Of a stretch of 51,927 bases of DNA, positions 1-51,927 are shown in pieces. The position numbers and the translations under genes were made by a program. The DNA comes from Gammaproteobacteria bacterium (GTDB taxonomy: Bacteria > Pseudomonadota > Gammaproteobacteria > Thiohalomonadales > Thiohalomonadaceae): assembly GCA_015231435.1 (NCBI GenBank), contig JADGBN010000008.1, positions 1 to 51,927 of the forward strand, read 5' to 3'. The stretch's first letter is position 1. Every line of letters begins with the position of its first letter. Below the pieces are notes generated by a model that searched no databases, was not told the origin of the DNA, and saw only the letters and a list, made by a program, of their open reading frames with translations.

Positions 1-131
1 GTACCCAACGCAATATTAAACGCCGGTTCAAAGAGCTTCTCCTGCTGATAGCTACGCTTTAGCTCTTTTGCCATACTTTCCGCTGTCGCCGGCATTAGCT
101 GCATTAAACCGCGTGCCCCTGCCGGTGGGAG
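1..131 (-). pseudogene. Lytic transglycosylase C-terminal fragment (runs off left edge)
   Basis: On the minus strand this stretch reads PPAGARGLMQLMPATAESM and, after a short gap, FEPAFNIALGT. That is the conserved GLMQLMPATA block of Slt-type soluble lytic transglycosylases, periplasmic enzymes that cleave peptidoglycan glycan strands. The catalytic Glu lies upstream of this block in the family and is missing here. Immediately upstream in the transcript the sequence switches to the start of a YfcE-like phosphoesterase in another frame, so the gene lacks its 5' part. The 3' part continues past base 1. It is either a real recombination scar or an assembly junction. Confidence 0.7.
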
Positions 132-246
132 AGACGACATCACCACAGTGAATCACCGCCGTTGCTCCCCAAGCTTTGGCTTCACTGACGGCACGGGTGA
201 GCATTGTGCGGTTGTCGTGGCTGTCGGAGACGATGCAAATTTTCAT
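130..246 (-). pseudogene. YfcE-like metallophosphoesterase, N-terminal fragment
   Basis: From the ATG at 246 the first 39 or so codons encode the start of a calcineurin-like phosphoesterase of the YfcE/MJ0936 type. The metal-binding motifs CIVSDSHDN and IHCGDVVS are both clear. Family members are about 150-180 residues long and need further His/Asp/Asn motifs that are absent. After GDVVS the frame enters lytic transglycosylase sequence read out of frame and stops at 52. The product would not bind metals properly, so this is a broken gene. A weak Shine-Dalgarno-like AGG lies just before the ATG. Confidence 0.65.
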
Positions 247-270
247 AGGTGCCTATTTTAGCCGATTTGC

Positions 271-304
271 AAAAAAAAAGAGGCCGATGTTTGCATCGGC
301 CTCT
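271..304 (-). terminator. Rho-independent terminator of hppA
   Basis: A perfect 11-bp stem (AGAGGCCGATG at 279-289 and its complement at 294-304) closes a TTTG loop. On the minus strand it is followed by nine T. It lies 55 bp past the hppA stop codon and should end the hppA (possibly pfp-hppA) transcript. Confidence 0.9.
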
Positions 305-358
305 TGTTGCGAACTCTTCAGTAGAGATCAGGCACGCTTAGCGTACCTGATTGACTCT

Positions 359-2365
359 TTACAGAAGCGGAACCATTAACAGGGCAACAATGTTAATGAT
401 CTTAATGAGCGGGTTAATCGCTGGGCCTGCGGTATCTTTGTAGGGGTCGCCTACGGTGTCACCGGTGACCGCCGCTTTATGGGCGTCAGAACCTTTACCA
501 CCAAAGTGACCATCTTCGATATATTTTTTGGCGTTATCCCAAGCACCACCACCGGTGGTCATTGAGATGGCGACAAAAATACCGGTGATAATGGTACCAA
601 TCAGCAGTCCGCCAAGTGCCTGTGGCCCAAGAATCAGACCGACCAGAATGGGTACCAGAATGGGCAGCAGCGAGGGGATGATCATCTCTTTAATTGCCGA
701 TTTGGTTAGCATATCGACCGCTTTTGAGTAGTCCGGTTTTTGGGTGTGATCCATAATGCCGGGCATTTCGCGGAATTGACGCCGTACTTCATTAACAATG
801 CCACCTGCGGCACGGCCAACGGCCTCCATCGACATCGCTCCGAAGAGGTAGGGTACCAGGCCACCAATGAACAGGCCGATAATCACCATATGGTTTGAGA
901 GGTCAAAGAGCGTCACGCTACCCATTTTGGCTTCCAGTGCATGGGTGTAGTCAGCAAAGAGTACCAGCGCTGCAAGTCCGGCAGAACCGATGGCATAACC
1001 TTTGGTGACCGCTTTGGTGGTGTTACCTACGGCGTCCAGCGGATCGGTGATATTACGGATCTTCTCGTCGAGTTCAGCCATTTCAGCAATACCACCAGCG
1101 TTGTCGGTGATCGGGCCATAGGCGTCAAGAGCGACGATAATACCAGTCATCGAGAGCATCGATGTGGCGGCAATGGCGATACCATAGAGTCCGGCAAGTT
1201 CGTAAGAACCCCAAATCGCGGCACAAACGGCAAGCACCGGCGCTGCGGTGGACTTCATCGAAACACCCAGACCGGCGATAACGTTGGTGCCGTCACCAGT
1301 GGTGGAGGCCTCAGCGATATGACGTACTGGTGAGTATTCGGTGGCGGTGTAGTACTCGGTAATGACCACCATTGCTGCCGTCAGTGCCAGACCAATCATC
1401 GCGGACCAGAAGAGCGGCATTGCAAGTTCGCCCATCATGTTGACCGAGACGAAGTAGAAGGCAACTGCCGAGATGAGACCGGCAACGATGAGGCCACGAT
1501 AGAGGGCATTCATAATTTTGCCGCCCTCACGCACCTTGACAAAGAAGGTGCCAGCGATAGAGGCAATAATGGAGACACCACCAAGCACCAGCGGATAGAT
1601 AATCGCTGCGCTACCCATGTCGGCGAGCATTAGTGAACCGAGCAGCATGGTCGCAACCACGGTTACTGCGTAGGTTTCAAAAAGGTCAGCAGCCATACCG
1701 GCACAGTCACCGACGTTATCACCCACGTTGTCAGCGATAACTGCAGGGTTGCGTGGGTCATCCTCGGGAATACCGGCCTCTACCTTACCAACGATATCGG
1801 CACCGACATCGGCACCTTTGGTAAAGATGCCGCCGCCAAGACGGGCGAAGATTGAGATGAGTGAGCCACCAAAAGCAAGGCCGACCATCGCGTGCAGTGC
1901 ATCAGCATCACTCTGTCCCATGGCATGCAGAATACCGTAGTAACCGGCAACGCCCAACAGACCGAGGCCAACGACCAACATTCCGGTGATCGCGCCACCA
2001 CGGAAAGCGACCTGCATGGCTGCATCCAGTCCGTTACTGGCGGCTTGTGCGGTACGGGCATTGGCACGCACGGAGATATTCATGCCGATGTAGCCTGCCA
2101 GACCCGAGAAGACCGCGCCAATGACAAAGCCAATGGCGGTGCTGACGTTAAGGAAAATGGCGATAATGACGAGAATGACCACACCGACAATGCTAATAGT
2201 GGTGTACTGGCGATTAAGATAGGCAGAAGCGCCTTCCTGAATCGCTTTTTGAATCTCCTGCATCCGTTCATTTCCCGGCGACAGGGCAAGAATCCATTTT
2301 ACTGCAAGGCCGCCATAAACCAGTGCAACAATTGCACAGGCTAAAGCGAAGAAAAGTCCAGTCAT
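359..2365 (-). CDS. hppA: Membrane-bound proton-translocating pyrophosphatase
   Basis: A 668-residue polytopic inner-membrane enzyme that couples hydrolysis of pyrophosphate to proton export. The signature segments are all visible: [40 protein letters not shown] and the C-terminal [15 protein letters not shown]. The segment [10 protein letters not shown] carries a Lys at the position that distinguishes potassium-independent H+-PPases from potassium-dependent ones (Ala there), so this should be the K+-independent, proton-pumping class. The start ATG has a GGAGA ribosome site about 6 bases upstream. The gene follows pfp on the same strand with a 111-bp gap that holds a strong hairpin. Pairing with PPi-dependent phosphofructokinase is known from Methylococcus and sulfur-oxidising symbionts and suggests PPi is used as an energy currency. 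Confidence 0.97.
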
Positions 2366-2424
2366 ATTATTCTCCAGATTGAGTAGTTAAAAAAACGGTT
2401 ACTGCTTTAGTAGTATTCGGTTTA

Positions 2425-2452
2425 GCCAACCGCTGACTTCTATGCGGTTGGC
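2425..2452 (-). other. Strong hairpin between pfp and hppA
   Basis: A perfect 9-bp stem (GCCAACCGC at 2425-2433, GCGGTTGGC at 2444-2452) with a 10-base loop lies between pfp and hppA. No T-run follows directly on the minus strand, so it is not a standard terminator. A T7 run occurs about 30 bases further on. It may stabilise or process a pfp-hppA mRNA, or partly uncouple the two genes. Confidence 0.5.
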
Positions 2453-2476
2453 CGTTAATTACCCGATGGCTGATCT

Positions 2477-3739
2477 TCAGACCTTGTAGGGCTCAAGTTT
2501 CTGTGCGATCAGTACATTTTTCAGGGTAACGTAGTTTGGCATACCATTTTTGTAGGGCGGATAATCCTCCCCGGCAATTAGTGGCTCAAGATAGGCACGT
2601 CCCTCGGGGGTAATGCTGAATCCGTCGCTACTAATGTACTCCATGGGCATCATCTTCTCTACGTTGGCCACCTCTGAAAGCGGAGCCTCACCCACCGTCC
2701 AGCGGTAGGGCTTGTTGGATTTGCGAACGACCGTCGGCATGACCGCATTTCTTCCCTTTAATGCCAACTCCACTGCCGCCTTACCCATCGCATACGCTTG
2801 CTCCACATCCGTTGCGGAGGCAATGTGGCGACCGGCACGTTGCAGATAGTCGGCAACTGCCCAGTGGTATTTCAGCCCAAGATCTTCCTGAATCATGCCC
2901 GCGACCACAGGCGCGGCCCCGCCTAACTGGCTGTGGCCAAACGCATCTTTTAGACCGGTTTCCGCAAGGAACTTACCGTCTTCGTGATGCACGCCTTCGG
3001 AGACGACAACGGAACAGTAACCGTACTGTGCCACCTTCTCCTTGACGGCAGTCATAAATTTCTCACGATTAAAGATGACTTCGGGGAAAAGAATGACCAC
3101 CGGAATATCATTGCTTTTGTCTGCTGCAAGTGCTCCGGCAGCGGCAATCCATCCGGCATGACGTCCCATCACTTCGAGTACGAAGACTTTGGTGGAGGTG
3201 GCGCACATGGAGCGGACATCGTAGCTTGCCTCGCGGGTGGCGACAGCGATGTATTTGGCAACCGAGCCAAATCCCGGGCAGTTGTCAGTGATCGGCAGGT
3301 CGTTATCGACAGTTTTAGGAACATGAATGGCCTGAATAGGGTAGCCCATGGTCTCTGCCAACTGTGAGACTTTATGGCAGGTGTCTGCAGAGTCACCGCC
3401 GCCGTTGTAGAAGAAGTAACCAATGTTATGCGCCTGAAAAACCTCCATCAGACGATCATATTGCGCTTTGCTCTGCTCTAACCCTTTTAATTTGTAACGG
3501 CAGGAGCCAAAGGCACCGGAGGGGGTGTAGCGCAGCGCGGCAATTGCTTTTGCCGACTCTTTTGAGGTGTCGATAAGCTCCTCTTGCAGGGCGCCAATAA
3601 TACCGTTGCGACCGGCATAGACCTTGCCGATATGTTTGCTGTTGGCACGTGCGGTTTCAATCACGCCTGCCGCTGAGGCATTAATGACGGCGGTAACGCC
3701 GCCCGACTGGGCGTAGAAGGCGTTCATCTTTTTTGCCAT
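2477..3739 (-). CDS. pfp: Pyrophosphate-dependent 6-phosphofructokinase
   Basis: A 420-residue PfkA-superfamily enzyme that reversibly phosphorylates fructose 6-phosphate with pyrophosphate. Visible motifs are FYNGGGDSADT (phosphate-donor site), PKTVDNDLPITDNCPG (the TVDND catalytic segment in the PPi-type form) and MGRHAGW (substrate binding). In ATP enzymes the corresponding motif is TIDND within a different context, which supports PPi use. An AAGGAGAG ribosome site precedes the ATG. It lies upstream of hppA on the same strand. In autotrophs such enzymes can also act on sedoheptulose bisphosphate and regenerate PPi, which the adjacent proton-pumping pyrophosphatase can then use. The donor specificity is inferred from motifs. 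Confidence 0.93.
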   Translation of the reverse strand: MAKKMNAFYAQSGGVTAVINASAAGVIETARANSKHIGKVYAGRNGIIGALQEELIDTSKESAKAIAALRYTPSGAFGSCRYKLKGLEQSKAQYDRLMEVFQAHNIGYFFYNGGGDSADTCHKVSQLAETMGYPIQAIHVPKTVDNDLPITDNCPGFGSVAKYIAVATREASYDVRSMCATSTKVFVLEVMGRHAGWIAAAGALAADKSNDIPVVILFPEVIFNREKFMTAVKEKVAQYGYCSVVVSEGVHHEDGKFLAETGLKDAFGHSQLGGAAPVVAGMIQEDLGLKYHWAVADYLQRAGRHIASATDVEQAYAMGKAAVELALKGRNAVMPTVVRKSNKPYRWTVGEAPLSEVANVEKMMPMEYISSDGFSITPEGRAYLEPLIAGEDYPPYKNGMPNYVTLKNVLIAQKLEPYKV

Positions 3740-3836
3740 GTAATCTCTCCTTAAGAGTTAGGTTGATGCTGGGGTTGAATAAATCGGAAATGCAGATTGG
3801 ATTCGACAGATATCTGAGGTGGGTAGTTTAGGGTGA

Positions 3837-4190
3837 CTATTTGACAGATTCATTAAGTTTTGCCGCATAATCGGCCTGTACTTGAAGCAGGGAGACCATG
3901 CACTCGGCCAGATCGTCGTAGGTCTCGATGCCGGTGCCAAACTGCTGATGTACGCGGTAGAAAAACTGGCAGCGGAAGCGACTCTCGCCCACCTTGGTCA
4001 CTACAAAATTGGCACTGCCGTCGCTCCAGAAGATAGCGGGGCAGAGGGTAAGGGTTGTTGCGTGCGGGTCAAGCCGTAGCTCGCTATCGGCAAATTGCGT
4101 CTCCACGGTTCGGCGATAACGCTCTTCAAGAGTCTTCTGTATGATCCAGAGCTCATTTTTGTTAAAATCAGCGATCTCGTTCTCTGACAT
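3837..4190 (-). CDS. Hypothetical protein upstream of pfp
   Basis: A soluble, acidic protein of 117 residues that I do not recognise. It has no signal peptide or membrane segment. The N-terminus is helical and charged (NKNELWIIQKTLEERY), the middle looks like beta strands (LRLDPHATTLTLCPAIFW) and the C-terminus is helical. It shares orientation with pfp and hppA, 97 bp upstream of pfp, and diverges from the tailed adenylate kinase gene. The position suggests a role linked to the pyrophosphate module, but this is guilt by association only. The Shine-Dalgarno sequence before the ATG is weak. Confidence 0.7.
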   Translation of the reverse strand: MSENEIADFNKNELWIIQKTLEERYRRTVETQFADSELRLDPHATTLTLCPAIFWSDGSANFVVTKVGESRFRCQFFYRVHQQFGTGIETYDDLAECMVSLLQVQADYAAKLNESVK

Positions 4191-4244
4191 TACTGCACCG
4201 TGGTAGTGAGGATGGGCGGATAAGCTTCTCCAGTGGAGGCTCAG

Positions 4245-4262
4245 TATACTATAATGGCAATC
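4245..4262 (+). promoter_or_regulatory. Candidate -10 region in divergent intergenic space
   Basis: The 216-bp gap between the divergent unknown gene and the tailed adenylate kinase gene contains a perfect TATAAT at 4250-4255 on the plus strand, overlapping TATACT at 4245-4250. I see no good -35 at the right distance, so this is a weak call. If used it would give a 5' leader of about 145 bases before the adenylate kinase ATG. Confidence 0.3.
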
Positions 4263-4406
4263 TTAAACCATAATTGTCATGGCTATCATCTATTTTACCT
4301 ATACCGTTATGGAATTTTTTTGGTGCAGGATTGCCTTAGTCCATGATTACCAGCGGTGATTGGGGCTAACAGAGGCAGTATTTAAGAGACTAATGACGGA
4401 TCAACT

Positions 4407-5741
4407 ATGAGAATAATCATCCTCGGAGCGCCAGGCTCAGGAAAAGGTGTGCAGGTCGCCTTGCTGCAAGAGAAATTTAATATTCCTGAAGTCTCCTCCT
4501 GCGAGTTGCTGCGTTCAGCAGTGGCAGGTAAAACCCCTCTGGGGCGCATGGCAAAGGGGATTATAGACTCCGGACAGATGGTGAGTGATGAGGTGCTTAT
4601 CGGTATTATTGAAGAGCGCATCAGTGAACCAGATGCTAGGCAGGGGTTTATTCTTGATGGTTTTCCGCGCACGATCCCGCAGGCTGAGGCGCTGGATGAG
4701 ATGCTCGCGCGACAGGATATTAGCATCGACAAGGTTATGGTGCTCGATGTTGATGCCGATGTGGTGATGCAGCGGGTTGTCGGTAGGCGCATCTGCCGTA
4801 GCTGCGCCAGTGAGTTTAATATTTTTACCGCACCTCCCCGGATGGACGATCGTTGTGATAACTGCGGTGGCCGTTTGCGGCATCGTCCCGACGATAATGA
4901 GGAGAGCATTGGTAATCGCCTGCGAATTTATGCAACGCAAACGATTCCGCTGATTAGCTATTACCAGCAGCAGCGTAAATTACAGACGATTGAGGGTGGT
5001 CGTGAGATTGCAGTGGTTCATGCGGCATTGGCGGAGGCGGTGGGGTCAATTCCCAAACGGGCAGCAAAAAGCAGTTTGGCGGATGTGCGTGCCGTACTCG
5101 ATAAACTGATAAAAAGTCAGGATGTTGCTCAGACCGTCAATGTCTCTGTGGAGCCTGAAGCGCAAGCGGTTGCGCAACCTGCTCCTGAGCCGGCAACCAA
5201 GAAAAAGACAAAAAGTTCCACACCGACAGCAAAAGCCAGAGCACCCAGAAAAAAGGTGACCAAGGGCGTTACTGAACCCCCTGTCTCCAGTGATAGTAGT
5301 GATAGTAAAGGTGAATCAGCCGCTCAACCCAGGTCGGAACCAGCTAAAAAAGTGGTGGTTAAAAAAGTCAGGGTGCAGGAGAGCGCTACGCCGACTGCGG
5401 CTGGGGGCGTTAGCAAGAAGCGCGTAGGCAAAAAGAGATCGGCAACGGCAACGCATGAGGCCCCTATTTCCGATACGCCTGCAGCAGTGACTAAAAAAGC
5501 GAAAAAAACAGTAGCCAGTGAGAGCGGCAGCGAAACTGTAAAGGTGGAAAAAAAGTCTGCGCCAAAGCGCAGTGCGGTAAAAAAGGTGGTTGCCAAAGCA
5601 GATGATGCAAGCGCGAAACCAGCCGCAGCCAAAAAAAGCAGCAGCAAAGAGCGAACGGCAAAGCCTGCGACAGGAAAGGCGCGCGAGGCCGCAGCTGCCA
5701 TATTAAAGACAAATAAATCTGTCACAACAAAGCGCGATTAA
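4407..5741 (+). CDS. Adenylate kinase-like protein with zinc LID and histone H1-like tail
   Basis: A 444-residue protein with two parts. Residues 1 to about 215 form an adenylate kinase domain: P-loop GAPGSGKG, AMP-site DGFPRT, GRR, and the LID/R-finger segment RPDDNEESIGNRL. The LID holds a Cys4 zinc knuckle (C130, C133, C150, C153). Some usual residues differ: GKGVQ for GKGTQ, and SSCELLR for STGDMLR. Residues from about 250 to 444 are low-complexity Lys/Ala/Pro/Ser sequence with many KK and AKK runs, like bacterial histone H1-like or AlgP-like tails. The tail is in frame without interruption. The usual length is about 215 residues, so the tail doubles it. It faces the pfp-hppA unit and may interconvert AMP, ADP and ATP near the pyrophosphate pathway, perhaps bound to nucleic acid or another polyanion. 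A second, ordinary adk lies at 45595. Confidence 0.85.
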   Translation: MRIIILGAPGSGKGVQVALLQEKFNIPEVSSCELLRSAVAGKTPLGRMAKGIIDSGQMVSDEVLIGIIEERISEPDARQGFILDGFPRTIPQAEALDEMLARQDISIDKVMVLDVDADVVMQRVVGRRICRSCASEFNIFTAPPRMDDRCDNCGGRLRHRPDDNEESIGNRLRIYATQTIPLISYYQQQRKLQTIEGGREIAVVHAALAEAVGSIPKRAAKSSLADVRAVLDKLIKSQDVAQTVNVSVEPEAQAVAQPAPEPATKKKTKSSTPTAKARAPRKKVTKGVTEPPVSSDSSDSKGESAAQPRSEPAKKVVVKKVRVQESATPTAAGGVSKKRVGKKRSATATHEAPISDTPAAVTKKAKKTVASESGSETVKVEKKSAPKRSAVKKVVAKADDASAKPAAAKKSSSKERTAKPATGKAREAAAAILKTNKSVTTKRD

Positions 5742-5793
5742 GCAGTGCTTAACGCCTAATTCTGAAGTTTTCAGGATGAGAGGAGGTTGGTTA

Positions 5794-6258
5794 ATGAGAT
5801 ACCCATGGTCGTTGTTATTATTGCTGTTGCTTGCTCAGCCGTTGGTCAACTATTCCCATGCCTGCAGTGATGCGGAGTGGGCAGAGGGGCAGGCGCTGGT
5901 GGAGGAGTTTGATGCCGCCTACAAGGATGCTATTAGTCGTTACAAGTCATTTTGTATCTGGAATGAGTCTGATATGTCGCGTCAGCGTCTGTGTAAAATG
6001 TTAATTGACAGGGATGATCGTTTTCCCAATGAGGAGGTCAATATGAATGCGATGTTGGCGCTCTTTAAGAAGACCGAGGCGCATTGGTTAATGTTGTCGC
6101 AATCCTGTAGCCGTAGCTATCGTGGCGATGCCTACGAAAAATATAACAAGATGCACGAATTTGGGGCGACAGTTCTCTATGGTGAGCAGGGCATAGAGTC
6201 GCGCTACCGTCAGTGTGAAGAGCAGATTTATCAAAGTTATATTAAAAGATGTCGTTAG
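5794..6258 (+). CDS. Secreted hypothetical protein with conserved-looking cysteines
   Basis: A 154-residue exported protein of unknown function. The start at 5794 is chosen because AGGAGG (5781-5786) lies 7 bases upstream. An ATG at 5776 has no ribosome site and would only add MRGGWL. The N-terminus MRYPWSLLLLLLLAQPLV is a clear signal peptide, probably cut after SHA. The Cys that follows is not in a good lipobox, so this is more likely a soluble periplasmic protein than a lipoprotein. The mature part is charged and helical with cysteines at scattered positions (FCIWNES, RLCKML, QSCSRS, RQCEEQ, KRCR), which could form disulfides. It lies alone between the kinase gene and yajC. Confidence 0.75.
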   Translation: MRYPWSLLLLLLLAQPLVNYSHACSDAEWAEGQALVEEFDAAYKDAISRYKSFCIWNESDMSRQRLCKMLIDRDDRFPNEEVNMNAMLALFKKTEAHWLMLSQSCSRSYRGDAYEKYNKMHEFGATVLYGEQGIESRYRQCEEQIYQSYIKRCR

Positions 6259-6488
6259 GTAGGATGGTAGTCGGGATCGTCTCACCTCACCTTTTAACCA
6301 AGGAATGGGTGTCGCACTCTGTAGGACAACCTCTCACAGAGGTGCAGGGATGTGCGATAATAGGCTAGGGACGGGGCGTCCCTTGTCGCCTCACCCCTTG
6401 TTTAATCTGTTCATCTCCCCAACCATCTGTCGTTCTTGATTTTTGTGTCATATGGTTTTTAACTCCAAATTATTAAAGGATAGTCGTT
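6259..6488 (+). other. Intergenic region with two hairpins before yajC
   Basis: This 230-bp gap holds two small perfect hairpins on the plus strand: ACCTCT/AGAGGT at 6329-6343 and GGGAC/GTCCC at 6368-6382. Neither is followed by a T-run, so neither is a convincing terminator. In most Gammaproteobacteria queA and tgt precede yajC. Here they do not, so yajC-secDF probably has its own promoter in this gap. I could not pick one with confidence. Confidence 0.35.
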
Positions 6489-6827
6489 ATGAGTTTTTTT
6501 ATTTCTGATGCGCTTGCCGAGACAGGACAGGCAGCGAGCCAGCAGCCGGGCATCTTAGAGGCACTTTTCCCGTTCATTATTCTTTTTATCGTCTTCTATT
6601 TTTTGCTGATTCGTCCGCAGCAGAAACGCACCAAGGATCACGCCAAAATGGTTGCAGCGTTACAGGTCGGTGATGAGGTGATTACCTCCGGTGGCTTGAT
6701 TGGCCGCGTCACCCATCTTGGCGAGAGCTACATTGGTGTTGCCCTGGCAGAGAGTGTCGAGGTGACGCTGCAACGCGCCGCGATTACCTCGGTGGTTCCC
6801 AAAGGAACGATAGACAGCGTCAGCTAG
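6489..6827 (+). CDS. yajC: Preprotein translocase subunit YajC
   Basis: A 112-residue single-span inner-membrane protein that joins SecD and SecF in the accessory complex of the SecYEG translocon. After a short periplasmic N-terminus comes the membrane helix (ILEALFPFIILFIVFYFLLI), then the family hallmark RPQQKR and the cytoplasmic domain with GDEVITSGGLIG. An AAAGGA ribosome site precedes the ATG. It is the first gene of yajC-secD-secF. Confidence 0.96.
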   Translation: MSFFISDALAETGQAASQQPGILEALFPFIILFIVFYFLLIRPQQKRTKDHAKMVAALQVGDEVITSGGLIGRVTHLGESYIGVALAESVEVTLQRAAITSVVPKGTIDSVS

Positions 6828-6899
6828 GCTGCTTGACCGCTCACCACTTCTATTTCAAATCTCCTGGCAGCGGCTTAAGATAAACCGCAAGGATACTCA

Positions 6900-8762
6900 A
6901 TGCTTAACCAATACCCACTCTGGAAATATCTGCTACTCATCGTTTTTGTGGCGGTGGGGGTGATCTACACTCTGCCCAATCTCTATGGGGATGATCCCTC
7001 GTTGCAGATTAGTGCAACGCGAATGCAGACCGTTGATGCGACCACCCGTGACAAGGTGGCAGAGGTTCTTAAGGCGCAACAGATAGAGCCTCTCTCCTAC
7101 ACCCTAGGGCTAGAGTCTCTGTTGGTGCGCTTTGCCAATACCGATGATCAGATTAAGGCCTATAGTTCAGTGCGTGAGGCGTTGGGGCGGAGTTTTGTGG
7201 TGGCGCTTAACCTTGCGCCGGCGACGCCGGATTGGTTGCGTAGTTTTAATGCGTTACCGATGTATCTCGGGCTTGATCTGCGCGGCGGGGTCCATTTTCT
7301 TATGGGTATTGATATGGAGGCCGCCATTGCCAGTGCGGTTGCCCGTTATACCGATGATGTGCGCACGCTATTGCGTGATGAGAAGGTACGCTATCTGACG
7401 GTAGAGAGCGATGAGCGTAATGATCGGGTTGAGATAAAATTTCGCGATCAGGAGACACTCACCCTAGCTGAGGATCGTTTGCGTAAAGATTTTCGCGAGC
7501 TCACCTATCACAGTGAACAGCGTGGTGATCTCTATTTCCTCTATCTCTCCCTCTCCGAGGCGCAGCAGCGCGAGGTGCGGCAGTTTGCCCTAAAGCAGAA
7601 CATTACGACGCTGCGCAACCGAGTGAATGAGCTAGGGGTTGCCGAACCGGTGATTCAGCAGCAGGGGGATGAACGCATTGTGGTGCAGCTTCCCGGTATT
7701 CAGGACACCGCTCGCGCCAAGGAGATTTTGGGTGCGACGGCGACCCTTGAGTACCATATGGTCGATGAGGAGCACGATTTACAAAGTGCGCTGGCAGGAC
7801 GGGTGCCGCCCGGATCGCGCATCTACCATGATCGCAACGGCCAGCCAGTACTGCTCTACAAGCGCGTCGTGATTACCGGTGATCAGGTGACCGATGCCGC
7901 ATCGGGGCTTGATCCGCAAAGTGGTGGCCCGCTGGTATCGGTGACCCTTGATAGCAAAGGGGCGCGGCGGATGAGTAATAACACCCGTGAAAATGTCGGC
8001 AAGCGGATGGCGGTGGTCTATATCGAGACGAAAACCGAAACCCGTATGGTGAATGGCGAGCCCGAACGCTCTACCGAGCGGATTGAAGAGGTGATTAGTG
8101 TGGCGGTTATCCGCGAACACTTTAGCAAACGTTTTCAGACCTCCGGACTTGATAGCAGTGACGAGGCGCGCAACCTTGCCCTGTTATTGCGTGCCGGTGC
8201 GCTGGCAGCGCCCATCGAGATTCTTGAGGAGCGGACCATTGGCCCCAGCCTAGGTCAGGATAATATCGACAAGGGGTTGCAGTCGGTGGTGATCGGCTTC
8301 CTCTTTGTGATTGTCTTTATGGTGGTGAAATATCGCCTCTTTGGCATGATTGCCAATGCGGCGCTGGCGTTTAACGTAGTGATGATTGTCGCCGTTTTAT
8401 CGATGTTGCAGGCCACTTTAACGCTGCCGGGTATCGCGGGAATCGTGCTTACGGTGGGGATGGCGGTGGATGCCAACGTGCTTATTTTTGAGCGTATTCG
8501 CGAAGAGCTGCGTAGCGGCAATACGCCTCAGGCGAGTATTCATGCCGGTTATGAGAAGGCTTTTTCAACGATTGCCGACGCCAACATTACAACGCTCATT
8601 GCGGCGCTGGTGCTCTTTGGTTTTGGTACTGGGCCAGTGAAAGGGTTTGCGATTACCCTCTCCATTGGCATTATTACCTCCATGATTACTGCGATTATGG
8701 GGACCCGCGCTATTGTCAACCTGACGCTGGGCGGTAAACGTCTGCAGAAGCTCTCAATTTAG
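6900..8762 (+). CDS. secD: Protein translocase subunit SecD
   Basis: A 620-residue RND-superfamily membrane protein that, with SecF, uses the proton gradient to pull preproteins through SecYEG into the periplasm. It has an N-terminal membrane helix, the periplasmic P1 head with the D1 motif LGLDLRGGVHF, and a C-terminal block of five membrane helices with the D4 motif GMAVDANVLIFERIREE. The length is normal for the family. The start has an AAGGA site. It lies 72 bp after yajC and 10 bp before secF, so one operon is likely. Confidence 0.97.
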   Translation: MLNQYPLWKYLLLIVFVAVGVIYTLPNLYGDDPSLQISATRMQTVDATTRDKVAEVLKAQQIEPLSYTLGLESLLVRFANTDDQIKAYSSVREALGRSFVVALNLAPATPDWLRSFNALPMYLGLDLRGGVHFLMGIDMEAAIASAVARYTDDVRTLLRDEKVRYLTVESDERNDRVEIKFRDQETLTLAEDRLRKDFRELTYHSEQRGDLYFLYLSLSEAQQREVRQFALKQNITTLRNRVNELGVAEPVIQQQGDERIVVQLPGIQDTARAKEILGATATLEYHMVDEEHDLQSALAGRVPPGSRIYHDRNGQPVLLYKRVVITGDQVTDAASGLDPQSGGPLVSVTLDSKGARRMSNNTRENVGKRMAVVYIETKTETRMVNGEPERSTERIEEVISVAVIREHFSKRFQTSGLDSSDEARNLALLLRAGALAAPIEILEERTIGPSLGQDNIDKGLQSVVIGFLFVIVFMVVKYRLFGMIANAALAFNVVMIVAVLSMLQATLTLPGIAGIVLTVGMAVDANVLIFERIREELRSGNTPQASIHAGYEKAFSTIADANITTLIAALVLFGFGTGPVKGFAITLSIGIITSMITAIMGTRAIVNLTLGGKRLQKLSI

Positions 8763-8772
8763 GAATCAGACC

Positions 8773-9720
8773 ATGCCGTTATTTCAGCAGGACACGAATA
8801 TCCAGTTTATCCGTTATAAGCGTTATGCTTTTATCTTTTCAGCGCTACTGATGCTGCTCTCCATCGCCTCTTTGGCACTGCGGGGTATCCCGCTGGGCAT
8901 CGATTTTAGTGGCGGAACACTTATTGAGGTCTCCTATCCTCAGGCTGCAGATCTTAATCAAATTCGTACCAGCATCGCCGCAAAGGGTATGCCCGATGTG
9001 GTTGTGCAACATTTTGGTACGGCCAGCGATGTGCTGATTCGTATTGCGCCCCAGGAGTCACTCTCCAGCGCCCAGTTAAGTGACAACGTGGTGCGCCTGC
9101 TGCAACAGAGTGAACCCCTGGTTGAGTTACGGCGTCAGGAGTTTGTTGGACCGCAGGTGGGGGATGATCTCGCTGAGGATGGTGGTCTGGCGGTGATTTA
9201 TGCGTTAATCGGTATTCTCATCTATGTCGCCCTGCGGTTTGAGTATCGCTTTGCCGTAGGTGCCGTCGCCGCTCTGGTGCATGATGTTCTGATTACTCTG
9301 GGTGCCTTCTCACTGTTGCAAATTGAGTTTGATTTAACAGTACTGGCCGCGATTCTTGCGGTTATCGGTTATTCGTTGAATGATACGATTGTGGTCTTTG
9401 ATCGTATTCGCGAGAACTTTCGTATTCTGCGCAAGGAGAGCCCGGATGAGACGGTGAATATCTCGATTAACCAAACGTTGTCACGCACCATTATGACGGC
9501 GCTCACCACCCTGCTGGTGCTGGTAGCGCTGTTTCTCTTTGGGGGTGAGTTGATTCATGCCTTTGCCTTTGCGCTCATTGTCGGGATTGTCATCGGCACC
9601 TACTCCTCGATATTTGTTGCTGCTGCGATCTCCTTGCAACTGGGGATAAGTCGCGACGACCTGTTGCCGGTAGTAAAAGAGGGGAGTGATCAGCCTAACT
9701 CTGATGAGCAACTCCCCTGA
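8773..9720 (+). CDS. secF: Protein translocase subunit SecF
   Basis: A 315-residue partner of SecD with six membrane helices. The family motifs are visible: GIDFSGGTLIEV after the first helix and GYSLNDTIVVFDRIREN in the C-terminal half. The length is normal. The stop codon overlaps a possible CTG start of the next gene, which suggests read-on translation into the DUF3108 protein. Confidence 0.97.
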   Translation: MPLFQQDTNIQFIRYKRYAFIFSALLMLLSIASLALRGIPLGIDFSGGTLIEVSYPQAADLNQIRTSIAAKGMPDVVVQHFGTASDVLIRIAPQESLSSAQLSDNVVRLLQQSEPLVELRRQEFVGPQVGDDLAEDGGLAVIYALIGILIYVALRFEYRFAVGAVAALVHDVLITLGAFSLLQIEFDLTVLAAILAVIGYSLNDTIVVFDRIRENFRILRKESPDETVNISINQTLSRTIMTALTTLLVLVALFLFGGELIHAFAFALIVGIVIGTYSSIFVAAAISLQLGISRDDLLPVVKEGSDQPNSDEQLP

Positions 9721-10463
9721 AGACCTTTTTCCTGCGCTGGGTGCTGTTACTGCTGCCTGCCACCACCCTGTGGGCGCTGGAGCCGCAGCCCTATCATAGC
9801 GTTTATGAGGTGTCCGTTGCGGGTCTCTCAATCGGTGCAATGGAGCGACAGCTAGAGCGGTTAGCAGAGGGCGAGTTTCGTCTTAAAACCAAGATCTATA
9901 TCACTGGTTTTATGGCAAATTTTCGTGATGATCGCATGGAAGAGGAGAGCCGTTGGCGCTGGAATGAGAAGACGGAACAGCAGCAGCCGTTGGCATACCG
10001 CTATACCAAGCGCGGCGGCAGTAAAGAGAAGCAGCGCAGTGTCGATTTTGACTATGTCAAAGGGGTGGCAATCAGTCGTGATCAAGCAGAGGTTACAGAG
10101 CTAAAGTTACCTGATCCTGCCACCACCATTCACGATAAACTCTCCTATCAGTGGCTGCTACGTCATGAGTTGGCGCAAAGAAAGCGTGAGTTTGTCTACC
10201 AGTTAGTCGATGGTGATGCGTTGCGTGAATATCAGTTTCGTGTGGTTGGCAAGGTTGTACTCTCCACCCCGGCGGGAAAATTCGATACTTTAGAGGTCGA
10301 GCGCATTAATGCGGATGGACGTAAAATCAGTTTCTGGTGTGCCTTGGATCACGATTTTCAGTTGGTCAAAATTATTCAGGATGATGGCCGACAAGAGATC
10401 ACTGCGGTGATTAGCGAACTCAATCGCACTACGCCGCCGCCCGCAGCGACAAGTAAAAAATGA
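9717..10463 (+). CDS. DUF3108 periplasmic protein
   Basis: An exported protein of about 240-250 residues with the DUF3108 pattern: YEVSVAGLSIGAMER near the start, beta-strand repeats, and YTKRGGSKEK in the middle. Its function is unknown. The start is uncertain. GTG at 9741 would give a signal peptide with no positive charge (MLLLLPATTLWA). CTG at 9717, overlapping the secF stop as CTGA, adds KTFFLRW and makes a normal signal peptide with Lys and Arg in the n-region. I prefer 9717 for that reason, although no Shine-Dalgarno sequence is seen. The stop overlaps the start of the following deaminase gene as ATGA. Confidence 0.8.
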   Translation: MKTFFLRWVLLLLPATTLWALEPQPYHSVYEVSVAGLSIGAMERQLERLAEGEFRLKTKIYITGFMANFRDDRMEEESRWRWNEKTEQQQPLAYRYTKRGGSKEKQRSVDFDYVKGVAISRDQAEVTELKLPDPATTIHDKLSYQWLLRHELAQRKREFVYQLVDGDALREYQFRVVGKVVLSTPAGKFDTLEVERINADGRKISFWCALDHDFQLVKIIQDDGRQEITAVISELNRTTPPPAATSKK

Positions 10464-11020
10464 GCCTGCCTCAGGTATGTGACAGCGGCAGTGATAGTGC
10501 TTTGGTCAGCCTGAAGTGGGATGCTCGGTTTCTTGGTTTGGCGATACATATCTCCGCCTGGAGTAAAGATCCCTCCTCACAGGTTGGCGCGGTGATCACC
10601 GATGGCAACCGCATCATCTCGCTCGGTTATAACGGCTTTGCCGCAGGTGTCGAGGATAGTGAAGCGCGGCTGCGCGACCGTCATTGCAAGCTTAATCTGA
10701 CGATACATGCTGAAGAGAACGCGATGATCTTCGCCAAGCGCGACATTACCGGTTGTACCGTCTATGTCACCCATCCTCCTTGCCCGCGTTGTGCCTCGAA
10801 GTTAATTCAGGAGGAGGTTCAGCGCATTGTCTTTATCGCCCCGAGTGACGACTTTCTCTCGCGCTGGGCCGATGATCTTCAGCTCTCCTACCAGATGTAT
10901 CAGGAGGCGGCTATCGCATATCAGGTCTATACTCTTGAGGAGATCACCATCGATAATGCCAATATCACTATGGCGCCCGGAGGCTTTTTCAGGCAGTTAC
11001 TGATCAGTTATAATTGCTGA
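10460..11020 (+). CDS. Deoxycytidylate deaminase-like protein
   Basis: A 186-residue zinc-dependent cytidine/deoxycytidylate deaminase family protein. The zinc site is complete: HAEENA (His ligand and catalytic Glu) and PPCPRCASKL (two Cys ligands). The N-terminal SKDPSSQVGAVI and the GYNGF motif are typical of dCMP deaminases, which convert dCMP to dUMP for thymidylate synthesis. The start overlaps the previous stop by 4 bases (ATGA), so translation is probably coupled. A 30-residue C-terminal extension ends in a hydrophobic stretch and is not explained. A late-competence or tRNA deaminase is less likely given the GYNG motif. Confidence 0.85.
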   Translation: MSLPQVCDSGSDSALVSLKWDARFLGLAIHISAWSKDPSSQVGAVITDGNRIISLGYNGFAAGVEDSEARLRDRHCKLNLTIHAEENAMIFAKRDITGCTVYVTHPPCPRCASKLIQEEVQRIVFIAPSDDFLSRWADDLQLSYQMYQEAAIAYQVYTLEEITIDNANITMAPGGFFRQLLISYNC

Positions 11021-11056
11021 GATATCTGGCGTGTTAGCAAAGAGAGGAGATACATC

Positions 11057-11665
11057 ATGTTAAAACGGCAAATCCAAAGTAAACTCACCGTAGTCGAGTA
11101 TCTTGAAGGCGAAAAAAGTGCAAAAATTCGCCACGAATTAATTGATGGCGAGCTTTATGCCATGAGTGGTGCCAGTGAAAGGCACACACTGATCACCGGC
11201 AATATTTATGCAGAGCTACGGCAACAACTGCGGGGTAACCCATGCATCCCCTTTATTATTGACCTAAAGCTGCGAATTAACGATGACTTTTACTATCCCG
11301 ATGTCATGGTCTGCTGCGACGATTCAGATCGGGAAGATCCCTACTATCGCCGCCGACCGACCCTAATTGTCGAAGTCCTCTCGAAAACGACGCAACAGTA
11401 TGATCGCGGCCACAAAGCCGATATTTACCGCGCACTCCCTTCGTTACAAACCTACATTCTGATTGAGCAGGATCGGGTCGATGTCGAAGTGCAGTGCCGC
11501 AGTGAAGGATGGATTTCACGTCACTACTACCTTGGCGAGAACGTACCGTTAACGTCGCTTGCACTCTCAATTCCCGTACACGAAATATACGATCGCGTCG
11601 AGAGTGGCGAGATAACCGAGTGGCTGGAAAAGCAGGTTGCAGAGGCTGTGAGCTTGGATCCGTAG
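11057..11665 (+). CDS. Uma2 family (DUF820) nuclease-fold protein
   Basis: A 202-residue protein of the Uma2/DUF820 family with a PD-(D/E)XK nuclease core. The order is typical: N-terminal VVEYLEGEKS and ELIDGELYAMSGAS, then FYYPDVMVCCDD (catalytic Asp), LIVEVLSKTT (Glu) and YDRGHKADIYRALPS. Uma2 proteins are abundant in cyanobacteria and large sulfur bacteria, often in many copies, and their biological role is not known. A ribosome site AGAGGAG lies 10 bases before the ATG. It stands alone between the dCMP deaminase gene and the convergent apbC. Confidence 0.9.
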   Translation: MLKRQIQSKLTVVEYLEGEKSAKIRHELIDGELYAMSGASERHTLITGNIYAELRQQLRGNPCIPFIIDLKLRINDDFYYPDVMVCCDDSDREDPYYRRRPTLIVEVLSKTTQQYDRGHKADIYRALPSLQTYILIEQDRVDVEVQCRSEGWISRHYYLGENVPLTSLALSIPVHEIYDRVESGEITEWLEKQVAEAVSLDP

Positions 11666-11748
11666 GTTCGATTAGCGCAGCATCGTCGGATCTACTGAGC
11701 TATCTTTCCAGAGCATCTGCTGAGCTAATAATAGTTGATCTTTTGTTA

Positions 11749-11780
11749 GGCGAAGCCAAAGGCGCTGCTTTGACTTCGCC
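11749..11780. other. Convergent-gene hairpin between Uma2 and apbC
   Basis: A stem of 7 plus 5 bp with one C-A mismatch (GGCGAAG at 11749-11755 with CTTCGCC at 11774-11780; CAAAG with CTTTG inside) and a GCGCTG loop. It lies between two convergent genes. No T-run follows on either strand, so it is at best a bidirectional pause or mRNA 3' end. Confidence 0.45.
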
Positions 11781-11796
11781 CGACAGGGATGACGAT

Positions 11797-12900
11797 TTAG
11801 TTGGAAATGACAATTTTGGGGAATTTGGCGCTGTAATCTTTTGCCTGCTGTGACAGTTTGGCTGCGGTACGACGGGCGATCTCGCGATAGGTGGCGGTAA
11901 TGCGGCTATCGGGGTTGGCGACGACCGTCGGTTTACCCTCATCGGTGTGTTCACGAATTTGAATATCGAGCGGCAACTCGCCAATCAGGCTGACATTAAA
12001 GTCATTGGCCATTTTAAGGGCGCCGCCACTGCCGAAGATCTTCTCTTCATGGCCACATTTTGAGCAGATGTGGGTGCTCATGTTTTCAATAATCCCCAAG
12101 ACTGAAATGGAGACTTTTTCAAACATTTTGTAGGCTTTACGGGCATCAAGGAGGGCGATATCCTGAGGTGTGGTGACAATGACTGCGCCACTCACCGGTA
12201 CTTTTTGTGCCAGCGTTAACTGGGTATCACCGGTGCCTGGAGGCAGGTCAACTATCAGATAATCGACTTCGCGCCATTGGGTATCGTTAAGCAGTTGCTC
12301 GAGGGCTTGGGTGACCATCGGGCCGCGCCAGATCATCGGGGTATCTTCGTCGATAAGGTAGCCGATGGACATCGATTGGATGTTATAGCTCATCACCGGT
12401 TCCATGGTGCGGCCATCACTGGAGTTGGGTTTGGTGCTGCTGACGCCAAGCATACGCGGCTGGCTTGGGCCGTAGATGTCGGCATCCAGCAGACCTACCG
12501 TGGCGCCTTCGGCAGCAAGCGCCAGAGCAAGGTTGACCGAGGTTGTCGATTTACCAACGCCACCTTTGCCCGAGGCAACCGCAATAATATTTTTAACCCC
12601 TTTAACATGGGTGACCCCTTTTTGCGCCGCATGAGAGATAATCTCGCGGTTGAAAGTGATGTTGACGGTGTTTACCCCGGCAACTCCCTTAACGAGGTCG
12701 GTGAGCGTCGCGCTGAGGTCATTTTCATAACCAGATGCCGGAAAGCCCAGACGAACCTCGATGTTAGCGGTCCCATCTTCGCAGGTAATCGATTTAATAC
12801 ATTTGGCGGAGACCAGATCTTTCTCTAGGTAGGGGTCTTTAAAACTTTTTATAGCGGTTTCAATTTGGGTATTAAGCGCAGCATCGCTGGGGGATGACAT
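11797..12900 (-). CDS. apbC: Iron-sulfur cluster carrier ApbC/Mrp
   Basis: A P-loop ATPase of the Mrp/NBP35 family that carries [4Fe-4S] clusters to target proteins. It has an N-terminal MIP18-like domain (about residues 10-90) and an ATPase domain with the deviant Walker A GKGGVGKST, DADIYGPSQ, DLPPGTGD and the cluster-binding CSKC. The start at 12900 gives 367 residues and has a strong AGGAGAGAG site. A start at 12963 is possible but has no ribosome site and adds 21 unlike residues. It is divergent from cobT. Confidence 0.95.
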   Translation of the reverse strand: MSSPSDAALNTQIETAIKSFKDPYLEKDLVSAKCIKSITCEDGTANIEVRLGFPASGYENDLSATLTDLVKGVAGVNTVNITFNREIISHAAQKGVTHVKGVKNIIAVASGKGGVGKSTTSVNLALALAAEGATVGLLDADIYGPSQPRMLGVSSTKPNSSDGRTMEPVMSYNIQSMSIGYLIDEDTPMIWRGPMVTQALEQLLNDTQWREVDYLIVDLPPGTGDTQLTLAQKVPVSGAVIVTTPQDIALLDARKAYKMFEKVSISVLGIIENMSTHICSKCGHEEKIFGSGGALKMANDFNVSLIGELPLDIQIREHTDEGKPTVVANPDSRITATYREIARRTAAKLSQQAKDYSAKFPKIVISN

Positions 12901-13043
12901 CAATCTCTCTCCTGAATAGTTGGGGTATAAGTGGTTAGCCTGATAAAAACGATTGTCTGGCAATCACCCCCCATGATTTGGTAGTGTATTGCCCTTTTTC
13001 AACCCCACCAACCACGACAGCGAAGGTTGTTATCGCAATCATA

Positions 13044-13057
13044 AGGAGTTTTAGCTG
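13044..13057 (+). promoter_or_regulatory. Shine-Dalgarno site pointing to a CTG start for cobT
   Basis: AGGAG at 13044-13048 is followed after 6 bases by CTG at 13055, in frame with cobT. The nearest GTG in frame (13094) has no ribosome site. No ATG or TTG is available between the upstream stop (TAG at 13052) and 13094. This supports a rare CTG start. Confidence 0.55.
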
Positions 13058-14131
13058 AACATCATCGAGCAACTATTCAGTGCGACAGCGGTAGTGGCTG
13101 CGCAACCCTCCCCGGTATTTGCCAGTGCCGCACGACAGCGTCAGCAGCAGCTTACCAAGCCACCGGGCGCTTTAGGGCGTTTGGAGGCGATCGCGGTGCA
13201 GTTGGCGGCGCTGCAACAGCGCCATAACCCACAACTTGAGCGGGTCCATATTACCATCTTCGCAGCGGATCATGGTGTTGCAGGGGAGGGCGTTTCCGCC
13301 TTTCCGCAGGCTGTCACTGCGGAGATGGTGCGTAATTTTTCCCGTGGTGGTGCAGCTATTTGCGTGGCGGCACGGCAGCTACAGGCCACTCTGGAGGTGG
13401 TGAATCTGGGTACCGTACAGGCGTTGGAAGCGTTAGAGGGTGTCAAGAGTCAGCGCATTGCCGCTGGCACGGCGAACTTTTGTCAAACCGAGGCGATGAA
13501 TCTCGCAGCCCTGCAAAGTGCTCTGGAAGCCGGGGAGGCGGTTGTCTCTGCAGCGCGACAGGCAGATGTAGATATCTTTATTCCCGGCGAGATGGGGATT
13601 GCCAATACCACCGCTGCCGCTGCCTTGGCTGCTGCTCTGCTTGGTGAACCGGTGGCGACACTGGTTGGCGCAGGAACGGGGGTGACGGTTGCGGGGGTCG
13701 CCCATAAGGCAGCGGTTATTGAGCGTGCCTTTGTGCGACACGCTGCGGTGGTCAATGCGGGTGAGCCGTTGGCGCTGTTACAGACTTTTGGCGGCTTTGA
13801 AATTATTGCCATGGTCGGGGCGATGATCGCGGCGTCACAACAGCGTCTGCCGATTTTAGTTGATGGCTTTATCGCCTCTGTGGCCGCACTTTATGCCACC
13901 CGTCTCTGCGCTGGTGCGCAACAGTGGCTATTTTTTGCCCATACCTCGGCAGAGGCCGGACATCGACGGGTGTTGCAGGTGTTGGGTGCTGAGGCGCTGC
14001 TGGATCTGCAGATGCGTCTTGGCGAGGGGAGCGGGGCAGCGGTGGCGCTACCACTGCTGCGAATGGCTTGTGCCCTGCATAATCAGATGGCGACCTTTGC
14101 GGCAGCGGGGGTCTCAGAGAAGCGTGAATGA
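13055..14131 (+). CDS. cobT: Nicotinate-nucleotide-dimethylbenzimidazole phosphoribosyltransferase
   Basis: CobT transfers phosphoribose from nicotinate mononucleotide to a lower-ligand base such as dimethylbenzimidazole, activating it for cobalamin assembly. Motifs: LTKPPGALGRLE near the N-terminus, FAADHGV, GEMGIANTTAAAA, VDGFIASVAAL, and RLGEGSGAA holding the catalytic Glu (residue 324 from the CTG start). From 13055 the product has 358 residues, close to the usual length of about 350. Starting at GTG 13094 would trim the first helix. No other cobalamin gene and no B12 riboswitch are visible nearby, so this may serve ligand salvage. Confidence 0.94.
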   Translation: MNIIEQLFSATAVVAAQPSPVFASAARQRQQQLTKPPGALGRLEAIAVQLAALQQRHNPQLERVHITIFAADHGVAGEGVSAFPQAVTAEMVRNFSRGGAAICVAARQLQATLEVVNLGTVQALEALEGVKSQRIAAGTANFCQTEAMNLAALQSALEAGEAVVSAARQADVDIFIPGEMGIANTTAAAALAAALLGEPVATLVGAGTGVTVAGVAHKAAVIERAFVRHAAVVNAGEPLALLQTFGGFEIIAMVGAMIAASQQRLPILVDGFIASVAALYATRLCAGAQQWLFFAHTSAEAGHRRVLQVLGAEALLDLQMRLGEGSGAAVALPLLRMACALHNQMATFAAAGVSEKRE

Positions 14132-14226
14132 CCGCAATCTCTAGTTGCAGAGAGACGGGGGATTATGTAACTATTCGCTCCCCTTTTAAATGATACTTTT
14201 CTTGTCCCCCAGTTAAGGAGAACGCT

Positions 14227-14661
14227 ATGAGCGTTACAAAACCAGCAATGGCGGAGAGTGGCGTGGCAACGGGCGCTAATGATAGATTAGGCGCTATCCC
14301 GGTAGTGGAGATGACGATGCCTGCTGCGGATACAGCGGAGAGCCTCTCCTGTGAAAAGCGTGAGCCCTACGTACTGATGGCCTTGGGTGATAGTATGGAA
14401 CCTGAGTTTTGCGATGGTGATGTGGTGGTGATTGAGCCTGATTATCCGCCGCGTTCGGGCCATTTTGTGATTGCCATGCATAATGGTGAGTATACCTTTC
14501 GGCAGTTACTGCAGCGTGGTGATGCCTGGTATTTGCATCCGCTGAACAGTCGCTATCCGGATGCAGAGGTCTCTGGCCCTGACTGCGTGAAAGGGGTCAT
14601 TTCGCAAAAGAAGCGTCCGGGACGACGTAAGAAGGGTGAACCCCGCCCCTCGTATCTGTAA
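14227..14661 (+). CDS. S24/LexA-like peptidase domain protein without HTH, catalytic Lys replaced
   Basis: A 144-residue protein with one S24 (LexA/UmuD/CI C-terminal) domain. The serine motif LGDSMEPEF (S56) is intact and is followed by DGDVVVIEP. In LexA and UmuD a Lys in the following strand (EVTVKRL) activates the serine. Here the aligned strand is EYTFRQLL, with Arg (R92) at that place. The N-terminal 45 residues are low in order and contain no helix-turn-helix, so the protein is not a standard repressor. The C-terminus is strongly basic (KKRPGRRKKGEPR). A TAAGGAG site lies before the ATG. It could be a non-cleaving S24 fold used for binding. Activity is doubtful. Confidence 0.75.
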   Translation: MSVTKPAMAESGVATGANDRLGAIPVVEMTMPAADTAESLSCEKREPYVLMALGDSMEPEFCDGDVVVIEPDYPPRSGHFVIAMHNGEYTFRQLLQRGDAWYLHPLNSRYPDAEVSGPDCVKGVISQKKRPGRRKKGEPRPSYL

Positions 14662-14725
14662 CGGGTATTTTGTCAGATACCCCTGATTATTGCTTTATAA
14701 AGTAAAACCGACAGGAGCCAACTGA

Positions 14726-15955
14726 ATGCTTAAACCTTTTCGTGGCCTGCGCCCTGCCCGTGGTCGTGCGGCTGACGTGGCTGCACCACCCTACGATGTT
14801 CTCAATAGTGCCGAGGCGCGGCAGCGTGCTGCGGGTAAACCGTGGAGCTTTCTCCATATCTCCAAACCGGAGATTGACCTGCCCAGCGATACTGACCCCT
14901 ACGATGCCGCCGTGTATGCCAAAGGAAAAGAGAGTTTTGCCAGAATGATCAGCGAGGGGGTGTTACAGCAGGATAGTACACCCTGTTATTACCTCTATCG
15001 ACTGGTGATGGGCAGCCACACCCAGACGGGTTTGGTCGCTGCGGCTGCGGTAGATGACTACGACAGTAACCGTATTCGCAAGCATGAGTTTACCCGTCCG
15101 GATAAAGAGGATGACCGTGTACGCCAGATTGATACACTGAATGCACAGACCGGCCCGGTTTTTCTCACCTACCGCGCACACCCGGCTATGGATGCGTTAA
15201 TGCAGCGTATTGCTGCTACCCCGCCAGAGTTGGCAGTGACCGCTGATGATGCGGTGGAGCATACCCTTTGGGTGATTGATCAGGCTGCAGATATCACCTT
15301 AATAACCAGCACCTTTGCGGCGCTGGATAACCTCTATATTGCCGATGGCCATCACCGCTCTGCAGCAGCATCACGCATCTGCCAGCAACGCAGAAAGGAT
15401 AATCCTGATCATACCGGTGATGAGCCCTATAACACCTTTTTATCGGTCATTTTCCCCGATAATCAGGTGCAGATTTTTGACTACAATCGCGTGATTAGTG
15501 ATTTAAACGGGATGACCGTTGATGAGTTACTGTTTCGTATTGGCGATAATTTCACCATTACGCCACGCCAGCAAGCGGTCAAACCGCGGATGCGTGGTAG
15601 TTTTGGCATGTATGTCAGCGGACGTTGGTACCAAATCGATCTGGATGCGAATATCCCCGATGATCCGGTCGCATCGCTGGATGTGTCGCTGCTGGCCCGC
15701 CATGTGATTGAGCCCCTTTTTGGCATTAGCGACCCGCGCCGTGACAAGCGCATCGATTTTGTCGGGGGTATTCGGGGTATGGAGGGGTTACAGCAGCGTG
15801 TCGATAGCGGCGAGATGGCTATCGCTTTCTCTCTCTATCCCACCACCCTTGCTGATCTGATGACGGTTGCCGACAGTGGTGAGGTGATGCCCCCCAAATC
15901 GACCTGGTTTGAACCGAAACTTGCTGATGGATTGGTCTCGTTACGCCTTGACTAA
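14726..15955 (+). CDS. DUF1015 family protein
   Basis: A 409-residue soluble protein of the DUF1015 family. Characteristic segments include the N-terminal PFRGLRPARG and VAAPPYDVL, then HEFTRPDKEDDR, LYIADGHHRSAAA and FVGGIRGMEGL. The ADGHHR motif is reminiscent of ParB/Srx-type nucleotide-binding folds, but the biochemical role is not established as far as I know. In other genomes the gene often lies near serine or 2-hydroxyacid metabolism genes. Here it sits between the S24-like gene and the DUF1538 operon, with an AGGAG site before the ATG. Confidence 0.9.
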   Translation: MLKPFRGLRPARGRAADVAAPPYDVLNSAEARQRAAGKPWSFLHISKPEIDLPSDTDPYDAAVYAKGKESFARMISEGVLQQDSTPCYYLYRLVMGSHTQTGLVAAAAVDDYDSNRIRKHEFTRPDKEDDRVRQIDTLNAQTGPVFLTYRAHPAMDALMQRIAATPPELAVTADDAVEHTLWVIDQAADITLITSTFAALDNLYIADGHHRSAAASRICQQRRKDNPDHTGDEPYNTFLSVIFPDNQVQIFDYNRVISDLNGMTVDELLFRIGDNFTITPRQQAVKPRMRGSFGMYVSGRWYQIDLDANIPDDPVASLDVSLLARHVIEPLFGISDPRRDKRIDFVGGIRGMEGLQQRVDSGEMAIAFSLYPTTLADLMTVADSGEVMPPKSTWFEPKLADGLVSLRLD

Positions 15956-16006
15956 CATGCCATCTCCTAACCACTGCCGAGGTGCGAAGAGCGCGATCCA
16001 CAGGCT

Positions 16007-16762
16007 TTGTCGGTGATAGCCCGCTTAAGCAGGCGCTTTACTCGGTTGTTAAAACCGTTAATCAGCAGCGTCGGCGATCTGCTGCCGATTGTCCTGGTGG
16101 TTGGTTTTTTTCAGTTGGTGGTGTTGCGACAGACTATTCCTGATTTTGCCCAGATAGTTATCGGCGTTATTCTTGTCGTCTTAGGGCTGACTTTTTTTAT
16201 CAAGGGGCTGGAGATGGGGCTTTTTCCCGTTGGTGAGAGCATGGCCTACGCCTTTGCTCGCAAGGGGAGTCTCTTCTGGTTGCTCGCTTTTGCCTTTGCC
16301 CTGGGGTTCGGGACGACGGTCGCCGAACCTGCCCTGATTGCAGTGGCGAATGAGGCGGCAAAGGTTGCAGCGGAAGGGGGCGTCATTGCCCATCATGCCG
16401 AGGCGATGGATGCCTATGCCACAGGCTTGCGCTTTACCGTTGCCCTCTCGGTGGGCGTTGCCATTCTTCTTGGGGTGTTTCGGATCATCAAGGGGTGGCC
16501 GATTCACTACTTTATTATTGGTGGTTATCTTGGTGTGGTGGTCATGACGATGTTCGCACCCGAGGAGATTATCGGTATTGCCTATGACTCTGGGGGGGTC
16601 ACCACCTCAACCATTACCGTCCCTTTGGTAACGGCGCTCGGGGTTGGGCTCGCCTCCAGTATTCGTGGGCGAAATCCGATGATTGACGGTTTTGGCCTGA
16701 TCGCTTTCGCCTCCCTGACACCGATGATCTTTGTGATGGCCTACGGGATGATTATCGGATGA
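16007..16762 (+). CDS. DUF1538 membrane protein (first of pair)
   Basis: A roughly 250-residue inner-membrane protein with about six or seven helices. It has the DUF1538 marks [14 protein letters not shown], a GTTVAEPAL motif in mid-protein and [20 protein letters not shown] near the C-terminus. The polar motifs inside membrane segments suggest a transporter or channel; no substrate is known to me. TTG at 16007 or GTG at 16013 can serve as start. The short AGG at 16002-16004 fits GTG better. It overlaps the next gene by 4 bases (ATGA at 16759) and resembles it, so the two probably form a heteromeric unit, regulated by the downstream P-II-like and CBS proteins. Confidence 0.85.
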
Positions 16763-17532
16763 ATGATCTGCTCCAGCTGCTGCTAAACTCCACTCTCTCG
16801 ACGGTATCTGATGTTCTGCCGATTGCGATAATTATCTTCGGCTTTCAGTTTTTGGTTATCCGCAAGCCGATTCCGCATCTGAAAAACGTCCTATTCGGTT
16901 TTTTCTATGTACTGCTCGGTCTGTCGCTCTTTCTGGTGGGTCTGGAGGAGGCGCTCTTTCCTATTGGCAGACTGATGGCACAGCAGTTGACCGATCCGGC
17001 CTTTATTCTCGGTAGCGAGCTTGGCCGATTGGCGGTGTGGAGTGATTATGGCTGGATCTACCTTTTTGCCTTTACCATTGGCTATGCGACGACGATTGCC
17101 GAACCCTCACTGCTGGCGGTGGCGATTAAGGCTTCAGAGGTTTCAGGCGGCAGTATTGGAATTCGTGGTTTGCGCAATGCGGTGGCGCTGGGGGTGGCTA
17201 TTGGCATTACCCTGGGTACTTTTCGTATTATTAGTGGCACGCCCCTGCACTACTACATTATCGTAGGTTATATAATCGTGATTATTCAGACGTTCAAATC
17301 GCCTAAGATGATTATTGCGCTGGCCTATGATTCCGGTGGGGTGACGACCTCTACGGTTACCGTACCCCTGGTTACTGCCCTTGGGTTGGGGCTTGCCAGT
17401 ACCGTACCCGGGCGGAGCCCGATGTTGGATGGTTTCGGTCTGATCGCTTTTGCCAGCCTCTTTCCGATTATTGCCGTTCTGGGGTATGCGCAGTTATCGC
17501 AATGGCGGGCGAGTCGATCGTCATCGTCCTAG
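16759..17532 (+). CDS. DUF1538 membrane protein (second of pair)
   Basis: A 257-residue paralogue of the preceding gene, sharing [14 protein letters not shown], an ATTIAEPSL motif and [20 protein letters not shown]. The two proteins align over most of their length, so the locus arose by duplication. The family often carries both halves as one long protein; here they are separate genes with coupled translation. The highly conserved DSGGVTTST loop is a good candidate for the substrate path. The next gene, encoding a P-II-like protein, follows after 95 bp. Confidence 0.85.
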
Positions 17533-17534
17533 TT

Positions 17535-17563
17535 TTGACAGTGATTGCCGACCGTGCAAAATA
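17535..17563 (+). promoter_or_regulatory. Candidate promoter for the P-II-like gene
   Basis: A perfect TTGACA at 17535-17540 lies 17 bases before AAAATA (17558-17563), a poor -10. It falls in the 95-bp gap between the second DUF1538 gene and the P-II-like gene. It could allow the regulator genes to be made separately from the membrane genes. Confidence 0.3.
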
Positions 17564-17627
17564 GAGTCATCCGTAGTCAGTCGTTGTCATCAATTAGTAA
17601 AATTAATTAATTGTCAGGAGAGAGATA

Positions 17628-17978
17628 ATGCATTTTAAACTGGTCATCGTTTTAGTAAATGATGATAAAACCGATGCGGTGGTGCAGGCCGCTCGTGAGG
17701 CAGGTGCAACCGGTGCGACTATTCTCAATCAGGCACGTGGTGAGGGAATTAATGTTAGTCGCACCTTTTTTGGTTTATCACTGGAGACCCAGCGGGATAT
17801 GGTGCTGTTTCTGGTTGAGGAGCACCTGAGCCGCAAGATTATTGAAAGCGTTGCCGAAGCGGGTCAATTTGATAATCAGGAGGGGTCAGGCATTGCCTTT
17901 CAGATCGATGTTGAGGATGCATTGGGTGTTACCCATCAAATGCGGGAATTAAGTCAAATTGTAGAGGGTGAAGTATGA
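17628..17978 (+). CDS. P-II-like nitrogen-regulator superfamily protein
   Basis: A 116-residue protein with the ferredoxin-like P-II fold: LVIVLVNDDKTDAVVQAAREAGATGATIL at the start and a final strand IAFQIDVEDALGV. The usual GlnB T-loop with its uridylylated Tyr is not present. The corresponding stretch is the longer LETQRDMVLFLVEEHL, so this is an atypical member that may bind a nucleotide or other small ligand. P-II-like proteins next to membrane transporters commonly gate them, as GlnK does for AmtB. Placement after two DUF1538 genes points the same way. A strong AGGAGAGAG site precedes the ATG. The stop overlaps the CBS gene start (ATGA). Confidence 0.85.
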   Translation: MHFKLVIVLVNDDKTDAVVQAAREAGATGATILNQARGEGINVSRTFFGLSLETQRDMVLFLVEEHLSRKIIESVAEAGQFDNQEGSGIAFQIDVEDALGVTHQMRELSQIVEGEV

Positions 17979-18385
17979 GTGACAAGAGTGTAATTAGGGT
18001 TCGTGATGTCATGAAAACCGAGTTTGACATGGTCGATGGTATGACCACAGTTCAGGATGCGCTCAGACGGATGAAACACGTCGAAACCAAGACTCTGATT
18101 ATTAATAAAAGGAGTCAGGATGATGAGTATGGCGTCTTAATTATTTCTGATATTGCGCGTCTCGTACTGGCAAATGACCGTGCACCGGAGCGGGTAAATG
18201 TCTATGAAATTATGACTAAACCAGTGATTACCGTCCATCCAGAGATGGATATCCGTTACTGCGCCCGACTCTTTTCGCGCTTTGAGATCTCCCGAACACC
18301 GGTGGTTAACACTCAGGGACAAATTGTCGGTATTGTCAGTTTCACTGATATGGTTCTCAAGGGATTGTGCAGGGATCTTAAGTAG
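17975..18385 (+). CDS. CBS-pair domain protein
   Basis: A 136-residue protein made of two CBS motifs, about residues 8-66 (VRDVMKTEFDMVDGMTTVQ) and 74-132 (VYEIMTKPVITVHPEM, ending GIVSFTDMVLKGL). CBS pairs bind adenine nucleotides such as AMP, ATP or SAM and regulate partner proteins. Start and stop of neighbours overlap (ATGA at 17975), so it is co-translated with the P-II-like protein. The likely partner is the DUF1538 pair. This would give the unit two ligand-sensing inputs. Confidence 0.9.
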   Translation: MSDKSVIRVRDVMKTEFDMVDGMTTVQDALRRMKHVETKTLIINKRSQDDEYGVLIISDIARLVLANDRAPERVNVYEIMTKPVITVHPEMDIRYCARLFSRFEISRTPVVNTQGQIVGIVSFTDMVLKGLCRDLK

Positions 18386-18412
18386 TATTCTGATGTTGGC
18401 AAAGAGACGAGC

Positions 18413-19765
18413 ATGAACTCTTTTGGGGAAGCTGAGGCAGAGGTTTATAGTGTCTCCTCACTGAACCGCGCGGTACGCACCACCCTAGAGGGGGAGTTTT
18501 TCACCGTTTGGGTGGAGGGGGAGATCTCCAATTTTACCCGTCCCCGCTCTGGGCATCTCTACTTCACCTTAAAGGATGCGCAGACGCAGGTGCGCTGTGC
18601 GATGTTTCGCCAGCAGCAGTCGGCTATCAACTTTACGCCAGCCGATGGTCAGCAGGTGCAGTTGCGGGCACGGGTGACGCTTTACGAAGCACGCGGTGAC
18701 TACCAGCTGGTGGTTGAGCGTATGCAGGCGTCTGGTAGCGGCACTCTGCAGCGCAATTTTGAGGCGCTTAAACAGCGCCTGTTGGCAGAGGGGCTGTTTG
18801 CCGATAGCCATAAACAGCCGTTGCCCACCTTGCCGCAGCAAATCGGTGTGGTTACCTCATCCAGCGGTGCCGCAGTACGCGACATTATTACGGTACTGCG
18901 TCGTCGTATGCCATTGATTGATATATTGATCTATCCTGTAGAAGTGCAGGGAGCGGGGGCTGCGGCGACGTTAGTTAATGCCATTGCCTTGGCGAACCGT
19001 CAAGCGTTGTGCGATCTGCTGATTGTTGGTCGTGGCGGTGGTTCTTTAGAAGATCTCTGGCCGTTTAATGAAGAGCGTGTCGCCCGAGCCATCTTTGCCA
19101 GCAAGATCCCTGTGGTGAGTGCGGTAGGCCATGAGACCGACTTTACCATTGCAGATCTGGTTGCCGATCTGCGGGCGCCGACCCCCTCCGCAGCGGCAGA
19201 GCTAATCTCCCCCGATCGGCGTCTCTTCGCACAACAACTAAGCGCATTAATGCAGCGCGCCATCCGGGCAGTGCAGCGCCAACAGCAGCAGTGGCAAGAG
19301 CGCCTGTTAGCGTGTCAGCGTCTGTTACGCGATCCGCAGGCGGTCATCCAACAGCAGAGCCAACGTCTGGATTATCTGGAGTTACGCTTTCGCACGCTGA
19401 TGCAGCAGCGTTTACGACTGCAGCAGAGCCATTTGCAACAGCTGGGTTTGCGGCTCCAGACGCAGAACCCGGCGCGACAACTGCAACAGCAGCGGCAACA
19501 GCAGTACTATTTGCAGCAGCGTTTACTGGGGAGCATGCAACAGATAATCGCGCGGCGGCGGCAGCAGCTGCAGGGCGGCATTCAGGCGCTGGAGATTGTC
19601 TCGCCGCTGGCGACCCTGCAACGCGGTTATGCAATCGCACGACAGCAGAACGGGCGGGTGATTGAAGACGCCGCCGCGATTAGTTGCGGGGAGACGATTA
19701 CCGTGATGCTTGCCTCGGGTTCGCTGGAGGCGAGCGTTAGCGAAGTTAATCCGCAGCACCCCTGA
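18413..19765 (+). CDS. xseA: Exodeoxyribonuclease VII large subunit
   Basis: A 450-residue subunit of exonuclease VII, which degrades single-stranded DNA to oligonucleotides. The N-terminal OB fold has FFTVWVEGEISNFTRPRSGH. The catalytic domain has GVVTSSSGAAVRDI, GRGGGSLEDLWPFNEE and SAVGHETDFTIADLVADLRAPTPSAAAE. A long Gln/Arg-rich coiled coil (about residues 285-400) matches the stalk that carries XseB subunits. xseB is not in the window. It is convergent with the pot operon. Confidence 0.96.
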   Translation: MNSFGEAEAEVYSVSSLNRAVRTTLEGEFFTVWVEGEISNFTRPRSGHLYFTLKDAQTQVRCAMFRQQQSAINFTPADGQQVQLRARVTLYEARGDYQLVVERMQASGSGTLQRNFEALKQRLLAEGLFADSHKQPLPTLPQQIGVVTSSSGAAVRDIITVLRRRMPLIDILIYPVEVQGAGAAATLVNAIALANRQALCDLLIVGRGGGSLEDLWPFNEERVARAIFASKIPVVSAVGHETDFTIADLVADLRAPTPSAAAELISPDRRLFAQQLSALMQRAIRAVQRQQQQWQERLLACQRLLRDPQAVIQQQSQRLDYLELRFRTLMQQRLRLQQSHLQQLGLRLQTQNPARQLQQQRQQQYYLQQRLLGSMQQIIARRRQQLQGGIQALEIVSPLATLQRGYAIARQQNGRVIEDAAAISCGETITVMLASGSLEASVSEVNPQHP

Positions 19766-19802
19766 GACTGCAGGTTGCCGATAATGTGAGCGGCTGCGCT
19801 TT

Positions 19803-20603
19803 TTAAGTCGGTTTTTTCTGCTGTATCAGCATACCGGCAATGATAATGCCGACCGAGACAATGAGTACAAGAAGGGTTGCCAGGGCATTAATTTCGGGGC
19901 TGACGCCGAGGCGTACACTGGAGTAAACGACCATCGGCAACGTTGAAGCGCCGGGCCCCGAGGTGAAGCTGGCGATGACCAGATCATCGAGTGAAAGGGT
20001 AAAGGCGAGCAGCCATCCGGCGGTGAGTGCCGGTGCAATCAGGGGTAGGGTGATGACAAAAAAGACCTTAAGCGGCCTTGCACCGAGATCCATCGCCGCC
20101 TCCTCAAGGGAGGGGTCAAGGCGTCCGAGGCGCGACTGGACCACCACTGCAACATAGGCGGTGGAGAAGGTGATGTGGGCAATGGCGATGGTGGTCATGC
20201 CGCGCCCTTCAGGCCACCCCAACAGCTGATCCATCGAGACAAATAGCAGTAGCGAGGCAAGCCCGAGAATAACCTCAGGCATCACCAGTGGCGCACCGAC
20301 CATGAACGCTAATAGCTTGCGCCCACGAAAACGGCCAAAGCGCACCAGCGCCACGGCGGCGAGGGTGCCCAGCAGTACGGCAAAGCAAGCATTGATAAAG
20401 GCGATTCGCAGGCTGATCCAGGCTGCGCCCAAAAGCTGATCATTTTCTAATAGCGCGCCATACCATTTGGTTGAAAAGCCGCCCCAGACGGTAACCAGCC
20501 GTGACTCATTAAAGGAGAAGATGATGAGCGATAAAATGGGCGCATAGAGAAAGGCGTAGCCAAAGGCCATACACGAGAAGACGAGGGTAGAGCGCTGCTT
20601 CAT
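19803..20603 (-). CDS. potI: Polyamine ABC transporter permease PotI/PotC type
   Basis: A 266-residue inner-membrane permease with six helices. It carries the permease EAA loop that contacts the ATPase (LEEAAMDLGARPLKVFFVITLP). It forms a heterodimer with the upstream PotH-like permease and imports putrescine or spermidine. Its start overlaps the potH stop by 4 bases. Last gene of potFGHI. Whether the substrate is putrescine or spermidine cannot be told from sequence alone. Confidence 0.92.
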   Translation of the reverse strand: MKQRSTLVFSCMAFGYAFLYAPILSLIIFSFNESRLVTVWGGFSTKWYGALLENDQLLGAAWISLRIAFINACFAVLLGTLAAVALVRFGRFRGRKLLAFMVGAPLVMPEVILGLASLLLFVSMDQLLGWPEGRGMTTIAIAHITFSTAYVAVVVQSRLGRLDPSLEEAAMDLGARPLKVFFVITLPLIAPALTAGWLLAFTLSLDDLVIASFTSGPGASTLPMVVYSSVRLGVSPEINALATLLVLIVSVGIIIAGMLIQQKKPT

Positions 20604-21523
20604 AGCGCTTGCCCTTTTTCGCGGTAGTGCTCAAAGAGCATCACCGGAACCACTAACAGAGCGAGTAGGGTCACCGCGACCGCAGTGGCGACCGGCCAGT
20701 CACGATTACTGAAAAATTCGGTCCACAGCACTTTTCCAATCATCAGACTATCGGGGCCACCGAGCAGATCTGGAATCACAAACTCGCCGACGGCAGGAAC
20801 AAAGACCAGTAGCGAACCGGCAATAATTCCCGGCATCGATAGGGGAACCGTGACCCGCCAAAATGCTGCCGTTGGTTTGCAGCCAAGATCAGCGGCCGCC
20901 TCCAGCAGGGTGTGATCCATGCGTGACAGGGTGGCATAGAGGGGTAGTACCATAAAGGGGAGATAGCCATAAACAATTCCCAATAGCAGGGCAAAGTCGG
21001 TATGTAACAGTTGTAAGGGGGTATCAATTACCCCTAACCAGAGAAGCAAATTATTAATCAGACCGTTACCCTTAAGAATGCCAATCCATGCGTAAATACG
21101 AATTAAAAAACTTGTCCAGAAGGGGAGGATAATTAACATTAATAGTGGCACGCGCAGGGACTCACGGCTGCGCGCAATGCCCAGAGCGATGGGGTAACCG
21201 ATAATCAGGCAGATAAGTGTTGCAATGGTAGATACCCGCAGCGAATTGGTAAAGGCACTGAAATAGAGGCTGTCGTTAAACAGCAGCAGGAAATTACCAA
21301 AGTTAAGGCGAATCGTCAGCATTGCCTGACTACTCCAAGCGAGAATATCGGAGTAGGGTGGTAGTCCGATAATCACCTCTGAGAGGCTGATGCGGGCAAT
21401 AATTAGAAATGGGACACCGAAGAAGATTCCCAACCATAGCAGTGGCACAGCGACCACCAGCCGCCGTCCGGCCTGCAACTGTTGCAGTTGCAGCGTTAGC
21501 CTACTCAAGAAGGGCGATGCCAT
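20600..21523 (-). CDS. potH: Polyamine ABC transporter permease PotH/PotB type
   Basis: A 307-residue permease with six membrane helices. The EAA loop reads LLEAAADLGCKPTAAFWRVTVP, and the PGIIAGSLLVFVPAVGEFVIPDLLGG segment is typical of polyamine permeases. It overlaps potG upstream by 23 bases in a different frame and potI downstream by 4 bases, so the four proteins are made from one mRNA with coupled translation. Confidence 0.93.
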   Translation of the reverse strand: MASPFLSRLTLQLQQLQAGRRLVVAVPLLWLGIFFGVPFLIIARISLSEVIIGLPPYSDILAWSSQAMLTIRLNFGNFLLLFNDSLYFSAFTNSLRVSTIATLICLIIGYPIALGIARSRESLRVPLLMLIILPFWTSFLIRIYAWIGILKGNGLINNLLLWLGVIDTPLQLLHTDFALLLGIVYGYLPFMVLPLYATLSRMDHTLLEAAADLGCKPTAAFWRVTVPLSMPGIIAGSLLVFVPAVGEFVIPDLLGGPDSLMIGKVLWTEFFSNRDWPVATAVAVTLLALLVVPVMLFEHYREKGQAL

Positions 21524-22643
21524 CCTCAGCCTTCCAGCGCAGCCATGCCTGATCTCCCCAGGTCAGGGGTGCGGTATGACGGCGTGCAGAGTTTGTCAGC
21601 TGCGCCTCAACCAGCAGTTCTGGCGCAACCCGGACATGGTAGATAGAGACATCACCAAGGTAGGCGATCTCCTCAACGCAGCCCGTCAGCTGGTTTTCAC
21701 TCTTCTCAATAGTCTCGCTGGCGACCGTGCTAATGGTGATTTTTTCGGGTCGAATCGCAATGGCGATGGGGGTTCCTAGGGTTATCTCATGTTCGCAATG
21801 GACGACAAGGTTACTATCGGTTATTTCACAATGAATCTGTAGCTGTTTTTCGTTTTGCGCAATCACCCGCCCCTCAAATTGATTAACCGCACCAATAAAA
21901 CCGGCGACAAAACGATTATTTGGATGTTCATAGATTTCACCGGGCGTGCCAAGTTGGCGAATACGCCCCTCATTCATCACTGCCATGCGTGTTGACATGG
22001 TCATCGCCTCCTCCTGATCGTGGGTAACCATGATAAAGGTGATGCCGAGGCGCTCCTGAATGTTGACTAGCTCAAACTGGGTATGTTCGCGCAGTTTGCG
22101 ATCAAGCGCACCGAGGGGCTCATCGAGCAGCAGCAGTTTTGGGTGTTTGGCTAATGAACGCGCCAAGGCAACACGCTGCCGTTGCCCTCCCGAGAGTTGA
22201 TCGGGCTTGCGTTTGGCGTAGTCGCTAAGGCGCACGAGCTCAAGCATTTCGGCAACGCGTTGGTTGATCTCCTGACGTGGCAACCCCTCTTGACGCAGAC
22301 CAAAGGCGATATTGTCAGCAACGCTCAGATGCGGGAAGAGAGCGTAGGATTGGAACATCATATTGACCGGGCGTTGATAGGGGGGAAGGTGGGTCACCTC
22401 TTCACCGCCAATTAGCAGTCTCCCGCTATCGGGTCGTTCAAAGCCCGCAAGCATACGCAACAGGGTGGTTTTGCCGCATCCGGAAGCACCTAGCAGAGAG
22501 AAAAACTCCTTCGGATAGATGGTGAGGGAGAGATCGTCCACCGCATAGAAGTTGCCAAAGGTTTTGGTGACATTACGAATTTCGACCAGAGGCGCGGCAG
22601 AGGGATCTTGCCACGCCTCCAGTACGGCACGGGGGCCTGCCAT
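21501..22643 (-). CDS. potG: Polyamine ABC transporter ATP-binding protein
   Basis: A 380-residue ABC ATPase. Walker A is [11 protein letters not shown], the signature [15 protein letters not shown], Walker [13 protein letters not shown], and the H-loop is in VTHDQEEAM. The C-terminal third is a TOBE/OB regulatory domain, as in PotA/PotG. It energises the PotH-PotI permease. The ATG is only 6 bp after the potF stop. The family is about 370-380 residues, so it is complete. Confidence 0.94.
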
Positions 22644-22649
22644 TGTCGT

Positions 22650-23741
22650 TTACTGGCCTGCTTTAACGCGTGTCCATGCTCGGGTACGGGCGCGTTGACT
22701 GGCAGGGTCAAGCTCAGCGGGGGCAACCAGACGCGCTAGCACCTCATCTGAAGGGAAGATGCCGGAGTTATTGCGTACCGCCTCGTCAAGCAGCGGTTTT
22801 GAGGCGGGAATCGCGTTGGCATAGCCGACATAGTTACTGATTTTGGCAATCACCTCAGGGCGCATCAGATAGTCGATAAGACGATGGGCATTTTCAGAAT
22901 GTTTTGCATCCGCTGGAATCACCATGACATCAACAAAAGCGATAGCACCTTCGCGGGGAATGGTGAGCGCTACTTTTACCCCATTTTTGGCCTCATCCGC
23001 GCGGTCACGTGCCTGCAGCACATCACCGGAGTAGGCGTGGGCAACACAGAGATCACCATTCGCCAGATCGTTAACATACTGGGATGAGTGAAAATAGCGA
23101 ATATAGGGGCGTACCGCAGCCAGCATCGCTGTTGCCGCATCAAGATCGGCCTTGCTGGTACTGTTAACATCCTTGCCCAGATAGATGAGAGCAGCACTAA
23201 TCACCTCGGTGGTATCGTCCATCAGACTAATACCACACGCGGCGAGTTTAGCTGCATATTTGGGGTCGAAAATGAGTGCCCAGGTATCGCTGGGAACATC
23301 GCTGCCGAGTAAATTAGCTACTTTATCCGGGTTAATTCCGAGACTGGTGGTGCCCCACATATAGGGAACTGCGTGGGCATTACCGGGATCAATATCGGAG
23401 AGTCCTTTCATAATACTGGGGCTGAGATTACTGATGTTAGCCAGTTTGTTTTTATCGAGCTTCTGATAGACCCCTGCTTTAATGTGACGACCAGCAAAGG
23501 GGCGGGCAGTCGGGAAGACCAGATCATAGCCACTGCGACCGGCGAGGAGTTTTGCTTCAAGCACTTCGTTGGAGTCGTAGACATCATAGACGACCTTAAT
23601 GCCACTCTCTTTTTCAAAGTCGGTAATCACCTCATCGGCAATATAGTCACTCCAGTTATAAACATTGATAACCGCCTCTTCAGCAGCCATCGGGGCAGTG
23701 ACGAATGAAGCCAAAAATAGTACGGATAATAGCTGTTTCAC
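22650..23741 (-). CDS. potF: Polyamine-binding periplasmic protein
   Basis: A 363-residue substrate-binding protein of the PotD/PotF family. The start GTG at 23741 is chosen because AGGAG lies 7 bases upstream and the product then begins with a proper signal peptide (VKQLLSVLFLASFVTAPMAAEE). A longer reading from 23810 adds 23 unrelated residues. The mature N-terminus INVYNWSDYIADE is a family hallmark; in PotF the Trp and Asp there and a later DS-N pair bind putrescine. The RFHS-like region and SDTWALIF also match. First gene of potFGHI. Confidence 0.93.
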   Translation of the reverse strand: MKQLLSVLFLASFVTAPMAAEEAVINVYNWSDYIADEVITDFEKESGIKVVYDVYDSNEVLEAKLLAGRSGYDLVFPTARPFAGRHIKAGVYQKLDKNKLANISNLSPSIMKGLSDIDPGNAHAVPYMWGTTSLGINPDKVANLLGSDVPSDTWALIFDPKYAAKLAACGISLMDDTTEVISAALIYLGKDVNSTSKADLDAATAMLAAVRPYIRYFHSSQYVNDLANGDLCVAHAYSGDVLQARDRADEAKNGVKVALTIPREGAIAFVDVMVIPADAKHSENAHRLIDYLMRPEVIAKISNYVGYANAIPASKPLLDEAVRNNSGIFPSDEVLARLVAPAELDPASQRARTRAWTRVKAGQ

Positions 23742-23841
23742 TCGGGCTCTCCTATAGGGTTGTAAGGGGTAAGAAGCGCATAGAATGCACCAAGTTGCCA
23801 TTTGCGTCACCCCTATTTTCCGTTTTAGACAAATTTTTTCG

Positions 23842-24495
23842 TTAACGCAGGGAGAATGCGGGCCATCCGGCGCGTTCTGCGAAGGCGGTCAGTTGGCTAT
23901 CGCCATTAATCACCACGGGATGATCCACCCGTTGCAATAGCGGCAGATCGTTATGGGAGTCACTGTAGAAGTAGCTCTCCTGCCAACTTTGCTGATGTGC
24001 CGCAAGCCACGCTTCAAGGCGTACTATTTTACCCTTTTGAAAGCAGGGCGTGCCCGCGACCCTGCCGCTATAGCAACCATTTATCATCTCTGCCTCAGTG
24101 GCAATCAAGTGGGGTACGCCATAGCGGGCAGCGATGGGGGCGGTGACAAAATTATTGGTGGCGGTGATGATAATCAGGGTATCCCCTGCGGCGCGGTGTT
24201 TGGCAACCAGTGCTTGCGCTTTGGGGAGAATGATCGGTTCGATAAACTCCTCCATATATTGTGCGCGCCACTCTTCCAGTTGAGGCAGCGGGTGGCGGCT
24301 GAGTACTGCCAGACTGAAACGAAGAAACTCATCAATATCAAGGGTTCCCTCGCGATACTGTTGATAGAAGCGGTTATTGGCTGTCTCGTAGGTGGTGCGG
24401 TCAACGATACCCCGGGAGACGAGAAACTCGCCCCAGAGGTGATCGCTGTCGCCGCCCAACAGGGTGTTGTCAAGGTCAAAAAGTGCCAGTGTCAT
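23842..24495 (-). CDS. HAD-IB family phosphatase (SerB-like)
   Basis: A 217-residue HAD-superfamily hydrolase, subfamily IB. Motif I is DLDNTLLGGDSD, motif II IIITATN, and motif IV YSDSHNDLPLL. A cap of about 90 residues lies between I and II, as in SerB-like enzymes. The Asp of motif I forms the phospho-enzyme. The natural substrate is unclear; members have been linked to phosphoserine, histidinol phosphate and other phosphates. It is divergent from rppH, an arrangement also seen in Pseudomonas (HAD, nudH, ptsP), which supports vertical inheritance. Confidence 0.9.
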   Translation of the reverse strand: MTLALFDLDNTLLGGDSDHLWGEFLVSRGIVDRTTYETANNRFYQQYREGTLDIDEFLRFSLAVLSRHPLPQLEEWRAQYMEEFIEPIILPKAQALVAKHRAAGDTLIIITATNNFVTAPIAARYGVPHLIATEAEMINGCYSGRVAGTPCFQKGKIVRLEAWLAAHQQSWQESYFYSDSHNDLPLLQRVDHPVVINGDSQLTAFAERAGWPAFSLR

Positions 24496-24607
24496 TTAGA
24501 GCTCCCGTGTTTTCCAGTGAGCTCAATATTATATCGTGTTGCCAGGGTTTTAGTGTTTAGTTGGTTATCTATTTGCCCGCAGCGAAAAGTTATGGAAGAA
24601 TGGCGAC

Positions 24608-25168
24608 ATGGCAAACGGTTCACAAATTGACAGAGACGGGTTTCGCGCAAATGTGGGTATTATTCTTTGCAATAATGCGAATCAGCTGCTGTGGGCGCGA
24701 CGTATTGGTCAACGGTCGTGGCAGTTTCCCCAGGGTGGTATTGAGAAGAATGAGAGCGTTGAAGAGGCGCTCTATCGTGAATTGCGGGAAGAGATTGGTC
24801 TGGAGCCCGAGGATGTGGTTCTGGTGGCACGCAGTCGCCACTGGTTACGCTATCGTCTGCCGAAAAAGTTTATCCGTTACCACAGTTATCCGCTCTGTAT
24901 CGGCCAGAAGCAGATTTGGTTTATGTTACGGCTAATCGCCAGTGACAGCCGTGTCTGTCTTAACCGCAGTACCATCCCTGAGTTTGATCGCTGGCGTTGG
25001 ATCGATTACTGGCAGCCGCTGGAGCAGATTATCTTCTTTAAGCGACGTGTTTATGAACGGGCCCTGCAGGAGTTTGAGTCGCTGCTTTTTGAGCAAAAAG
25101 CCCCTGATCAGAGGGTGAGCAAACTGCTTGTCGAAGAGCCCTTAACCATAGTGAGTCATGAACCGTGA
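24608..25168 (+). CDS. rppH: RNA 5'-pyrophosphohydrolase RppH
   Basis: A 186-residue Nudix hydrolase that removes pyrophosphate from triphosphorylated mRNA 5' ends, which triggers RNase E decay. The Nudix box is [23 protein letters not shown] in pattern GX5EX7[20 protein letters not shown] at the start and WQFPQGGI before the box are RppH-specific. The family usually begins shortly before DRDGFR; the ATG at 24608 gives a five-residue longer N-terminus. Its stop overlaps the GTG start of ptsP (GTGA). Confidence 0.95.
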
Positions 25169-27435
25169 GCAGTGAGGCGAGTTATTCAGTGTTAAAAGTG
25201 CTGCGAAGTATTATTCAGGAGGTTAATCGTGCCGAAAATATCGACCAGGCGTTGGCGATTATCGTGGCACGGGTCAAGTTGGAGTTAAAGGCTGATGCTT
25301 GCTCGGTTTACCTCTATAACAAAGAGCTTGAAAAGCTAATTCTCTCGGCGACGGACGGACTCTATCCCGATGCCGTCGGGCAGGTCGATTTGGCGTTTGG
25401 TGAGGGGATTGTTGGTTTGGTCGCGCAACGCGCCGAGCCGATTAATGTCGCCACTGCTGCCGATCATCCCAGCTACAGCTACTTTCCATCTACTGGCGAG
25501 GAGCGCTTTAACGGTTTTCTCGGGGTGCCAATTATTCATCATCGCAATGTCCTTGGGGTTTTGGTGCTGCAACAGGTGAGTGCCAGCCGTTATTCCGAAG
25601 ATGTTGAAACACTGCTCATTACGATTGCAGCCCAACTTACGGGTGCGATTGCCACTGCCGAGGTGAGCGGCGGCTTTGCTGCGGGCCATGATCGCCGCGA
25701 TGGTGAGCGTAAACCGCTAATGGGGATTGCCGGTGCGCCGGGTGCCGCGGTGGGTAAGGCGGTGATCTTTGCCACCGAAGGGTACTCGTTTAATATTGTC
25801 GCTGAACGTCATATCACCCAGGATGAGGTGGCGACAGAAAAGCGTCGCTATACCAGAGCCCTGAAGCTGGTTAAGGCTGATCTTGATGTGATGGAGGCGA
25901 ATATCTCCAATAACATTCTTGCCGATGAGCGTGCCATTTTTGATGCCTACAAGATGATTCTTGATGGTGAAAGTTTTCGTAGCGGCGTCCATAGTCAAAT
26001 TAGTAAACGGCTTGCTGCGGAGTCGGCACTGCGTAATGTGGTGATCGGTTATGTCGATAGCTTTAAGTCGATGGATGATCCCTATCTGCGTGCCCGTGCT
26101 GAAGATATTCTCGATCTGGGGCTGCGCCTGTTGCGCAAGCTGCTGCCCGAGCAGAGTGGCAAACAGACCTTTCCCAAAAATACGATTTTAGTCGCCGAGA
26201 TGGTGACAGCGGCAATGCTTGCCGAGGTACCGATTCGGCGTCTGCGTGGGGTGGTGTCGATGCAGGGTTCGGGTACCTCGCATACGGCGATTCTTGCCAA
26301 GGCGCTCAATATTCCGGCGGTGCTTGGGGTCGATGAGCTACCCTTGTCGCGGGTTAATGGGATTGAGATGGTGGTCGATGGCAATAACGGCCAAGTGCTG
26401 TTACGTCCCACCGCGCAGATTAAACGCGAATATCGTCTGCAACAGCAGCAGATTGAACAGCAGAGCGAGACCTACGAAACGGTGCGGGATCTCCCTTCGG
26501 AGACCAGCGATGGTTTTGCTATTCGTCTGCTGCTCAATACCGGACTGCTTGCGGATATTAATACCAGTCGTGACTCGACAGCGGTAGGGGTTGGGCTCTA
26601 CCGCACGGAGTACCCCTTTATGGTTCGCGACCGCTTTCCCGGTGAAGAGGAGCAGTATCGCGTCTACCGCAAGGTGCTGCGCGGTTTCCATCCGTTGCCG
26701 GTGACCATGCGCACCTTGGATATTGGCGGTGACAAATCACTGCCTTACTTTCCCATTGAGGAGGATAACCCCTTTCTCGGTTGGCGCGGCATCCGTTTTA
26801 CCCTCGACCATCCGGAGATCTTTTTAGGGCAGCTGCGCGCCATGCTGCGTGCCAATGATGGTCTGGGTAATTTGCAGATCCTCATGCCGATGATCTGTAA
26901 CCTGACTGAAATTGACAGTACGCTAAAGCTGTTGGCACAGGCGCGGCGCGAGGTACAGGAGGAGCTCGGTATTGTTGAAAAGCCACGCATCGGGGTGATG
27001 GTTGAGGTCCCCTCGCTTATCTATCAACTGCCGCAGGTGATTAGCCGGGTCGATTTTCTCTCGGTAGGGAGTAATGACTTAACCCAATACCTGCTGGCGG
27101 TTGACCGTAATAATGCACGGGTCTCGGAGCTTTACGACTCGCTGCATCCGGCGGTGCTGCTGGCGCTAAAGATGGTAGCGGATTGTGGTCAGAAAGCGGG
27201 TAAAGAGGTCGCTATTTGTGGCGAAATGGCGGGTGACCCGACAGCCGCCTATCTCCTACTGGGACTTGGATTCCGTACCTTAAGCATGAACCTTTCAAGC
27301 CTGATGCGGGTGAAATGGATGGTGCGCAACAGCAGTATCAGTCGTTGTAAAGAGGTGGCCAGCGCTGCACTGAAGGTCGATAACGCTGCTGCCGTGCGGG
27401 AACTGGTTGCTGCGGCGCAGGCGGCAGAGAGTTAA
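25165..27435 (+). CDS. ptsP: Phosphoenolpyruvate-protein phosphotransferase PtsP (EI-Ntr)
   Basis: A 756-residue enzyme I of the nitrogen-related phosphotransferase system. Order of domains: GAF sensor (about residues 5-165), EI N-terminal helical domain, phospho-histidine swivel domain with [14 protein letters not shown] (active His373), and PEP-binding barrel with [16 protein letters not shown] and CGEMAGDP. It takes phosphate from PEP and passes it to NPr and then EIIA-Ntr, linking metabolism with potassium and nitrogen control; GAF domains of this family sense glutamine. The GTG start overlaps the rppH stop. No ptsO or ptsN is in the window. Confidence 0.95.
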
Positions 27436-27446
27436 GAGTGCTTAAC
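27431..27446. other. Palindrome spanning two convergent stop codons
   Basis: GTTAAG-AGTG-CTTAAC is a perfect 6-bp stem that contains the ptsP stop (27433-27435) and the stop of the LOG-family gene on the other strand (27442-27444). The two genes are only 6 bp apart. No T-run follows on either side. Confidence 0.4.
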
Positions 27447-28197
27447 GCTTGCTCTGGAGTTGGATAAAGCGCTGTAGTAGTTGCAGCTGCTCTTCGCTGC
27501 AGTTGTCGCCGCAGATATTGCGCACCTCCTGCAGATTCGCTTGGTCAATCCGTTGCTGTTTCCAGTTGCGATGTTCAACCATTAGTCGAACCACCTCATG
27601 GGGGTCGTCGGTGGTGGTGATAAGGTTAATATCATCGGGGTCAATCATGCCGCTCTGCATGACGGTACCACGAATCCACTGTAACAACCCAGACCAGTAG
27701 GCGGTGCCAAAAAGAATGATCGGCATATGGTATATTTTCTTTGTCTGAATTAGGGTCAGGGATTCAAAAAATTCATCCAGCGTGCCAAAACCGCCGGGCA
27801 TACAAACATACCCCATGGAGTATTTGACAAACATTACCTTGCGGGCAAAAAAGTAGCGAAACTGTAGGGCAATGGTCTGATAGGGGTTGGCCTGCTGTTC
27901 AAAGGGGAGTTCAATATTAAGCCCGACGGAGCACCCCCCGCCCTCTTTGGCACCCTTGTTGGCGGCCTCCATAATTCCTGGGCCGCCGCCGGAGATCACC
28001 GAGAAGTTCTCTTTGGCGAGAAGGTTGGCGATACTCTCCGCCTGCTGATAGTAGGGATCGCTGGTTAAGGTTCGCGCCGAGCCAAAGATGGAGATGGCGA
28101 ACTGAATCTCCGCAAGCTTGTCAAAGCCTTCGGTAAATTCGCTAAGAATACGAAATAGCCGCCATGACTCATCCGCCTTAATATCTTCAATCATCAT
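27442..28197 (-). CDS. LOG family protein (TIGR00730, lysine decarboxylase-like fold)
   Basis: A Rossmann-fold protein of about 251 residues. It has the LOG motifs ISGGGPGIMEAANKGA and PGGFGTLDEFFE, used to bind and hydrolyse nucleoside 5'-monophosphates; members release cytokinin bases or act on AMP, and are often misnamed lysine decarboxylase. The true activity here is unknown. Starts at 28197 or 28194 follow a TTTTGAGG ribosome site. An upstream TTG (28224) is less likely. The protein has a long N-terminal helix and a C-terminal extension rich in Gln. It is divergent from gshB. Confidence 0.88.
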   Translation of the reverse strand: MMIEDIKADESWRLFRILSEFTEGFDKLAEIQFAISIFGSARTLTSDPYYQQAESIANLLAKENFSVISGGGPGIMEAANKGAKEGGGCSVGLNIELPFEQQANPYQTIALQFRYFFARKVMFVKYSMGYVCMPGGFGTLDEFFESLTLIQTKKIYHMPIILFGTAYWSGLLQWIRGTVMQSGMIDPDDINLITTTDDPHEVVRLMVEHRNWKQQRIDQANLQEVRNICGDNCSEEQLQLLQRFIQLQSKR

Positions 28198-28300
28198 GCA
28201 CCTCAAAATCCTGCTGTTGGTCAATTGCCGAATCTGGCATTATCACTCTATGGTAGCAGAAAGGTGTGACATAAAATAAGTAACCTAAAAGGAGGTAACA

Positions 28301-29245
28301 ATGACGCGAATCGCCGTGGTCATGGATGCGATAGAGACGATTAATTATAAAAAAGATAGCACGTTGGCGATGCTTTGGGCGGCGGCTGCCCGTGATTGTG
28401 AGCTTTACTATTTACAGCCACAGGATCTTTTCTGGCAGGAGGGGGCAGCAGCGGCACGTTGCTGGCCGCTTGAGGTTTATCACGATCCGCAGCGCTGGTT
28501 TAGTCTGGCAGCGGTCACCACGCGCCTGCTTAGTGAGTTTGATATTATTCTGATGCGCAAAGATCCCCCCTTTGACATGGACTATATCTATGCGACCTAT
28601 CTTCTTGAGCAGGCTGCGGAGGCGGGGGTATTGGTGGTCAATCAGCCGCGCTCCCTGCGGGATGCCAATGAGAAACTCTTTGCCACCCGCTTTGCAGCGG
28701 CAATTGCGCCGACGCTGGTGACTACCCAAAAGCAGCAGATCCTTGATTTTATTGAAACGCATGGTGAGGCGGTGATAAAGCCGCTTGATGGCATGGGGGG
28801 GGCTTCGATTTTTAAGCTAACCCGTGGTGATCCCAACTGTGGGGTGATTATTGAAACCCTAACCCGGCATGGCAGGCAGTTGGCGATGGTGCAGCGCTAT
28901 CTTGCCGCTATCGTCAATGGCGATAAGCGGATTCTGTTAATTAACGGCAAACCTGTCGATTATGCGCTGGCGCGCATTCCTGTCGGTGGTGAGTTGCGCG
29001 GCAATCTTGCGGCGGGGGGGCGTGGTGTCGCGCAGCCATTAACTGAACGGGATCGGGAGATCTGTCGTATGGTTGCCCCTGAGTTGCAGCGTCGTGGTCT
29101 TATTTTTGTCGGTATTGATGTGATTGGTGACCACCTGACCGAGGTGAATGTCACCAGTCCGACCTGTATTCGTGAGCTTGATGCAGCGTTTGGTCTTGAT
29201 ATTGCAGGTGATCTGCTTGACTACCTGTTGGCGCAACGTGCCTAG
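28301..29245 (+). CDS. gshB: Glutathione synthetase
   Basis: A 314-residue ATP-grasp ligase that joins gamma-glutamylcysteine and glycine. Family marks: N-terminal MDAIETINYKKDSTLAML, MRKDPPFDMDYIYATYLLE, VIKPLDGMGGASIF (ATP binding), and the metal/ATP site GIDVIGDHLTEVNVTSPTC. A consensus AAGGAGG site precedes the ATG. It begins the gshB-tonB-yqgE-ruvX run that is conserved in many Gammaproteobacteria. Confidence 0.97.
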   Translation: MTRIAVVMDAIETINYKKDSTLAMLWAAAARDCELYYLQPQDLFWQEGAAAARCWPLEVYHDPQRWFSLAAVTTRLLSEFDIILMRKDPPFDMDYIYATYLLEQAAEAGVLVVNQPRSLRDANEKLFATRFAAAIAPTLVTTQKQQILDFIETHGEAVIKPLDGMGGASIFKLTRGDPNCGVIIETLTRHGRQLAMVQRYLAAIVNGDKRILLINGKPVDYALARIPVGGELRGNLAAGGRGVAQPLTERDREICRMVAPELQRRGLIFVGIDVIGDHLTEVNVTSPTCIRELDAAFGLDIAGDLLDYLLAQRA

Positions 29246-29248
29246 CTG

Positions 29249-30151
29249 ATGGTCTATTCGCTTTATCTTAATAACCGCGAAGCGCAGCAGATGGGGCTGG
29301 CGCTGTTGGTCGCCCTGCTGTTGCATCTGGTGCTACTTTTCGCTGTCGATTTTCACTATACCCCCGAGAGGCGATCTCCTGAACCCGCTATGCTGGAGGT
29401 GATTCTGGTGCCCATCGTGCCGCCGCCGGACGGGGTGCCAGAGACTCCCAGTGCCGACTATCTGGCACAGGCAACGCAGCAGGGGAGTGGCAGCAGGGAG
29501 GCGTTACAGCGACCGGCCACGGTGATGGCGCTTGCCGAGACGCCGCAAAGCGGCGATAGCCCGCATCAGCAGGCGCGGCAAATTCCGCGTCCTGAACCCC
29601 CGCCTCCCCCCAAAACAGTTCCGCTGCAGGCGCAGGTGAAAAGCACCGTCACCACGCCGCCACCGCCATTACCAGAGCCGGAGCAGCCACGGGTAGTTGC
29701 CCCCAGTGCCGCTGAGCTGCTGCGTCGCAGCAGCAGTTATGTGCAGCAGTTGGCTAGCGAGATCCGTGAACAGCAGGATATCTATAGCAGTAAACCCCGC
29801 GAAACCTATATTACCGCCAGCACCCAGGCCTATCTCTACGCCAGTTATGAGGAGAGTTGGCGGTTGAAGATTGAGCGTATCGGCAATTTAAACTACCCTG
29901 TCGAGGCGCGACGTCAGGGGCTGAATGGTTCTTTGATACTTGATGTGGCGATAGCTGCTGATGGTTCTCTGCATAGTGTGAAGGTGATGCACTCTTCCGG
30001 GTCGAAAATTCTTGATGAGGGGGCGCGACTCATTGTCGAGCTTGCCGCTCCGTTTGCGCCACTGCCGCCAGCGATACGTGAGCAGACCGACATTCTTCAT
30101 ATTACCCGCGCCTGGCAATTTGGTGATCAATATTTCTTGACCACACGCTAG
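29249..30151 (+). CDS. tonB: TonB-like energy transducer
   Basis: A 300-residue protein anchored by one N-terminal helix (GLALLVALLLHLVLLFAVDF), which has the conserved His of TonB helices. A Pro-rich periplasmic spacer (about residues 90-150, with PEPPPPPKTVP) is followed by a coiled region and the C-terminal TonB fold with YPVEARRQGLNGSLILDVAI. It would pass proton-motive energy from an ExbB-ExbD motor to outer-membrane receptors. An exbBD pair lies 10 kb away at 41028. The start is only 4 bp after the gshB stop. This is the tonB3-type found beside gshB in Pseudomonas. Confidence 0.9.
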   Translation: MVYSLYLNNREAQQMGLALLVALLLHLVLLFAVDFHYTPERRSPEPAMLEVILVPIVPPPDGVPETPSADYLAQATQQGSGSREALQRPATVMALAETPQSGDSPHQQARQIPRPEPPPPPKTVPLQAQVKSTVTTPPPPLPEPEQPRVVAPSAAELLRRSSSYVQQLASEIREQQDIYSSKPRETYITASTQAYLYASYEESWRLKIERIGNLNYPVEARRQGLNGSLILDVAIAADGSLHSVKVMHSSGSKILDEGARLIVELAAPFAPLPPAIREQTDILHITRAWQFGDQYFLTTR

Positions 30152-30172
30152 GGGTGGGTGAGGATCATCACT

Positions 30173-30736
30173 ATGACAATACTATCTTTTAAAAATCAGC
30201 TTCTCATTGCCATGCCCTCGTTACAGGATGGTTACTTTGATCAGAGCGTCGCGATTATCTGCGAGCATAATGAGCAGGGGGCGCTGGGAATTGTGATTAA
30301 CAAGAATACGCCGGACATCACGCTGCTGGATGTTCTTGAGCAGAGCCAGGTGGCGATTCCGCCAATGATGTCACCCCATGAGATGGTCTATCTCGGTGGT
30401 CCGGTACAGCCGGAGCAGGGGTTTGTGCTCCATACCCCCATCGGGGAGTGGTCATCATCACTGCGGGTGAGTGATGAGCTGGCATTGACCACCTCGCGTG
30501 ATATTCTTGCTAATCTGGGCACCCAACTGGCGCCGCAGCACTTTCTTGTGGCGGTCGGTTATGCGGGGTGGGGTGCTGGGCAGCTAGAGCGTGAGATTGC
30601 TGAAAATTACTGGTTAACAGCAGAGGTGAGTCTCGATATTCTTTTTACCATTCCACCGCTAGTTAAGCGCAGTGCGGCGGTGGCGAGCCTTGGTATTACC
30701 CTTGATCAACTCATCGCAGGTTGTGGCCATGCCTGA
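30173..30736 (+). CDS. yqgE: YqgE/AlgH family protein (UPF0301)
   Basis: A 187-residue protein of the YqgE/AlgH family. Marks: LLIAMPSLQDGYFDQSV, NEQGALGIVINK, VYLGGPVQPEQGFVLH, and FLVAVGYAGWGAGQLEREI. Function is unsettled. AlgH was first tied to alginate control in Pseudomonas, and the gene is nearly always beside ruvX, as here. The ATG at 30173 is preferred because the GTG at 30158 lies within the likely ribosome site (GTGAGG). Confidence 0.94.
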   Translation: MTILSFKNQLLIAMPSLQDGYFDQSVAIICEHNEQGALGIVINKNTPDITLLDVLEQSQVAIPPMMSPHEMVYLGGPVQPEQGFVLHTPIGEWSSSLRVSDELALTTSRDILANLGTQLAPQHFLVAVGYAGWGAGQLEREIAENYWLTAEVSLDILFTIPPLVKRSAAVASLGITLDQLIAGCGHA

Positions 30737-30794
30737 AGGGTTGCCTCTGTGAAACCTTCTGTAAGCTTCTTTGACCTGCGCACTTTGGCACTCT

Positions 30795-31280
30795 ATGGGT
30801 AGTGGTCTCTATCTCGGCTTTGATTTTGGCGAGCGGCGCATCGGTGTCGCGGTGGGGCAGTTGGTGACCGGTACGGCGCGTGCGCTTGAGACCGTTTCGC
30901 GACCACCGCGTATGGGGGTGGGCATTCACTGGCCACGCATTAGTGAACTTCTGCAGGTTTGGCAGCCGCAGGCGCTGGTGGTTGGGATGCCGCTACATCT
31001 GGATGGCACACCGATTCCCTTTGGCCAGCGGGCGCAGCGTTTTGGTCAGCAACTGGCGGGGCGCTATCGTCTGCCGGTCTTTTTTGCGGATGAGCGCCTG
31101 ACCTCGGCTGCGGCAGCGTCGGCACTGCGCGAGCAGGGTCGTTACCGCGGCGAGGCGATTGATGCCGAGGCGGCGGCGATGATTCTCACTAGCTGGCTGG
31201 AAGCGCAACGTCGGCTATACCCAAACTACTTGGAAATGCAGGTAGGCGGCAAAGTCGCGAATCCCCATGAGCATAGATAA
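30795..31280 (+). CDS. ruvX: Holliday-junction resolvase-like RuvX (YqgF) with repeat-encoded C-terminus
   Basis: An RNase H-fold nuclease of the YqgF/RuvX family, implicated in 16S rRNA 5'-end processing and Holliday-junction cleavage. Motifs: GFDFGERRIGVAVGQ (first Asp), VVGMPLHLDGTP, FFADERLTS (Glu) and AIDAEAAAMIL (last Asp). The start at ATG 30795 fits the family; an upstream TTG at 30771 does not. The conserved part ends near LEAQRRL. The last 20 residues, starting with YPNYLEMQ, and the TAA stop are encoded by an ERIC-like repeat inserted at 31218, so the native C-terminus has been replaced. Confidence 0.92.
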   Translation: MGSGLYLGFDFGERRIGVAVGQLVTGTARALETVSRPPRMGVGIHWPRISELLQVWQPQALVVGMPLHLDGTPIPFGQRAQRFGQQLAGRYRLPVFFADERLTSAAAASALREQGRYRGEAIDAEAAAMILTSWLEAQRRLYPNYLEMQVGGKVANPHEHR

Positions 31281-31363
31281 ACTATGTGATTGGGGTGAGC
31301 GACTGCAGCGTGCGCAGCTTGGCCTTTGGTGCAACGACCCTGCAATTTCAAGTAGAAAGGGTA
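31218..31363. repeat. ERIC-like element, copy 1
   Basis: A 146-bp element bounded by TA on each side (31216-31217 and 31364-31365). The ends are inverted repeats: TACCCAAACTACTTGGAAAT on the left against TACCCTTTCTACTTGAAATT on the right, reverse-complemented. The core GTGATTGGGGTGAGCG (31286-31301) matches the ERIC consensus core GTGACTGGGGTGAGCG with one change, and AATCCCCATGAG matches the other arm. A hairpin CATAG/CTATG lies at its centre. It is inserted in the 3' end of ruvX. Compared with copy 2 it is 22 bp longer near the right end. Confidence 0.85.
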
Positions 31364-31421
31364 TAACCAGCGCCGACCAGCAGATAACCTCTTTAACTTA
31401 ACCACGGGTGACAAGCAAGCT

Positions 31422-32306
31422 ATGTCTCAGATAAATTATCAGCAGCAACGCGATACCATTGAATATCAGGATTGCACGATCATCAGCCATGATCATCTGG
31501 CGGGAGATCAGCATCTGCTGCGTCTTGATGCGCCAGCCATTGCCGCCACCGCCGTGGCGGGAAGTTTTGTCCATCTTACCGTTGCTGCAGCGCTGCCGTT
31601 ACGCCGCCCCATTTCGATTATGCGGGTTGACAGGGCGGCAGGCTGGATTGATCTGCTCTATAAGCGCCTCGGTAGTGGTACCACGCTGTTAACAGAACGC
31701 CGCGTTGGCGACAAGCTGTCGCTAATTGGCCCTGTGGGCAATGGCTTTACCATGCTGCCCGATCGTCGTCGTCCGCTGTTAATTGGTGGTGGCGTCGGGA
31801 TGCCGCCGCTGCTCTTTTTGGCGGATTTGTTGCGCCAGCAGGGGGGGTATCAGACCACGGTGCTGTTAGGCTCTGAGGTGCCATTTCCTTTTCCGCTGAA
31901 ACCGTCGCGCCTGCTGCTGCCGGCACTGCCTTGTGAGGTGATGGCGACCATGCCGCTGCTGGATGACTGGGAGATCCCCTGTCGTCTTGCCTCGTTGCAG
32001 GGCTATCCGGGCTGTTTTCAGGGCTATGTTACCGAACTGGCGCGGCATTGGCTTAAAGCACTGGATAGCGACACGCTGGCCGGTGTCGCTATCTATAGCT
32101 GTGGTCCGCAGGCGATGCTCAGGGCGGTCGCCGCATTGGCGGCGGAGTTTAATCTCCCCTGTCAGGTGTCGCTGGAGGAGTTTATGGCCTGTGGCATTGG
32201 CGGTTGTGCAGGGTGTGTGGTGGAGGTACAGGAACCCGAAGGACGGGCGATGCGTCGTGTCTGTGTTGATGGGCCGGTTTTTGATGCCAAAGCAGTTTAT
32301 GCATAA
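31422..32306 (+). CDS. Dihydroorotate dehydrogenase electron-transfer subunit-like protein
   Basis: A 294-residue FAD/[2Fe-2S] flavoprotein of the PyrK/ferredoxin-reductase family. The FAD motif RRPISIMRVD, the NAD-site loop LIGGGVGMPPLLFLA, and the C-terminal cluster motif ACGIGGCAGCVV followed by RVCVDGPVF are clear, giving four Cys for the [2Fe-2S] centre. PyrK passes electrons from PyrD to NAD+. No pyrD gene is in the window, so the partner is unknown; some Gammaproteobacteria keep such a subunit gene beside ruvX and pyrimidine genes. The stop lies inside the next gene. Confidence 0.88.
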   Translation: MSQINYQQQRDTIEYQDCTIISHDHLAGDQHLLRLDAPAIAATAVAGSFVHLTVAAALPLRRPISIMRVDRAAGWIDLLYKRLGSGTTLLTERRVGDKLSLIGPVGNGFTMLPDRRRPLLIGGGVGMPPLLFLADLLRQQGGYQTTVLLGSEVPFPFPLKPSRLLLPALPCEVMATMPLLDDWEIPCRLASLQGYPGCFQGYVTELARHWLKALDSDTLAGVAIYSCGPQAMLRAVAALAAEFNLPCQVSLEEFMACGIGGCAGCVVEVQEPEGRAMRRVCVDGPVFDAKAVYA

Positions 32307-32994
32307 CCTGTTAGCGCTACTGCTGACAGCGCTGACGCTGGGCTATAGCCACGCGCTATTAGCAGCGGCAGAGTTTTACAAATATACCGATGAGGACGGG
32401 GTGGTGACCTACAGCCAACAAAAACCGAAACACGATAACTATAAGGTACTGATCCCCTCCTGCCTAATGAGTTTTTTAGGCTGTAACGCCAGTCGCAGCG
32501 ACTGGTCGCAGGCGAAGCTCAATTTTGCCGCCTTTAAGGAGGTGATTAGCAGCGCCGCAAAAAAATATCGTCTTGAGGAGGCCTATGTGCGTGCGGTCAT
32601 CCACTCTGAATCGGCCTTTCAGCAGCGTGCCGTCTCTAAGGCCGGTGCTGAGGGGTTAATGCAGCTGATGCCTGCGACGCAGCAGCGCTTCGGGGTGAGC
32701 GATCCCTTTAATATCGTAGAGAATATTCATGCGGGTTGCCAATATTTGCGCCTGTTGTTGGATATGTTTAAGGGTGATCGGCGGCTGGCGGCGGCGGCCT
32801 ACAATGCCGGGGAGAATGCGGTCAAACGTTATAACGGTATTCCGCCCTATGAGGAGACGAAAAACTATGTCGAGCGCGTCTCAACCCTCTATCGTCGCTA
32901 TCTTGACAGTGGTAGCGGTACGACCCTTGGGAACAAGTCGCAAACACCGATAATCTCAATCCCCTCTATGCCAATGCGGGGCAACCCCCTATAA
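32284..32994 (+). CDS. Lytic murein transglycosylase (Slt family, DUF4124-like start)
   Basis: A 236-residue exported protein. MPKQFMHNLLALLLTALTLG is a signal peptide, starting at 32284 or 32299, both inside the end of the previous gene. Next is a short DUF4124-like stretch (FYKYTDEDGVVTYSQQKP) followed by an SLT domain with HSESAFQQRAVSKAGAEG (catalytic Glu in ESAF), LMQLMPATQQRFGV, AAYNAGENAVKRYNG and PYEETKNYVERV. It cleaves peptidoglycan glycan strands. Overlap with the PyrK-like gene suggests coupled expression although the functions are unrelated. Confidence 0.92.
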   Translation: MPKQFMHNLLALLLTALTLGYSHALLAAAEFYKYTDEDGVVTYSQQKPKHDNYKVLIPSCLMSFLGCNASRSDWSQAKLNFAAFKEVISSAAKKYRLEEAYVRAVIHSESAFQQRAVSKAGAEGLMQLMPATQQRFGVSDPFNIVENIHAGCQYLRLLLDMFKGDRRLAAAAYNAGENAVKRYNGIPPYEETKNYVERVSTLYRRYLDSGSGTTLGNKSQTPIISIPSMPMRGNPL

Positions 32995-33061
32995 TCGCGC
33001 GCCCTGCAGTGAACAAAATTCACGCATCTCTTTAAAAATACCAGTTAACCGGAGAATTTTC

Positions 33062-33775
33062 ATGGGTAGAGCCTACCAGAACCGAAAGGCATCAATGGCA
33101 AAAACGGCTGCCACAAAAACTAAAGTCTATAGCCGTTACGGGCGCGAGCTTTACATGGCAGCTAAAAGCGGTGGCACCGATCCTCATGGAAATTTGACGT
33201 TGCGCGGTCTTATCGAGCGTGCCAAACGCGATCAGGTACCGACGCATGTCATTGAAAAAGCAATAGAAAAAGCAAGCGGCGGGGTTGGGGAGGATTACTA
33301 TCCGGCGCTTTATGAGGGGTTTGGTCCGGGGGGCACCATGATTCTTATCGATTGCCTAACCGATAATCCCAACCGCACCATCGGTGATGTGCGAACCTGC
33401 TTTAACCGCACCAAATGTAAACTCGGCACCCAGGGTACGGTCAGTCATATGTTTGATCATATGGCTATCTTTTCCTTTAATGGCGATGAGGAGAGCGTTC
33501 TTGACGCCCTGCTTGGCAGTGATGTTGATGTTAGCGATGTTGAAAATGATAACGGTCAGGTCACTGTGTTTGTTCCCAATACCGAATATGGCAAGGCCAA
33601 ACAGGCGCTGACGGCAACCTTTGCCGATATTGAGTTTGAGGTGGATGAGATTCAGTATGTGCCGCGTAACAGTACGCCGATTAGTGGTGATGATATTGCG
33701 GTAATGGATAAGCTAATCGAAATGCTTGAAGATGTTGATGATGTGCAAAACGTCTACCATGATGCCGAGTATTAG
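33062..33775 (+). CDS. YebC/PmpR family transcriptional regulator (YeeN type)
   Basis: A 237-residue member of the YebC/PmpR family. It starts MGRAYQNRKASMAKTAATKT, typical of the YeeN subgroup; the YebC subgroup begins with AGHSKW. Further marks are GNLTLRGLIERAKRDQVP, YEGFGPGGT and LTDNPNRTIGDVR. Members bind DNA as regulators and, by recent reports in the family, help ribosomes through proline stretches. A CCGGAG-type ribosome site lies upstream. It precedes the ccm cluster but is not obviously part of it. Confidence 0.94.
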   Translation: MGRAYQNRKASMAKTAATKTKVYSRYGRELYMAAKSGGTDPHGNLTLRGLIERAKRDQVPTHVIEKAIEKASGGVGEDYYPALYEGFGPGGTMILIDCLTDNPNRTIGDVRTCFNRTKCKLGTQGTVSHMFDHMAIFSFNGDEESVLDALLGSDVDVSDVENDNGQVTVFVPNTEYGKAKQALTATFADIEFEVDEIQYVPRNSTPISGDDIAVMDKLIEMLEDVDDVQNVYHDAEY

Positions 33776-33849
33776 CGGTATCCCCGTCATCCTTGGCCGT
33801 GCTGGGTGGTTGCACCACAGGCAGGCGGCGTTCGCTCTCTTCGTTCATT

Positions 33850-34485
33850 ATGCTTGAGGTTGTCAATCTCGAATGTCAGCGCGGCGATCGTTGTCTCTTT
33901 TCTGAACTGTCGTTTACCCTGCAACGTGGTGAGTTAATTCATCTGCATGGCCATAACGGTAGCGGCAAGACGACGCTGTTACGGGCGCTCTGCGGCCTTA
34001 TTCTGCCGACATCTGGAGAGATCCGCTGGCAGGGGAGTGCGATTGACTCCTTGCGTGAGGAGTTTGCTGCCAATGTCACCTATATCGGTCATAAAGGGGC
34101 GATAAAAGGGGGACTGACGGCGCTGGAGAATTTGCAAATCGCTTCCCGCCTCGATGGTTTTGCAATTACCGAGGAGCACGCCTGGCGTGCGCTGGAGCGA
34201 ATTGGCTTGCGCGGTTTTGAGGATCTGCCGACGCGAGTACTGTCGCAGGGGCAGAAACGTCGCGTTGCCCTGGCGCGTCTCTTGGTTAATCGGGCACCGC
34301 TGTGGGTTCTGGATGAGCCCTTTGTGGCGTTAGACAGAGCGGCGGTGGGGCTGTTGCAGGGGGTGATAGCCGATCATGTCGCCAACGCCGGGATGGTGAT
34401 GTTGACCACGCATCAGGAGGTGAGTTTGACCACCGGTGAGGTGCGTCAGTTGCAGTTAGGGGTAGGGGCGTTGGGGCATGCTTGA
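33850..34485 (+). CDS. ccmA: Heme exporter ATP-binding protein CcmA
   Basis: A 211-residue ABC ATPase of cytochrome c maturation System I. Walker A is GHNGSGKTTLLRAL, the signature LSQGQKRRVALARL, and Walker B LWVLDEPFVALD. With CcmB and CcmC it releases holo-CcmE, the heme chaperone. The ATG at 33850 matches the family; a TTG at 33793 would add 19 unlike residues. There is no clear ribosome site. It overlaps ccmB by 8 bases. Confidence 0.95.
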   Translation: MLEVVNLECQRGDRCLFSELSFTLQRGELIHLHGHNGSGKTTLLRALCGLILPTSGEIRWQGSAIDSLREEFAANVTYIGHKGAIKGGLTALENLQIASRLDGFAITEEHAWRALERIGLRGFEDLPTRVLSQGQKRRVALARLLVNRAPLWVLDEPFVALDRAAVGLLQGVIADHVANAGMVMLTTHQEVSLTTGEVRQLQLGVGALGHA

Positions 34486-35146
34486 TATTTTTCGCACCCT
34501 GTTATGGCGTGATATTACCCTAGCGATGCGCAGTCGTGCCGATTTAGTCGCCAACCTTTTTTTCTTTATTATTGTCGTTAGTCTCTTTCCACTGGGCATT
34601 GGCCCGGAGATGGCGACACTACGCCTTATCGCCCCCGGCGTCGTCTGGGTAGCGGCGCTGCTGGCTTCGATGCTGGCATTGGAGCGGATCTTTGCCGCTG
34701 ATTATGAGGATGGCACGCTGGAGCAGATGCTGTTAACGCCACAGCCCTTGGCACTGCTGATATTGGCGAAAGTGGCTGCGCACTGGTTGGTGACTGGGGT
34801 GCCGCTGGTGCTGATTGCCCCGGTGCTGGGGTTGCAATACAACCTCTCGGGGGAGATGTTACAGGTGCTGATTGTGACACTGCTGTTGGGCACCCCCTCC
34901 CTGAGTCTAATTGGCGCGATTGGTGCTGCGTTAACGTTGGGGTTGCGTGGTGGTGGCGTACTTAATGCCCTGTTGGTGATGCCATTAACCATTCCGGTGC
35001 TAATTTTTGGTGCGGGCGCGGTAGAGGCGACGGCCTCCGGTTTGGGGGGCATTGGCCACCTCTATCTGCTGGGGGCGATTTTGCTGGCGGCACTCTTTTT
35101 CGCCCCGCTGGCCGCCGCTGCGGCATTGCGCATTTCGGCGGAGTAA
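34478..35146 (+). CDS. ccmB: Heme exporter membrane protein CcmB
   Basis: A 222-residue six-helix membrane partner of CcmA. Family marks include LWRDITLAMRSRADL at the start, LIAPGVVWVAALLASMLALER, and EDGTLEQMLLTPQPL. Length is normal. It is followed by a 162-bp gap with its own promoter before ccmC, which is unusual because ccmB and ccmC are often adjacent. Confidence 0.95.
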   Translation: MLDIFRTLLWRDITLAMRSRADLVANLFFFIIVVSLFPLGIGPEMATLRLIAPGVVWVAALLASMLALERIFAADYEDGTLEQMLLTPQPLALLILAKVAAHWLVTGVPLVLIAPVLGLQYNLSGEMLQVLIVTLLLGTPSLSLIGAIGAALTLGLRGGGVLNALLVMPLTIPVLIFGAGAVEATASGLGGIGHLYLLGAILLAALFFAPLAAAAALRISAE

Positions 35147-35162
35147 ATATTGATGGCGCTTC

Positions 35163-35190
35163 TTGGTGAGTGGATGGTTTTAGGTATAAT
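35163..35190 (+). promoter_or_regulatory. Internal promoter before ccmC
   Basis: TTGGTG (35163-35168), a 16-bp spacer and a perfect TATAAT (35185-35190) lie in the 162-bp gap between ccmB and ccmC. This fits a sigma-70 promoter that would drive ccmCDEFGHI apart from ccmAB. Confidence 0.55.
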
Positions 35191-35308
35191 CGAACCTCGG
35201 CATGAACCTTTGCGGGCTGTGCCTGTCTATGCGACTTCATGGTGACGGCCGCTGCAAGTTTGCTGCAAATATTGACGATAACGATAACGGAAACAGACCC
35301 ACTATCCT

Positions 35309-36064
35309 ATGAATTCACGGTTAATTAACTGGTTTAAGCTCTCCTCACCCGCAACTTTTTACCCCTTTGCCGGCCGTATGGTCCCGTGGTTTAGCTGGAT
35401 TGCGATCATTCTCTTGGTAATTGCCCTCTATCTGAGCTTCTTTGTTGCCCCCACTGATTACAAGCAGGGTGAAGGGTATCGAATTATTTTTATTCATGTA
35501 CCGGTCGCCTGGATGTCGATGTTTATCTATGTGATCATGGCGGGCTGGGCAGCGGTGGGGTTGGTCTATAACACCCGCCTCTCGGCGATGATGAGCGAGG
35601 CACTGGCACCGACAGGCGCGATGTTTGCCTTTCTCTCCCTCTGGACAGGCGCTTTGTGGGGTAAGCCGATGTGGGGTACCTGGTGGGTGTGGGATGCGCG
35701 CCTCACCTCATCGTTAATTCTGCTCTTTCTCTATATTGGTTTTATTGCGCTAAAGTCGGCTATTGAAGATCCGCGTCGCGCTGATCGTGCCGGGGCGATT
35801 CTGCTGCTGGTTGGGGTGATTAATATTCCCATCATCTACTTTTCGGTGCGTTGGTGGAATACCCTGCATCAGGGGGCGACCATCAAAATGAGCGGTCAGA
35901 CGAGCATGGATGAGACGATGTTAATCGCCATGCTGATAATGACCTTTGCAGTATGGGCCTACACTATCGCCGTGGTGCTATTGAGGGTGCGCACCATTAT
36001 TCTTGAACGCGAGCGCGATACCACCTGGGTACGGACACTGCTGCAGGAGGGGAACAGACGATGA
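35309..36064 (+). CDS. ccmC: Heme transporter CcmC
   Basis: A 251-residue six-helix membrane protein that loads heme on CcmE. The heme-handling WWD motif is GTWWVWDARLTSSLI. Conserved His residues lie in FIHVPVAWMS and NTLHQG. Its stop overlaps the ccmD start (ATGA). Confidence 0.96.
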   Translation: MNSRLINWFKLSSPATFYPFAGRMVPWFSWIAIILLVIALYLSFFVAPTDYKQGEGYRIIFIHVPVAWMSMFIYVIMAGWAAVGLVYNTRLSAMMSEALAPTGAMFAFLSLWTGALWGKPMWGTWWVWDARLTSSLILLFLYIGFIALKSAIEDPRRADRAGAILLLVGVINIPIIYFSVRWWNTLHQGATIKMSGQTSMDETMLIAMLIMTFAVWAYTIAVVLLRVRTIILERERDTTWVRTLLQEGNRR

Positions 36065-36252
36065 GTGAATTTTTTGCCATGGGGGGTTACGGCCTCTATG
36101 TTTGGGGATCTTTTGGGGCGATGGCGCTGTTAATGGTCGCTGAGGTGATCATCGTCCGGCAGCAGCGTCACGATATGCTGACCCGTCTGCGACGCATGGA
36201 GCGACAACGTACTGCACCGCCAGTTTCACCAGAAAAGGAGTCGGGTAAATGA
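36061..36252 (+). CDS. ccmD: Heme exporter protein CcmD
   Basis: A 63-residue protein with one membrane helix (GLYVWGSFGAMALLMVAEVI) and a basic cytoplasmic tail. It holds CcmE in the CcmABCD complex. The start and stop overlap ccmC and ccmE by 4 bases each. Confidence 0.93.
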   Translation: MSEFFAMGGYGLYVWGSFGAMALLMVAEVIIVRQQRHDMLTRLRRMERQRTAPPVSPEKESGK

Positions 36253-36695
36253 AGGCAAGAGAGAAGCGCTTAGTAATGGTGCTGGTTGGCATGACGGTAC
36301 TTGGACTGTCGGGGTGGCTGGTGTTTAACGCCTTGGGCAATAACCTCTCCTACTTCTTCTCGCCAAGCGAGATAGCTGAAGGTAAAGCGCCGCAGGATCA
36401 TGTTTTTCGACTCGGTGGTCTGGTGGTGCCTAACTCGCTGCAACGCGGTGAGGGGGTCGATGTCCATTTCGTGGTGACTGATAATGCCAAGAGTATTGAT
36501 GTTCTCTACTCGGGAATTCTTCCCGATCTTTTTATGGAGGGGCAGGGTGTGATTGCACAGGGAAAAATTCGGGCTGATGGAACGTTTGTTGCTGATGAGG
36601 TGCTCGCCAAACATGATGAGAACTATATGCCACCAGAGGTCGCCGATGCTCTTGAACAGGCGCATCAAAAGGGCGTTACCGGAGCGGCTAACTAA
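36249..36695 (+). CDS. ccmE: Heme chaperone CcmE
   Basis: A 148-residue periplasmic heme chaperone with an N-terminal anchor helix (LVMVLVGMTVLGLSGWLVF) and an OB-fold domain. The heme-binding motif HDENY gives the covalently binding His122 and Tyr126. FRLGGLVVPNSLQRG and YSGILPDLFMEGQGV are typical. The gene abuts ccmF with no gap. Confidence 0.96.
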   Translation: MKAREKRLVMVLVGMTVLGLSGWLVFNALGNNLSYFFSPSEIAEGKAPQDHVFRLGGLVVPNSLQRGEGVDVHFVVTDNAKSIDVLYSGILPDLFMEGQGVIAQGKIRADGTFVADEVLAKHDENYMPPEVADALEQAHQKGVTGAAN

Positions 36696-38657
36696 ATGGT
36701 TGCGGAAATTGGTAATCTGGCGCTCATTATCGCCCTAGCGGTAACGATGGTACAGGCGACGCTGCCACTATTAGGGGCGCATTGGGGTGTGACGTCGTGG
36801 GTCGCGCTGGCTAAACCGGCGGCTCAGGCACAGACGCTGTTTATGGCGATCTCCTTTGCCGCGCTTATCTATGCGTTTGTCACCCATGATTTTTCCGTGC
36901 GTTATGTCGCCTCCAACTCCAATAGTGAATTGCCGACGATCTATCTGGTTTCGGCGGTGTGGGGTGCACATGAGGGGTCACTGCTGCTCTGGGCCTTAAT
37001 CCTCTCCCTCTGGACTCTCGCGGTCACGCTCTTCAGTCGCAGCGTGCCTGCGATTACGGTCGCTCAGGTGGTCGGAGTGATGGGCTGGGTGAGCATCGGT
37101 TTTATGCTCTTTATGATCTTTACCTCTAACCCTTTTGATAGGCTACCGAATCCGCCTGCAGAGGGGCGTGATCTCAATCCGCTGCTGCAGGATTTTGGCC
37201 TGATTATTCATCCACCGCTGCTCTATATGGGCTATGTCGGTTTCTCCGTCGCTTTCGCCTTCTCGATTGCAGCGATGCTGGGGGGGCGTCTCGATGCCGC
37301 CTGGGCGCGTTGGTCGCGTCCGTGGACTAATGTCGCGTGGGTTTTTCTGACGCTAGGTATTGTTCTTGGCAGTTGGTGGGCCTACTACGAACTGGGCTGG
37401 GGAGGCTGGTGGTTTTGGGACCCGGTGGAAAATGCCTCCTTTATGCCGTGGTTGGTAGGGACGGCGCTGGTGCACTCGCTGGCGGTGACCGAGAAGCGCG
37501 GTGCTTTTAAGGCGTGGACGGTGTTGCTGGCAATTAGTGCTTTTTCGCTCAGTCTGCTCGGGACTTTTTTGGTGCGTTCCGGGGTGTTAACTTCGGTACA
37601 CGCTTTTGCCACGGATCCTGAACGCGGTATCTTTATTTTAATCTTTTTGCTGGTGGTTATCGGCGGTTCGCTGCTGCTCTACTCCTGGCGGGCAGCGCAA
37701 ATTCGCTCGACCATCTCTTTCGCGCCGGTATCGCGGGAGACGGGGCTGTTAATGAATAATGTGGTGCTGGTGATTACTGCGGTGAGTATTCTTCTTGGCA
37801 CCCTCTATCCGCTCATTCTTGACGCTTTGGGGGTGGGGAAGATCTCCGTTGGCCCGCCCTATTTCGATGCGGTCTTTGTACCGTTAATGACGCCGTTGGT
37901 GATCTTGATGGGCATAGGCACCTCACTGCGCTGGAAGCAGGATAATGCCGCAGCTATATTTGTTCGTATTAGAGTGCCGCTGCTGCTAAGCCTGTTGTTG
38001 GGCGTTGCTACGCCTGCCCTGTTGGCGCCGAGTTTTCATTGGGGCGCAGCGTTGGGCATGACGCTGGTATTCTGGGTGATGTTTACCACGCTTATGTGGT
38101 TTAAACAGCGTGGTGGTAGTCGTGGTTGGTGGAGCGGGGTACAGGCGACCAGCCGTGCGGGTTGGGGAATGGTACTCGGCCATTCAGGTATAGCGGTGTT
38201 TATTGTCGGTGTCACCTTGGTATCGATCTACAGTACCGAAAAGGATATTCGCCTTGCCCCTGGTGAGAGTTATGAGATGGGGGGTTATACCTTTCTGTTT
38301 AAGGGGGCGCATCACTTTAGCGGGCCAAACTATGAGGCGGATCGCGGCGTTGTCGAGATTAGCTATGCAGGCCAGGCGGTGACGACGCTCTACCCGGAGA
38401 AGCGCGATTACCGCTCAGGTATGCCGATGACCGAGGCGGGTATCGATGCCGGCATCACCCGTGATCTGTTTGTCGCCCTAGGGGAGCAGTTGGATGCTCA
38501 AGGGGCGTGGAGTCTGCGCCTTTACCATAAACCCTTTATTCGCTGGATCTGGTTTGGCGGGCTGATAATGGCCTTAGGGGGGCTGCTTGCGGCAGTTGAT
38601 AGCCGCTATTTCCGCTTTTCCCGCAAAGCAGCAACGGTGGAAGGAGTGAAGGGATGA
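36696..38657 (+). CDS. ccmF: Cytochrome c heme lyase subunit CcmF
   Basis: A 653-residue multi-helix membrane protein that attaches heme from CcmE to the CXXCH of apocytochromes. The WWD motif is WGGWWFWDPVENASFMPW. Conserved His regions lie in GAHEGSLLLWAL, HPPLLYMGYVGFS and HSGIAVFIVGV. Length matches the family. Stop overlaps ccmG. Confidence 0.97.
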   Translation: MVAEIGNLALIIALAVTMVQATLPLLGAHWGVTSWVALAKPAAQAQTLFMAISFAALIYAFVTHDFSVRYVASNSNSELPTIYLVSAVWGAHEGSLLLWALILSLWTLAVTLFSRSVPAITVAQVVGVMGWVSIGFMLFMIFTSNPFDRLPNPPAEGRDLNPLLQDFGLIIHPPLLYMGYVGFSVAFAFSIAAMLGGRLDAAWARWSRPWTNVAWVFLTLGIVLGSWWAYYELGWGGWWFWDPVENASFMPWLVGTALVHSLAVTEKRGAFKAWTVLLAISAFSLSLLGTFLVRSGVLTSVHAFATDPERGIFILIFLLVVIGGSLLLYSWRAAQIRSTISFAPVSRETGLLMNNVVLVITAVSILLGTLYPLILDALGVGKISVGPPYFDAVFVPLMTPLVILMGIGTSLRWKQDNAAAIFVRIRVPLLLSLLLGVATPALLAPSFHWGAALGMTLVFWVMFTTLMWFKQRGGSRGWWSGVQATSRAGWGMVLGHSGIAVFIVGVTLVSIYSTEKDIRLAPGESYEMGGYTFLFKGAHHFSGPNYEADRGVVEISYAGQAVTTLYPEKRDYRSGMPMTEAGIDAGITRDLFVALGEQLDAQGAWSLRLYHKPFIRWIWFGGLIMALGGLLAAVDSRYFRFSRKAATVEGVKG

Positions 38658-39190
38658 GTCTTAAGCATCTGCTGCCGTTAGCCGCTTTTCTTCTGCTCGT
38701 GGGTTTGCTGGCTGTCGGGTTAACCCTCAATCCGCGCGAGGTTCCTTCACCGTTTATTGATAAACCGGCTCCGGCCTTTAGCCTGCCGCAACTGCATGAC
38801 CCGGAAAAAAACTTTTCTGTGGCTGATATGCAGGGAAAGGTCTGGTTATTGAATGTTTGGGCATCGTGGTGCGTCTCCTGTCGTGCCGAACATGAGCTAA
38901 TTAGTGCGCTGGCCAAGCAAAATCTTGCCGCTATCGTCGGGCTTAACTATAAAGATAGTCCGATGGATGCGCAGCGCTGGTTAAAGCGTTATGGCGATCC
39001 CTACCTTTTATCAGTCTCTGATATTAAGGGGGATGTCGGTATTGACTGGGGAGTTTACGGGGTGCCTGAAACTTTTGTGATTGATAAAAAAGGGATTGTC
39101 CGTTTTAAAAATATCGGGCCGGTGACTGAAGAGTCGTTGCAACAGACGATTATTCCCCTTATCGGACAACTTCAGGGAGAGGGCGCATGA
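38654..39190 (+). CDS. ccmG: Thiol:disulfide interchange protein CcmG/DsbE
   Basis: A 178-residue membrane-anchored thioredoxin-fold reductase that keeps apocytochrome c cysteines reduced. One N-terminal helix is followed by the fold with WASWCVSCRAEH (Cys73, Cys76) and the cis-Pro loop YGVPETFVID. GKVWLLNVWASWC is typical for CcmG. Stop overlaps ccmH. Confidence 0.96.
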   Translation: MSLKHLLPLAAFLLLVGLLAVGLTLNPREVPSPFIDKPAPAFSLPQLHDPEKNFSVADMQGKVWLLNVWASWCVSCRAEHELISALAKQNLAAIVGLNYKDSPMDAQRWLKRYGDPYLLSVSDIKGDVGIDWGVYGVPETFVIDKKGIVRFKNIGPVTEESLQQTIIPLIGQLQGEGA

Positions 39191-39684
39191 TCCGCCGGAT
39201 GCTCTCTGCGGTTATTTTTCTGCTGCTCTGGGTGGCGACTCCCCTGCAGGCGAATATCGAGGCGTACCATTTTGATGATCCGCAGCTTGAGGTTATTTAT
39301 AAAGAGCTGATTTTCGAACTCCGCTGTCTGGTCTGTCAGAATCAGAATCTTGCCGACTCCAATGCCGAACTGGCTCAGGATCTACGGCGCCAGACCTATG
39401 AGATGCTGGTTGCAGGTAAAAGCCGCGAGGAGGTCGTTAATTACATGGTACAGCGTTATGGCGATTTTGTTCTCTATCGTCCGCCGTTGCAAAAATCGAC
39501 GCTTCTCTTATGGATCGGCCCCTTTATTATTTTCGCGGTAGGGGTTTTCGGCCTGTTACTGATGGTGCGGCGACGTGCCAGACAGCAGCGGGTCGTCATG
39601 AGTGAGAGCGAACAGCAGCGGGCAGCGGCACTGTTAGGCGGCACTTCTGCCGCAACTGCGCCACAGGATAAGGGGAGAGGGTAG
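39187..39684 (+). CDS. ccmH: Cytochrome c maturation protein CcmH
   Basis: A 165-residue exported oxidoreductase with a signal peptide (MLSAVIFLLLWVATPLQA), a three-helix domain holding LRCLVCQNQNLADSNA (Cys47, Cys50), and one C-terminal membrane helix. It handles apocytochrome thiols with CcmG. It corresponds to the first part of E. coli CcmH; the TPR part is the separate next gene. Confidence 0.96.
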   Translation: MIRRMLSAVIFLLLWVATPLQANIEAYHFDDPQLEVIYKELIFELRCLVCQNQNLADSNAELAQDLRRQTYEMLVAGKSREEVVNYMVQRYGDFVLYRPPLQKSTLLLWIGPFIIFAVGVFGLLLMVRRRARQQRVVMSESEQQRAAALLGGTSAATAPQDKGRG

Positions 39685-40985
39685 TGGTTACTTTTATAAT
39701 GGTCGCACTGGCAATGGTGCTGCTGGCAATCGCGATGCTGGCGCTTCCTTTGTTACGTCAGCGTCACACGGATACGCTTTTGGTCGCCTCTGGCCGCAGT
39801 GAGCAAAATATTGTCATTGCCCGGGAACGGCTCGCCGAGATGGAGCGTGAGGTGACGGCGGGTGAGTTAAGTCAGGAGGAGTTCTCCCAGGCGCGTCAGG
39901 AGCTTGAGCAGATACTGCTGAGCGATATTGATAGCGGTAGCGAGACAAGTGGCACCGCTGCTGCGCCACCTGTGCGTGCCAAAATAGGGGCGACGCTCAT
40001 CGGTATGGTGCTTTTTATACCGCTGTTAACGCTGCTGCTCTACTGGCAGGTCGGATCTCCTGAACTCATCCAAGGTCGGGTCGCCGCCGCGCATGGTGGT
40101 GCCAGTGATGCGCCGCAGACGCTTGAAGCAATGATAGCAACCCTGAGCAAACGTTTGCAGGAGAGCCCTGAGGATGCCGAGGGGTGGTATATGCTGGGGC
40201 GGACGCTAATGGCGGTGGAGGAGTATAGCCGTGCGGTAACCGCCTACGAACGCGCCCAGCAACTGCGTCCCAATGAGATATCGGTCATGCTGTCGCTGGC
40301 AGATGCGATTGCCATGGCCAATGGCGGGGAGCATAACGAGCGGGCGGCAGCGCTGGTAAATCAGGCGTTGGCGATTGATCCTAACGACAGTATGGCGTTA
40401 TGGATGGCGGGGGTGCTGGCGGCAAATAAAGGTGAGTTTAATCTCGCTCTAACGCGTTTTCGTCTGCTGTTACCGCAGCTGGAGGATGCTGAAGAGCAGC
40501 AGCAGGTGAGTCAGATGATGGCGGCGCTTGAGCGTAAAATTACCGCAGCCGGTGGTACGGTAGAGCCTGCTCCTGCCACAGCGGTCGTGACTGCGCCTGC
40601 GGCGATGGCGACGCCTGACATCGTTGCTGCAGTGGGTGACGCAAAGCTTACCGTTGCGGTATCTCTTGCCCCTGAACTTCAAAGTCAGGTGACGCCCGGG
40701 ATGACGCTCTTCATCTATGCCCGTGCAGTCACCGGCCCGCGCTTTCCCCTCGCCGCCTATCGTGGTGTTGCCAGTGAACTTCCCCTCACCAAAACCCTTG
40801 ATGAGAGTATGGCGATGGTGGCAAATAGCAGTTTAGCTCACTTTAGTGAGGTCACCCTCGGGGCGCGTCTCTCCCAAAGTGGTGATGCGATTGCCAAAAG
40901 TGGTGATCTGGTGGGCGAGCTCTCCCCCGTTAAGGTGGGTAGCGGTGAGACGATTGTGTTGCAGATCAATCGCGTGGTTCCCTAG
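39684..40985 (+). CDS. ccmI: Cytochrome c maturation protein CcmI
   Basis: A 433-residue apocytochrome chaperone. It has an N-terminal membrane helix, a cytoplasmic loop (IVIARERLAEMEREVTAGEL), a second helix (LIGMVLFIPLLTLLLYW) and a periplasmic TPR domain with GWYMLGRTLMAVEEYSRAV. The TPRs bind the apocytochrome C-terminal helix. A beta-rich C-terminal domain (from about residue 320) matches longer CcmI proteins. The GTG start overlaps the ccmH stop by one base. Confidence 0.93.
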   Translation: MVTFIMVALAMVLLAIAMLALPLLRQRHTDTLLVASGRSEQNIVIARERLAEMEREVTAGELSQEEFSQARQELEQILLSDIDSGSETSGTAAAPPVRAKIGATLIGMVLFIPLLTLLLYWQVGSPELIQGRVAAAHGGASDAPQTLEAMIATLSKRLQESPEDAEGWYMLGRTLMAVEEYSRAVTAYERAQQLRPNEISVMLSLADAIAMANGGEHNERAAALVNQALAIDPNDSMALWMAGVLAANKGEFNLALTRFRLLLPQLEDAEEQQQVSQMMAALERKITAAGGTVEPAPATAVVTAPAAMATPDIVAAVGDAKLTVAVSLAPELQSQVTPGMTLFIYARAVTGPRFPLAAYRGVASELPLTKTLDESMAMVANSSLAHFSEVTLGARLSQSGDAIAKSGDLVGELSPVKVGSGETIVLQINRVVP

Positions 40986-41027
40986 TGAGCCTGATTGACG
41001 CCAACCGTGACGGAGCTCAGTTAAGCG

Positions 41028-41639
41028 ATGTATGAGATAGTCGTTGCCGGCGGCTGGTTAATGTTGCCGATAGTGCTAAGTTCGGTCATTGCGGTGGCGA
41101 TTGTTTTGGACAGGTTGTGGAAGCTGCGTAGTGAACCGATTGCCCCGACCAATCTGGCGCAACAGCTTTGGCAACTGCATCAGCAGCGGGCACTGACGAC
41201 CGAGAAGATCCGCAGTGTTAGCGTAAGCTCTCCTTTGGGGCGTATTCTTGCGGTTGGGCTGGTCAATATGCACCATGAGCGTGAGGTGATTAAAGAGGTT
41301 CTCGAGGAGGAGGGGCGTCAGGTCGTTGTGCAGCTTGAGCGCTATCTCAACACGCTGGGAACGATTGCCTCAATTACCCCGTTGCTTGGCCTGTTGGGCA
41401 CAGTGGTCGGGATGATTAAGGTCTTCTCGGCGATTACCGAGTTTGGTGTCGGTAACCCCACCGTACTGGCGAGCGGCATCTCTGAAGCCCTCATTACCAC
41501 CGCTGCGGGCTTGGCGGTCGCCATACCGGCACTTATCTTTTACCGTCACTTTCGCCGTCGAGTCGAGCTTTTGGTGCTAAAAATGGAGGATGAGGCGCTT
41601 AAGCTCGTGGAGTTAATTCATGGAGCGCGGGAGTTGTGA
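41028..41639 (+). CDS. exbB: MotA/TolQ/ExbB proton channel family protein
   Basis: A 203-residue protein with three membrane helices: WLMLPIVLSSVIAVAIVLDRL at the start, then TLGTIASITPLLGLLGTVVGMI and ALITTAAGLAVAIPALIFY. The ITPLLGLLGTVVGM block is the family signature. With ExbD it forms the proton-driven motor for a TonB protein, perhaps the TonB-like protein at 29249. TolQ is less likely because no tol genes are near. Stop overlaps exbD. Confidence 0.92.
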   Translation: MYEIVVAGGWLMLPIVLSSVIAVAIVLDRLWKLRSEPIAPTNLAQQLWQLHQQRALTTEKIRSVSVSSPLGRILAVGLVNMHHEREVIKEVLEEEGRQVVVQLERYLNTLGTIASITPLLGLLGTVVGMIKVFSAITEFGVGNPTVLASGISEALITTAAGLAVAIPALIFYRHFRRRVELLVLKMEDEALKLVELIHGAREL

Positions 41640-42052
41640 AATTTCAGCGGCATCAGGAGGATGAACTTGAGCTGAATATCGCGCCGTTAATTGATGTGGT
41701 CTTTCTGCTGCTAATCTTCTTTATGGTCTCCACCACCTTTCAGAAGGAGCGTGCCCTGGCGATTCAACTGCCGCAGGCCAACAGCAGCGATGTGCAGCAG
41801 AGTGAAATGTTAGAGCTGCTAATTACCGCAACGGGTGATTACTATATTGGCGACAAGCAGGTGAAGCGGGATCAGCGGCAGCGCCTGACGCAGGCAATTA
41901 TTGCCGCTATTAGCGCTGCCCCGGCGACAAGCCATCAGGTGGTGATTCGTGCTGACCAACAGACACCGCACCAGGCGGTGATTACCGCCATGGATGCGAT
42001 TCGTCATGCAGGTCTTTCACAAATCGGTTTTGCCACCCTGCAGAGCGAGTAG
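41636..42052 (+). CDS. exbD: Biopolymer transport protein ExbD/TolR
   Basis: A 138-residue protein with one helix, APLIDVVFLLLIFFMVSTTF, that carries the essential proton-path Asp (D20), then a periplasmic domain. GTG start overlaps exbB (GTGA). An ERIC-like repeat begins 10 bp after the stop, so any 3' terminator has been displaced. Confidence 0.93.
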   Translation: MKFQRHQEDELELNIAPLIDVVFLLLIFFMVSTTFQKERALAIQLPQANSSDVQQSEMLELLITATGDYYIGDKQVKRDQRQRLTQAIIAAISAAPATSHQVVIRADQQTPHQAVITAMDAIRHAGLSQIGFATLQSE

Positions 42053-42061
42053 CGCAAGCTA

Positions 42062-42185
42062 TACCCAAAATCATTGGAAATGATGGAAGGCGGCAAAGTC
42101 GCGAATCCCCATGAGCTTAGACAACCTAAGTGATTGGGGTGAGCGACTGCGGCCAACGAACCAGCATTTTCAAGGATGACGGGTA
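42062..42185. repeat. ERIC-like element, copy 2
   Basis: A 124-bp element flanked by TA (42060-42061 and 42186-42187). Length is close to the 127 bp usual for ERIC. Left end TACCCAAAATCATTGGAAAT; right end, reverse-complemented, TACCCGTCATCCTTGAAAAT. The core GTGATTGGGGTGAGCG (42130-42145) equals copy 1. The central hairpin is CTTAG/CTAAG, where copy 1 has CATAG/CTATG, so one base pair has changed on both sides. It lies between exbD and the convergent ROK gene and provides the last codons of the latter. Confidence 0.88.
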
Positions 42186-43096
42186 TATCTCTTGATTAAC
42201 GGCCAGAGCCAGGCTGCACCGCGAACGCCGCCGGAGTCACCGTGTACCGGGGGGAGGAGCGGGGTGTTCACATGATCCGTGGTAAATACATAGGGCTCCC
42301 AAAGTTTGGGCACGTTGTCGTAGAGGCGGCTCACCTTTGACATGCCGCCGCCGAGGATAATGACATGCGGATCAAAAATATTGATTACATGGGCGAGGGC
42401 GCGTGCCAGTCGCTGTTCATAACGTTGCAGCGTCGCCTCTGCGATGGGGTCGCCTGCGGTAGCGGCAGCAACAATCGCGGGCGCCAAGAGATCTTGACCG
42501 GTGATCGCCAGATGATCACGGGCAATGCCGGTACCGGAGATCCATTGTTCGAGGCAACCCTGCTGTCCGCAGTAGCAGTCGGGCCCCGGGATCTCTGTGA
42601 TGGTTGGCCATGGCAGCGGGTTATGGCCCCACTCACCGGCAATCGCGTGGCGTCCGCGTAATACCTCGCCCTTCACTACTAAACCACCGCCGCAGCCGGT
42701 TCCGAGAATGACGCCAAAGAGGGTCTCATACCCCTTACCGGCGCCATCCACTGCCTCTGATACGGCAAAACAGTTGGCATCGTTCTCAAGGCGGATCGGA
42801 CGCCCTATCGCCGCCTCAATATCCGCTTGCAGTGGTTGGCCAATTAGACAGACTGAATTGGCATTGCGAATTAACCCCGTTTCCGGGGAGGGTGCGCCGG
42901 GAATGCCGACGCCGACCGTGGCCTTCATGCCCAGCAGGGTATCACACTCGGTAATTAGTGCGACAATGGCTGCTACGGTGCCACGGTAGTCACCCTGCGG
43001 TGTATCGACACGTTTACGGTGTAAAATATCACCGTTCTCGTCAAGGGCGACAATTTCGATTTTCGTACCACCAAGATCAATTCCAATACGCATCAC
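42170..43096 (-). CDS. ROK family sugar kinase (fructokinase/NagK-like)
   Basis: A 308-residue kinase of the ROK family. N-terminal MRIGIDLGGTKIEIVALD binds ATP phosphates; ENDANCFA holds the catalytic Asp; GEWGHNPLP and CYCGQQGCLEQWISG form the zinc-binding ROK signature. The zinc motif and overall pattern resemble fructokinase Mak and N-acetylglucosamine kinase NagK; the substrate is not certain. The last residues (TRHP) and the TGA stop come from the ERIC-like element, so the native C-terminus is altered slightly. No sugar transport gene is adjacent. Confidence 0.9.
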   Translation of the reverse strand: MMRIGIDLGGTKIEIVALDENGDILHRKRVDTPQGDYRGTVAAIVALITECDTLLGMKATVGVGIPGAPSPETGLIRNANSVCLIGQPLQADIEAAIGRPIRLENDANCFAVSEAVDGAGKGYETLFGVILGTGCGGGLVVKGEVLRGRHAIAGEWGHNPLPWPTITEIPGPDCYCGQQGCLEQWISGTGIARDHLAITGQDLLAPAIVAAATAGDPIAEATLQRYEQRLARALAHVINIFDPHVIILGGGMSKVSRLYDNVPKLWEPYVFTTDHVNTPLLPPVHGDSGGVRGAAWLWPLIKRYTRHP

Positions 43097-43209
43097 GACT
43101 CCTAAAAGCTATCTCCGGTAAGGGGTGAGTTTAACCGACCTCTTTGCGGTTAGCGACCAGCAGTGGCAATATTTCCCCAAAGTCACGCGCTGTGTCAGAA
43201 TGCATCCAT

Positions 43210-43377
43210 GCGGAACTCCCAATACCATTAGGTTAAGTTAAGGGTGTCCACTTGCCCGATTGCCGAGTGTCGGCGGCATGGACGCCGCCGTCAAGCCCCC
43301 AGGGATGGGTTTACGGCGTCTCGGCAAGTGGGTAGTGGACATCCTCAGGCTTAACTTAATGATATGGCGGAACTCCC
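43210..43377. mobile_element. 146-bp palindromic MITE-like element with 11-bp target repeat
   Basis: GCGGAACTCCC occurs at 43210-43220 and again at 43367-43377. Between the copies is a 146-bp element whose ends are inverted (AATACCATTA and, reverse-complemented, CATATCATTA), followed by TTAAGTTAAG and TGTCCACT in both arms. The centre folds strongly: GGCGGC-ATGGAC-GCCGCC, and GCCGAG with CTCGGC. It encodes nothing credible. Similar GGCATGGA-type palindromes are, from memory, widespread in Gammaproteobacteria. It accounts for about half of the 336-bp gap between the ROK gene and the sulfatase-fold gene; the left part (43097-43209) shows nothing else but a small TAACCG/CGGTTA hairpin. Confidence 0.7.
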
Positions 43378-43408
43378 TGCTGCTTTTGCCTCAGGGAGCC
43401 CTTTTTTT
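43373..43408 (+). terminator. Terminator-like hairpin just before the sulfatase-fold gene
   Basis: CTCCCTG (43373-43379) pairs with CAGGGAG (43392-43398), followed by a T7 run (43402-43408). It has the form of a plus-strand rho-independent terminator but lies 25 bp before the ATG of a plus-strand gene, with no plus-strand gene ending upstream. It may be a leader attenuator or block read-through. The left arm overlaps one copy of the 11-bp repeat. Confidence 0.55.
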
Positions 43409-43432
43409 ACTCTCTAACCTAGGTTTTCTACT

Positions 43433-45442
43433 ATGTTTTTCTCCTCATCTTGCATTCCCCCGCGAATTCGGCTGCTGCTGCTGCCGACGCTTGTTTTAGT
43501 GATTCTCATGGGGGTGATGCGACTTATATTTCTTTTCTGGTTTAATAATCCCGTTGATCCGATCACCTATGCCAATTTGCTTCATGCACTCTATATCGGC
43601 ACTAAGTTTGACCTGCGGGTGGCACTGCTGTTGCTGTTGCCGATGGCCATTTTAGGCTGGATAAACTTTATTTCGCCGCTTACAGTGCAGGGGCGCTGGC
43701 TCTGGTCAATTTATGGTTCAGTTGCCGTCACCCTGCTACTGCTCTTCTATATGGTTGATTTTGGACACTATGCCTACTTAGGTAAGCGTCTTGATCAGAC
43801 GGCGCTGCGCTTTGCCGCCGATCCGTTGATATCTGCACAGATGGTGTGGGAGAGTTATCCGGTCATCCCGCTAATGATTCTGTTAATAGTGAGCGCAGTG
43901 GTAACTTTTTGGGGGGGGTATCGTCACCTGCGGCGTTATGCCGGGGCCACCTATCAACCGTTGGCGATAAAGTGGCGCGCCTGGTTAATTATTGGCGCGG
44001 TGCTGCTCTACTTTTTCGCCATTTTTGCCAAAATTTCCTGGTACCCGCTGCGCTGGAGTGACGCCTATTTCTCAACCCACCCCTTTACCAGTGCCCTTGC
44101 CTCTAACCCGGCGGTCTATTTTGTCTATACCGTTAATAACGGGGGGGCCCCCTATGATGAAGCTGCGGCACGCAGTGCCTATCCCGCCATGGCGGCGTAT
44201 CTGGGTGTCGAGAATCCCGATGCCAATTCCGAGGTTTTGCAATATCAGCGTCAGGTTACAGCGACGCCGCTTTTTCAGCAGTCGCCTAATGTGGTGATAG
44301 TCGTTCTTGAGTCTTTTGCCACCTTTAAGACTGGGCTCTCCGGAAATCCGCTGAGTGCGACCCCCCATTTTGACCAGATGGCGCAGCAGAGTATCTACTT
44401 CCCTAACTTTTTTACCCCCCATACCGGTACAGCACGCTCTCTTTTTGCCCTGCTAACAGGAATTCCCGATGTGCAGCCCGGTGAGACCGCCTCGCGTAAT
44501 CCGATGATTGCGAGTCAGCAGACGATTGTCAACGCCTTTAGCAGTTACAAAAAGTTCTACTTTCTCGGGGGGAGTGCCAGCTGGGGAAATATTCGCGCCC
44601 TTTTTGCCAACAATATTGAGGGGATTACCCTATTTGAAGAGGGTAGTTATGAGGCGGCGGCGGTTGACGTCTGGGGGATCTCCGATCTTGACCTTTTTCG
44701 TGCTGCAAATGCGCAGTTTCGCCAGCAGCAGCAACCCTTTTTCGCCGTGGTTCAGACCAGCGGTAACCATCGTCCCTACACCATTCCCAAGGATAATGCC
44801 GGATTTACCTTTGTCGAGCCGGACGTTGATTTGACGCAACACGGATTTGATTCGGCAGGGGAGTACAACGCCTATCGCTTTATGGATCACGCCATTGGCG
44901 AATGGATGACGATGGCCAAAAAGGAGGCCTATTTTGCCAATACGCTCTTTGTCTTCTTTGGTGACCATGGTCTTGCCGATGCCCCCGGGAATCACACCTT
45001 AAAGCAGGAGTTTCAACTAAAAATGGGGAGTTATCGGGTGCCATTAATTTTTTATGCCCCCAACCATCTGCCAGCGGAGCGGCGTGAAACGGTTGCCTCG
45101 GAGGTGGATCTGCTGACGACTGTTGCGGCGATAACCGGGCATTCGCATCTTAATACCACCTTTGGCCGTAATCTCTTTGATCCGACCTATGATCAAGCGC
45201 GTTACGCCTTTACCATTGATCACGCCACACCCGTCGAGATTGGTCTAATTGGCAAAGACAGCTACTTCAAAATGATAGCCGACGGGAGTCAACCGCTGTT
45301 GCATCCCCTTGGCGATAGCGAACCGCGTCGCGATATCACGGCTGAACAGCCAGAGGTGGCTGCCAGAATGCAGCAACTGACGCTCGACTACTATCAGACG
45401 ATCCGTTATCTGCTTAACCATAATCAGCCGGTAAAGCGTTAA
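43433..45442 (+). CDS. LTA synthase family protein (sulfatase-fold phosphoglycerol transferase-like)
   Basis: A 669-residue inner-membrane protein. Five N-terminal membrane helices (to about residue 205) are followed by a periplasmic alkaline-phosphatase/sulfatase-fold domain. The nucleophile is Thr333 in HTGTARSLFALLTG, and the metal site includes FFGDHGL (D511, H512). VVIVVLESFATFK is the first metal-binding strand. In Gram-negative bacteria such proteins act as phosphoglycerol or phosphoethanolamine transferases on membrane glucans or lipids; the substrate here is unknown. Upstream are a MITE-like element and a terminator-like hairpin. Expression may depend on sequences within those. Confidence 0.9.
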   Translation: MFFSSSCIPPRIRLLLLPTLVLVILMGVMRLIFLFWFNNPVDPITYANLLHALYIGTKFDLRVALLLLLPMAILGWINFISPLTVQGRWLWSIYGSVAVTLLLLFYMVDFGHYAYLGKRLDQTALRFAADPLISAQMVWESYPVIPLMILLIVSAVVTFWGGYRHLRRYAGATYQPLAIKWRAWLIIGAVLLYFFAIFAKISWYPLRWSDAYFSTHPFTSALASNPAVYFVYTVNNGGAPYDEAAARSAYPAMAAYLGVENPDANSEVLQYQRQVTATPLFQQSPNVVIVVLESFATFKTGLSGNPLSATPHFDQMAQQSIYFPNFFTPHTGTARSLFALLTGIPDVQPGETASRNPMIASQQTIVNAFSSYKKFYFLGGSASWGNIRALFANNIEGITLFEEGSYEAAAVDVWGISDLDLFRAANAQFRQQQQPFFAVVQTSGNHRPYTIPKDNAGFTFVEPDVDLTQHGFDSAGEYNAYRFMDHAIGEWMTMAKKEAYFANTLFVFFGDHGLADAPGNHTLKQEFQLKMGSYRVPLIFYAPNHLPAERRETVASEVDLLTTVAAITGHSHLNTTFGRNLFDPTYDQARYAFTIDHATPVEIGLIGKDSYFKMIADGSQPLLHPLGDSEPRRDITAEQPEVAARMQQLTLDYYQTIRYLLNHNQPVKR

Positions 45443-45451
45443 ACAGGGTGA

Positions 45452-45470
45452 GCGATGTTGCGAACATCGC
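45452..45470 (+). other. Hairpin after the sulfatase-fold gene
   Basis: GCGATGTT-GCG-AACATCGC is a perfect 8-bp stem starting 10 bp after the stop codon. No T-run follows. It may still mark the 3' end of the mRNA. The rest of the 152-bp gap before adk should hold the adk promoter, which I could not place. Confidence 0.45.
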
Positions 45471-45576
45471 CTAAATTGATGGAGCTTATGGGCGTTTTTC
45501 GGCATAATCAGCACTGGAGCGGGTATGGTTATATTGGCAAATCAGTGCTGACTCTCTTCATTTTATCCATTCTTGA

Positions 45577-46248
<672 letters not shown>

Positions 46249-46335
46249 CCCTATAACGAGCGATTTGTAAAACAGGGTTGAAGTGGAACGGTAGTCTCTT
46301 TTTCTGCCGCCTGCCTCAGCCTTGCTTTATCATCC

Positions 46336-47343
46336 ATGTTAACTTCTTCTCCGACTAAAAAGATTGGGGTGCTGCTGAGTAATCTCGGCACACCCGATGC
46401 GCCAACGCCTGCGGCACTACGTCGCTATTTGGCGGAGTTTCTCTCTGACCGCAGGGTGGTTGATCTGCCGCGTCCTCTCTGGTGGCTTATTCTCCACGGG
46501 ATTATTCTGCGCACCCGTCCCGCCCGCTCGGCACGTCTTTATCAAAAGATCTGGCAAGCGGAGGGGTCGCCACTGCTGCTCATCAGCCGGGCGCAGCAGC
46601 AGGGTTTGCAGCGTTTGCTCGATGCAAAGTCACCAAACCGCTATCTGGTGAGTTTGGGAATGCGTTACGGTAACCCTTCCCTGAACGCTGCCCTGAGTGA
46701 ACTTGAGGCTGCAGGGTGTGGAGCCGTTATCGTGCTGCCGCTCTATCCGCAGAACTCCTGCGCCACAACCGCCTCTACCTTTGATGCGCTTGCGGCGGCC
46801 TTCAAACAGCGGCGACATCTGTTACCGCTTCATTTTATTAATAATTACCATGACCACCCCGATTACATTAATGCCTTGGCAGAATCGGTTAAAGAGGCGT
46901 GGCAGCAACAGCCGCGTGGGCAGCTGTTACTCATCTCCTTTCATGGTACGCCGCAACGCTATCAGCAGCAGGGCGATCCCTACTACGGGCAGTGTCAACG
47001 AACCGCAGAGCTGCTGGCTGCGGCACTGGAGTTAGACGCTGCCGAGTGGAAGCTCACCTTTCAGTCGCGTTTTGGTCGTGAGCCTTGGTTACAACCCTAT
47101 ACCGACGAAACAATGGCGGCACTTCCAGCGACTGGGGTACGCAGTATTGACGTGATCTGTCCGGGGTTTGCAGCCGACTGTTTAGAGACGCTTGAAGAGA
47201 TTGGCGAGGAGAATCGTCAGCTTTTTATTAAATCAGGTGGCGAACAGTACCGTTATATTAGTGCGCTAAATGAGACAGCAAGCCATCTGCAGATGATGAG
47301 CAGGCTGGTTAAGGCAGCGCAGTCGACAATACTCACCGCCTGA
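46336..47343 (+). CDS. hemH: Ferrochelatase
   Basis: A 335-residue enzyme that inserts Fe2+ into protoporphyrin IX, the last step of protoheme synthesis. Motifs: LLSNLGTPDAPT at the start, LLISFHGTPQR with the metal-site His203, and CPGFAADCLETLEEIGEE with the acidic proton-path residues. Heme made here feeds the ccm pathway encoded 6 kb upstream. The adk-hemH order is conserved. Confidence 0.96.
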   Translation: MLTSSPTKKIGVLLSNLGTPDAPTPAALRRYLAEFLSDRRVVDLPRPLWWLILHGIILRTRPARSARLYQKIWQAEGSPLLLISRAQQQGLQRLLDAKSPNRYLVSLGMRYGNPSLNAALSELEAAGCGAVIVLPLYPQNSCATTASTFDALAAAFKQRRHLLPLHFINNYHDHPDYINALAESVKEAWQQQPRGQLLLISFHGTPQRYQQQGDPYYGQCQRTAELLAAALELDAAEWKLTFQSRFGREPWLQPYTDETMAALPATGVRSIDVICPGFAADCLETLEEIGEENRQLFIKSGGEQYRYISALNETASHLQMMSRLVKAAQSTILTA

Positions 47344-47352
47344 CCCTATCTC

Positions 47353-48210
47353 CTATTTGCTATCCGTAAAGGTGGCTGCCTGTAGGGTATTCTGCATGAG
47401 TGTCGCCACCGTCATCGGGCCCACCCCGCCGGGAACTGGGGTTATCCAACCGGCGCGTTGCACGGCGGTGGCAAAATCGACATCGCCGCAGAGTTTGCCA
47501 TCGGGCAGGCGGTTAATTCCCACATCAATGACCACGGCACCTGCCTTTAGTGATTCGCCGCGAATAAACGCCGGTTGACCAATCGCCGCGACCAGCAGAT
47601 CAGCGGCGGCAATCTTTGTCGTTAGATCACGGCTGCGACTGTGGCAGAGTGTCACCGTGCAGCCAGCCTGCATCAGCTCCAAGAGCATTGGGCGACCGAC
47701 AATATTAGACTGGCCAATGACCACCGCATCCATACCCGCAAGGGGGATTTGGTAATTCTCCAGCAGGGTCATTACCCCGCGCGGCGTGCAGGGGCGGAGC
47801 AGCGGACGCCGCTGTGCCAGACGACCGAGATTGTAGGGGTGAAAGCCATCGACATCCTTGGTCACCGCAATGCGCTCAATAACCGCGTTACCGTCTATGT
47901 GGGCGGGCAGGGGGAGTTGCACGAGAATGCCATGAATGCGACTGTCAAGATTGAGCTTGTCAATAAGGGCAAGCAGCTCATCCTGCGGACAGTTAGCGTC
48001 AAGATCGTAGGCAAAAGAGGTGATTCCCACCTCCTCACAGGCGCGCCGCTTGCTGGCGACATAGACCGAGGAGGCCGGATCATGACCCACCTGAATCACC
48101 GCCAGACCCGCTGCAGGTTTGCCAGAAGCGCACCGTGCAGTAATCGCCTCAGCCACTTGTAAACGTAAGCGCGCCGCTGCCGCCTTGCCATCAATCAGAG
48201 TTGCACTCAT
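47353..48210 (-). CDS. folD: Bifunctional methylenetetrahydrofolate dehydrogenase/cyclohydrolase
   Basis: A 285-residue enzyme that interconverts 5,10-methylene- and 10-formyl-tetrahydrofolate. Motifs: [16 protein letters not shown] with the catalytic Tyr and Lys, [37 protein letters not shown] (NADP loop) and [16 protein letters not shown]. The start at 48210 ([15 protein letters not shown]) fits the family; a reading from 48270 adds 20 extra residues. Convergent with hemH and divergent from the tRNA gene. Confidence 0.96.
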
Positions 48211-48309
48211 TACCGATTCCATGAGAAAAACTAAAAGCTTATTGTCGCAGAGCCGCAGGGACAATGCCACTATGGCTGATGTGGTGATGCTATTTTATTA
48301 GGCGGGGAA

Positions 48310-48338
48310 TTGAATCTCGACGCCTCATCCGTTATCAT
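48310..48338 (+). promoter_or_regulatory. Promoter of tRNA-Thr
   Basis: TTGAAT (48310-48315), a 17-bp spacer and TATCAT (48333-48338), followed by GGCGC, a GC-rich discriminator as expected for stringently controlled stable RNA genes. The tRNA begins 12 bases downstream. Confidence 0.6.
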
Positions 48339-48350
48339 GGCGCTAAGACT

Positions 48351-48426
48351 GCTGGTGTAGCTCAGTTGGTAGAGCAGCTGATTTGTAATCAGCCGGTCGG
48401 GGGTTCGAATCCCATCGCCAGCTCCA
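48351..48426 (+). tRNA. tRNA-Thr (anticodon UGU), CCA encoded
   Basis: A 76-base cloverleaf: acceptor stem GCTGGTG/CGCCAGC, D stem GCTC/GAGC, anticodon stem GCTGA/TCAGC with loop TTTGTAA giving anticodon TGT, T loop TTCGAAT, discriminator T and encoded CCA. The T stem is GGGGG/CCCAT, so it has a G-A mismatch at 50-64 and a G-T pair at 49-65, a little weak. It marks the start of a region of gene remnants. Confidence 0.95.
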
Positions 48427-48435
48427 AATAAATCA

Positions 48436-48472
48436 AAGGCCTGCATCCATCGTGGATACAGGCCTTTTTTTT
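48436..48472 (+). terminator. Terminator of tRNA-Thr
   Basis: AAGGCCTG pairs with CAGGCCTT, then after one mismatch ATCCA pairs with TGGAT around a TCG loop. A T8 run follows. It lies 9 bases after the CCA end. Confidence 0.9.
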
Positions 48473-48587
48473 CGGGCTAGCACCGTGATTGGGTTTAGAG
48501 TAATCGTCAGCAATTTAACGCCCCGCGTCACCACATCTTTAAATCGCAAATCTGCTTATCGGTCGTGCCTTGGCTTAACACCAAGCG

Positions 48588-48608
48588 AAAAAACCCGTCA
48601 AAGCGGGT
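48588..48608 (-). terminator. Minus-strand terminator at the end of the accessory genes
   Basis: ACCCG-TCAAAG-CGGGT with six A on its left forms a short minus-strand hairpin followed by T6. It lies about 90-210 bp after the last minus-strand accessory genes and may end their transcript. The rest of 48473-48699 holds no credible intact gene. On the minus strand, between about 48690 and 48630, one frame reads DCGDYKKRITEKSRDS and may be a displaced C-terminus of the small gene beside it. Confidence 0.5.
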
Positions 48609-48699
48609 GGGGGAGGGTTGTGAGAGGGGTTATTGTCCGTCTATGGAATCACGCGACTTCTCGGTAATCCGTTTTTTATAATCGCCGCAATCATCCGCC

Positions 48700-48825
48700 T
48701 TAAATCAGCCGCTTCGGAGTCTCTGAAGTCACCTGACTAAGTAATAAAATGAACCGTTCATCATTTTTCCAATGTTTACAGACAAGGCGCACGCCGGTTA
48801 GGGTGGAGATGGGGATGGTGGTCAT
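48700..48825 (-). CDS. Small hypothetical gene, possibly frameshifted
   Basis: A 41-residue reading frame (starts MTTIPISTLTGVRLVCKHW, ends TPKRLI) whose ATG overlaps the previous stop as ATGA, so it could be translated by coupling. The TGVRLVCKH stretch recalls small zinc-ribbon-like proteins in which CKxCG is expected; here Trp replaces the second Cys. Beyond its stop another frame continues with protein-like sequence (DCGDYKKRITEKSRDS), so the gene may be a broken form of a longer one. No function is assigned. Confidence 0.4.
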   Translation of the reverse strand: MTTIPISTLTGVRLVCKHWKNDERFILLLSQVTSETPKRLI

Positions 48826-49112
48826 GCGGCGTGGCGGTAATCGGTGACACTAATCACTGAGTCAGCCAATCTTTGCAGGTCTGCTGCCTCGCCCGTCTTA
48901 TCTGCTACCTGTTCAAGCAGGCGCATAAAAGCAGCGTCTGCCTCTTTAAGCTGGCCTATCTGTGTCACGCTCAATCTATGCAAATTTTTTTCTAGCACTT
49001 CACGCGCCCCGCAGGTGATGAAGGTATCGACATCATCGGCACTCCATGTTTTAGAGTGCGCCAAATAGCCGTTTAAGTATCTCTCTAATTCGTTCAGGGA
49101 TGGTGGTTTCAT
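48822..49112 (-). CDS. Hypothetical protein, candidate immunity partner
   Basis: A 96-residue acidic, all-helical protein (MKPPSLNELERYLNGYLAH at the start, ending VISVTDYRHAA) that I do not recognise. The start at 49112 has a GAGGG site 10-11 bases upstream; a start at 49169 is possible. It overlaps the end of the preceding minus-strand gene by 62 bases in another frame. Its size, acidity and tight coupling to a possible RNase-toxin fragment fit an immunity or antitoxin protein, but that is inference. Confidence 0.55.
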   Translation of the reverse strand: MKPPSLNELERYLNGYLAHSKTWSADDVDTFITCGAREVLEKNLHRLSVTQIGQLKEADAAFMRLLEQVADKTGEAADLQRLADSVISVTDYRHAA

Positions 49113-49617
49113 AAACTTTGCGCCCTCTGTTGGCTTGGTTCTGTGCAAAACTGGCAAACCGATCATCATGTGGATAAGCGGTTTTTATCGTTCCGTTTCC
49201 ATCTATCACGACAGACCATGTTTGGTTGTCCATCTCAATTTCAATATAGCCCCCATCACCCAATCTGGCAATCTCAGCAGAAGATAACGCCTCAAAAGTC
49301 TTGATAATGTAATCTTCTTGGTCGGTGATGTGGTCGTAGCCTATGCGGCGCTCAATGTGCGCTTCACGTTTGCCATCATCATACCACAGCGATTCAAACA
49401 ACTCCTGTTTTGGTAGGTGACTACCCGCCTCAGCCAAAGCAATGAGCTTTAATATCGTATCGGAGACTTTCTGTTCTGGTTCCATCCGCTCAGTATAGCC
49501 CTCTTTGAACTTCGGATTGACCTTCGCCAGCTTCTCTGCCTCCACCTTTTTCATCCGCTCTTGCGAGTCGTCTGCGCCGCCGTGGTAGTCCCAGCCATTA
49601 CGGTTGAGACCATACGA
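49051..49617 (-). pseudogene. Possible MuF-like / BECR-type RNase toxin fragment
   Basis: The frame is open from the preceding stop (49618-49620) to 49051 with no ATG, GTG or TTG before the ATG at 49554. The codons before that ATG read as real protein: NRNGWDYHGGADDSQER. The GWDYHGG stretch resembles the C-terminal end of phage Mu F/SPP1 gp7-type head proteins (GWDYNPG pattern). The last 75 residues contain WSVVIDGNGTIKTAYPHDD, like the IKTAYP strand of BECR-fold (barnase/EndoU/colicin/RelE-like) RNases that are often fused to MuF proteins. The 5' part is missing. If translated from 49554 it gives 167 residues. Family assignment is from memory of motifs and is not certain. Confidence 0.4.
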
Positions 49618-49923
49618 TTAACTGGCTCTCACTCTCTCCTGATAGGCGGCAAATAGCCAAGCGAGGCGTTCGCTTTCGTTGTTAAATGGTTCAGGGCGGT
49701 AGCACTGTTCGACTGCTTTATCGAGGGCGGTGTGTGCTTTGCGTAGATCCTGCGGCATGGTGAGTGGGTCGTAGAGATCGGCCAGGGTGCTGTTGGGGTG
49801 GTTGGCGCGGGCTTCGAGCACCGTTTGCGCCAGCTGTTCGACCCGTTGGCGTTGCGGTTCGGTGGGGGTGGGCCAGGGGTAGTTGTTATATACCCCAGAT
49901 CTATGAAAATGCTTGATTTTCAT
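49618..49923 (-). pseudogene. C-terminal remnant of an MmeI-like class I DNA methyltransferase
   Basis: About 90 residues match the extreme C-terminus of MmeI-type restriction-methylation proteins: VYNNYPWPTPTEPQ, the LADLYDPLTMPQDLRKAH stretch and ALDKAVEQCYRPEPF. Full proteins have 900 or more residues. The first ten residues (MKIKHFHRSG) come from the left end of the IS630 element, so the insertion sequence supplies the start and the rest of the gene is gone. The end ERVRAS also looks shortened. It cannot methylate DNA. Confidence 0.8.
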
Positions 49924-50990
49924 GATTTAGGGGATCAGTATACAAGTCATGAACAACCTCGAACTCAACATGACAGAAAAATCAGCCTTGGAGCAACAGC
50001 ACAAGACGTGTCGTGATGGAAAAGAGCGTGACCGAATTAAAGCACTCTTACTGCGTTCAGAAGGTTGGCAGTTAGCACAAATAGCACAGGCGCTGCGGCT
50101 ACATGAATCGACAATAGCTCGTCATATCGATGATTTTATAGACCATAAGAAATGTTCAAACAGTAGTGGTGGCTCATTCAGTAAATTGACGCAAACTCAG
50201 ACAGAAGAGTTGGTCGCTCATTTGGTTGCCAATACCTACTATCATCAGCGTGACATCGTTGCCCATATTCAACAGTGCTACAGGGTTACCTACACGATTG
50301 CCGGAATAAATAAATGGCTGCACAAAAATGGTTTTAGTTACAAAAAGCCCAAAGCAGTCCCCTACAAGGTTGATGCTGAAAAACAAGCTGCTTTTATTGA
50401 ACGCTATCGGCAGTTAAAGGCAGAAGCCAAGTCGGATGAAGCGATATTCTTTATGGATGCGGTGCATCCAACACAGGCAACAAAAATCAGCGCTGGCTGG
50501 ATAAAGACTGCAACGGATAAACCCATCAAAACTACCGCTAGTCGTACTCGGTTGAACATTATCGGTGCCCTACAGTTAAGCCAAATAGACCAAACGCTGA
50601 CGGTGCAATACCCCACGATAAATGGCGAAGCAATTATCGATTTTCTGCGGAAACTGCGCCAAAAAAATGCCGAAAAAGGAAGATTGCATCTCATCTTGGA
50701 TGGAGCGGGTTATCACAAAGCACACATTGTGACAGAGACCGCCAAAACGCTTCAGATAGAGTTACATTATCTCCCGCCCTACAGTCCGAATTTGAACCCG
50801 ATAGAGCGATTATGGAAAGTGATGAACGAAAAAGTTCGAAACAACCGATGCTTTCACAGTGCGATGGAATTTCGCGAAGCAATTAATCATTTCTTTGACA
50901 AGATATTGCCAGATATGGGGGATTCATTGAATACGAGAATTACCGATAATTTTCAGGTTTTCAATCCAGCATTTTCAAGTTGATTGGGTA
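49891..50990 (+). mobile_element. IS630-family insertion sequence with ERIC-like ends
   Basis: A 1100-bp element with TA on each side (49889-49890 and 50991-50992), the target duplication of IS630/Tc1-mariner elements. Left end TACCCCAGATCTATGAAAAT; right end, reverse-complemented, TACCCAATCAACTTGAAAAT then GCTGG. Inside is one intact transposase gene. The right end shares TACCC plus CTTGAAAATGCTGG with the right end of the ERIC-like element at 42062-42185. Flanking genes on the two sides are different broken genes, so the element sits at a rearrangement point. Confidence 0.88.
49949..50983 (+). CDS. IS630-family transposase
   Basis: A 344-residue DDE transposase. The N-terminal half has two helix-turn-helix modules (LAQIAQALRLHESTIARHI and the winged GINKWLHKNGFSYKKPK). 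The catalytic triad is intact: FFMDAVHPT (first Asp), LILDGAGYHKA (second Asp) and PPYSPNLNPIERLWK (Glu). No frameshift is seen, so it may be active. The stop codon lies inside the right inverted repeat. Confidence 0.95.
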   Translation: MNNLELNMTEKSALEQQHKTCRDGKERDRIKALLLRSEGWQLAQIAQALRLHESTIARHIDDFIDHKKCSNSSGGSFSKLTQTQTEELVAHLVANTYYHQRDIVAHIQQCYRVTYTIAGINKWLHKNGFSYKKPKAVPYKVDAEKQAAFIERYRQLKAEAKSDEAIFFMDAVHPTQATKISAGWIKTATDKPIKTTASRTRLNIIGALQLSQIDQTLTVQYPTINGEAIIDFLRKLRQKNAEKGRLHLILDGAGYHKAHIVTETAKTLQIELHYLPPYSPNLNPIERLWKVMNEKVRNNRCFHSAMEFREAINHFFDKILPDMGDSLNTRITDNFQVFNPAFSS

Positions 50991-50992
50991 TA

Positions 50993-51541
50993 TATCAGGG
51001 CCGTTATAAGGCGGTTTTGGTTGAAAGAGACAACTACCTGCTTGAACTGGCGCGTTATGTAGTGCTTAACCCTTTGCGCGCAAACATGGTGAAACGTCTG
51101 GAAGATTGGCCTTGGAGCAGTTATCTGGCCAGCTGCGGGCAAGCTCCCACGCCTGCTTGGCTGCAAACAGATTGGATACTTGCTCAATTCAGCCCGCAAC
51201 GTGCAACCGCGATCGCCAATTATGTCGAATTTGTTCATCAAGGTGCCAGACTGCCCAGTGTATGGGCAAAGTTGCAGGGGCAAATTTTCTTGGGGTCGGT
51301 CGATTTTGTTAAGAAAATGCAAGCGGAAATAGAAGGCAAGCCATCCCTAGAAGAGATACCTCGCACGCAACGTCGTATGATTACCCAGCCATTGCAAGAC
51401 TTTGAGTTAAAATACCCACCACGCCAAGCCATGGCAAAAGCCTATCTATCAGGGCAACATACCATGGCCGCTATCGCCAAACATTTTAGCGTACATTATT
51501 CAACAGTCAGCCGAGCAGTAAAAAAACATGAAGCAGAGTAA
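50993..51541 (+). pseudogene. REP-associated (Y1) transposase, truncated at 5' end
   Basis: About 183 residues of an IS200-like Y1 transposase of the RAYT type. It begins QGRYKAVLVERDNYLLELAR and contains the catalytic Tyr region LARYVVLNPLRANMV, WPWSSY, and a C-terminal helix-turn-helix (MAAIAKHFSVHYSTVSRAVKKH). The HUH metal motif and the first 100 or so residues are missing. The IS630 element abuts the break, and a TTG in its end could give a false start. It is not functional as a transposase. Confidence 0.85.
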
Positions 51542-51606
51542 ACGCAATGCGTTAATGCAAGACACCGTGCATGTTCCGTCGTCGCTATTGAAGGCGGGGA
51601 TGCGCG

Positions 51607-51927
51607 ATGGCTGAACAGCAACGCCAATATGACACGAAGCTTGTCGACGCCGTACGAGCGCTTATCCTTAAGCATACGGCGCCCACCCGCATCTATCTTT
51701 TCGGATCTCGCGTAACGGGGGATGCCAAGACAGAGAGCGATTACGACTTTGCCTTTGACGCACCCGATGCCGCCCCGTTAGCGCTGGAAAGCATTCGTGA
51801 AGAGCTTGACGAACTGCATACCCTCTACCGAATCGATGTTACCAACATCGCCAAGGCGGAGACACGCTTTGTCAATCGTGTGCGTGATACCGGCCTCGTC
51901 ATCTACAGCGCGACAAAAGAGCTCCGG
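51607..51927 (+). CDS. MNT-type nucleotidyltransferase domain protein (cut by window edge)
   Basis: The frame from ATG 51607 is open to the last base (107 codons). It has the minimal nucleotidyltransferase motif IYLFGSRVTGDAKTESDYDF (GSxxxG then DxD-like DYDF), followed by IREELDELHTLYRIDV with a third acidic residue. Such proteins are mostly the antitoxin (MntA) of HEPN-MNT pairs, where they AMPylate the HEPN RNase. The HEPN gene would be expected next, beyond the window. A 28-codon frame before it (51528-51614), overlapping the transposase remnant, is probably not a gene. Confidence 0.8.
   Translation, partial: MAEQQRQYDTKLVDAVRALILKHTAPTRIYLFGSRVTGDAKTESDYDFAFDAPDAAPLALESIREELDELHTLYRIDVTNIAKAETRFVNRVRDTGLVIYSATKELR

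Follow-up and report, generated by a model that had tools for sequence, protein, structure and literature searches.

A zinc-type adenylate kinase with a lysine-rich, histone H1-like tail is widespread in Gammaproteobacteria and is usually encoded next to genes of pyrophosphate metabolism

Adenylate kinase is the enzyme which balances AMP, ADP and ATP. The closest described structures are those of the Gram-positive zinc type from Geobacillus/Bacillus (Adk; 1zin, 1p3j), with which the protein presented here shares the fold, the P-loop, the GFPR motif and a four-cysteine LID over residues 1-213. The Geobacillus/Bacillus enzymes are untailed and carry the canonical T15, T31, G32 and D33 (E. coli numbering throughout); in both respects our protein differs. 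The adenylate kinases of NF010381/PRK13808 (a 335-residue model), which we take to be alphaproteobacterial, also extend beyond the kinase domain. This model aligned to residues 1-345 of our protein, yet the score of 186.9 bits is far below the cut-off of 426. Thus, it is not a member of NF010381.

Lysine-rich tails are known from other proteins. AlgP and PhaF of Pseudomonas likewise possess a disordered K/A/P-rich, H1-like tail behind a folded or helical N-terminal domain, and these tails appear to take part in the association with DNA and with granules (PMC9239181). However, neither contains an adenylate kinase, and the partners are polyphosphate and the nucleoid for AlgP and PHA granules for PhaF (PMC9239181). 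In actinobacterial TopA, Ku and HupB lysine-rich C-termini strengthen DNA binding (PMC7398561). The layout of an enzyme or DNA-binding core followed by a lysine-rich tail is that of the tailed kinase, but the cores of TopA, Ku and HupB act on DNA. The genomic surroundings have a precedent as well. A PPi-dependent phosphofructokinase (PPi-PFK) combined with an H+-translocating pyrophosphatase (H+-PPase) is known from methanotrophic and thiotrophic Gammaproteobacteria as an energy-saving variant of the Calvin cycle (PMC4136832, PMC4949241). These are the same enzymes which neighbour the kinase described here; an adenylate kinase is mentioned in neither report.

The window, i.e., the whole stretch of DNA analysed, comprises 51,927 nucleotides. 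The source genome has 2.87 Mb in 223 contigs, is 94% complete and encodes three adenylate kinases. The relevant features of the window are:

359..2365, minus strand: H+-translocating pyrophosphatase (Pfam H_PPase, E 2.5e-275)
2477..3739, minus strand: PPi-dependent-type 6-phosphofructokinase (Pfam PFK), divergent from the kinase gene
3837..4190, minus strand: conserved 117-aa protein that matches no Pfam family, encoded divergently to the kinase gene at a distance of 217 bp; within 1 kb in 35 of 77 tailed loci
4407-5741, plus strand: tailed adenylate kinase gene; a single ORF which opens with ATG and encodes 444 aa without an internal stop
4407..5045, plus strand: adenylate kinase catalytic domain, residues 1-213 (Pfam/NCBIfam, PDB relatives, AlphaFold, Foldseek)
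4785..4892, plus strand: zinc LID, residues 127-162, with C130, C133, C150 and C153 (Pfam ADK_lid; cysteines invariant in 20 relatives)
5046..5738, plus strand: disordered basic tail, residues 214-444 (composition, low pLDDT, APKKA-type tails in relatives)
45595..46248, plus strand: second adenylate kinase, canonical proteobacterial type, without LID cysteines and without a tail, beside hemH

The analysis confirms that the 4407-5741 product is a real zinc-type adenylate kinase which ends in a disordered, lysine-rich, H1-like tail. The catalytic domain displays the P-loop GAPGSGKGVQ, the AMP site SSCELLR, and the motifs GFPR and DDNEES. Pfam assigns ADK to residues 5-190 (E 5e-49) and ADK_lid to residues 127-162; the NCBIfam adenylate kinase models NF001380 (over 1-213) and TIGR01351 are both matched above cut-off. 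PDB relatives of the kinase domain are found at E 5e-63, the best being ancestral and Bacillus-type zinc adenylate kinases, and a Foldseek search with the AlphaFold model has 1zin as its top match (E 6e-25). In this model the blocks of the kinase mostly reach a pLDDT of 84-95, and from residue 241 on the values drop to about 42-56; a single helix, 224-243, is predicted in the tail. An alignment of 20 members shows all four LID cysteines, C130, C133, C150 and C153, to be invariant.

The tail consists of 231 aa, among them 41 K, 12 R, 42 A, 28 S, 20 T and 17 P. F, W, Y and C are absent. With 53 K/R versus 22 D/E the net charge is about +31, i.e., 0.13 per residue compared to a median of 0.34 in intact members, which makes it less basic than most. 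Thus, the tail is long, disordered, K/A/P-rich and net positive. The first-pass annotation had claimed a Cys4-LID kinase followed in frame by about 200 lysine-rich residues, and this layout stands. It had also described Lys/Ala/Pro/Ser repeats; here the composition is correct, but clean repeats of the APKKA type are seen only in relatives, and a tandem repeat finder reports just one array in the gene, two copies of 9 bp. The proposed H1 likeness is borne out by the relatives, two of 20 of which match NF038053, the NCBIfam family of histone H1-like DNA-binding proteins (best E 1e-13); the tail of the window protein itself gave no H1-family match. Elsewhere in the source genome no tail-like sequence was found at E 10. 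A frameshift or assembly artefact as origin of the tail is ruled out because the ORF is uninterrupted and a congener (G001) has the same layout with a tail of 129 aa, which also shows that the tail is present in a close relative.

We screened sets of 95 and 274 genomes for relatives and retrieved about 120 regions. The search for this architecture identified 77 tailed Cys4 adenylate kinases, all in Gammaproteobacteria: 76 genomes from 39 families and one named contig (L033). Clearly, the architecture is widespread in this class, and the idea of a tail unique to the source strain is refuted. In a draw of 249 genomes across the phylum, no tailed form was found outside Gammaproteobacteria. Additional loci, selected because they had long open frames or an extended match, gave 11 kinase frames, none of them with a tail. 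Among plasmids, no record matched 80% of the query at any one place. A literature search, largely without subscription journals, retrieved no paper describing an adenylate kinase with a basic tail. Within that reach the architecture is apparently undescribed, as the first-pass annotation had surmised, yet with 39 families it is anything but singular.

The 68 complete tails differ in length from 35 to 465 aa, and all of them are basic, with net charges from +9 to +113. Tail sequences are poorly conserved in the 20-member alignment. According to a tree built from the kinase domains only, the presence of the tail changed at least eight times. In little-diverged pairs the tail dN/dS is 0.03-0.38, with saturation in more diverged pairs and additional error from the alignment of repeats. 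Therefore, the tail is a selected protein segment, under purifying selection in the less diverged pairs.

The strongest contextual link, which the first-pass annotation had missed, is the divergent pairing with PPi-PFK and H+-PPase. A distance of 165-981 bp separates 60 of the 77 tailed genes from a PPi-PFK gene, always in divergent orientation; for 47 of the 77, a gene of H+-PPase is also present within 4 kb. In the window, the 117-aa protein of 3837-4190 sits between the tailed kinase and PPi-PFK. The PPi specificity of this phosphofructokinase is suggested by the known gene pairing with H+-pyrophosphatase. Among the 17 tailed loci which do not adjoin PPi-PFK, some lie at contig ends or belong to genomes in which none is found. 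Untailed gammaproteobacterial Cys3/4 relatives adjoin PPi-PFK in 6 of 30 cases versus 60 of 77 for tailed ones (Fisher p 6e-8, without phylogenetic correction). Canonical untailed adk genes adjoin PPi-PFK in other lineages (L242-L246, L248), thus the pairing of adenylate kinase and phosphofructokinase is broader than the tail.

We scored eleven core residues of the active site. The motifs GKGVQ and SSCELLR in the window protein correspond to T15V, T31S, G32C and D33E; K13, R36, R88, Q92, R119, R123, R156, D158 and R167 are retained. V15 in the P-loop and S31 in the AMP site, shared with the congener, weaken a claim of normal kinetics, not the assignment to the fold, because the curated family cut-offs are passed. 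From these residues we predict altered rather than absent kinase activity. The substitutions are present as originally annotated, but they are no hallmark of the architecture: only the source genome (G000) and its congener share them, and most members are canonical.

Other tailed kinases have diverged further. We observe K13R with R36N/S (G064, G204), T31V/A with R88E (G062, G202), T31S with R156G and further changes (G013, G005), and loss of T31 with R36K and D158E (G029, G102). Some of these substitutions (K13R with R36N, R88E, R156G) are probably inactivating. On the tree at least six changes are required to account for active-site alteration, and the most strongly altered sequences are on long branches. 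Nevertheless, altered kinases do not look like pseudogenes, because in four pairs the kinase dN/dS is 0.05-0.14, with synonymous sites near saturation. The tail is retained in 16 of 17 altered-site proteins; in G106 and G006 the contig ends within the tail, and the part present has little net charge.

Where do the altered enzymes occur? The tailed enzyme is the sole adenylate kinase found in 26 genomes, and its core residues are unaltered in all of them. When another adenylate kinase is present the tailed enzyme is altered in 16 of 50 genomes (Fisher p 7e-4 against 0 of 26, uncorrected for phylogeny; adenylate kinase counts are lower bounds where genomes are incomplete). When the association of an extra kinase with an altered site was tested in phylogeny-aware pairs it was not significant; only four independent pairs, on starred branches of the tree, were usable, and the test had no power. 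The association is therefore only suggestive. Unusual active-site residues appear to be a feature of lineages which possess another adenylate kinase. The third adenylate kinase of the source genome (G000:C151:18607-19230) is of the GAGKGTVA type with a Cys4 LID and is untailed; it also occurs in several other Gammaproteobacteria.

With moderate confidence we propose a zinc-LID adenylate kinase with a nucleic-acid-tethering tail and an ordinary basal role, in which catalysis is partly relaxed where a spare kinase exists. The most likely target of the lysine-rich tail is nucleic acid, either DNA of the nucleoid or RNA; binding by charge alone would hold the kinase there. By analogy it probably works like the tails of AlgP/PhaF and those of the actinobacterial proteins; family membership is not claimed. 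To our knowledge, adenylate kinase has no DNA substrate. The basal role is plausibly the recycling of AMP by the tailed kinase and of PPi by its neighbours. Many biosynthetic reactions split ATP into AMP and PPi, and since the kinase gene usually adjoins PPi-PFK/H+-PPase such a joint recycling of both products is plausible. With a second adenylate kinase present, selection on catalysis may have eased in several lineages, and the tail and the gene position were retained. Because they were retained while catalysis relaxed, the tethered protein probably has a binding, scaffolding or AMP/ATP-sensing role in these lineages, with reduced or altered kinase activity. The pairing with genes of PPi metabolism and the retention of the tail despite a changed catalytic site are the most interesting aspects. 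If the tail is indeed such a tether, an enzyme central to energy charge, the sole one in some genomes, would be localised to the chromosome or to RNA, and local control of AMP/ADP/ATP in bacteria would become testable. Lineages with a decayed active site and a preserved tail are natural examples of a separation of function.

A more far-reaching version, rather unlikely in our opinion, has the tailed kinase converted in several gammaproteobacterial lineages into a pseudokinase-like adenylate sensor bound to nucleoid or RNA, with catalytic residues lost and the nucleotide-binding fold, the polycationic tail and the gene position kept.

We consider it improbable that the cationic tail recruits other metabolic proteins, such as PPi-PFK or the pyrophosphatase in the membrane, or else acidic lipid of the membrane, instead of nucleic acid. 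The strong synteny with PPi-PFK and H+-PPase would fit, as would the adjacency of adenylate kinase and phosphofructokinase genes even for the untailed canonical adk. However, the tail persists in G040 and G067, genomes in which PPi-PFK was not found, and untailed kinases also adjoin PPi-PFK. Thus, the tail and this neighbour are separable. Further, a specific protein partner would predict a conserved tail motif, and the 20-member alignment has none.

Compared to nucleic-acid tethering, polyphosphate as the target appears very doubtful. This possibility, already raised in the first-pass annotation, would have the tail bind polyphosphate granules and place the conversion of AMP to ADP at the granule. 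The similarly tailed AlgP localises to such granules (PMC9239181), the source genome has two PPK2, and PPK1 or PPK2 is present in 46 of 63 tailed genomes of the class draw. Yet the remaining 17 show neither PPK1 nor PPK2, which makes a general role of polyphosphate unlikely. PPK1 is seen in 39 of the 63 genomes and not in 24; the source genome has no PPK1, and untailed Cys-LID relatives even have a PPK more often (neither in 2 of 33). As a general target polyphosphate is therefore disfavoured; in some species it may have a role.

Equally poor are the prospects of a tolerated low-complexity extension which arose by slippage in A/K-rich DNA and has no specific role: the wide length range, the poor sequence conservation, the repeated changes of tail presence and the many untailed relatives agree with it, but all complete tails are positively charged, tail dN/dS is below 0.4 in less diverged pairs, and drift should have erased the tail from altered-site proteins, nearly all of which kept it.

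Elsewhere in the window, 14227-14661 encodes a stand-alone S24 peptidase-like domain in which a DNA-binding domain was not detected. Two tandem membrane proteins are located at 16007-17532; the first is DUF1538 (Pfam), and the second looks like a paralogue. At 49931-51541 an IS630-type transposase (DDE_3) is directly followed by an ORF (50984-51541) which resembles the C-terminal portion of a transposase of the REP-associated type; it looks as though the IS630-type element had inserted into this second gene.
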